DNA of 36,310 nucleotides from Candidatus Aminicenantota bacterium (GTDB taxonomy: Bacteria > Acidobacteriota > Aminicenantia > Aminicenantales > Aminicenantaceae), in contig JADHWO010000020.1 in assembly GCA_016783445.1 (NCBI GenBank), forward strand, positions 1 to 36,310. Reading direction: 5' to 3'. How positions within the stretch are numbered: position 1 is the stretch's first letter; the number at the start of each line of letters is the position of its first letter. Shown piece by piece: positions 1-36,310 of this stretch. Made by a program: the position numbers and the translations under genes. The notes below the pieces were generated by a model. It made no database searches, was not told the origin of the DNA, and was given only the letters and a program-made list of their open reading frames with translations.

Positions 1-2
1 CT

Positions 3-143
3 GCAGATGCCTCAGAAAACTATTACCTTCTTTACTATGCACCCTCAGATTACAAGAGAGACGGGAAGTTTAAAAACATCAAAGTTAAGGTTAAGGGTAA
101 AAGTTATAAAATAACTCACCGTGCCGGATATTTTGCAAATTAA
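3..143 (+). CDS. C-terminal end of a VWFA-related protein (5' truncated by the window edge)
   Basis: Open frame from base 3 translates to ADASENYYLLYYAPSDYKRDGKFKNIKVKVKGKSYKITHRAGYFAN*, the typical C-terminal signature YYxLxYxPsdyk.DGkfrkIkVkvk...v.hRaGYfa of VWFA-related proteins. Not in the supplied ORF track because it has no start. Confidence 0.7.
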   Translation, partial: ADASENYYLLYYAPSDYKRDGKFKNIKVKVKGKSYKITHRAGYFAN

Positions 144-279
144 TTTATATTTGTAGGGTTTTTTCTCGCTTCTTTTAAACGCCTCCTTTGCCAAACTTTC
201 CGTAAAGTTCGAACAATCCAATCTATTTGACAACCACTCTTATCATTTCTATAGTATAGGCTTAATTGAAGGAACAAAG

Positions 280-1902
280 ATGGAAAAGAGCAGGAATATC
301 AGGAATTTTCCCCTGGTAAATGCCATTAAAAGAGCCTATAAAGCCGGCCAGGAAGATGAGGCTTTAGAGCCGATTGTTGTCGTTGATCCTTCGGACAATC
401 CTCTGGGAAGGTTTAAAGATGGAGACTCGGTTATTTTTTATGACATACGGGGGGAGAGGGAAGCGGAAATAACCAGGAGTCTTATTGATCAAAATTTTAC
501 TCATTTCACCATAAATAAAGATCTTAAGCTGAATTTTGTGACCATGATTGAGTATGATTCCTCACTCGACGTAAAAGTAGCTTTTCCTTCGGATGGGGAA
601 ATTAAAAATACACTTGCTGAAGTTATTTCTAAGGCAGGGATTAACCTGCTTAAGATTTCTGAATCCGAAAAAGAGATCCATGTGGGTTTTTTTATGAACG
701 GAAAAAGTGAAAAAATCTTTCCAGGGGAGAAAAGGATAGTTATTCCATCACCGCAGGATGTTTCTTCTTATGCTCTTAAGCCAGAGATGAGTGCTGCTCA
801 GGTTACAGAAGAAATTTGCTCAAATCTTAAAAATCCTTCTTATCGGATAATAATAGCTAACCTGGCAAACGTGGATGTAGTGGGACATATCGAGGATAAA
901 GCTGCAGTGCTTCGGGCTGTGGAAGAAGTTGACCTCCAACTGGGAAAGATAATCGACAGTTGCCGCAACCTGGGTGTTGCTCTTGTTGTAACATCAGACC
1001 ATGGGACAGTAGAAGAATGGTTTTATCAGGAAGGGACGGTTAATACTGGACACACTAAGAATCCTGTCCCGTTTGTTCTGGCTGATTTTTCCTCTGAAGA
1101 TCCAAAGTGCTGGAGTTTTAAAAAAGAAGGGGAACTTGCCAATGTTGCTCCCACTATTTTGGCGTTATTGGGATTGACAAAGCCTCCGGAGATGACCGGA
1201 GAGAGCTTAATTCTTAATTTTCCCGAGGAAGAAGAAACAGAGAGAAAAGTGCTTCTTCTTATTCTGGATGGATGGGGAAAAAGAGAAGAAAAAGAAGGAA
1301 ATTTAATCACGGAAGCTAAGACTCCAAACTTTGATAAACTGTTGTCTTTTTATCCTCATGCCTTGCTCAAGGCTTCAGGAGAAGTTGTGGGAATGCCAGC
1401 CCAAACCGTGGGAAATTCAGAAGCCGGGCATCTCCACATTGGAGCTGGTAGGAGGGTCCTGCTTGACCGGGTCAGGATTGACAAAACTATAGAAGATGGA
1501 AGCTTTTTCCGTAATAATTCTTTTCTCTGGGCTATGGAGGAAGCAAAAAGAAACAATAAGTCGCTTCATCTTTTAGGAATTGTATCCAAATATAGTTCCC
1601 ACGGCACAATAAAGCATCTTTTGCCTTTGCTTCAATTAGCCAAAAAACTCGAGGTTGAGCAAGTCTTTATACATTCTTTGATCGGGCGAAGAGGGGAGAG
1701 GCCTGAAAGCGGGGCGGTTTATGTCTCCAAAGTCCAGGAAATGTGTTTGTCTCTTTCCATTGGTGAAGTTGTGACTGTTATGGGAAGATTCTGGGCCCTT
1801 GACAGGGAAGAGAACTGGGACAGAGTGGAAAAAGCTTACAGGGCATTAGTTTATGGAGAAGGGATTCCTGTTTCTTCCTTTAACGAGATAGGTATGATAT
1901 AA
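280..1902 (+). CDS. Circularly permuted 2,3-bisphosphoglycerate-independent phosphoglycerate mutase homolog
   Basis: 540 aa. Canonical C-terminal motifs come first: DGDSVIFYDIRGER, FVTMIEYD, VAFPSDGEIKNTLAEVISKAG, ESEKEIHVGFFMNG, PSPQDVSSYALKPEMSA, ANLANVDVVGH, TSDHG, NTGHTKNPVPF, APTILALLGL..PEMTGESL. Canonical N-terminal motifs follow: KVLLLILDGWGKREEKEGN, AKTPNFDKL, SGEVVGMPAQTVGNSEAGHLHIGAGR, GRFWALDREENWDRVEKAYRALVYGEG. Confidence 0.93.
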   Translation: MEKSRNIRNFPLVNAIKRAYKAGQEDEALEPIVVVDPSDNPLGRFKDGDSVIFYDIRGEREAEITRSLIDQNFTHFTINKDLKLNFVTMIEYDSSLDVKVAFPSDGEIKNTLAEVISKAGINLLKISESEKEIHVGFFMNGKSEKIFPGEKRIVIPSPQDVSSYALKPEMSAAQVTEEICSNLKNPSYRIIIANLANVDVVGHIEDKAAVLRAVEEVDLQLGKIIDSCRNLGVALVVTSDHGTVEEWFYQEGTVNTGHTKNPVPFVLADFSSEDPKCWSFKKEGELANVAPTILALLGLTKPPEMTGESLILNFPEEEETERKVLLLILDGWGKREEKEGNLITEAKTPNFDKLLSFYPHALLKASGEVVGMPAQTVGNSEAGHLHIGAGRRVLLDRVRIDKTIEDGSFFRNNSFLWAMEEAKRNNKSLHLLGIVSKYSSHGTIKHLLPLLQLAKKLEVEQVFIHSLIGRRGERPESGAVYVSKVQEMCLSLSIGEVVTVMGRFWALDREENWDRVEKAYRALVYGEGIPVSSFNEIGMI

Positions 1903-1980
1903 ATGAATTTCTAAATTCAGGAAACTTTTTACCGTGAATAATCGTATTTCTATAAAAGACATTAGAACAAGATAAAGAAG

Positions 1981-2889
1981 ATGAGTATTGAAGTTAAGGA
2001 TATCCATTTCAGCTACGGAAAGATAAAGGCTCTTGAAGGTATTACCCTTGATCTGTCTCAGGATGCAATTGGCCTTCTGGGACCAAACGGGGCAGGAAAA
2101 AGCACTCTGATTCGCATCCTCCTCGGATTTCTTTGTCCGGATAAGGGAGAGGGACGCATTCTTGATTATGATATTAAGCAACAGCAGTCCTTTATTCGGA
2201 GGTATGTGGGCTATATGCCAGAGGATGACTGTTTTATTCCTGAACTGGATGCTGTTTCATTTACTTCTTATCTTGGTGAATTATCAGGAATGCCGCGACA
2301 GGAAGCCATGAAAAGAGCACATGAAGCCCTTTTTTATGTTGGGCTTGAAGAAAGCCGCTACCGGAAAGTGGAGACATATTCCGGGGGAATGAAACAGAGG
2401 CTCAAACTGGCACAGGCGATTGTCCATGACCCAAAACTCATGTTTCTCGATGAGCCGACAAGCGGTTTAGACCCCCAGGGTAGAAACGAAATACTGGAAC
2501 TTATTGTGGATATTTCTTCAAAAAAAGGTATCCAAGTCTTGATTTCCTCTCATATCCTTCCCGATATAGAATTAACCTGTTCCTATGTCGTGATTTTAAA
2601 CAAAGGTAAACTTGCAGCACAGGGGGAAATCAGCAAGCTCAAGGAAATAAGAGACCTTTATGAGATTAAGATAAAAGGTGAATCAGAGGGCTTTCTTCAG
2701 AAGTTGAGAGACATAAAGTGTAGAGTGGAGAAAATGGAAGAGGGATTACTAAAGGTTTATTTGCCTCCAGATCAGGACAAACAGGAAATTTTCAGGATTG
2801 CTGCTGAAAAAAATGTGCAAATGAGACATTTTGTAAAAAGTGAGTCTTCTCTCGAGGACCTGTTTGCCAAAGTGGTGGGAGTGGATTGA
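1981..2889 (+). CDS. ABC transporter ATP-binding protein (ABC-2 exporter type)
   Basis: Walker A GPNGAGKST, signature YSGGMKQR, Walker B LMFLDEPTSGLDP, switch SSH. Confidence 0.96.
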   Translation: MSIEVKDIHFSYGKIKALEGITLDLSQDAIGLLGPNGAGKSTLIRILLGFLCPDKGEGRILDYDIKQQQSFIRRYVGYMPEDDCFIPELDAVSFTSYLGELSGMPRQEAMKRAHEALFYVGLEESRYRKVETYSGGMKQRLKLAQAIVHDPKLMFLDEPTSGLDPQGRNEILELIVDISSKKGIQVLISSHILPDIELTCSYVVILNKGKLAAQGEISKLKEIRDLYEIKIKGESEGFLQKLRDIKCRVEKMEEGLLKVYLPPDQDKQEIFRIAAEKNVQMRHFVKSESSLEDLFAKVVGVD

Positions 2890-3758
2890 TGACCATCAAA
2901 GAGAAAGGGTATGCACACTGGGATGGAGAATTCCTTGATAAAAAATTTCCCTGGTGGCCAATTACCCGGTACGGGATAAAATTAACTTTCAGGAGAAAAC
3001 AATTCAAGTTTATCTTTCCTTTGAGTCTTCTTCCTGCTGTATTTTTTCTGGCCGGGATTTATGTTTCAGAGAGGTTAGAGGATTTTCCCTTCTTCGGAAG
3101 AGAGACCGTAGAGTTTCTTCAGATCAATCCGAGCTATTTTAAAGCTTATTTAGCCTCCAGCTTTATGATTTTTTTAATTGTCATCATTGTGATTTTTTGC
3201 GGTTCAGGCCTAATCTGTGATGACCTCAAACATAATGCTCTCCAGCTTTATTTTTCCCGTCCTATCAAAAAAAAGGACTATTTTTTTGGGAAAACGGCTG
3301 TTATAGTTTTTTTTCTGTTCATTTTGACCCTCGTTCCTGGTCTTGTCTTTTTTATCATGAAACTCGTTTTCTCAGGAAGTTTTAAATTTTTTGTTTCCTA
3401 CCCCTGGCTTCCTCTCTCAATCATTGGCTATTCGGTTGTTGTGACAGCTTTTTTCTCCTTTTTTACACTTTTCCTTTCTTCTCTCAGCAAGAACAGAAGG
3501 TATGTGACGATTCTTATTTTTGGCACTTATATTCTTTCTGATATCTTTTACAGGATTTTTTATGATATTTTTAGTAATCATTATTTTTCGCTTCTTTCCT
3601 TAAGAGCCAATCTGCAGCAGGTGGGGGCGGTTTTTTTCAGCCAGAAGACACCGTATCCTATACATTGGATTTATTCTCTCTTGGTTCTTTCTGGCATTTG
3701 TGTTTTAGCTGGCTTTGTTTTGAAAAAGAAAGTTAAAGGCGTTGAAATAGTAAAATGA
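2886..3758 (+). CDS. ABC-2 type permease
   Basis: Multi-TM protein overlapping the upstream ATPase by ATGA; SGLICDDLKHNALQLYFSRPIKKKDYFFGK is typical of ABC-2 permeases. Confidence 0.9.
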   Translation: MMTIKEKGYAHWDGEFLDKKFPWWPITRYGIKLTFRRKQFKFIFPLSLLPAVFFLAGIYVSERLEDFPFFGRETVEFLQINPSYFKAYLASSFMIFLIVIIVIFCGSGLICDDLKHNALQLYFSRPIKKKDYFFGKTAVIVFFLFILTLVPGLVFFIMKLVFSGSFKFFVSYPWLPLSIIGYSVVVTAFFSFFTLFLSSLSKNRRYVTILIFGTYILSDIFYRIFYDIFSNHYFSLLSLRANLQQVGAVFFSQKTPYPIHWIYSLLVLSGICVLAGFVLKKKVKGVEIVK

Positions 3759-4681
3759 AAACAGTTATTGAGACAAAAAAGCTTTCTAAATGGTACGGGA
3801 ATGTATTGGGTTTGAGTGATGTCTCGCTCCAGATAGAAGCTGGGATTACAGGAATTCTGGGGCCAAACGGAGCTGGAAAATCAACTTTTTTAAAACTAAT
3901 AACCGGGCAAATAAAGCCAAATATCGGCAGCTGTACGATAGAAGGACAAAAAATCAGGAACAATTATCACTTCTATTCTAAAATTGGTTTTTGCCCGGAG
4001 CAGGATTCCTTTTATGAAGAAATGACAGGCTGGCAGTTTATGACCGGCCTTTTAAAGTTACACCATTATTCTCCATCTGAGATCAAAGCCATGACAAAAG
4101 AGGCTCTGGAGATTGTCGAGTTGACTGAGGATAAAGACAGGGTCATAAAGTCTTACAGCCGTGGTATGCGTCAGAGGTTAAAGTTTGCACAGGCCATAGC
4201 TCATAAACCAGAAATCATAGTTTTTGACGAGCCCTTAAATGGCCTGGATCCCCTTGGGAGACGGAAGATAATCCGCCTCATAAAATCCTATGAGGAAGAA
4301 GGGAAAACGATCCTTGTTTCCAGCCATGTTCTTCCTGAGATAGAAGCAATGACCAAACAGATTATTCTTATCCATCAGGGTAAAGTTTTTGCCCAGGGCG
4401 ATATACACTACATCAGAGACTTGATCGACACCCATCCTCATATTGTTTCGATTAAATGCAGAAATCCACGCCAGTTGGCTTCAACCTTCATCCAGGAAGA
4501 CTATGTATTAAATATTCATTTTGGCTCTGCAGACAACACTCTATTAATTGAAACCAACAACAGGGATAAGTTTTTCAGTCTCTTGCCTTCTCTTTTTGTA
4601 AAATACAATATCGAAGTGGATGAGATCACTTCGCCCGATGATAATCTGCAGGCTGTTTTTGATTACCTTGTAGAGAAGTGA
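3755..4681 (+). CDS. ABC transporter ATP-binding protein
   Basis: GPNGAGKST, SRGMRQRLKFAQAIAHKPEIIVFDEPLNGLDP; ATGA overlap with the preceding permease. Confidence 0.95.
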   Translation: MKTVIETKKLSKWYGNVLGLSDVSLQIEAGITGILGPNGAGKSTFLKLITGQIKPNIGSCTIEGQKIRNNYHFYSKIGFCPEQDSFYEEMTGWQFMTGLLKLHHYSPSEIKAMTKEALEIVELTEDKDRVIKSYSRGMRQRLKFAQAIAHKPEIIVFDEPLNGLDPLGRRKIIRLIKSYEEEGKTILVSSHVLPEIEAMTKQIILIHQGKVFAQGDIHYIRDLIDTHPHIVSIKCRNPRQLASTFIQEDYVLNIHFGSADNTLLIETNNRDKFFSLLPSLFVKYNIEVDEITSPDDNLQAVFDYLVEK

Positions 4682-4682
4682 G

Positions 4683-5495
4683 ATGAATAAAATAACTGTG
4701 AGAAGATTGCTGTTTTTATGGAATTCTATAAGAAAGGTTTATTCCTTTTTCTTCTTCATGGGGAAAAAATCGAATAAGACAAAGATTTTTTTCATAGTAG
4801 CTTTGTTACCAGTTATAATGGCGTTGATCATTAAATTAAATCCTATATTTTCTGGCCGGAGTAGCACCGAGGGAATTTATATTTTTTCCAACGTTATAAT
4901 TGTGTTCTATCTCCAGGCACTTATCCTTCTCCTGGCTCTTTTTTTCGGAACATCGGTCTGTTCGGAAGAAGTGGAGGGAAAAACGCTGACTTATCTAACC
5001 ACACGGCCGGTTTCAAAATCCGCCATCATACTTGGTAAGTACGCGGCTTATACATCTCTTGTTATACTGATGACTGGAATTGGAGTGACTATTTCGTTTT
5101 TAATCCTAAATGTGAACAAGTTGCATGATTTTTCCCTGTATGAAATTCTTATAAGAGATGTGATTGTTTTGAGTTTGGGGATTATGTGTTATACAGCGCT
5201 TTTTACATTTGTCGGAACTTTTTTAAAAAAATCGATTTTGTTCGGATTTGTTTTTGGCTTTGGCTGGGAAAATGTAATCCAGTATTTTCCCGGTTCAACT
5301 CAGCGCTTTTCCATTGTTCATTATCTCAAGTCACTGCTTCCGGTTCCAAAAACAGGGAGGTTTTCCTTTTTGATGTTCAAGTTGGAACCCAGTACTCCGG
5401 TCGCCGCGGTCTTTATGCTTTTTCTTATCACAGGCATTTTTCTTGGTTTAGCCTGCCTGTTTTTTTCTCTGAAAGATTATATTTTTGAAGATTAG
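4683..5495 (+). CDS. ABC-2 type permease
   Basis: Multi-TM; CSEEVEGKTLTYLTTRPVSKSAIILGKY motif; directly downstream of an ATPase. Confidence 0.9.
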   Translation: MNKITVRRLLFLWNSIRKVYSFFFFMGKKSNKTKIFFIVALLPVIMALIIKLNPIFSGRSSTEGIYIFSNVIIVFYLQALILLLALFFGTSVCSEEVEGKTLTYLTTRPVSKSAIILGKYAAYTSLVILMTGIGVTISFLILNVNKLHDFSLYEILIRDVIVLSLGIMCYTALFTFVGTFLKKSILFGFVFGFGWENVIQYFPGSTQRFSIVHYLKSLLPVPKTGRFSFLMFKLEPSTPVAAVFMLFLITGIFLGLACLFFSLKDYIFED

Positions 5496-5548
5496 TGGTA
5501 GATAAACAGAAATATATTCCCTGAATTATTCATAAAAACTGCCGATGC

Positions 5549-5569
5549 CATCATTCATTTTCAATGATG
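5549..5569. other. Perfect 7-bp stem-loop downstream of the ABC operon
   Basis: CATCATT-cattttc-AATGATG; no clear U-tract, so only a candidate 3'-end structure. Confidence 0.4.
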
Positions 5570-5676
5570 TCAATTCGTTAGCATGATTTTTCACCAGTTC
5601 TAGGACATCACTCTGTTTTTAAATTCATGTATATCAATAATCGGCATTTTTTACTCTCCGAGCGAGCTGATATTGT

Positions 5677-5713
5677 GAGATTGCCGCGTCGCTTCGCTCC
5701 TCGCAACGACGTC
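5677..5713. repeat. Dispersed repeat fragment of the 'GTCRTTGCGAGGAGCGAAGCGACGCGGCAATCTC' type
   Basis: gagattgccgcgtcgcttcgctcctcgcaacgacgtc, in an intergenic region; recognised from memory as a sequence commonly repeated in many bacterial genomes. Confidence 0.55.
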
Positions 5714-5824
5714 TGCTTCGTTGCAAAGGATTTGCGGTGGAGAACCACAGCTTCATCTTTTACGCCTTGCATCTACGGCAACCTCGACTCGTGAATAATC
5801 CAGGTTAAATAAAATTATCTTTGA

Positions 5825-6844
5825 TTATTTAATTTTTTCTTTGTCTTCCTCTGGTTTTCCGGTTGTTAACTTTTCAATAAGGGTTTTAGGAAGCTCTTCA
5901 GGAATGCTTGCATAGATTTTTACATGATCAGGTCCTGATGTGATCTCGATCTTGTCCAATAGTTCTGCCATGTTTAGATCCTGGACTTGAATCATAGCGC
6001 CCATGGCTTTAAATTGGTTTAAGGAATCTGCCATCTCCTGGTTTTTGACCTCATCGCTGCTCATGAGTTTTATTTCAGTATTGACGTTAGCGTTTTGGTA
6101 GTCAAAGTATATGGAAACAGCATTTACACTTTCAAACATACTGAGCATTTGGGCTTCCCCTTTGATCTCACTCATGGCTTTGGGGGGAATAACAGCACCT
6201 ATCCAGAACAGGGCTTTTTTATTGGTTTTTGCAAACAGGGCAGAAAATGCTTCGTCTTTTAAAATACCCTCTTCTTTTTTTTGAGAGACATTGATCACAG
6301 ATTTGACATTTTCCTTATTCCCTATGACAATGTTTGAGTCGTTGAGGAATACAAAACTTCCTTCCTCATCTTTTTCTTTATAATTGTAAATAGTAAATTC
6401 ATTGTAGTCTTCTTCTGTAAACTCTGTGTCTCCTTCTGATGTTTCTTTAATAAATGCGAGCAAAGAGTCTTTCTCGTATTTGAGGTTAATGATGCCGACT
6501 CCTTCTTGTTTATCTTTTTCCAGTTCGCCTGTTATAGCGCCAGCGATGAAATAAACATCCTTCTGCAGGTCAATTCCTGTTTTGTTTATGAATTCTTGGT
6601 AATCTGTAAGTTCCTTGAAAAACTCGCTATCTATATTTTTTTTGATAAGGTTGTCTACAATTTCAAGATTTATTGCTTTGTTAAAGTTGATAAAAAATAT
6701 GGCAAGTGCGTCTTTGGGGAGTAGACGGAGCATGTTATCAGCTTTAGCCTTTCCAGCACCTGGACCAGTGGACGTCATCTCGCAGGAAATAAAAGTGAAT
6801 AGGGCGAAGATAAAAACAATTACAAAAACAGTTAATTTTTTCAT
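5825..6844 (-). CDS. Putative lipoprotein of unknown function
   Basis: Signal peptide with lipobox-like MKKLTVFVIVFIFALFTFISC; 339 aa, DUF-like with 'LRLLPKDALAIFFINFNKA'. Confidence 0.8.
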   Translation of the reverse strand: MKKLTVFVIVFIFALFTFISCEMTSTGPGAGKAKADNMLRLLPKDALAIFFINFNKAINLEIVDNLIKKNIDSEFFKELTDYQEFINKTGIDLQKDVYFIAGAITGELEKDKQEGVGIINLKYEKDSLLAFIKETSEGDTEFTEEDYNEFTIYNYKEKDEEGSFVFLNDSNIVIGNKENVKSVINVSQKKEEGILKDEAFSALFAKTNKKALFWIGAVIPPKAMSEIKGEAQMLSMFESVNAVSIYFDYQNANVNTEIKLMSSDEVKNQEMADSLNQFKAMGAMIQVQDLNMAELLDKIEITSGPDHVKIYASIPEELPKTLIEKLTTGKPEEDKEKIK

Positions 6845-7051
6845 AGTTTTTCCTCCTTTATTTAATGAGTAATTCCTATTAGGGGCTAAAGAACCTTAGG
6901 ACTATATCAAAAAAAACATTAATTGCGCAAATTCTTTTTTTGTGAGTATTTCAAATTTGTGATTTAAAGAGATTTTAGGAAACAGCTCGGCTCTCACTCA
7001 GATTTTTATCGCCATTCTCCAATAAAAGAATCGATAATTATGAGTTTTATT

Positions 7052-7993
7052 CTATCTCAGGTATCGATAAAGATTCATCTGGCTGGAGTAGAGACAGCAT
7101 CGAAGCCATATGACAGAAAAAATAAACACCTGCTGGAGAAAAAAAGCCAGTGACACTCCCAGATAACTTGATTGGGGAATGAAGTCTTTAAGCAGAATAT
7201 AAACAAGAGTTGCCACGATACTGATAAGAAAAATCAGAAAGTACAATCCCAGAGTAGAGAAGGGAAACTTAAAAACAAAGCTGAAGGCTTCCGGGATAAA
7301 AATCAGAACATTGCGCCTTTCTTCAAGTACGATTTTAATGCGGGCATAATCAAAGAGCATCTGGAAAAAGAGAAAAATAAAAAAGATTATACCGCTAAAA
7401 AGAAGGACAAGGTAAAAAGGTGTCACTTCTGTTTGAGAATTATCAAAAGCTTTATCTAAGATCGGGGAGAATACGCTCCCAAGGACAGCAGTAATTGTAA
7501 AGAGCATTACCCAGGAAATCAGCATAAGAATAAAAAAACGGAAGAAATAGGAGCCGGCTCCTTTAGCGAATCCTTTCATAGTGAATTTTGGATTATCCTG
7601 GTAAAAAGTTGATAGGATTCCTCCGGCAAGGAAGGTGTGAAGAGTAATGTAGAAAAATACAAAAATGATAATAATGGGAGGGGAATCAAAAATTCTCAAC
7701 TGGATGAGATCGACAAGGTTGTTGAGGACAGCACCCTTCCCGATTATGGAGGGAGTGAAGGTTGTCTCAAGTCCTTGAGCTTCATCCCTGAATTCTTGCC
7801 ACCAGAGGTAATCAAAACCTTCAGCCATTTTTTCTCCTACCTCGCTGTGGCCAAATGAGTTTTTTAGAGAATTATACATTGGGATGGCAAGAAGCATGGA
7901 AAAGAGCAGGTTTATTATAAACAGAAAGAGGACCATTCGAGTGGTCTTGCCAGTGGTTTTTAATCCTTTGAAAAAATTTATGATAATTTTCAT
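7052..7993 (-). CDS. Multi-pass membrane protein of unknown function
   Basis: 313 aa with several hydrophobic segments; co-directional with the M1 peptidase; start preceded by AGGAGG-like RBS (RC of tatcctcctt). Confidence 0.8.
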   Translation of the reverse strand: MKIIINFFKGLKTTGKTTRMVLFLFIINLLFSMLLAIPMYNSLKNSFGHSEVGEKMAEGFDYLWWQEFRDEAQGLETTFTPSIIGKGAVLNNLVDLIQLRIFDSPPIIIIFVFFYITLHTFLAGGILSTFYQDNPKFTMKGFAKGAGSYFFRFFILMLISWVMLFTITAVLGSVFSPILDKAFDNSQTEVTPFYLVLLFSGIIFFIFLFFQMLFDYARIKIVLEERRNVLIFIPEAFSFVFKFPFSTLGLYFLIFLISIVATLVYILLKDFIPQSSYLGVSLAFFLQQVFIFSVIWLRCCLYSSQMNLYRYLR

Positions 7994-8013
7994 TGTTATC
8001 CTCCTTGTCTTTA

Positions 8014-10038
8014 TCAGCCACCAAAAATGGTGAAGAATTCAAGGGTGTGTTGAAGCCAGCCAAGCCAGTTTGATACCCATTTTAGAGGTGCAAGCCTGTT
8101 AGGCTTCATTTTTTTACTGTTGTTGGTCCGGTTGATATCCAGGACCAGTTTGAATTCCGGGTCAACGACTGCTTTTTTAATTTTTGAAGGTCTATGGTAG
8201 ATATATTTCTTCCATCTGTACAAACCATCCCATACTTCTCTTATTTCTTGGCCGTCTTCAAAAACTACAAGAACATCAACAGGGACTTTAGCTTCACCTA
8301 ACCGGCGCACAGTGACCTCTGACCGGTAAACACTATCTTTTGTTTTCTCTTTTTTTCTTTCTCTTTCTTTATATATTCCGTTAAACAATCCTATGGGTTG
8401 TCTTTCCTTGTTGCTGGTAATTCTATCTATAGAATAGTCAAGCTTCCCTGAACCATAAATGAATTGATCCAGGAACCAGCTCATATCCTGGCCGGCAAAT
8501 TCTGAGACAACAGCATAAAAGTCCTCGGGGCGTGGATGTTTGAACCAGAATCGTAACGAATAAGCTTTAATCATTTTTGAGAAAAGCTCTTTTCCCATAA
8601 ACCTTTTAAGAGTTCTTAATGTGAGCTCGGCTTTAGAATAAGAATTAGCACCATAACTTCCTCCTTCTAAAAATTCCCAGGAAAAGCGCTGCATGATGTC
8701 CATATTGTAGGTCTGGCGGTGTCTTGAGATTCCGTCTGATTCGATGGGAATTCTTACATCTTTGAAGGTTACTGGAATTCCAAAATAACTCATGTTGTAA
8801 AGCGGCTCTCCGTAAGCTGCGTAATAAACCTCTGTATCAAGAAAAGATGTGAAGCCCTCATCCATCCATGGATTTTCAAACTCGTTGCTGCCCACAAGGC
8901 CGTAAAAATAGCCATGTCCAAACTCATGAATTGTTACTCCTTCGGGGCTAGAAATTCCTTTCCGAGTGAGAAAGTAAGCGCCTCCGGTGAAAAATGTGGG
9001 ATACTCCATTCCTCCTGAACCACTGTTGTAGGCTGGGTCCACACAGGTAGAAGTTGTGTAAGGATAATCGCCGTAAAAAAGACTGCAGTACTTGATTGCG
9101 TTTTTGACTGCATTCATATACCGGTCCTTAAGTTTTTTATGCTGGGGCTGGAGGAGGAGAGTGATTTGGGTGCTCTTACCAGGAGCAAACTCATAATCTT
9201 CTATGTATGGGGGCAGAAAATGTGGGCTGGCTGTCCAGGCAAAATCATGAACGCTGTGCTGGTAGAAATGGTGAGTTGTGGTTCCGTCTTCATTGTTTAT
9301 TTTTTCTCTATGCTCTCCTGTTGCTCCAACAATAAAAGAAGAAGGGAGAGTAATCTTTACATCGTAGGTTCCGTAATCTGCAAAATATTCGCTTGAAGCA
9401 TGGTACTGATGGCAGTTCCATTTGCCTTCAATAAAAACACCGATCTTTGGAAACCACTGGGCGATGAAATAATAGTCCTTGTATACTCCTGTTCTGGCTA
9501 TGGGGCGCGGGACTTTTGACTCAAATTCAATATTGAGCAAAATTGTCTGACCGGGTTCCAGGGAATGGGGAAGCCTCGCTGAAAAGACAGTCTGGTCATA
9601 AAGATTCTCATCATCAGGTTGGTCGAATTCCATGTCCGGGAATAAGTCGTAAGCCTCAAAATAAGGATTATTGATGATCTTTATTGAATTCACCTGGCAG
9701 TATCCCCAGTCGTCTTTAGTGAACCCAGTCACTCTTCTTCCTCTCCGGGAAGCTTCAGTGAGAAAAGTGCTCATGTTGTTCTGGAATGCGTTCCAGTAGA
9801 GATGGAACCAGAGTTCGTCGATAGAATTTTCAGAATCATTCGTCCAGGAGAGAATTTCAGAGGCTTTTATTAAATTCTTTTTTGTGTCCAGCGTCACACT
9901 CATTGTGTAATTGGCAATCTGTTTACAGAGTGGTTCTTGAGCAGAAGTACAGAGAAGGCCAAGTAAAAGGAAAAAAAGGAAGCTTAAAGCTAATATTTTC
10001 TTTAACAATCTGGTCTCCTTAACAAATATTTGTTTCAT
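8014..10038 (-). CDS. M1-family (aminopeptidase N-like) zinc metallopeptidase
   Basis: GGMEYPTFF (GxMEN-like), HEFGHGYFYGLVGSNEFENPWMDEGFTSF (HExxH-x18-E). Start moved from ORF start 10077 to the internal Met of MKQIFVKETRLLKKILALSFLFFLLLGLL, which gives a signal peptide. Confidence 0.9.
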   Translation of the reverse strand: MKQIFVKETRLLKKILALSFLFFLLLGLLCTSAQEPLCKQIANYTMSVTLDTKKNLIKASEILSWTNDSENSIDELWFHLYWNAFQNNMSTFLTEASRRGRRVTGFTKDDWGYCQVNSIKIINNPYFEAYDLFPDMEFDQPDDENLYDQTVFSARLPHSLEPGQTILLNIEFESKVPRPIARTGVYKDYYFIAQWFPKIGVFIEGKWNCHQYHASSEYFADYGTYDVKITLPSSFIVGATGEHREKINNEDGTTTHHFYQHSVHDFAWTASPHFLPPYIEDYEFAPGKSTQITLLLQPQHKKLKDRYMNAVKNAIKYCSLFYGDYPYTTSTCVDPAYNSGSGGMEYPTFFTGGAYFLTRKGISSPEGVTIHEFGHGYFYGLVGSNEFENPWMDEGFTSFLDTEVYYAAYGEPLYNMSYFGIPVTFKDVRIPIESDGISRHRQTYNMDIMQRFSWEFLEGGSYGANSYSKAELTLRTLKRFMGKELFSKMIKAYSLRFWFKHPRPEDFYAVVSEFAGQDMSWFLDQFIYGSGKLDYSIDRITSNKERQPIGLFNGIYKERERKKEKTKDSVYRSEVTVRRLGEAKVPVDVLVVFEDGQEIREVWDGLYRWKKYIYHRPSKIKKAVVDPEFKLVLDINRTNNSKKMKPNRLAPLKWVSNWLGWLQHTLEFFTIFGG

Positions 10039-10201
10039 ATTATTAAAGATGATTTTTTTTCGCAATACAAATTCCAAAAATTATTTCATATTGATAACTT
10101 TATAAGGAAAGGCTAATATAAAATATTTGATTCTAATCGTATGACATGCCATGATTGTGAAAGTAAAGGGTTGAAAAAAATATCTGGAGACATAAACAAA
10201 G

Positions 10202-10780
10202 ATGAAAGAGAAAAAACAGGAAGGGAGACTCTCTTTTTTACAGCTTGTCAGGAGCCGGAGAAGTATTCGCCGCTATCTGGATAAACCTGTTGAAAGGGAG
10301 AAGGTCCTGACCTGCATAGAAGCGGCGCGCCTGGCCCCATCGGCTGATAATGTTCAGCCCTGGAGATTTTTAATTCTTGATGAGCCAGATCTGAGGACGA
10401 AGTTTGCGAAAGAGGTTTTTTCAGGGATATATTCCATCTCAAAATTTGCTGTTAAAGCCCCGATGCTTATCTTAATCCTTGCGCGGCTAGATATCATTGC
10501 AAACAGGATAGGGAAGCAAATCCAGAATATCAGCTATTATTATATCGACATAGGAATTGCAGGAGAGCATATTGTTCTTCAAGCCGAAGAGCTTGGTCTG
10601 GGCACATGCTGGATTGGATGGTTCAATCCCCGTAAGGCCAGGAAATTTTTAAAGATTCCGCGTAAATATAAAATTGTCTCTCTAATGGCTGTTGGGTACT
10701 ATGAGAAAAAACCCTCAAGAGATAGGAAAAGGAAGGCACTTCAAGAGATAACCTGGTTCAATAAAATCGGAGAAAAATAG
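10202..10780 (+). CDS. Nitroreductase family protein
   Basis: SRRSIRRYLDKPV..., ARLAPSADNVQPWRF, LGLGTCWIGWF. Confidence 0.9.
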   Translation: MKEKKQEGRLSFLQLVRSRRSIRRYLDKPVEREKVLTCIEAARLAPSADNVQPWRFLILDEPDLRTKFAKEVFSGIYSISKFAVKAPMLILILARLDIIANRIGKQIQNISYYYIDIGIAGEHIVLQAEELGLGTCWIGWFNPRKARKFLKIPRKYKIVSLMAVGYYEKKPSRDRKRKALQEITWFNKIGEK

Positions 10781-10878
10781 TCGGGGGGCATTCCCTTAGG
10801 TATTGTTCTTATAATTAAAATTTGTCAGTTTATGAATTACTAGCGTTAATTCTTATAACTTGGAAACGCCTTTTTGTT

Positions 10879-13800
10879 TTATAAAATAGGATCCTGGACG
10901 ACCTCCAGTTTTTTTGACATAACTTCTTTTCCATCAACGATAAGAGCGACTTTATATAATCCCGGCTCCACGGTAGCAGCCATTCTCTGGCGAGGTTGTT
11001 GATCCTCTCTTGGCTCTGACCTTTTCCTTAAGTCCCAGAAAACCCTTTGAATCCCTTTTCCCGGCTTTCCATTTATTTTTTGGATCTCGTTTCCTTCAAG
11101 GTCTTTTATCACAATGCTGACGGATTTAGCGGGATTCTTGAGATAGTAGTAGATCGAAGAGCCAACCGGAGGATTATTCACTCGTGCAAATTCGCCATAC
11201 CTCGGGCCTCTTCTATCCATCATGTTCCATTTGATTGTTCTCTGGATATCAAAGAGATAGGATTCATTCTCCAAAATTTCTTTTTTAAATTCTTTAAAGG
11301 GGAATATGTCTGTTATGTATATCCCTCTTCCGTAAGTGCCGATGGCAAGGTCACGTTCTCTTTTCTGGATGTCAAGGTCCAAAATCATAACATCAGGCGC
11401 AGATGAGGACATCTCTATCCAGTTTTTCCCTTTGTCTATAGTGACAAATATGCCGTAGTCGGTGGCTAAGTACAGGACATCAGGATTATCAGGGTCTTCT
11501 TCAATATCCCTGGCCGGGTTCATCATTCCCTGACTCAAGTCTTCCCATGTTTTTCCCATATCATGAGTAACATATATGTAAGAGTTATCCTCACTATGGG
11601 TTCTGTATCCGGAATAAGTGACATAGCAGGTTTCTAGGTCATGAGCAGAGGGTTCAACTTTGGTTACCCAGTGATCGTAAGGTATCCTGGCTCCTTTTAT
11701 ATTCTTTTTTGGTTTTCCATTCTTATCATAAAACCTTAATGTGATATTCTGCCATGTGTTACCCTCGTCAGTGCTTAACTGCAGGTTTCCATCGTCGGTT
11801 CCTGCCCAATAGACTCCGGGCTTTTTTGGCGATTCTGCAAAAGTATAAATAGTGGCATACTGGAGATTTGTCTCTTTAGAAAGCTCTATCCTCTCTTTGT
11901 TGTTCTTGGAGAGATCAGGGCTTATTGTTTCAAAGGTTCCTCTATCCCCCCTGCTTCTTGACCGGTGCACATGCTGGGAACAAACATAAACAGTTCCAGG
12001 ATTGTGGGGAGAAAGAACAATAGGGGAATCCCATTGATACCTTTGTGAAGCTTTCCCTTCAGCCCTTTCTTCAGCAGTATTCCTCTTTGAAAGACTGATG
12101 GTTTCCCCTGTCTTGAAGTTCATTCGATTTGAGCGGCCGAACTGGCTCTCAAAATAGATATATTCTGGATTCCACCAATCCCTCAGCACATAGTAGCCAT
12201 CCCCGGAAGGAAGATATGTCCAGTCAGCAGGAAAGACGCCATACTGGTTTCTATTTTGGGATGGACCTATCCAGCAGCCGTTGTCCTGAGTTCCTCCCAT
12301 AACATTGTATGGCATTTCATTGTCGACCGATATGTCGTAGAACTGCTGGGCGCTGATTGTGTCTTTTTGGGACCAGTGTTTTCCTCCATCCCAGGTCTCG
12401 TTGACTCCACCGTCATTTCCATTAAGAATATGTTTTGAATTAAGCGGATCTATCCACATGCCTCGTGTATCAACGTGGCACTTATGGAATCCCGATGTCC
12501 ATGGCGCGTTTTTGAATATTTTTCCTCCATCTTTGGAAACCTTCACAACAACCTCAACAGCATAAAGAACTTTGTCGTTGTTGGGATCAACGTATATCCT
12601 TCCCGCATAGCCAGCCTCTATCTGGTTGACAACCGAGCTTCCTCCAACGAGCTTGTATTCTGTCATTTTGGTCCAGGATTCTCCCTGGTCTTCTGTGCGG
12701 TAAATAACTCCTGATTTTTTAACCGGTTCCATTATACTCAAAGCATCCGCATAAATGATCTGGAGGATGTACCTGTTTAAAACTTGAGACAGTCCCTTTG
12801 TCTCTTCGTATTCCTTTATATTTTTTGTGAATTCTTTGAATCTGGATTTCAGGTCTTCTCTGTCTTTGTAAGCTTTATTGGCTTTGTCATTTAAATTTTT
12901 GAGGTTTATACCAAGTTTTTCGATCAACCCTGTTTCCTTGACCAGATCATTGGCTTTTTCGGCGAGAACTTTTTCATCTTTTATTTTTTCAGGATCAAAT
13001 TTTAAAAGTGACTTTAAATCAGTATGGACTTGGACTTTGTTTATGTCTGTCACAGAAAAAACATCATCTTTGATCTCGATTCCCTCAGAATCTGCAAAAA
13101 GTAAAAAGAGTACAAATCCGTTGATCTCTTTGATGAGTTTTTTATGACCCTCTTCTCTTTTTAATGTTTTTTCGATTTCATCTATGCTTTGTAAAATTTT
13201 GTCATTTTTCCTGTAAACCTGCCTGGCTTTTTTATTAAAAGCTTTTAGGTCAATTTGAATTTTCTTTTGGAATTCCATGTCCTTAATCAGTTCGTTTAAC
13301 TTCTCAACAAGCTCATTTTCATCTTTAAATTTAATGGATTCAAACTCCACCAGTTTTTTAATATCAGGGTGGATTTTGAAATTTTTAAATTTGTTAAAAT
13401 AATAACCGTCTTTAAAAATTCTCCCTCTTCTGAAAAGAGACTGCCCTTCTCTTTCATTTAAGCCCAGGTTAGTCTCCTCATCCATACGTATATATATAAT
13501 GTTCGGATTCCTCTCGTAGATGGAGATTCCATTCCATCCGGTCTTAATATCCAAAGGAAGTCCGTTTGTCAGCTTTTTCCAGGTTTTTCCGCCGTCCGTG
13601 GTTTTATAAACATGATTCCCTTCCTGTCGGTCCATAAAGGTCCATGTTCTTCTGTATGTTTTGTAGGCTACAGCAAGGACAATATCTGAATTTGTAGGAT
13701 CAATTACAAAATCCCCAATGCCTCTGTCCTTTAGATCAAGAACTTTTGTCCAGGTCTTTCCTCCATCCACAGTCTTGTATAATCCACGCTGGCAATCCAT

Positions 13801-14328
13801 CTTGTTATCATAGAGTTTTCCTTCGGCTGCCACATAGACGATATCCGGATTTTTATAGTCAATTGCAACTTTTGGAATAAAATAACTCTGTTCCAGACCA
13901 ATGTGGATCCATTTTTTTCCACCATCTGTGGATTTCCACATGCCGTTTCCGTGGGCACTGGAACGTGCATGCAGCGGCTCTCCTGTACCGGCGTAAATAA
14001 TGTTGGGGTCCGAAGGGGCTACAGCAAGATCTCCCATGCTCATATTTCCGTATTTGTCAAAAATCGGCTCAAAATGAATCCCGCCATCCTCAGTTTTCCA
14101 GATGCCGCCGCTTGCTGTGGCGGCGTAATAGGTTTGACTCTGCCCTCGAGGCACTGCAAAAGATGTTATCCTCCCTGAAAACGTCCATGGGCCAATATGA
14201 CGCCAGGTGAATCGATTAAGGTCTTTTGTTGTAATGGTTTCCTGTGAAAAGATTAAAGAGTTACTGGCAAGAAAAAGACAAATTATGGTTGCGATCCATA
14301 CCAAACGACTTAAATTATTTTTTCTCAT
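10879..14328 (-). CDS. VPS10/sortilin-like BNR-repeat beta-propeller protein (secreted)
   Basis: Signal peptide; repeated Asp-box-like motifs (KTEDGGIHF, KSTDGGKKW, KTVDGGKTW, KTTDGGKTW, STDEGNTW, VTHDMGKTW, TIDKGKNW); 'FTWRHIGPWTFSGRI' start typical of this family. Confidence 0.9.
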   Translation of the reverse strand: MRKNNLSRLVWIATIICLFLASNSLIFSQETITTKDLNRFTWRHIGPWTFSGRITSFAVPRGQSQTYYAATASGGIWKTEDGGIHFEPIFDKYGNMSMGDLAVAPSDPNIIYAGTGEPLHARSSAHGNGMWKSTDGGKKWIHIGLEQSYFIPKVAIDYKNPDIVYVAAEGKLYDNKMDCQRGLYKTVDGGKTWTKVLDLKDRGIGDFVIDPTNSDIVLAVAYKTYRRTWTFMDRQEGNHVYKTTDGGKTWKKLTNGLPLDIKTGWNGISIYERNPNIIYIRMDEETNLGLNEREGQSLFRRGRIFKDGYYFNKFKNFKIHPDIKKLVEFESIKFKDENELVEKLNELIKDMEFQKKIQIDLKAFNKKARQVYRKNDKILQSIDEIEKTLKREEGHKKLIKEINGFVLFLLFADSEGIEIKDDVFSVTDINKVQVHTDLKSLLKFDPEKIKDEKVLAEKANDLVKETGLIEKLGINLKNLNDKANKAYKDREDLKSRFKEFTKNIKEYEETKGLSQVLNRYILQIIYADALSIMEPVKKSGVIYRTEDQGESWTKMTEYKLVGGSSVVNQIEAGYAGRIYVDPNNDKVLYAVEVVVKVSKDGGKIFKNAPWTSGFHKCHVDTRGMWIDPLNSKHILNGNDGGVNETWDGGKHWSQKDTISAQQFYDISVDNEMPYNVMGGTQDNGCWIGPSQNRNQYGVFPADWTYLPSGDGYYVLRDWWNPEYIYFESQFGRSNRMNFKTGETISLSKRNTAEERAEGKASQRYQWDSPIVLSPHNPGTVYVCSQHVHRSRSRGDRGTFETISPDLSKNNKERIELSKETNLQYATIYTFAESPKKPGVYWAGTDDGNLQLSTDEGNTWQNITLRFYDKNGKPKKNIKGARIPYDHWVTKVEPSAHDLETCYVTYSGYRTHSEDNSYIYVTHDMGKTWEDLSQGMMNPARDIEEDPDNPDVLYLATDYGIFVTIDKGKNWIEMSSSAPDVMILDLDIQKRERDLAIGTYGRGIYITDIFPFKEFKKEILENESYLFDIQRTIKWNMMDRRGPRYGEFARVNNPPVGSSIYYYLKNPAKSVSIVIKDLEGNEIQKINGKPGKGIQRVFWDLRKRSEPREDQQPRQRMAATVEPGLYKVALIVDGKEVMSKKLEVVQDPIL

Positions 14329-14572
14329 TATTCCTCCTTTGAATTATTCAGAATTTATTTTGATGGAAAGAAGTCTATTGGTGAGTAATTTATATTGATT
14401 TCCTGTTTTTTCTGTGAATCTCTTTTCCATGCAGACGTATCTTTCCGATTTCCCGAAAGACAACTTATAGCACAAGAATATTTTAAGGTCAAAAATAAAA
14501 ATAAATATCATATCTTTTTATCCAGTCACTTTTGGACATGTTCTAATATTGAGAAAGAAAATTAAGGGATGT

Positions 14573-15400
14573 TTAGATTTCGACTTTAAAAATGCCCTTA
14601 AATGAGAATCCGAAGATTATTGAGAGAGCAAAATAAACAATAAGCCAGTGGATGTGCCATCCGAGGAGGTTCATTCTTTGGGGTGGATAAGTGACTTCTA
14701 TGGTCTTTAACGGTATATCTCCGGGCAGGGGAGCCTCTCCTGGATTGAATAATTCGTCTATAAAATTACGTTGTACCCTTGACTGCGAGATTTTGCTGAG
14801 CGGATTCTGGGCGGCGGCTATTTTTTTTGTGAATCTCTGGCCATTGATTATAAAAGTTATATCATGGACTCCTTTTTCTTTTACCAGGAAACGCCAGTTT
14901 ATCTCTCTTTCTTCTTCAATCCTGAGCGGAGAGGTTTCGATATTTAGGGCTGAAGAGGGTTCAATAGCAATATTTATATCGAAGAGATCGTGGCCTTCTT
15001 CCATTTTAACCTTCAGTATGGCTTTTTGACCGGGAGCTAAATCCTGATAGCCAAACCATAGGTTGAGCTGGACGAGAATCAGGAAAATAGGGATGATCAA
15101 AACAAGCATGGGCTTAGCAGAATAACCGATATATTTCAGGTTATAACGGAGGATGTTTCCTTGTGCTTTGAGGGTAATGCTTAAGCTGTCTTTAAATAAG
15201 CGGAGCTCGAGTAGATGAGCTATTATTTTTTTCTTGACCTGTCTTATGCCTTGCTGGTTTGAGGTGAAACGGAAAATAAAAAGCATCAGAAGTGCTGTTA
15301 GAAAAGAAATAAAAATCATGCCGATCCAGGGGCTCATATTAATAAAAGGGAAAAAGATAAATTCAAAGAGCCTGCCAAATATAGAATTAAATAGCCACAT
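14573..15400 (-). CDS. Membrane protein with Oxa1/DUF106-like topology
   Basis: TM1 (MSPWIGMIFISFLTALLMLFIFRF), charged cytoplasmic helical region, PMLVLIIPIFLILVQLNLWFGYQ as TM2, soluble domain, C-terminal TM. Family assignment is tentative. Confidence 0.5.
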   Translation of the reverse strand: MWLFNSIFGRLFEFIFFPFINMSPWIGMIFISFLTALLMLFIFRFTSNQQGIRQVKKKIIAHLLELRLFKDSLSITLKAQGNILRYNLKYIGYSAKPMLVLIIPIFLILVQLNLWFGYQDLAPGQKAILKVKMEEGHDLFDINIAIEPSSALNIETSPLRIEEEREINWRFLVKEKGVHDITFIINGQRFTKKIAAAQNPLSKISQSRVQRNFIDELFNPGEAPLPGDIPLKTIEVTYPPQRMNLLGWHIHWLIVYFALSIIFGFSFKGIFKVEI

Positions 15401-15544
15401 CGTTTTTTTGTTTCGCCTATATTATTGCCGAAAAAACTGTCAAAATTGTAACACTTCTTTTAGATGTCTGGTAACGAGTGCCCTCACAGGCAGGCTCGCA
15501 GGGACAATTCAAGTCATATCCCCTGAGGTAAAGTATCTGGCTCC

Positions 15545-15736
15545 TCATGAAATGTATCCTAATCCTTTAAGCTTTTTTTTAATTTCATCTTCAGAATCGG
15601 ATTCTTCAAGCTTAATTATCTCTTTCTCGAGGCAGTGAGTGATGAATTCTTCTGGAGAAGAATAACCGGCTATTTTTGCGAATTTTTTTACTTTGTCCAT
15701 TAAATCTTTTTCCAGTTTTATCTTGGCTTTTCCCAT
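15545..15736 (-). CDS. Small ribbon-helix-helix-like protein (63 aa)
   Basis: MGKAKIKLEKDLMDKVKKFAKIAGYSSPEEFITHCLEKEI resembles RHH N-terminal strand plus helices; lies just downstream of the phosphodiesterase cluster in the same orientation. Confidence 0.65.
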   Translation of the reverse strand: MGKAKIKLEKDLMDKVKKFAKIAGYSSPEEFITHCLEKEIIKLEESDSEDEIKKKLKGLGYIS

Positions 15737-15752
15737 AAAAATTCTCCTCGAT

Positions 15753-17738
15753 TTAAAATATGGGTTTTCCCCTGATCCCTTCGGGTTGATTTATTCTAAA
15801 AACCTTAAAGATTGTGGCTGTTACATCGTAAAGAGCAGGGGACTTGATCTTGGCGCTTTGGTTGGAGAGGAAAATTCCAGGAGTTACTTCTGGAGACACA
15901 CAGTGGTCGCCGCTCCATTTTTCTGTATTATCTTCAACGATCTTTTTGGGGATTCTGCCGAGAGGTGTACCCCAGGAACCGCGGTACCCGGAGTTATAGC
16001 CAACAATGATTTCCGGAGCTTTATTTATGTAAGGACCGTGAAAGACATCTTTAGTAACATATGCCCTTAAGACAGGTCTTTCACCTGTATCGGGATCTTT
16101 GAAGTTTTCCAGCTTCTGTGCGATTTCGCGAACAAGGGTTTCTTTTTCTGCTCCTGGTTTAACAATACCCTCGGCTTCTCTATCCTTTTGGTTTATGTAA
16201 AGGCTGTTTAAGCCCAGAGCATAGGCTTTTGTCTTTGACCAGTTGGTGTTTGTAAAAACAATGTTTTCACCCTGTTTCCATTTATTGATAAGAGAATGGT
16301 ACCCGCTTTCTTTGAGCCATGTATTAAGATTAAATTGGCGGCGAAATGATGTAAAACCATGGTCAGACATAACTATCAAGATTGTATCTTTGTCCGCCTT
16401 TTCCATGGCCTTGGCTAGTAGTTTGTCCGCCTCAATATAAATGTTTTCTATAGCGTTTCCGTATTTCGGGGCAAGTTTAGCGTCATAGGATGGACATTTT
16501 TTATCGATAAAACGCCAGAACATATGCTGCCGCTGGTCAGTGCTGGAAAGGTAGTAAAAAAGAATCCCGGAATCAAATCGCTCCAGTTCATAGTCAAACA
16601 TCTTTATTCTTTCTCTCAAAACTATATCGTCCTGGTCGAGAAATTCCCCATCATCCAGGATGCCGTGATCGAGCGCCTTAAAATCAGCAGGAAGGCCTTT
16701 TGTGTAAAATGACCCGAATTTTTCTACCAGTTCTTCTGAGTAATTTTTTGGAGTGGAAATTGGCAGGCAAGCATTTGCAGGATCTATGTTAACAGGCGAG
16801 ACATACAGCTTGAATTCAGGACGGACCTGTTTGAGGAAAAAATTGCAGATGCCGTTTACACTCCGGGTTGGAATCATGTTGAAGCGGACTTTTTTCCAGT
16901 TGCTCCATTCGCCTTCCTGAAGGATAAATTCTTGGTCCTGGATCACTATTTTGGCCACAGGATTTACTGGATCGATAAAAACTTTAAAGTTTATGTAGGA
17001 ATCCGGTCTGTCTTTTTTGAAAGAGTTGACCGGTCCAGGAAGTTTTGATTCCACTTGATTATCCATCACATAGACTTCGTGGATATTTGCTCCACCAATA
17101 TCTTCTTTAATTTCCGTAAATTCAGATGTGTAGTAGTTGCATGTGCCATAGGTTCCGAGTATGTCAGGCGTTCCCATCCCGGAAAGGGTTCTCTGTTTTG
17201 TCGGGACAGGAGGGTAATTGGAGGGCATTTTAAAAATTGTGGCTGGGATGTCATAATCTTCAAGTATTTGCCAGAAAGCTTTTCCCTTGAGAAGATTTTT
17301 AACATCTCCGCCTGAAAGGGGGAGAACAAGATTTCCGAAGGAGATTGTTTTTGTAGCTTCGCTTGTTTCAGATGCGGAAAATACAGGAAAGTAACGTTCT
17401 GGATCCCTGTGGATAAAGTCAAAGATGGCGTGGCCACCCGGGTCTGTTCCGGTTATAAAATTTGACCATGCGACAGGGCTCTGAGCTGGAATGCTTGACC
17501 TGAGTGGCAGGAAACTACCCTGGTTCCACAAACGTTTAAAATGAGGAAGTTTTCCTTCTTTCATCCAAATCTGGAGAAGATGGGGGTCCATGCCGTCAAG
17601 CCCCAGGATAATTAGTTTTTTATGAGTTTCCCTTTTTCCAGTTACTTTAGTAACAAGGTCGGAGCTGCTTCCTAAAGCCAGAAGTGAGCCTGAGGCTAAC
17701 CCTAATTTAATAAATTCTCTTCGTTTTATCGGTTTCAT
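15753..17738 (-). CDS. Alkaline-phosphatase-superfamily phosphodiesterase/nucleotide pyrophosphatase, TAT signal
   Basis: KRREFIKLG TAT-like signal, LIILGLDGMDPHLL, SPVAWSNFITGTDPGGHAIFDF, MSDHGFTSFRR, WSGDHCVSPEVTPGIFLS. Confidence 0.9.
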   Translation of the reverse strand: MKPIKRREFIKLGLASGSLLALGSSSDLVTKVTGKRETHKKLIILGLDGMDPHLLQIWMKEGKLPHFKRLWNQGSFLPLRSSIPAQSPVAWSNFITGTDPGGHAIFDFIHRDPERYFPVFSASETSEATKTISFGNLVLPLSGGDVKNLLKGKAFWQILEDYDIPATIFKMPSNYPPVPTKQRTLSGMGTPDILGTYGTCNYYTSEFTEIKEDIGGANIHEVYVMDNQVESKLPGPVNSFKKDRPDSYINFKVFIDPVNPVAKIVIQDQEFILQEGEWSNWKKVRFNMIPTRSVNGICNFFLKQVRPEFKLYVSPVNIDPANACLPISTPKNYSEELVEKFGSFYTKGLPADFKALDHGILDDGEFLDQDDIVLRERIKMFDYELERFDSGILFYYLSSTDQRQHMFWRFIDKKCPSYDAKLAPKYGNAIENIYIEADKLLAKAMEKADKDTILIVMSDHGFTSFRRQFNLNTWLKESGYHSLINKWKQGENIVFTNTNWSKTKAYALGLNSLYINQKDREAEGIVKPGAEKETLVREIAQKLENFKDPDTGERPVLRAYVTKDVFHGPYINKAPEIIVGYNSGYRGSWGTPLGRIPKKIVEDNTEKWSGDHCVSPEVTPGIFLSNQSAKIKSPALYDVTATIFKVFRINQPEGIRGKPIF

Positions 17739-19882
17739 TTCTTTTTCCCTTTTTCCTTTTTATTCTGATCTGAGGGAAGATTCTGGCCATCCAATAATGA
17801 GCGGCCATCCATGTGATATGGCACCTGGAGCCCGAATAATTCGAGTACTGTAGGTGCAATATCTATTATAGAAGGACTTGTTGTGTTAATTTTTTTGGTG
17901 CAGAAAAATATCCCTGGAACAACTTCAGGATCGATACAGTGATCTCCGCTCCAGGCTTTGATGTTGTCTTCAAACACAATTCCGTTAACTTTTCCTGTAA
18001 CTGAATCCCAGGAAATCCTGTATCCCTTGTTGTATCCGATTATAAGGTCAGGGCAGTTATTTATGTAAGGACCGGACGGAAGTTCGTCACGGTCAAAAAC
18101 TTTATTGATGGCCACTGTGTCCCTTTCTTCATCTTTTAGGCCAGTTAGTTTGTTTATAAGTTCTTTTTTTAAAGCTTCTGTTTTTTCGCCGGCTTGAACC
18201 GTTCCCTTTGCTTCCCTTCCTTTCTGGTTTATGTAGACTCCTCCAAGGCCCAGTGCGTATGCCTTGGTTCTTTCCCAGTCGACATCCTTAAACCATTCAT
18301 CGCTGTCTTTTTTTCCTTCCTTGAGGGATAGATAACCATTCAGATAAAACCAGGAGTTGATGTTTATGCCCCTGCGGAAGGATTTAAATCCATGGTCCGA
18401 CATAATCATCAGGTCAGATTTCTTTTCTAATTTTTCGAGGACCCTTCCTACAAGTTCATCCATTTTTTGATAGAGTTCTTCGATAACTTTGACGCCCATT
18501 TTTGTATGGTTTTTTTCCAGCGAAGGATTAGCTTTATCAAGATACCGCCAGAACATGTGCTGGATACTGTCTGTTGTTTCAAACACACAGGTAATTAAGC
18601 CCTTTTTTGTTTTATTTATGGCATTAAAGAGCATATTTTCCCATTCTTTGTGGTTTGAATAAGTCATTTCCAGAAAGGCTTTTTCGCTGAGCACTCCTTC
18701 GTTGAGCGCCCAGGTATCGTTTGCTTCTCCTAGTGTTATAAAACTTCCCAGGAGCTTTGCTAAATAGACAGAATAGTAAAATGGATTTGAAATGGGAAGA
18801 GCAGGTTTTTCCGGATCTATATTTAGCGGTGTACAGTACATCTCAAAATGGGGGTGGGTTTGAGAAACATAAAAACGACAGATCGCTTTAATTTTTATTC
18901 CCAGGCCTGGTCTGAATGTAAGTTTGATCCAGTCTGAGAAAGTCTCTTTTTTCATCACTATTTTTTGGCCGGAGACTTCCAGGAGAGCTTCCTCTTTTTC
19001 CTTATCGACGGTTATAATAAGAGGGAGCCTGATCTCCTCCTCTTTTTTTAGGAGGGTATTTTCCGGGCCCGATATATAGGTTTTTATTGTATTGCCATTT
19101 TTGTTCAGAGGAATAATTATTCCACTTTCTCTCTTTCTAATTTTCTCTTTATCGGTTGTGTAAAAGAAAAAGGTTCCCTGGCTTCCTTTTAAGTCCGGAG
19201 CACACATTCCGGAAAGAAGATGTCCTGAGAATTTTTCAGGAGGAAAAGTTAAAGGTACTCTCAGAATAGTGCAAAACACGCCCTTTTCGCCAAGAATTTT
19301 CCAGAAAGGTATACTTTTGCGCATTCCTTTGACTTCGGGTTTTGAGAGCGGAATATTGTATTTTCCTATAGAAAGAATTTTTCTTGGCTTTCCGATGCGG
19401 GCAGAGGAGAGGCCGGGAAGATAAGTCTTGGGGTCCCGGCTGAGAAAATCAAAGATGTTGTGTTTTGAAGGATTTGAACCCGTCATAAAAGAGGACCAGG
19501 CGACAGGGGAAATAGCCGGGGTTGTGGTTTGAAGCCTGGCATAAGCTCCTATATTTTTTATTTTTTTTAGATTTGGAAGTTTTCCTTCTGACATGTATTT
19601 CTCGGCTAGAGCAGGGTCCATTCCGTCCAGGCCGATGATGACCAGTTTGTTAATGCTGCTTTTCTTATAAGCCCTCTGTCCTTTTATAACCCGGAAAAGG
19701 AAACGAAAGGGCCAGGAAAGAAATGAAAACAAAGCCAGAAAAAGAGTGAGTAAAAGGATAAGAAAAGAAGAAAGAAAGGCAAAGCCTGCTCCCGGACCTA
19801 CATAAGCCTGGAGCGGGAGAGTAAGAGCAAGAAGTAGAAGAACAAGAATTGTAAATTTGTGAGTTTTAACAAAATGTTTCAT
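17735..19882 (-). CDS. Alkaline-phosphatase-superfamily phosphodiesterase/nucleotide pyrophosphatase, membrane-anchored
   Basis: N-terminal hydrophobic region (YVGPGAGFAFLSSFLILLLTLFL), LVIIGLDGMDPALA, SPVAWSSFMTGSNPSKHNIFDF, MSDHGFKSFRRG, WSGDHCIDPEVVPGIFF; 4-bp overlap with the next gene. Confidence 0.9.
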   Translation of the reverse strand: MKHFVKTHKFTILVLLLLALTLPLQAYVGPGAGFAFLSSFLILLLTLFLALFSFLSWPFRFLFRVIKGQRAYKKSSINKLVIIGLDGMDPALAEKYMSEGKLPNLKKIKNIGAYARLQTTTPAISPVAWSSFMTGSNPSKHNIFDFLSRDPKTYLPGLSSARIGKPRKILSIGKYNIPLSKPEVKGMRKSIPFWKILGEKGVFCTILRVPLTFPPEKFSGHLLSGMCAPDLKGSQGTFFFYTTDKEKIRKRESGIIIPLNKNGNTIKTYISGPENTLLKKEEEIRLPLIITVDKEKEEALLEVSGQKIVMKKETFSDWIKLTFRPGLGIKIKAICRFYVSQTHPHFEMYCTPLNIDPEKPALPISNPFYYSVYLAKLLGSFITLGEANDTWALNEGVLSEKAFLEMTYSNHKEWENMLFNAINKTKKGLITCVFETTDSIQHMFWRYLDKANPSLEKNHTKMGVKVIEELYQKMDELVGRVLEKLEKKSDLMIMSDHGFKSFRRGININSWFYLNGYLSLKEGKKDSDEWFKDVDWERTKAYALGLGGVYINQKGREAKGTVQAGEKTEALKKELINKLTGLKDEERDTVAINKVFDRDELPSGPYINNCPDLIIGYNKGYRISWDSVTGKVNGIVFEDNIKAWSGDHCIDPEVVPGIFFCTKKINTTSPSIIDIAPTVLELFGLQVPYHMDGRSLLDGQNLPSDQNKKEKGKKK

Positions 19883-19887
19883 AACGT

Positions 19888-21183
19888 TTAAATAAAATTG
19901 TTCAGGATTATCTCTGCTAGATCAGAGATGAAAAGGTCCTGTGATTGTTCTTCTTTTGCCCAGAAAAATGCATCATCCCATGTGTGCATTCCCTGCAGGT
20001 TTGAACGGCCGAAAACCTGCTTTTTCTTGACCGAACCTTTTATATCAAATCCGTACTCGGAGAGAACGATTAAATCCGGGCCTTTAGAAGTAAAAGGACC
20101 GGAATAAATTTCTTCAGCATCAAAGACCTGCCGGACAACTTTTTTCCCATTATATTCCAGTCTTCTTAGTTTATTGCTGATTTCTTCCTTTAAAGCCTTT
20201 ACTTCCGATTGTTCAACACAGCCTTGAGGGAATTTTTCTTTCAAGTTCAAGTAGATACGGTTGGGCTCCATAGTAAATGCTCTGGATGAGGGTAAGATCT
20301 CGGTTAGACTTTCGGGTGATGGACTGGTAAATCCCAGATAGCCTTCTTTCTCGAGCCAAACGTTAAGATAGATTTCTTGTTCGATCCCTGTAAATCCGTG
20401 GTCTGAAAGAAGATAGAGGCCATTTTCTTCATTTGATAGCTTCCGGAAAGACACCACGATTTTATTGATTAACTCGTCGATTTGTTTGTAGTAGTCAAGG
20501 AAGTTCTGGTGATAAAGGTGTTTTTCGTTTTTGTAGGCATCCCAGAGAAAGTGATGTAGTCTGTCAGTTCCGGTGAATACAAATTCAAAATAATCCCAGT
20601 CTTCCAGCCAGAATAGGTCCAGAGCCTTCTGACGCGTGTTCAGAGTTTTAGCAAGTTCTTTCCACAGGAATTCTTCGTTTTCCCTTGATTTGTGCGTATT
20701 TATGTCGATCTGGTATCTCATTTTTTCCAAGGGAGCCAGGCAGGAAAGAGGGTAGACAGCTTTAGAAAGTTCAATTGCTACAAAACCTGAAATTAGGGTT
20801 CCATAAATTTGGCGGGCCGGGTATGTGGAAGGCTGATTAATGATGATACATTTTTTTCTAAACTCTCCCAGCTTATCCCAGAAAGTTTCTTTTTTTAAAT
20901 CGAGAAAATTCGGAAAACGAAGTTCGTATGAGTCTTTTTTGAAGTCTGTAAAGCCAAAAATACCGTGTGAGCCGGGATTTGCTCCAGTCATAAAATTTGT
21001 CCAGCTTACAGCAGATATTTCCGGAAGGCTTGCTTTCATACGGTGAAGGTGTCCTGAATCGATAAGCCTTGAAGTTGATGCCATGACCCCTTTTTGGGCA
21101 AGGTCCAGAAGGAGAGAGTGGGGAACGCCATCAAGACCGATCACTAAAACTCTTTTTTTCCTCTTTTTTTTAAATAGAACCAT
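19888..21183 (-). CDS. Alkaline-phosphatase-superfamily phosphodiesterase, apparently cytosolic
   Basis: VLVIGLDGVPHSLL, SAVSWTNFMTGANPGSHGIFGF, LSDHGFTGIEQEIYLN; no obvious signal peptide. Confidence 0.88.
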   Translation of the reverse strand: MVLFKKKRKKRVLVIGLDGVPHSLLLDLAQKGVMASTSRLIDSGHLHRMKASLPEISAVSWTNFMTGANPGSHGIFGFTDFKKDSYELRFPNFLDLKKETFWDKLGEFRKKCIIINQPSTYPARQIYGTLISGFVAIELSKAVYPLSCLAPLEKMRYQIDINTHKSRENEEFLWKELAKTLNTRQKALDLFWLEDWDYFEFVFTGTDRLHHFLWDAYKNEKHLYHQNFLDYYKQIDELINKIVVSFRKLSNEENGLYLLSDHGFTGIEQEIYLNVWLEKEGYLGFTSPSPESLTEILPSSRAFTMEPNRIYLNLKEKFPQGCVEQSEVKALKEEISNKLRRLEYNGKKVVRQVFDAEEIYSGPFTSKGPDLIVLSEYGFDIKGSVKKKQVFGRSNLQGMHTWDDAFFWAKEEQSQDLFISDLAEIILNNFI

Positions 21184-21304
21184 AATTCTCTTTATTATAA
21201 CACCGGCAAATTTTTTGAACCATATTGGATAGACTCTGCTTGGCTTTTATAACTTGCTCCATGATAAATTAAAAAGATATTTGAGATTTGTTTAACCTTA
21301 GAGG

Positions 21305-23440
21305 CTATTCGGATCCAAGGATAATCCTTGCATCAACAATAGTACAGCCTTTTCCTTTTTCATAAACAAATAGTGGGTTAATATCCAGCTCTTTGATGTC
21401 TTCAAAGTCTGTAACGAGTTGAGAGAGCCTTTTTAAACACTCAGCTATAACCTTTATGTCATAAGCGGGTTCCCCTCTGAAACCTTCCAGGATTTTATAA
21501 GTTTTTGTACTTGTGATCATTTTGGTAGCTGTAAGTTCACGTATAGGAGCCAGCCTGAATGTCACATCCTCCAGGGCCTCAACATAGATCCCTCCCAGAC
21601 CAAACATTAGAATGGGTCCAAACTGAGGATCTCTGTTCATTCCCAGAATGATTTCTTTTCCCGGGGATGCCATTTCTTCTACAAGCATACCTGTAATTTT
21701 TGCCTCAGGTTTTTTGGCCAGGACGTTTTTAAGGATTTCCTGATAGGCTTTTCGGACTTCGTTTTTATTCCTAAGGTTAAGCTTAACTCCGCCGAAGTCA
21801 AATTTATGAAGGACATCAGGGGAAGCGATTTTTAACACAACAGGAAAACCAATTTTTTGGGCTGCTTCTTCTGCCTGATTTTCATTTTCTGCAAGTAAAG
21901 ATTTAATCACAGGGAAGTGATAGGCTCTAAGAACTTCGTAAGATTCTTCTTCCAGCAGGAAATGGCGCCCTTCTTTTTTTACAGAATCTATAATTTTCCT
22001 GGCCTTAGCTTTATTTACGCTGAATTTTTTAATTCCGGTTTGAGGCCGTTTAAGCCACTCGGTATACCAGGCCATTTCGGATAGAGCCCTGGCTGCAGAT
22101 TCGGGAAACCTGTAATCAGGGATACCGTTTTCTTCCAGGATCTCGATTCCAACGGAGACGTCGTAAACTCCTAAGAGGCAGCACAAAACAGGTTTTTTGA
22201 ATTCCTTAGCTTTCCTGACAATTGTTTTAGAGATTTTTTCCACATCAGTGAATGCAGTGGGAGTTAGGATAATTATGGTGGAATGAACGTTTTTATCCTT
22301 CAATATTGCATGCAAAGTCGCTTCGTAGTGTTCATGCTGTGCTTCTGCGATCAAATCCACAGGATTATTCAAACTTGCTGTTGGAGGTAGTACTGTTTTT
22401 AGAGTTTTAACTGTACCGGGATTAAAAGGAGCAATATTTAATCCATGGCGGATACATGAGTCAGTGGCTAGGATTCCCGGACCTCCCGAATTTGTGATGA
22501 TGGCAACATTTTTTCCCTCTGGCAAAGGCTGGCTGGAGAATGCTTTGACATAATCAAAAAGTTCTTCCAGAGTCTCCCCCCTAATGACACCGCACTGGCT
22601 GAAGATGGCGTCATAGACACTATCCGAGCCAGCAAGCGAACCGGTATGAGAAGAAGCTGCTTTTGCTCCTAATATTGTCCGCCCTGCTTTAAGGGCGATG
22701 ATTGGCTTGGGACAAGAGAAGCTGCTTGTGGTTTCGCGTGCGATTTTCATGAATTCTCTTCCATTAACAAGGTCTTCAAGGTACATCAAGATGACGTCTG
22801 TTTTTGGGTCATTTTTTAGATAGAGTAAAAGTTCATTCTCAGTCAAGCCAGCTTTGTTGCCCATGCTGATAAATTTAGAAAAGCCGATATTTGCCTCTTT
22901 TGCATAATCAAGTACAGCCACACAGAGTGCGCCGCTCTGGGAAATAAATGCAATGTTTCCCTCTTTGGACATTTTTGTGCCAAATGTTGCGTTCATGGAT
23001 GATGCTGGATCTGTGTTTATAACACCTAAACAGTTTGGGCCCACCAAGGAAATTCCATGCTTTTGAATAACCTGCTTGACCTTTTCTTCCAGTTCTATTC
23101 CTTTTCCGCCAATTTCCTTAAATCCAGCTGAGATAATTATGGCTCCTTTGACATTCTTCTTTCCGCACTCTTCTAAAGCATCATGGACAAATTTTGAAGG
23201 GACTATAAGGACAGCAAGGTCCACTTCGTCGGGAATGTCCATCAAACTGTTGTAGCATTTTATCCCAATAATTCCTTTTGCATGAGGATTAACAGGATAG
23301 ACAATCCCCTGAAAGCGGCTGTCGATAAGGTTGGCGAGAAGCGACTGCCCAACGCTTCCAGGTTTTCTTGAAGCGCCAATGATAGCAATGGATTTAGGAT
23401 AAAAAATCGCGTTGAGTTTATTTGTAACCTTGTTTGTCAT
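21305..23440 (-). CDS. ADP-forming acyl-CoA synthetase (acetate--CoA ligase, fused alpha/beta)
   Basis: FYPKSIAIIGASRKPGSVGQ (CoA-binding), SHTGSLAGSD, ITNSGGPGILATD, C-terminal ATP-grasp VVLKIASPDVLHKFDFGGVKLNL. Confidence 0.92.
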   Translation of the reverse strand: MTNKVTNKLNAIFYPKSIAIIGASRKPGSVGQSLLANLIDSRFQGIVYPVNPHAKGIIGIKCYNSLMDIPDEVDLAVLIVPSKFVHDALEECGKKNVKGAIIISAGFKEIGGKGIELEEKVKQVIQKHGISLVGPNCLGVINTDPASSMNATFGTKMSKEGNIAFISQSGALCVAVLDYAKEANIGFSKFISMGNKAGLTENELLLYLKNDPKTDVILMYLEDLVNGREFMKIARETTSSFSCPKPIIALKAGRTILGAKAASSHTGSLAGSDSVYDAIFSQCGVIRGETLEELFDYVKAFSSQPLPEGKNVAIITNSGGPGILATDSCIRHGLNIAPFNPGTVKTLKTVLPPTASLNNPVDLIAEAQHEHYEATLHAILKDKNVHSTIIILTPTAFTDVEKISKTIVRKAKEFKKPVLCCLLGVYDVSVGIEILEENGIPDYRFPESAARALSEMAWYTEWLKRPQTGIKKFSVNKAKARKIIDSVKKEGRHFLLEEESYEVLRAYHFPVIKSLLAENENQAEEAAQKIGFPVVLKIASPDVLHKFDFGGVKLNLRNKNEVRKAYQEILKNVLAKKPEAKITGMLVEEMASPGKEIILGMNRDPQFGPILMFGLGGIYVEALEDVTFRLAPIRELTATKMITSTKTYKILEGFRGEPAYDIKVIAECLKRLSQLVTDFEDIKELDINPLFVYEKGKGCTIVDARIILGSE

Positions 23441-23517
23441 GATATATCCACTTTTCTAATAGTCTTGGAGTATTTTAATTCCGTCCGACTGAAAAATCAA
23501 TTAGTTAAAAAGAACTC

Positions 23518-23640
23518 AAAATGGGGACGGTTCTATTTTTTTAAAGGTCGCTTCATCCATTCCCGTGTGTTTTACCCACACAAATGAAAGAAGATCCAAA
23601 TAAATTTATAAAATCAGAAAAATAGAACCGTCCCCATTTT
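23518..23640. repeat. Inverted-repeat (MITE/REP-like) element
   Basis: Perfect 23-bp inverted repeat AAAATGGGGACGGTTCTATTTTT (23518-23540) / AAAAATAGAACCGTCCCCATTTT (23618-23640); interior shares blocks with the 35.8-36.1 kb element. Confidence 0.85.
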
Positions 23641-23705
23641 TAAAAAAATGGGATATAATAGTTGTTTTATTGAAGAAATAATAATTTTTTAAAAGAGAGG
23701 AAAAT

Positions 23706-24491
23706 ATGAATCCAGCCGTAATAAAAGACAAAAAAACTCCTGCCCAAATAGCCAAGTTTGCCCTGGCTTATTTTAAAGAAAAAGCTAATGCTGAGAAGGC
23801 AGAGCAGGTGCAAAGATATTTTAAAGAACCTGTCAAAGTATACGGTTTATCTGCCAAACCTATGCATGACCTGGCAAAAGAACTTTATAAAAAAATTAAG
23901 CCTTACTGGAGTGTGAATGAGGCTATTGAGCTATGTGAGATACTTCTTCCTAATCCCTTTATGGAAGCCAAAGGTATAGCTACTCTCCTTCTAATAAGAT
24001 TCAGGAAAAATTTCCCAAAAGAGCTTTTTTTTAAAATTGAAGAATGGCTTTCCGCAAATTATTGCAACAACTGGGCTGCTGTGGATATGCTCTGTCCAGT
24101 TGCCATGGAGACATTGCTAATAAAATACCCTGAACTTAGAGAAAAAATAATGGAATGGCCTGCTTCATTAAACAGATGGGTGCGCCGGGCAGCAGCCGTA
24201 TCCTTTATAAAACTGGCAAGACAGGGGAAACAGCTCGATTTGGTTTACAGGATTGCTTTATCACTTTTCCCGGATGATGATGACCTCGTGCAGAAAGCCA
24301 ATGGGTGGCTTCTCAGGGAGGCAGGGAAATCTAATCACATTAGACTTGAGAATTTTCTGTTAAAACATGGACCTGCTATTCCTCGAACCACTCTCCGCTA
24401 TGCGATTGAAAGGTTTGAAGAAAAAAAGAGAAAAAAAATGCTTATAGAGACTAAAGCGAAAAAGGAGAAGGGAAGAGTAAAGAAGAACTGA
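23706..24491 (+). CDS. DNA alkylation repair (AlkD/HEAT-like) protein
   Basis: 261 aa; helical repeats with NNWAAVDMLCP, ASLNRWVRRAAAVSFIKLARQG, VQKANGWLLREAGK, RTTLRYAIERF, typical of AlkD-like proteins. Confidence 0.88.
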   Translation: MNPAVIKDKKTPAQIAKFALAYFKEKANAEKAEQVQRYFKEPVKVYGLSAKPMHDLAKELYKKIKPYWSVNEAIELCEILLPNPFMEAKGIATLLLIRFRKNFPKELFFKIEEWLSANYCNNWAAVDMLCPVAMETLLIKYPELREKIMEWPASLNRWVRRAAAVSFIKLARQGKQLDLVYRIALSLFPDDDDLVQKANGWLLREAGKSNHIRLENFLLKHGPAIPRTTLRYAIERFEEKKRKKMLIETKAKKEKGRVKKN

Positions 24492-24513
24492 GACAAGCCG
24501 TTTTTCTTGTCTC
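24490..24513. other. Perfect 8-bp stem-loop at the 3' end of the AlkD-like gene
   Basis: GAGACAAG-ccgttttt-CTTGTCTC overlapping the stop codon; no following T-tract, so not called an intrinsic terminator. Confidence 0.55.
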
Positions 24514-24580
24514 ATTGTAAGCTTGTATGCTATATTCAATTTTCCGATTTTAATCATCTATTCAATTATCAGGAGGTAAA

Positions 24581-27500
24581 ATGAAAACAAGAATATGGAT
24601 GAGTTTATTGAGCATTTTATTGTTGTTTTCCGTGATTTCTTATGCTTCGCAGGAAGCTCGTGTTCTTCGCTTCCCGGCTATTTACAAAAACCAGATTGTA
24701 TTCACTTATGCTGGTGACCTTTATACCGTATCCTCTTCAGGTGGAGTAGCCCGGAAGCTTACGAGCCACAAAGGATTCGAGGTTTTCCCCCGTTTTTCCC
24801 CGGATGGAAAATTTTTGGCTTTTACAGGCGAGTATGACGGAAACCGCGAAGTTTATATAATCCCAGGTAAAGGAGGAATGCCGAAGAGAATAACTTATAC
24901 TTCGACCCTTGGCCGTGACGATGTTTCTGATCGGATGGGACCGAATAATATTGTAATGACCTGGAAAAATGATAACAAGCATGTTGTTTTCCGTTCCAGG
25001 ATGCACGAATGGAATTCTTTTAACGGACAGTTGTATTTGGCTTCTGTTTATGGAGGAATCCCCGAGCAGATTCCTTTACCACGAGGAGGGTTTTGTTCAT
25101 TTTCCCCTGATGATAAGAAGTTGGCATATAATCGAATCTTTCGTGAATTCAGAACATGGAAGCGCTACCGCGGCGGCATGGCTGATGATATCTGGGTGTA
25201 TGATTTTGTTTCAAAGAAGATAGAAAATATCACCAATAATCCCGCCCAGGACATTATTCCCATGTGGAGCGGAAATAAAATATATTTCCTTTCAGACCGA
25301 GATGAAAATGAAAAGATGAATCTTTTTGTCTGTGACCTTACATCAAAAGAGACAAGGAAATTAACAAACTTTTCCGAGTTCGACATCAAGTTTCCTAGCC
25401 TTGGTCCAGAAGCTATTGTTTTTGAAAACGGCGGATTCATCTACCGATTTGACCTGGAAGAAGAAAAAACTGAGAAAGTCCCTGTAATTGTATCCAGTGA
25501 TATGCCTTCCAGCCGAGGCGGAATTAAAAAAGTTAATGAAAGAATAACAAATTATGAAATCTCACCTGATGGAAAACGGGCGTTATTTGGTGCACGTGGA
25601 GAAATTTTTACTGTTCCGGCCAAACATGGAAACACCCGCAACCTGACAAATACCTCTGGGATTCATGAACGCAGCTCAAAATGGTCTCCTGATGGGAAAT
25701 GGATTGCCTATATTTCAGATTCCACAGGTGAGGATGAGATCTATATCATGAAACAGGATGGTTCAGGGACACCTCAGCAGATCACAACCGGAGCAGATAC
25801 TTACAAATATCAGATTTATTGGTCTCCGGATTCAAAAAAAATTCTCTGGGGCGATAAGCTTTTACGTCTCAATTATGTAAATATTGAGACAAAGAAGGTT
25901 GTAGAAGTTACTAAGGCAACACGCTGGGAAATAAGAAATTATGTCTGGTCTCCGGACAGCAACTGGATAGCCTATGCAAAACCCGAGGCAGTGGCTATGA
26001 CAAAAGTCTACCTTTACAACAACAAAACGAAAAAAAACTATGAGGTTACAGACGGCTGGTACTCATCCTATTCAGCTTCCTTTAGTTCGGATGGAAAATA
26101 TCTATTTTTTGTATCAGATAGGGATTTCAGTCCTATTTATAGCAGTACAGAGTGGAATCATGCTTATCTCTCCATGGCAAGAATCTACCTGGTAACTCTT
26201 ACAAAGGATGTAAAGTCTCCCTTTGAACCAAAAAGTGATGAGGTTACTTTAAAGAAAGAAAGCGAAAAGAAGGAGGAAAAACCAGATGAAAAGGTAAAAA
26301 AGGAAAGTAAAGAAGAAGAAGAAAAAAAAGAAAAACCAATAAAAGTCGATACGGATGGACTTAAAGACCGCACAGTTGGCTTACCCATTGCAGTGGCTAA
26401 TTATGGGAATATCACTTCTGTTAGTGAAAAAATCTACTACATGACAAGAGGGAACCTGGAAAGAAAGTCTTCCTTAAAGATGTATGACCTGAAAGAGCAG
26501 AAGGAAACAAATCTTGGAAATATAAATGGTTATGAGATCTCACACGATCAAAAGAAGATGCTTGTTTCTAAACAGGGAACATACGCTATCATTAACCTTC
26601 CAAAAGCTCCGGTAGAGATTAAAGATAAGCTGAATTTAGAGAATATGGAAACAAAAGTTAACCTAAAAGAGGAGTGGAACCAGATTTTTAACGAGTGCTG
26701 GAGGCAGATGAAATATTTCTTCTATGCTCCAAATATGCACGGTGTGGACTGGGAAGCAATGAAGAAGCTTTATAAACCTCTAGCCGAGGCTGTAAACCAC
26801 CGGGCAGATTTAACCTATGTAATCGGTGAAATGATAGGGGAATTAAATGTTGGCCATACTTATGTGGGTGGCGGTGATGTTCCCAGGGTGGAAAGAATCA
26901 ATATTGGAAAACTTGGTGCCCAGTTTAAGAGAGATCCCAAATCTCACTATTATAAAATCACAAAAATCTTGAAAGGTCAGAACTGGAAGAGTTCCCTCCG
27001 TTCCCCGCTGACCGAAATAGGTATTAACGTAAAAGAAGGCGATTATCTTATTGCTCTTAATGGAAAACCAACAAACACTATGACTGATATGTATGAAGCT
27101 CTTCTTAATACTGTAGGGAAGCAGGTGAGACTTTGTGTGAATTCAAAGCCCGAAGAGAAAGGAAGCCGGGAAGTTGTAGTTGTCCCTGTAAGAGATGAAC
27201 TGTCCCTTTATTATTATAACTGGGTTCAAAGTAATATGGAGAAGGTTAACAAGGCGACAAAGGGAAAAGTTGGGTATATCCATGTCCCGGATATGGGCGC
27301 TGAAGGTTTAAATGAGTTTGTCAGGCAATTTTATCCCCAGCTTCAGAAAAAAGCTCTCATAATCGATGTGCGCGGTAATGGCGGTGGGAATGTATCTCCT
27401 ATGCTAATAGAACGGTTGAGGCGGGAGATAACAATGGTAGGTGTGGCACGGAATACAATCCCTGGACCTGATCCTGATGCTGTTTTGATGGGGCCTAAAG

Positions 27501-27871
27501 TCTGCTTGATGGATGAATTCTCTGCATCAGATGGAGATATCTTTCCCTATCGTTTTAAAAAGCATAAGCTTGGAAAACTGATCGGGAAGCGTACCTGGGG
27601 AGGAGTTGTGGGCATTCGAGGCTCTTTACCACTGATTGACGGTGGTTATATCTTTAAGCCTGAATTTGCAACATATGGAGTTGATGAGAAGGATTGGATT
27701 ATTGAAGGGAAGGGTGTTAAACCGGATATTTATGTTGATAATGACCCGGCTAAAGAATATGCAGGAATTGATGAACAACTGAATAAAGCTATAGAAGTTA
27801 TCCTTGAAGAGTTGAAGACAAAAGAAAAAGTGCTGCCGAAGATTCCTCCTTATCCGAAGAAGAAAAAATAG
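24581..27871 (+). CDS. Secreted tricorn-like protease (beta-propellers, PDZ, S41 domain)
   Basis: Signal peptide; WSPDGKWIAYISDSTGEDEIYI propeller repeats; GHTYVGGGD (His) and MDEFSASDGDIFPYRFK (Ser) catalytic regions; PDZ-like GDYLIALNGKPTNTM; GGAGG-type RBS. Confidence 0.94.
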   Translation: MKTRIWMSLLSILLLFSVISYASQEARVLRFPAIYKNQIVFTYAGDLYTVSSSGGVARKLTSHKGFEVFPRFSPDGKFLAFTGEYDGNREVYIIPGKGGMPKRITYTSTLGRDDVSDRMGPNNIVMTWKNDNKHVVFRSRMHEWNSFNGQLYLASVYGGIPEQIPLPRGGFCSFSPDDKKLAYNRIFREFRTWKRYRGGMADDIWVYDFVSKKIENITNNPAQDIIPMWSGNKIYFLSDRDENEKMNLFVCDLTSKETRKLTNFSEFDIKFPSLGPEAIVFENGGFIYRFDLEEEKTEKVPVIVSSDMPSSRGGIKKVNERITNYEISPDGKRALFGARGEIFTVPAKHGNTRNLTNTSGIHERSSKWSPDGKWIAYISDSTGEDEIYIMKQDGSGTPQQITTGADTYKYQIYWSPDSKKILWGDKLLRLNYVNIETKKVVEVTKATRWEIRNYVWSPDSNWIAYAKPEAVAMTKVYLYNNKTKKNYEVTDGWYSSYSASFSSDGKYLFFVSDRDFSPIYSSTEWNHAYLSMARIYLVTLTKDVKSPFEPKSDEVTLKKESEKKEEKPDEKVKKESKEEEEKKEKPIKVDTDGLKDRTVGLPIAVANYGNITSVSEKIYYMTRGNLERKSSLKMYDLKEQKETNLGNINGYEISHDQKKMLVSKQGTYAIINLPKAPVEIKDKLNLENMETKVNLKEEWNQIFNECWRQMKYFFYAPNMHGVDWEAMKKLYKPLAEAVNHRADLTYVIGEMIGELNVGHTYVGGGDVPRVERINIGKLGAQFKRDPKSHYYKITKILKGQNWKSSLRSPLTEIGINVKEGDYLIALNGKPTNTMTDMYEALLNTVGKQVRLCVNSKPEEKGSREVVVVPVRDELSLYYYNWVQSNMEKVNKATKGKVGYIHVPDMGAEGLNEFVRQFYPQLQKKALIIDVRGNGGGNVSPMLIERLRREITMVGVARNTIPGPDPDAVLMGPKVCLMDEFSASDGDIFPYRFKKHKLGKLIGKRTWGGVVGIRGSLPLIDGGYIFKPEFATYGVDEKDWIIEGKGVKPDIYVDNDPAKEYAGIDEQLNKAIEVILEELKTKEKVLPKIPPYPKKKK

Positions 27872-28021
27872 AAAAAAAATAAGAAATAAACGGATATTAG
27901 AGCCTTGTCAGATAAACTAAAGGTAAGTTGCCTTATTTGTGGAGCTACGAATAAATATCCTTTCTCAAGATAAGCGTGATATAATAACATCAGTATAAGA
28001 GAGAAGTACTGGAGGAGAACC

Positions 28022-29023
28022 ATGGGTAGAAATAATATATCCACATTGAACCGCCGGGAATTTCTTAAAAGTTCGGTTATAGGATTAGCCAGTTTGCCAA
28101 CATTAAGCAGTGCTTCTTTGGGGAAAAAAGAAACGAAGACAAAAGCAAAAATCGCACTTTTTAAAACTCAAAGCAGAGAAGAGGGAGTTCGAGAGGTCTT
28201 AAAGCTTTTAAAGTTCCCTTCTGTTAAGGGTAAAAAGGTTTTGCTAAAGCCAAATTTTAATACAGCTGACCCTACACCTGGTTCGACTCATAAAAACACT
28301 TTGAGTACATTGATTAAGGAGATAAAAACACGCGGAGCTTCGGAGATCACAGTAGGGGAAAGGAGTGGTCCTCCAAAAACTAAAAGAGTCATGGAAGACA
28401 AAGGGATTTTTAAACTGGCTCAAGAACTGGATTTTAAGATTATCAATTTTGAGGAATTGGCTGAAAAGGATTGGGTTCACTTTAATCCACCAGGAAATCA
28501 CTGGAAAGAGGGATTTTATATACCACGGCCTGTTGTCGAATCCGAGTATGTTGTTACAACCTGCTGTCTGAAGACGCACCAATACGGCGGTGTCTTTACT
28601 TTATCCCTTAAGCTGGCTGTAGGTTTAACACCCAAGAGGCTAATGAGAGAGCTCCATTCTTCACCAGACATGAGAAAAATGATTGCAGAGATAAGCCTTG
28701 GCTATGAGCCTCAATTGATTGTTCTTGATGGAATTGAGGCATTTGTGGATGGTGGCCCTTCAAGAGGAACCAGAAAAGAAGCCAATGTTTTTCTTGCAGG
28801 AGGGGACCGTATTGCCATAGATGCGGCAGGAATTGCTGTCTTGAAGGATTTAGGATCAAAAAAAGAGATCATGGAGCGAAAAATCTTTGATCAGGAACAG
28901 ATTAAAAGAGCGGTCGAGTTAGGTTTAGGAATAAGCAGACCTGATCAGATTGAGTTTATCACTCCTGATAAAGCAAGCCGGGAGTATGCAGAGAGAATAA
29001 GTTCAATTCTAATCCAGGGCTAG
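28022..29023 (+). CDS. DUF362-domain protein with TAT-like signal
   Basis: LNRREFLKSSVIGLASLPTLSSA; VLLKPNFNTADPTPGSTHKNTL, CLKTHQYGGVFTLSLKLAVGL, D-G-x-EAFVDGGPSRGT match DUF362 motifs. Confidence 0.88.
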   Translation: MGRNNISTLNRREFLKSSVIGLASLPTLSSASLGKKETKTKAKIALFKTQSREEGVREVLKLLKFPSVKGKKVLLKPNFNTADPTPGSTHKNTLSTLIKEIKTRGASEITVGERSGPPKTKRVMEDKGIFKLAQELDFKIINFEELAEKDWVHFNPPGNHWKEGFYIPRPVVESEYVVTTCCLKTHQYGGVFTLSLKLAVGLTPKRLMRELHSSPDMRKMIAEISLGYEPQLIVLDGIEAFVDGGPSRGTRKEANVFLAGGDRIAIDAAGIAVLKDLGSKKEIMERKIFDQEQIKRAVELGLGISRPDQIEFITPDKASREYAERISSILIQG

Positions 29024-29177
29024 CTTTGAAGAGAAATTAAATTTTAGGAATCATTCTACGACTAAAAAGAGCGAGGACCTATAATTGGAAGCGGGTCTTT
29101 TTATTTAAAAAAAGAGAACACTCCCCAATTTTTCTAGCCAGGGGCTAAGGAAAAATGATAAAATTCTTGAGGGAAAA

Positions 29178-29753
29178 ATGAGCCTTTATAAGACTATTCT
29201 TACCAGGAGGTCAATCCGCCAGTTTAAGCCAGAAGCAGTCTCGAGGGAAATACTAAAAAAAATTGTCAATTCCGCAAGGCTGGCGCCCTCAGGAGCCAAT
29301 CTTCAGCCGCTGGAATATATCGTTGTTGACGAAGAAGGACCCAGGAAACAGGTGTTTCCATGTTTGAGGTGGGCAGCATATATTGTTCCGGAAGGTAATC
29401 CTAAACCCGGTCATGAACCTGTGGCTTATATAGTTGTACTTGTCAATTCAAGGGTGAGAGATAAAGAGTATGAGCGAGATGTTGGTGCAGCTGTAGAGAA
29501 CATGATTCTGACTGCCTGGGAGGAGGGTGTAGGAAGCTGCTGGATAGCGTCTGCAGAAAGAAACAAGATTCAAAAAATACTAAATATTCCCATAGATTAT
29601 AAGATTGATTCCGTATTAGCTGTGGGATATCCTGACGAAGAGCCGTTGGTAGAGGATAAAAAAGATTCCATTAAGTATTGGAAAGATAAAAAAGGGCGCC
29701 TTCACGTACCCAAGAGAAAATTAAGGGATATCCTTCACTACAATGGTTTCTAA
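29178..29753 (+). CDS. Nitroreductase family protein
   Basis: TRRSIRQFKPEAVSREIL, ARLAPSGANLQPLEYIVV, EGVGSCWIAS. Confidence 0.9.
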   Translation: MSLYKTILTRRSIRQFKPEAVSREILKKIVNSARLAPSGANLQPLEYIVVDEEGPRKQVFPCLRWAAYIVPEGNPKPGHEPVAYIVVLVNSRVRDKEYERDVGAAVENMILTAWEEGVGSCWIASAERNKIQKILNIPIDYKIDSVLAVGYPDEEPLVEDKKDSIKYWKDKKGRLHVPKRKLRDILHYNGF

Positions 29754-29783
29754 AAAATATAAAGGCGGGAAAGAGGAGGTAAA

Positions 29784-29921
29784 ATGATCCTTTTTGGCCT
29801 GGTTTTAATAATTGGCGGTTTTCTTATAAGACTGCTCACCACCTGGAATATAGTTGGCTGGATCTTGATGGGTTTGGGTATTGTTGTTTATGTTATTGCT
29901 CGTATAACTCATAAGAAGTAA
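29784..29921 (+). CDS. Small membrane protein, 45 aa
   Basis: MILFGLVLIIGGFLIRLLTTWNIVGWILMGLGIVVYVIARITHKK*, preceded by an AGAGGAGGT ribosome-binding site; absent from the ORF track (below length cutoff). Confidence 0.7.
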   Translation: MILFGLVLIIGGFLIRLLTTWNIVGWILMGLGIVVYVIARITHKK

Positions 29922-29933
29922 AAAAACTCATCC

Positions 29934-31277
29934 TTATTGTCCGGCTACTGTCAATTCCTTGATTTTGATTGTCGGACCAGAGACAGAACTTCGCATGTCG
30001 AGGTCATTGCCAATCATCTCAATATTATTTAAAATTTCTCCCAGATTACCGGAGATGGTTATTTCTGAGACAGGATAAACTATTTCCCCGTTTTCAACCC
30101 ATAAACCATATGCTCCTCTGGAGATATCTCCTGTTACCGGATTAAGTCCGTGTCCAAGGGTTCTTATTAAGATTAAGCCTTTATCCAGGGAAGAGATGAT
30201 TTCTTTTGGAGGGATACTTCCAGGGACAAGATAAAAATTATTAGGTGTAACACCGGTTCCAGCGGAGTTTCCTGTTGATTTTAGCGTTAGCTTCCTGGCG
30301 GCGTAAGTGTTGCACAGGTAGTTTTTTAGTATTCCTTTATTGATAACCTGAGTTTTTTGGCAGGGAACTCCTTCTGCATCATAGGGTCTTGTCCCAAGCA
30401 TTCCGGGCATGAGGCCGTCGTCTAAGATATCCAAATTGCTGCCTCCGATCCTTTTGCCCAATTTATCGACCAAAAAGGAAGTTTTCTGGTATATGGATAC
30501 TCCGGATATACAGGCAAAAAGGAAACCCAGAAGCCAGGAAGTCATCATTGGCTCAAAGATAACAGGAACATTTTGTGTCTTTATTTTCCTTGGTTTGAGC
30601 TGTCTTACTGTCCTTTCAACTGCTATATTAGCAATCTCCTCTGGAGGTTCCAGCTCATTAAAAAACCTCTTTGAAGAGAACCAATAGTCCTCAACTCTAC
30701 TGTCTGTTTCTCCAGCCTGGAGGCCGAGGCTTATGCCGCAGAATGTCTGCTCGTATTCCTGAAGAAAACCATTCGAGTTTGCCAAAGTGGTCTTGATTTC
30801 TTTTGTTTCAAAGCTTGCACCGTGGGAATTTGTGATTCTTTTATCATTAAGAGCGATTTTTTCTGTATTTATAGCCAGAGCAATTTTCTTTTCTGAATCT
30901 AATTTAGCGATTTCTGCGTCAAAGAGCCTTAAAGATGGGATATTAAATCCTTTTGGAGAGAGTGGTGGGAGTCCGGAGAACTCATCTGTACTGGCTAGTT
31001 GTGCACGCTTTATGGCATTTTTTACTAAGTACTGCAGTGTTTCTCTGGATAAGTCTGAAGAAGAGCCAAAAGCAGTTTTTTTATCTTTGATCACTCTTAA
31101 GCCTAAAGACCGGGAGCCAGCCTCCACAAGATTTTCAATTTTTCCTAACCTCACATCAACGCTGAATTCGTAGCCATCAAGAATGGATATTTCCACTTCA
31201 TCAGCACCGTTAACTCTTCCAAAAGCCACAAGGCTTTCTGCCAGCTCTTTGAGGTAAGTCGAGTCTTCTTCTTTCAC
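29934..31277 (-). CDS. TldD/PmbA family protein (TldE-like subunit)
   Basis: 447 aa; GLRVIKDKKTAFGSSSD, SAGTGVTPNNFYLVPG, SRGAYGLWVENGEIVYPVSEITISGNL; overlaps the TldD-like gene by ATGA. Lacks the HExxxH motif, as TldE does. Confidence 0.9.
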   Translation of the reverse strand: MKEEDSTYLKELAESLVAFGRVNGADEVEISILDGYEFSVDVRLGKIENLVEAGSRSLGLRVIKDKKTAFGSSSDLSRETLQYLVKNAIKRAQLASTDEFSGLPPLSPKGFNIPSLRLFDAEIAKLDSEKKIALAINTEKIALNDKRITNSHGASFETKEIKTTLANSNGFLQEYEQTFCGISLGLQAGETDSRVEDYWFSSKRFFNELEPPEEIANIAVERTVRQLKPRKIKTQNVPVIFEPMMTSWLLGFLFACISGVSIYQKTSFLVDKLGKRIGGSNLDILDDGLMPGMLGTRPYDAEGVPCQKTQVINKGILKNYLCNTYAARKLTLKSTGNSAGTGVTPNNFYLVPGSIPPKEIISSLDKGLILIRTLGHGLNPVTGDISRGAYGLWVENGEIVYPVSEITISGNLGEILNNIEMIGNDLDMRSSVSGPTIKIKELTVAGQ

Positions 31278-32704
31278 TTTTGCCCTCCCACTGTCATCTT
31301 TGCTATTTTAATTGTAGGACAGCCATCAGTTACCGGAACCTGCTGGCCTTCCTTTCCGCATGTGCCTGTTTGAGGGCCAAACTTAAGGTCAGAACCGATC
31401 ATTTTTATATTATTTAAGATGTTTATATTAGTACCGATCAGGGTAGCCTGTTTCACCGGAGCAGTGAGTCTTCCGTTTTCTAAAAGATAGCCTGAGCTGA
31501 TTGAAAAAGTGAACTTTCCTGAATCTTCAACTTGACCTCCCTGGAATTTATGGGCATAAAATCCCTTTTTCACAGATTTAATGATTTCCTCAGGCGCATA
31601 CTCTCCTCTGTCTATGTAGGTGTTGCTCATCCTGGGAATTGGCATACATGTATAGTCCTGTCTTCGTCCGTGTCCTGTGAGTGGTTTGTTCATCAATTTT
31701 GCTGAAAGCCTGTCCTGAAGCAATCCTGTCATTTTTCCCTTTTTAATAAGAAGAGTCTTCTTTGGTATTGTTCCTTCGTCGTCAATGTTATAAGAACCTC
31801 GAAAATGAGGAATGGTCGGGTCGTCAAAGATAAAGACCTGACAGTTTGCAACCTTTTTTCCCATCTTATTCCAGAAAATCGAAGTTTTTTTACGGTTAAA
31901 ATCTGCCTCGAGAAGATGCCCGACTGCTTCATGAACCAGGACTCCGCTGTGGCCCGGGGCTAAAACAACAGGCATCTCTCCGGCAGGTGGCAAAACTGCT
32001 TCAAGAAGATTCAAGGCTTCTTTTGCCGCATCTTGACCTATTTCCTCAGGTGTGAGGGTGTTTGAGAAGTATTCTATACCTACTCTGCCTCCTCCTCCAG
32101 AGAATCCTGCTTCTCTTTTTTCTTCTTTTTCTGCCACAGCCAGACAATCCAGTCTAACAAGAGGGCGGGCGTCCGAGATTAGTAATCCTTCAGAATTGAC
32201 AATAGTTAAATGCTGAGTTTGGTCCAGGAAGGAGACTTTCACTTTTTTGATTTTTGGATCAAAGTTCCTGGCAGAAAGATAGGCTTTCTTGACGAGGGAG
32301 ATTTTTTTCTCCATAGATTCTTTGTGAGGGGACTTGAGGACTGGATAGAAATTATGACTAAATTGAACTGAATTCAGTAAAGAAGTTTTTTTTCGTTCAT
32401 GAGATGAGGAAATAGAGGATGCAGTGAGGGCGGCTTTTTTTATTTTTTCAAAAGAGAAATTGTTTGTGTATCCGTAACCCGTTTTTTCACCTGATAAAAC
32501 TCTTATGCCTAATCCAAGACTTATACTTTCTGCAGTCTCTTTAATGATATCTTCTTCCATATTGATAAAATTGTAGAGCTTGTACTCGAGAAAAATTTCT
32601 GAAAAATCACCCCCGCGAGAAAGGGAAATATTCAATATTTTTTGGAGATAATCCAGGGGAATATTGAAGTGATCTTCGAATAAGAGAGATGAAGGCTTTT
32701 TCAT
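31274..32704 (-). CDS. tldD: TldD family metalloprotease (catalytic subunit)
   Basis: HEAVGHLLEAD (HExxxH), HGRRQDYTCMPIPRMSNTYID, QTGTCGKEGQQVPVTDGCPTIKI, all typical of TldD. Confidence 0.92.
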   Translation of the reverse strand: MKKPSSLLFEDHFNIPLDYLQKILNISLSRGGDFSEIFLEYKLYNFINMEEDIIKETAESISLGLGIRVLSGEKTGYGYTNNFSFEKIKKAALTASSISSSHERKKTSLLNSVQFSHNFYPVLKSPHKESMEKKISLVKKAYLSARNFDPKIKKVKVSFLDQTQHLTIVNSEGLLISDARPLVRLDCLAVAEKEEKREAGFSGGGGRVGIEYFSNTLTPEEIGQDAAKEALNLLEAVLPPAGEMPVVLAPGHSGVLVHEAVGHLLEADFNRKKTSIFWNKMGKKVANCQVFIFDDPTIPHFRGSYNIDDEGTIPKKTLLIKKGKMTGLLQDRLSAKLMNKPLTGHGRRQDYTCMPIPRMSNTYIDRGEYAPEEIIKSVKKGFYAHKFQGGQVEDSGKFTFSISSGYLLENGRLTAPVKQATLIGTNINILNNIKMIGSDLKFGPQTGTCGKEGQQVPVTDGCPTIKIAKMTVGGQK

Positions 32705-32877
32705 TTATTTCTTTCCTCTGTGATTGAATTGGTCAAGAAAAAAAACAAGGCTAGCAACATCTGCTTTAAAATCCGGGATAAGATTTTAGTATTTTGTGAA
32801 GCCATTATCTATAACCATATTCCCAGCTGTTAATTGTGACTAGGTCTGACACCAACGTATCTCCGGCGGTCTTAACG

Positions 32878-32896
32878 CGTGAATTATTCAGGTTAA
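32878..32896. repeat. Short dispersed motif CGTGAATWATYCAGGTTAA, copy 2
   Basis: cgtgaattattcaggttaa; 17/19 identical to cgtgaataatccaggttaa at 5790-5808. Both lie at the 3' end of minus-strand genes. Confidence 0.5.
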
Positions 32897-34542
32897 TTTA
32901 TTAAAAGCTGCGATATTCTCTCCTTTTCATAAAGAATATTTCCTGTTTGAGGATTTATGGCATAACAGGCACCATTCCTGATTTGAGTGACGACCTTCCC
33001 TGATGCATAAGGATTACCAGCAAGATGAGGCGCATCAAGCAAACCTGTATGGATAGCTTCATAAAGAGTCTTGGGATCAGCCCAGGGATTTATAACTTTT
33101 TCAGTTGGGAGGTCTTTGATAGCCTGGAGGAGGTGTTTTGCTTCATTTATAAGCTCCTCCTTTCTTTTTTTTATTCTTGAATCATTTAATATCTGAGGAA
33201 AGCCTAAAGAGAGGTTGTTAATGACGCCATGAGTTATTTTGGCGCTTTCAATCACATCTGAGGGAGTTGCTGCATGGTCCCCTTCGCAAAATCCAACCAC
33301 ATGAATAATTTTTGGCTCAAGGGTCATCTGGAACAGACTGGAAGAAGAGAGCTGGCCTTTAGCAATGTCAGGATCGGGAGAAAGACACGCCAGTCCAGTT
33401 CTCATCTGGCGAATGCTTGTAAAGGATTTATCATGAAGGGACTCGATAAGTTCAATTTTCGCCGACATCTTTGCAAGGTCCATCAGAGGTGATGTTTGAG
33501 CTGGAGTGTTGAACATATACTGGGCCACATAATGGGTTATTCCAGCCTTTTTTGCATTATATGCGGCTAAAAAGGCTGCGACTACGGCGATTGTGTCAGG
33601 AGCATCCCTCAGACTCCAATGATGCGCTTCATTAACTTCAAGTGGAATTTTATGCTCAGCGTACCATTTCATGGTTTCCTGATTTTCTTTGATGGATTCT
33701 AAAGGAGTTCGGTCGGAACGGCCATCCAGCTGGTTGTACCAGAGAAGGGGAACAGCCCCCCAGGCTATATTAATGGTTTTAAGAGACATTTTTGCCCACT
33801 TAATCAGGTCCCTTGTACCCGAATAACAGCGGAGTAGAGGGTAGTTGCCGCAGCGTGTGGTTTTATATATAGCTTCAAGGTCTTCAGGCTTTCTAAGAGG
33901 AACTCCTCCTGCGCCATCCTGCTCTTTTTTCATTTCGTTTTGACGAAAGAAACTTTCCTGGGCATTCTGGTCAGGACCGATGGAAATAATGTCCAGGGTC
34001 TCTGATAGAGCAATTTCCCTGGCTCCTTTTACTGTCTTTAAAACTATGGGAAGCCCGAAATGGTGGCGGAGAAGAGGATAAGGATGGTTGAAAACAATTC
34101 GGTCAATAAGATTCTGGGGGGGAGTTTTGCTTTTTTTTGCTTCTTTCGCTTTCCCCTTAAGATAAAAGGTTATATCCTCCAGGGATTCAAGGCCGTTAAA
34201 TGTGGCATCAAACAGCCCGATTTTGCGAGCAACTTCTGCAGTTGGCGGTGTCCCGCCAAATACAAAGGTCTTATTCTGCCATTTGTTTTTTATAATATTC
34301 TTATTGAATGAAATTAAAAGTTTTTCCAGTACCTCAGGAGTCAAGCGGTAGCTTATTGCAATGATGTCTGGATCATGTTGTTTTATGGCATCTGATATTT
34401 TTTTTATTGAAACGGCAGGGCCTAAAAAAAGAGTATCATAACCGTGAAACTCAGAAAGTTTTAAAAAATTAAGAATGCCTGCTACATGAACACAATTTCC
34501 TATTGAAGCTCCTAAAATCTTTTTTCTGTTGATCGCAGTCAC
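32893..34542 (-). CDS. B12-binding domain protein, glutamate-mutase/amino-acid-mutase-like
   Basis: N-terminal cobalamin-domain pattern: CVHVAG (DxHxxG variant), ISYRLTP (SxL), FGGTPP (GG); C-terminal TIM-barrel-like region with NEAHHWSLRDAPDTIAVVAAFLAAYNAKKAGI. Confidence 0.7.
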   Translation of the reverse strand: MTAINRKKILGASIGNCVHVAGILNFLKLSEFHGYDTLFLGPAVSIKKISDAIKQHDPDIIAISYRLTPEVLEKLLISFNKNIIKNKWQNKTFVFGGTPPTAEVARKIGLFDATFNGLESLEDITFYLKGKAKEAKKSKTPPQNLIDRIVFNHPYPLLRHHFGLPIVLKTVKGAREIALSETLDIISIGPDQNAQESFFRQNEMKKEQDGAGGVPLRKPEDLEAIYKTTRCGNYPLLRCYSGTRDLIKWAKMSLKTINIAWGAVPLLWYNQLDGRSDRTPLESIKENQETMKWYAEHKIPLEVNEAHHWSLRDAPDTIAVVAAFLAAYNAKKAGITHYVAQYMFNTPAQTSPLMDLAKMSAKIELIESLHDKSFTSIRQMRTGLACLSPDPDIAKGQLSSSSLFQMTLEPKIIHVVGFCEGDHAATPSDVIESAKITHGVINNLSLGFPQILNDSRIKKRKEELINEAKHLLQAIKDLPTEKVINPWADPKTLYEAIHTGLLDAPHLAGNPYASGKVVTQIRNGACYAINPQTGNILYEKERISQLLIN

Positions 34543-34552
34543 TCTGTATTCT

Positions 34553-35716
34553 CTAAATTTCTCCAGCTACAGCCAGAAGTCGGATGTCTTTAATGGACAT
34601 TCCTTTAATTCCTAATGTTTCCACTGTCCTTCCTATTTCCCAAAAATTTATCCCTCTCATTATTGAAGCAAGGTATATAATAGACCTTATAGTAGGAGTT
34701 TCAACTTTCAACATCTCTCCAATAGATGCAAGGGGAACAAGGCTCATAGGTACGTCCTCATCGATATAACGGTGGTGAAGCCTGTCTGGGGCTTTAAGTC
34801 CCATATATCCTGGATTGTCATGAATAGCCTCATAGAGATCCTTGCCTGTGGCACTGTATGCCGTATATAGCCAGGCCTTTGCACTCATAACTTTTATTCC
34901 CAAAGCAGCTGCAATTTCCAGCCGTTCTTTATCCAGTTTTTCAAGAATATAAGCTGTAGATTTGCTCGCTCCCTGAATGTAGTATTCAAAATCGCCGTGA
35001 GTCTCTTCTATCCAGGATGCATTCAGCACTGTTAGAGCCGGATGAAATACAGCTCCAATATTCTCAAAACTTGTTTTAAAAATGTTGTCCCCGGGAATAA
35101 ATTGGGGGAAAGCTCGTTGGATAATTTTTAAGATGCCTGGAATCCAATAAGCGGGTAGAGTTGCCAATGGGACAGAGTTCTTAATGGAAAATATTCTGGC
35201 ATGGGCAGGTCCGAGGGCTCTTGAGGCATAAAGAAATGTCTGAGCTTCTGCGATAAATGGGAACTGCTTTACACCCTGTTCTTTGAGCGTGTTATAAAAC
35301 TCAAGCGCTCCACCTGTACGGCCTGGATTGAGGATAACTATTTGATTCTCTTTGAGATGCGGAGCACAGGTCTCTGCAATATAACGGTGTCCAATGGCTG
35401 GAACAACAACCATGAGTACATCTGCTCCGTCGATGCATTCTTTGATGTGTGTTGATGCGAGCTCAATATTTCCAAATCCTTTGATTTCTCCTTCAACCTT
35501 GATGCCTTTTCTGTGGATAACAGGGCGGATTCTTTTTCGTCCCCGGTTGTAAAGGTTGACCTTAAAGCCCTTGATGGCCAGATGGCCTGCCATAGCCAGC
35601 CCGCCATGTCCAGCGCCAAGAACACAAAATTTAAGATCTTTATTGTCTTTTTTTAGGATAGCTCTGATATATTCCCTTTTTCTTAGATCTAATTTTTTAC
35701 TTATTTTCTTTTCCAT
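34553..35716 (-). CDS. NAD/NADP octopine/nopaline (opine) dehydrogenase family protein
   Basis: Rossmann CVLGAGHGGLAMAGHLAIKGFKVNLYNR; ILNPGRTGGALEF; FIAEAQTFLYASR; C-terminal opine-dehydrogenase-like helical domain. Confidence 0.85.
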   Translation of the reverse strand: MEKKISKKLDLRKREYIRAILKKDNKDLKFCVLGAGHGGLAMAGHLAIKGFKVNLYNRGRKRIRPVIHRKGIKVEGEIKGFGNIELASTHIKECIDGADVLMVVVPAIGHRYIAETCAPHLKENQIVILNPGRTGGALEFYNTLKEQGVKQFPFIAEAQTFLYASRALGPAHARIFSIKNSVPLATLPAYWIPGILKIIQRAFPQFIPGDNIFKTSFENIGAVFHPALTVLNASWIEETHGDFEYYIQGASKSTAYILEKLDKERLEIAAALGIKVMSAKAWLYTAYSATGKDLYEAIHDNPGYMGLKAPDRLHHRYIDEDVPMSLVPLASIGEMLKVETPTIRSIIYLASIMRGINFWEIGRTVETLGIKGMSIKDIRLLAVAGEI

Positions 35717-35808
35717 TTTACCTGTTCCTATTTAAAATATTTTGCTTATTTCCATAGAATTATTAACTTTTAATGTTAAAAAATTTGAAGTCAGGTATTT
35801 ACTTTATT

Positions 35809-36076
35809 GGTTCTCTTCCATTTTGTGTGGGTATTAATCAGAAAGTATTCGTGAATGGTCTCGCTCCCGTTCAGATTTTTCACGCCATCCCTTCATCGCT
35901 CTTCTCGGCGGCTGCGTAACTCGCTCCGCTCAAACATACTCGCCGCCCGACTCTGTCGGGTTTCCTCGAAGCGCGATTCAGGGAGGCTAAATCTTCAAAG
36001 GTCGCTTCATCCATCCCCGAACACTTTCTATTAATCTATCAAGACATGTTTTGCCCACACAAAATGGAAGAGAACC
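35809..36076. mobile_element. Non-autonomous MITE-like element with perfect terminal inverted repeats and target-site duplication
   Basis: TIR-L GGTTCTCTTCCATTTTGTGTGGG (35809-35831), TIR-R CCCACACAAAATGGAAGAGAACC (36054-36076), perfect 23-bp reverse complements; flanked by 8-bp direct repeat ACTTTATT (35801-35808, 36077-36084). No coding capacity. Confidence 0.85.
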
Positions 36077-36225
36077 ACTTTATTTAATAATATAAAAAAA
36101 GCGGTTTTATTTTAATAAATAGAGATCGGAAACGCAAATAATGAAAATAGGCTGTAAGCATACTTATTTCCGTGATAAAGAAACAGTCAGGCAAACTGAT
36201 TCGTCAGCCCGTGTATTTTCCCCAG

Positions 36226-36249
36226 CGAGGAAAATCCACTTATTCCTCG
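36226..36249. repeat. Stem-loop / palindromic sequence near window end
   Basis: CGAGGAA-aatccactta-TTCCTCG in GC-rich non-coding sequence next to the MITE. Confidence 0.4.
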
Positions 36250-36310
36250 GCTCGCTCTCCTCTTTGAGGAACCATGCCCACTCGCCTCCGGATGGCTTCC
36301 TATTCAGATT

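Follow-up and report, generated by a model that had tools for sequence, protein, structure and literature searches.

A circularly permuted branch of the cofactor-independent phosphoglycerate mutase family with a rewritten substrate pocket in Aminicenantes and other phyla

Bacterial cofactor-independent phosphoglycerate mutase (iPGM, GpmI; profile TIGR01307, structures 1EJJ, 1O98 and 4MY4) is recognized by the domain order phosphatase part, transferase domain, phosphatase part, and nine of its residues contact phosphoglycerate, namely S62, H123, R153, D154, R185, R191, R261, R264 and K336 (PMC3886921). The archaeal-type enzyme (apgM; TIGR00306/NF003160) belongs with it to the alkaline-phosphatase superfamily. 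Phosphopentomutase DeoB and the phosphonoformyl transferase PhpG illustrate that this superfamily switches substrate on a common metal and phosphoryl-transfer core. Natural circular permutation of a metabolic enzyme is known from eukaryotic glutathione synthetase (PMC2876114), whose fold is unrelated. In the open-licence PMC papers searched, no description of a permuted iPGM was found, and the branch of the iPGM family described here is apparently undescribed so far.

The window analyzed is the whole of a 36,310-nucleotide contig (JADHWO010000020.1) from a Candidatus Aminicenantota genome, and its positions 1-142 hold the tail of an upstream reading frame truncated by the contig start. The next gene (Table 1) had been read in the first-pass annotation as one uninterrupted frame in which the second half of iPGM precedes the first, and both points were borne out. 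The frame is complete, and the protein scores 500.3 bits against TIGR01307 (cut-off 330.65) as two swapped stretches, with residues 13-311 matching profile positions 214-504 and the stretch encoded at window 1246-1875 matching profile positions 2-211. The same swap was obtained with the Bacillus stearothermophilus iPGM 1EJJ, on which residues 321-528 align to 3-210 and residues 14-312 to 218-510 (whole-chain E 5e-117). Overall, residues ~13-312 constitute the second half of iPGM and residues ~321-530 the first half, an arrangement that departs from the canonical domain order by circular permutation. Once rotated, it shares 45% identity over 505 positions, a level far beyond chance, with a canonical iPGM from another genome of the Acidobacteriota phylum (L101). 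Its match to the archaeal-type profile TIGR00306 is weak and partial (36.9 bits versus a cut-off of 320), and DeoB and PhpG, which have the canonical order, show only weak local similarity to it.

Table 1. Coordinates of the permuted gene, its parts and its flanking features in the window.
Feature	Position	Strand	Basis or remark
Sigma-70-like promoter, TTGACA-17-TATAGT	227..255	+	Pattern only, 11/12 matching; ~3 promoter-like patterns expected by chance in the region
Candidate ribosome site, AAGGA	269-273	+	Sequence pattern
Circularly permuted iPGM homologue gene, 540 aa	280..1902	+	Reading frame, profile and PDB matches, relatives
Stretch matching canonical iPGM residues ~214-504	316..1212	+	TIGR01307 match; transferase domain (remainder) followed by phosphatase domain (C-terminal part)
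Pocket motif DIRGERE, residues 55-61 (canonical NFRADRA)	442..462	+	Rotated alignment; R57/R60 retained
Phosphatase domain, unbroken, residues ~107-394	598..1461	+	Mapped by alignment
Linker, residues ~313-322, canonical C-terminus to canonical N-terminus	1216..1245	+	1EJJ alignment, homologue set
Segment equal to canonical residues ~2-211	1246..1875	+	TIGR01307 match; N-terminal part of phosphatase domain, then initial part of transferase domain
Ser380 codon, equal to nucleophile Ser62	1417..1419	+	Rotated alignment
Pocket motif KYSSHG, residues 437-442 (canonical DGGVHS)	1588..1605	+	Rotated alignment; H441 = H123 retained
Pocket motif GRRGERPESG, residues 469-478 (canonical DGRDTPPxSG)	1684..1713	+	Rotated alignment; D151 to G, G152 to R, D154 to G; R471 = R153 retained
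ABC transporter genes: ATPase, permease, ATPase, permease	1981..5495	+	Downstream of permuted gene

Across the homologues, the new ends all lie at one place, with the C-terminus a few residues past YGEG (median tail 7 residues) and the N-terminus directly ahead of the AxxxAYxxG helix; in a model of a canonical control, this site falls between a strand (211-213) and a helix (216-225). The old ends are connected by about ten residues. Taking the transferase domain of the Bacillus enzyme to span residues 77-310, limits that we assume here, the domain nesting is the reverse of that in canonical iPGM: an unbroken phosphatase domain sits inside a transferase domain whose two parts lie at either end of the chain. 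The branch would have arisen once by circular permutation, through fusion of the old N- and C-termini via the linker of about ten residues and opening of new ends in the turn after the strand that follows YGEG, in the transferase domain. The route was probably tandem duplication, fusion and trimming; no intermediate of such a route was seen among the sequences collected.

Structure prediction, which had been proposed as a check, returned a confident model. An AlphaFold2 model built from 50 permuted sequences reached a pLDDT of 88.8 and a pTM of 0.84, and Foldseek, which aligns in sequence order, gave 22 significant matches in the PDB, all of them iPGMs and all of half length only (~240-330 columns, TM ~0.4-0.5), as against ~510 columns and TM up to 0.95 for the canonical control (pLDDT 94.8). 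When the secondary structure was rotated, 471 of 505 positions (93%) agreed with the control; shifted nulls averaged 37% and reached at most 45%. The chain is therefore predicted still to fold as an iPGM.

All 66 distinct homologues collected share this order; they come from Acidobacteriota, chiefly Aminicenantia, and from Desulfobacterota-type and other metagenome-assembled genomes (MAGs). About 50 of 60 relatives carry the gene, mostly as one full-length frame of 56-77% identity with a few contig-end fragments, and two of these carriers are single-contig assemblies of 4.4 Mb. It also occurs in other classes of the same phylum and in MAGs labelled, as deposited, Deltaproteobacteria, Armatimonadetes, Gemmatimonadetes, Zixibacteria and Methanomassiliicoccales, the last being a 3.2-Mb chromosome. 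The anticipated search for this order in related genomes was thus positive. The examples checked come almost all from MAGs, a point in favor of an assembly artefact, chimera or pseudogene; against it stand the strict residue conservation and the identical junctions in dozens of independent assemblies, including the single-contig G012, G024 and CP070739.1, so that an artefact is rejected and its probability is negligible. We regard the circular permutation itself as virtually certain.

In a quick tree (SH-aLRT support only), a single branch of support 100 and stem length 0.93 divides the permuted from the canonical sequences, and no well-supported canonical sister of the permuted clade was found. 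The canonical sequences fetched were likewise searched for an ancestor of canonical order that already had the rewritten pocket, and none was found. Outside Aminicenantia the occurrence is patchy (15 of 297 genomes in the phylum of L026 and 1 of 134 in that of L029), which suggests lateral transfer. Carriage by phages or plasmids was considered and rejected: among the matches listed, the best were ~40% identical and, like canonical iPGMs, aligned in two separate pieces, and no permuted homologue was found in viral contigs. One genome of the same phylum (G243, 99% complete) contains both a canonical and a permuted iPGM (L112, L113).

Most of the active site is retained in permuted order. Every residue equivalence offered by the first-pass annotation holds in the rotated alignment, that is, R57/R60 for R261/R264, D199/H203 for D403/H407, D240/H241 for D444/H445, H258 for H462, D330 for D12, S380 for S62, H441 for H123, R471 for R153 and R503/R509 for R185/R191. 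Survival of both metal sites and of the nucleophilic serine, as it had claimed, extends to all 54 aligned permuted sequences (D12, S62, D403, H407, D444, H445 and H462), in which H123, R153, R185, R191, R261, R264 and K336 are also invariant. Eight of the nine phosphoglycerate-contacting residues are accordingly kept in 54/54; the ninth, D154, is replaced in every one. The annotation had overlooked this loss (G472 in the present protein; a one-residue alignment shift would place R471 there instead, and aspartate is absent either way). D151, G152 and D154 are replaced in 54/54 permuted sequences and retained in 26/26 canonical ones. Near-absolute differences between the two classes cluster in the pocket (V122S, D151G, G152R, D154G, D263E and N447T), with L116I, M404V and G409E as further ones and GG120-121 to [YF]S, A265E and Y337A as less strict ones. 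At family level, DGRDTPP has become GRRGEKPES and NFRADR has become DIRGERE, and E473 and E476 are invariant in the alignment (A1).

Also overlooked was a second PGM in the same genome, a full apgM (G000:C23:22043-23161; NF003160 553 bits, cut-off 468). Among the 50 relatives with the permuted gene, this genome included, 42 have a full apgM, 2 have fragments, 2 have a dPGM instead and 4 have no other PGM by the three models searched; completeness is 70-88% in these four, and ~6.5 misses would be expected from incompleteness alone. All 22 carrier relatives that are at least 90% complete possess apgM, and eight genomes of at least 90% completeness possess apgM and lack the permuted gene. In 23 other carriers, 21 apgM, 5 canonical iPGM (one in G243, which lacks apgM) and 5 dPGM were found, giving a second PGM in 22 of 23; G297 was the only one with no other PGM by the three models. 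The near-universal presence of another PGM implies that the permuted enzyme is seldom, if at all, the only PGM of its host, and we take this co-occurrence as supportive rather than decisive evidence on function. G020 and G030, of genus g21, lack apgM and carry a full dPGM (~400 bits), as if PGM types had been exchanged.

The gene neighborhoods vary between phyla and gave no metabolic partner or substrate clue. The ABC transporter genes are conserved neighbors in Aminicenantes and not in other phyla, and indicate no pathway; operon context was therefore set aside as a guide to substrate, and these genes are probably not functionally linked to the permuted gene. Some loci of other phyla contain genes resembling, by the look of their sequences, pcm, NlpD/M23 and macro-domain genes. 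Further along the window, positions 5825-6844 (- strand) encode a 339-aa predicted lipoprotein-like protein without Pfam match. Its homologues follow the ABC genes in 23 loci, and one of them (L003) has a long Glu-rich stretch. Three adjoining type I phosphodiesterase genes (PF01663), within the iPGM superfamily, occupy 15753-21183 (- strand), and a homologue of tricorn protease that combines beta-propeller, C1, PDZ and S41 domains is encoded at 24581-27871 (+ strand).

The first-pass designation as a natural circular permutant of iPGM thus stands in its first part, on sequence, phylogeny, distribution and predicted structure. Identity as a phosphoglycerate mutase is less secure, given the replaced D154, the rewritten pocket and the other PGM that hosts almost always have; the protein is an iPGM homologue that would work like an iPGM and is not to be filed as a confirmed mutase. 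Loss of D154 together with the rewriting of the adjacent pocket makes a shift in substrate or acceptor chemistry most likely, a reading we hold with moderate confidence, and hosts that nearly always have another PGM argue that this is probably not the housekeeping mutase. Judged from sequence, it is probably a metal- and phosphoserine-dependent phosphotransferase of shifted substrate or chemistry. It would most likely follow the two-step iPGM route, in which Ser380, activated at the two-metal site, would take over the phosphoryl group of a small phosphorylated acid bound through the conserved arginines and K131, and would transfer it to a hydroxyl, the glycolytic job being left to aPGM (or dPGM or canonical iPGM). 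We consider this whole explanation, a permuted iPGM-family branch with iPGM-like fold and route and a shifted substrate or chemistry, rather probable.

Its main rival is that the protein, although permuted, is an ordinary redundant PGM in which a nearby acid replaces D154; E473, E59 or E61 could provide such a carboxylate. The invariance of both metal sites and of eight substrate residues, the TIGR01307 score well over its cut-off and the existence of a carrier without any other PGM (G297) are in keeping with this, as is known bacterial PGM redundancy, E. coli having two active PGMs (PMC2964296); a second PGM in the host is hence compatible with PGM activity of the permuted protein. Yet D154 and its neighbors are replaced in every member and retained in canonical relatives, apgM is present in each of the most complete carrier relatives, and two relatives without apgM have a dPGM despite the permuted gene, which leaves redundancy the less likely reading. 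Loss of transfer to a second hydroxyl, leaving an enzyme that mostly dephosphorylates small phosphorylated acids, would fit the intact phosphatase site beside an altered transferase-side pocket; a plain phosphatase would have no obvious need for the strictly conserved transferase-domain arginines and K131, and we hold this reading unlikely. Whether the shifted phosphotransferase amounts to a new multi-phylum enzyme family under the GpmI name, combining permutation and inverted nesting with a pocket rewrite and a novel reaction that uses a different phosphorylated metabolite, we judge evenly balanced.

Relative to bacterial iPGM, then, the permuted proteins combine full-length homology with swapped halves, replaced pocket motifs and a clade of their own. 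Automatic annotation would name them GpmI, so that, when glycolysis is reconstructed for Aminicenantes and comparable bacteria, these proteins may be credited with a reaction that they perhaps do not perform. If real as argued, the branch is a natural permutant of a central-metabolism enzyme family, with domain-in-domain nesting turned inside out and kept across phyla, and would serve as a natural test of how much permutation an enzyme's fold and catalysis can withstand.

Follow-up and report, generated by a model that had tools for sequence, protein, structure and literature searches.

Can the two halves of cofactor-independent phosphoglycerate mutase (iPGM) exchange places in the chain, and does an enzyme built in this way still interconvert 2- and 3-phosphoglycerate (2-PG and 3-PG)? 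Both questions are raised by an open reading frame (ORF) close to the start of the window, the whole 36,310-nucleotide stretch of DNA analyzed here from a Candidatus Aminicenantota bacterium. iPGM is a textbook case of one domain inserted in another, its active site being put together when the domains close, and a natural family of inverse topology provides a ready-made experiment on whether the insertion matters for folding and closure. In the canonical enzyme, two hinge peptides connect the phosphatase domain to the transferase domain (PMC5382265).

Domain order of the permuted ORF

Profile and phmmer searches assign the ORF to the iPGM family, with its parts arranged as follows.

269–273, + strand: plausible ribosome-binding site AAGGA, 6 nt 5′ of the ATG (from sequence only)
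280–1902, + strand: ORF (540 aa) encoding the circularly permuted member of the iPGM family
316–594, + strand: transferase domain, second part, now N-terminal; aa 13–105, canonical ~218–310; has R57 and R60 (Arg261 and Arg264)
595–1215, + strand: phosphatase domain, large part; aa 106–312, canonical ~311–511; has K131, D199, H203, D240, H241 and H258
1216–1245, + strand: linker NFPEEEETER, aa 313–322, joining the old C-terminus to the old N-terminus; varies among homologs
1246–1461, + strand: phosphatase domain, first part; aa 323–394, canonical ~3–76; has D330 (metal) and S380
1417–1419, + strand: Ser380 in GNSEAGH, the nucleophile Ser62 of Bacillus stearothermophilus iPGM; invariant in 94 of 94 permutants
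1462–1863, + strand: transferase domain, first part, now C-terminal; aa 395–528, canonical ~77–210
1591–1605, + strand: YSSHG, aa 438–442, vs. canonical GGVHS; H441 (His123 equivalent) retained
1684–1695, + strand: GRRG, aa 469–472, vs. canonical DGRD; Gly472 replaces Asp154 in all 94 permutants

In phmmer comparisons with the B. stearothermophilus PDB chain 1ejj, residues 321–528 of the query align with chain residues 3–210 (8e-58) and residues 14–312 with 218–510 (3e-56); overall, residues 13–312 correspond to canonical ~218–511 and residues 323–528 to canonical 3–210. TIGR01307 and PF06415 likewise match ORF 280–1902 in two order-swapped pieces, with TIGR01307 covering nearly the whole enzyme and scoring 500 bits against a cut-off of 331. 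The domain order of the permutant is T2-P2-P1-T1 (T, transferase; P, phosphatase), vs. P1-T-P2 in canonical iPGM, and the new termini fall at canonical ~210–218, within the transferase domain. With both halves order-swapped in one ORF, the old termini joined and the new termini at a single site, these alignments identify ORF 280–1902 as a true, complete natural circular permutant of iPGM.

The sequence-only reading of this locus had proposed that the old N- and C-termini are fused by about 10 residues, that residues ~106–394 form one contiguous phosphatase domain, and that the transferase domain is divided between both ends of the chain. The fusion is borne out by the uninterrupted frame (window 1201–1269 is stop-free and reads ESLIL-NFPEEEETER-KVLLLILD), the 10-residue linker and the swapped-order 1ejj matches. 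The extent given for the phosphatase domain is right, because the canonical hinges at 76/77 and 310/311 map to 394/395 and ~105/106, and the 1ejj match places the transferase pieces at aa 13–105 and aa 395–528.

Predicted structure, linker and selection

The AlphaFold2 model of the permutant (64-sequence alignment) has a mean pLDDT of 92.2 and a pTM of 0.86, with very low confidence at the new ends only. All 22 significant Foldseek matches in the PDB are iPGMs; the individual alignments comprise ~235–326 columns with TM values up to 0.52, their partial coverage (~300 residues) being expected when a sequential aligner meets a permuted chain. From the model, we infer that the permutant adopts the usual iPGM shape of two domains.

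The native termini can evidently be bridged by ~10 residues, as had been supposed: 6–16 residues span the junction in many species, and the AlphaFold2 model is confident through it. Across 95 homologs the linker has a median length of 10 and is 6–16 residues long in 92, the outliers being 22, 26 and 58. The longest belongs to a permuted iPGM at L205:5544–7265, and those of 26 and 22 residues to L112 and L114, respectively. The description of the linker as acidic holds for ORF 280–1902, in which NFPEEEETER has a net charge of −4, but not for the family: the net charge ranges from −4 to +5 across the 95 homologs and is positive in 67, zero in 12 and negative in 16, ruling out acidity as a conserved feature.

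Median dN/dS values from 13 Aminicenantia genes, which are approximate as dS is near saturation and of which only the contrast between regions counts, are 0.20 and 0.08 in the transferase pieces, 0.11 in each phosphatase piece and 0.67 in the linker. The earlier proposal depended on both halves being under purifying selection, which is evident in this contrast (~0.08–0.20 vs. 0.67), and on these estimates both halves are maintained and the linker is a loose connector. A decaying pseudogene is ruled out by the selection on both halves together with the invariance of the catalytic residues in 94 of 94 permutants.

Active site and substrate pocket

Asp154 of iPGM contacts the glycerate hydroxyls. 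Nine residues of B. stearothermophilus iPGM have been described as substrate contacts: S62, H123, R153, D154, R185, R191, R261, R264 and K336 (PMC3886921). Eight of the nine are unchanged in all 94 permutants, D154 being the exception; its position holds Gly in 94/94 permutants and Asp in 36/36 canonical sequences, which include iPGMs from the same class and from permutant-carrying genomes. The metal ligands (D12, D403, H407, D444, H445 and H462) and the Ser62 nucleophile are invariant in 94/94 permutants, and of the 16 positions checked for a catalytic, substrate or metal role, 15 have the B. stearothermophilus residue throughout.

Other changes fixed in the permutants include V122S, S124G, D151G, G152R, F258Y, D263E, A265E, M404V, G409E, N447T and M451W. 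In all, 14 fixed positions switch between the two classes, and 12 of them are no more than five residues away from an active-site residue, a clustering with p = 1.7e-6 when compared with all columns and 0.003 when compared with columns conserved in both groups. This is the mark of a subfamily whose substrate pocket has changed, not of drift.

Other phosphoglycerate mutases in carrier genomes

The permuted gene is the sole iPGM gene of the host genome, which also contains a full-length archaeal-type apgM at G000:C23:22043–23161; this rules out the permutant as the host's sole phosphoglycerate mutase (PGM), and the same applies to nearly all other carriers. apgM is above cut-off in 52 of 60 relatives, and aPGM appears sufficient for glycolysis in the host's order, because relatives with >90% complete genomes that lack the permutant retain it. 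Among carriers elsewhere, apgM is over cut-off in 10/12 and 24/26 genomes, the set of 26 including two genomes from the host's family; G571 has apgM in two pieces, and G324 has a canonical iPGM. Searches for canonical iPGM and aPGM found neither type in the carrier MAG G146. With the exception of G324 and G146, the carriers tested from other orders gave aPGM matches, of which nearly all exceed the cut-off; most carriers within the order gave them as well, and permuted and canonical iPGM occur together in nine confirmed genomes. In almost all carriers, the permutant is thus an extra enzyme. Neither this second PGM nor the fixed change at Asp154 had been noticed in the sequence-only reading. Four Syntrophia genomes (G554, G572, G574 and G514) contain at least three PGM-type genes, combining the permutant with two or three aPGMs or with two canonical iPGMs.

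Proposed function and alternatives

We favor, with some reserve, the interpretation that the permutants are iPGM-family phosphotransferases of single origin with an altered acceptor pocket, probably acting on another or a modified substrate and not as the main glycolytic 2-PG/3-PG mutase. The permutation would have arisen once and then spread, by inheritance and by transfer, among bacteria that are mostly uncultured. D330, D199, H203, D240, H241 and H258 would hold two metal ions that activate Ser380, which would take the phosphoryl group from a phospho-carboxylate, as in normal iPGM chemistry; the substrate, held by R471, R503, R509, R57, R60, H441 and K131, would turn, and the phosphoryl group would then be handed back. 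The likely substrate would be a related phosphorylated hydroxy-acid, different from or modified relative to 2-PG and 3-PG; a different substrate seems most likely given that Asp154 is fixed as Gly with concerted changes in its neighbors and that almost all hosts tested contain a further PGM. The chances are about even for a stronger version, in which the permutants are a distinct family with a substrate that is not 2- or 3-phosphoglycerate, created by one circular permutation plus pocket remodeling, present in several phyla and masked by equivalog HMMs. The TIGR01307 equivalog score sums both swapped pieces and is for this reason well above its cut-off, and such a score would conceal both the permutation and the pocket change from automated annotation as 'iPGM'.

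The main alternative is an ordinary PGM with a permuted chain, in which the loss of Asp154 is compensated by neighboring residues and the protein serves as an isozyme beside the host's other PGM. Some organisms do keep redundant PGMs, and with eight of the nine contacts to the substrate retained, ordinary PGM activity would fit the sequence; all metal ligands are also retained in 94/94 permutants, the score of 500 bits exceeds the NCBI iPGM equivalog cut-off of 331, and the carrier G146 has no other PGM in the canonical iPGM and aPGM searches. However, Asp154 is present in 36/36 canonical sequences and lost in 94/94 permutants, along with D151, G152, V122 and other pocket residues, and nearly all carriers have aPGM or canonical iPGM, so that we consider an ordinary PGM unlikely, if still a serious contender. 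Much less probable is a phosphatase that keeps the phosphoserine half-reaction but whose acceptor side is unable to return the phosphoryl group, so that the substrate is hydrolyzed: the Ser/metal center is intact and a substrate-contacting Asp is lost, as this would have it, but the transferase domain is strictly conserved throughout, five Arg and His123 included, with purifying selection in both of its pieces, and a pure phosphatase would not need it.

Distribution and origin of the permutants

The permutant is present in 43 of 60 relatives, as one collinear match of >460 residues with 56–76% identity. In class and phylum scans it is common in the host's order; beyond it, G100 represents another order within the class, G170, G182 and G194 a second lineage within the phylum, and G358, G324 and G482 are single occurrences. 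The other iPGM-bearing Acidobacteriota have the canonical order and ~40% identity. It is found further on GTDB contigs named Candidatus Aminicenantes, candidate division B38, Deltaproteobacteria and Syntrophaceae, and on GTDB MAG contigs labeled Armatimonadetes, Gemmatimonadetes, Zixiibacteriota and Methanomassiliicoccales. Full-length permutants were detected in 60 of 155 genomes of the Syntrophia class, to which the Syntrophaceae genome belongs; those of Thermoplasmata and Zixiibacteriota look like transfers, because just 1/200 and 1/133 genomes, respectively, carry one. Viral contigs gave no match, and every plasmid match listed was of the canonical kind, in two pieces.

Carriers assembled as a single contig include G012, G024 and G148. 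The window opens on the first base of contig C9, with the gene 280 nt further on, but a chimeric assembly or a misjoined contig is so improbable that it can be set aside, because the junction lies within the ORF and recurs, in collinear homologs, in dozens of independent assemblies, several of them single-contig, with genomes of 3.2–4.4 Mb among these.

For phylogenetic analysis, 94 permuted sequences were rotated to the canonical order and combined with 36 canonical sequences. In these quick tree searches, in which long branches meet at the permuted/canonical split, the two groups (94 vs. 36) divide on one branch with an SH-aLRT of 100; a mixture-model tree that includes four canonical outgroups gives the same picture, with the permutants of Syntrophia in a clade (99) separate from those of Aminicenantia. 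A single origin of the permutants appears well supported and uncontradicted, with no dated history implied. Within the open-licence literature, we found no description of a permuted iPGM or of a permuted member of the alkaline-phosphatase superfamily. Among the canonical iPGMs, those of L162–L164, L166–L171, L073 and L074 have a deletion after MDRY of GRYYAMDRDxRW and constitute a separate canonical subtype.

Gene neighborhoods

In Aminicenantia, two ABC-transporter ATPase/permease pairs lie downstream of the permutant and an M23 peptidase is often upstream. Both pairs are located directly 3′ of the permutant in the window (1981–5495) and are conserved through Aminicenantia, and their permeases match ABC-2 families. 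Most Syntrophia loci have a Macro-domain gene (O-acetyl-ADP-ribose deacetylase-like) downstream and a divergent series of DUF6665, PCMT, NlpD-like M23 and radical SAM genes beside the permutant; at L188:2387–8909 and its equivalents (L174–L192, L203 and L208), CarD-like (by eye), radical SAM, NlpD-like M23, PCMT and DUF6665 genes are divergent from the permuted iPGM and the Macro-domain gene. In the Methanomassiliicoccales MAG, two ORFs at L201:8261–9953 closely follow the permuted iPGM on its 3′ side, a possible operon; the second encodes a small P-loop ATP-binding protein, and the downstream ATP-binding gene of this archaeal MAG has weak adenylate-kinase similarity. No gene neighbor is common to all lineages among the Aminicenantia, Syntrophia and other loci compared. 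The neighborhoods differ between lineages, and the attempt to name the substrate from them therefore failed.

Comparison with known systems

The permutant is probably an unrecognized enzyme with a somewhat different job, present in dozens of mostly uncultured bacteria. If its substrate has changed, many genes may be misannotated as glycolytic enzymes, and Aminicenantia and Syntrophia would carry out a phospho-acid conversion that has yet to be discovered.

The closest known system is canonical iPGM/GpmI (TIGR01307, PF06415 + PF01676; 1EJJ/1O98), with which the permutant shares the same two domains, the Ser nucleophile, the metal ligands and eight of nine substrate contacts, with ~38% of the residues in the aligned segment identical to those of 1EJJ. 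It differs in its permuted chain, with new termini at canonical ~210/218 and the old termini joined by ~10 aa, in the replacement of Asp154 by Gly together with ~13 further fixed changes, most of them near the active site, and in forming a separate clade. Archaeal-type aPGM (TIGR00306) belongs to the same metalloenzyme superfamily and is matched weakly and locally by the permutant (37 bits), but its architecture differs and nearly all carrier genomes have a gene of its own for it. Phosphopentomutase and the phosphonoformyl transferase PhpG give weak HMM matches in the metal-binding half, with scores far below their cut-offs, and we know of no permutation of this kind in either. The iPGM-like fold has been re-used by other enzymes for other substrates.
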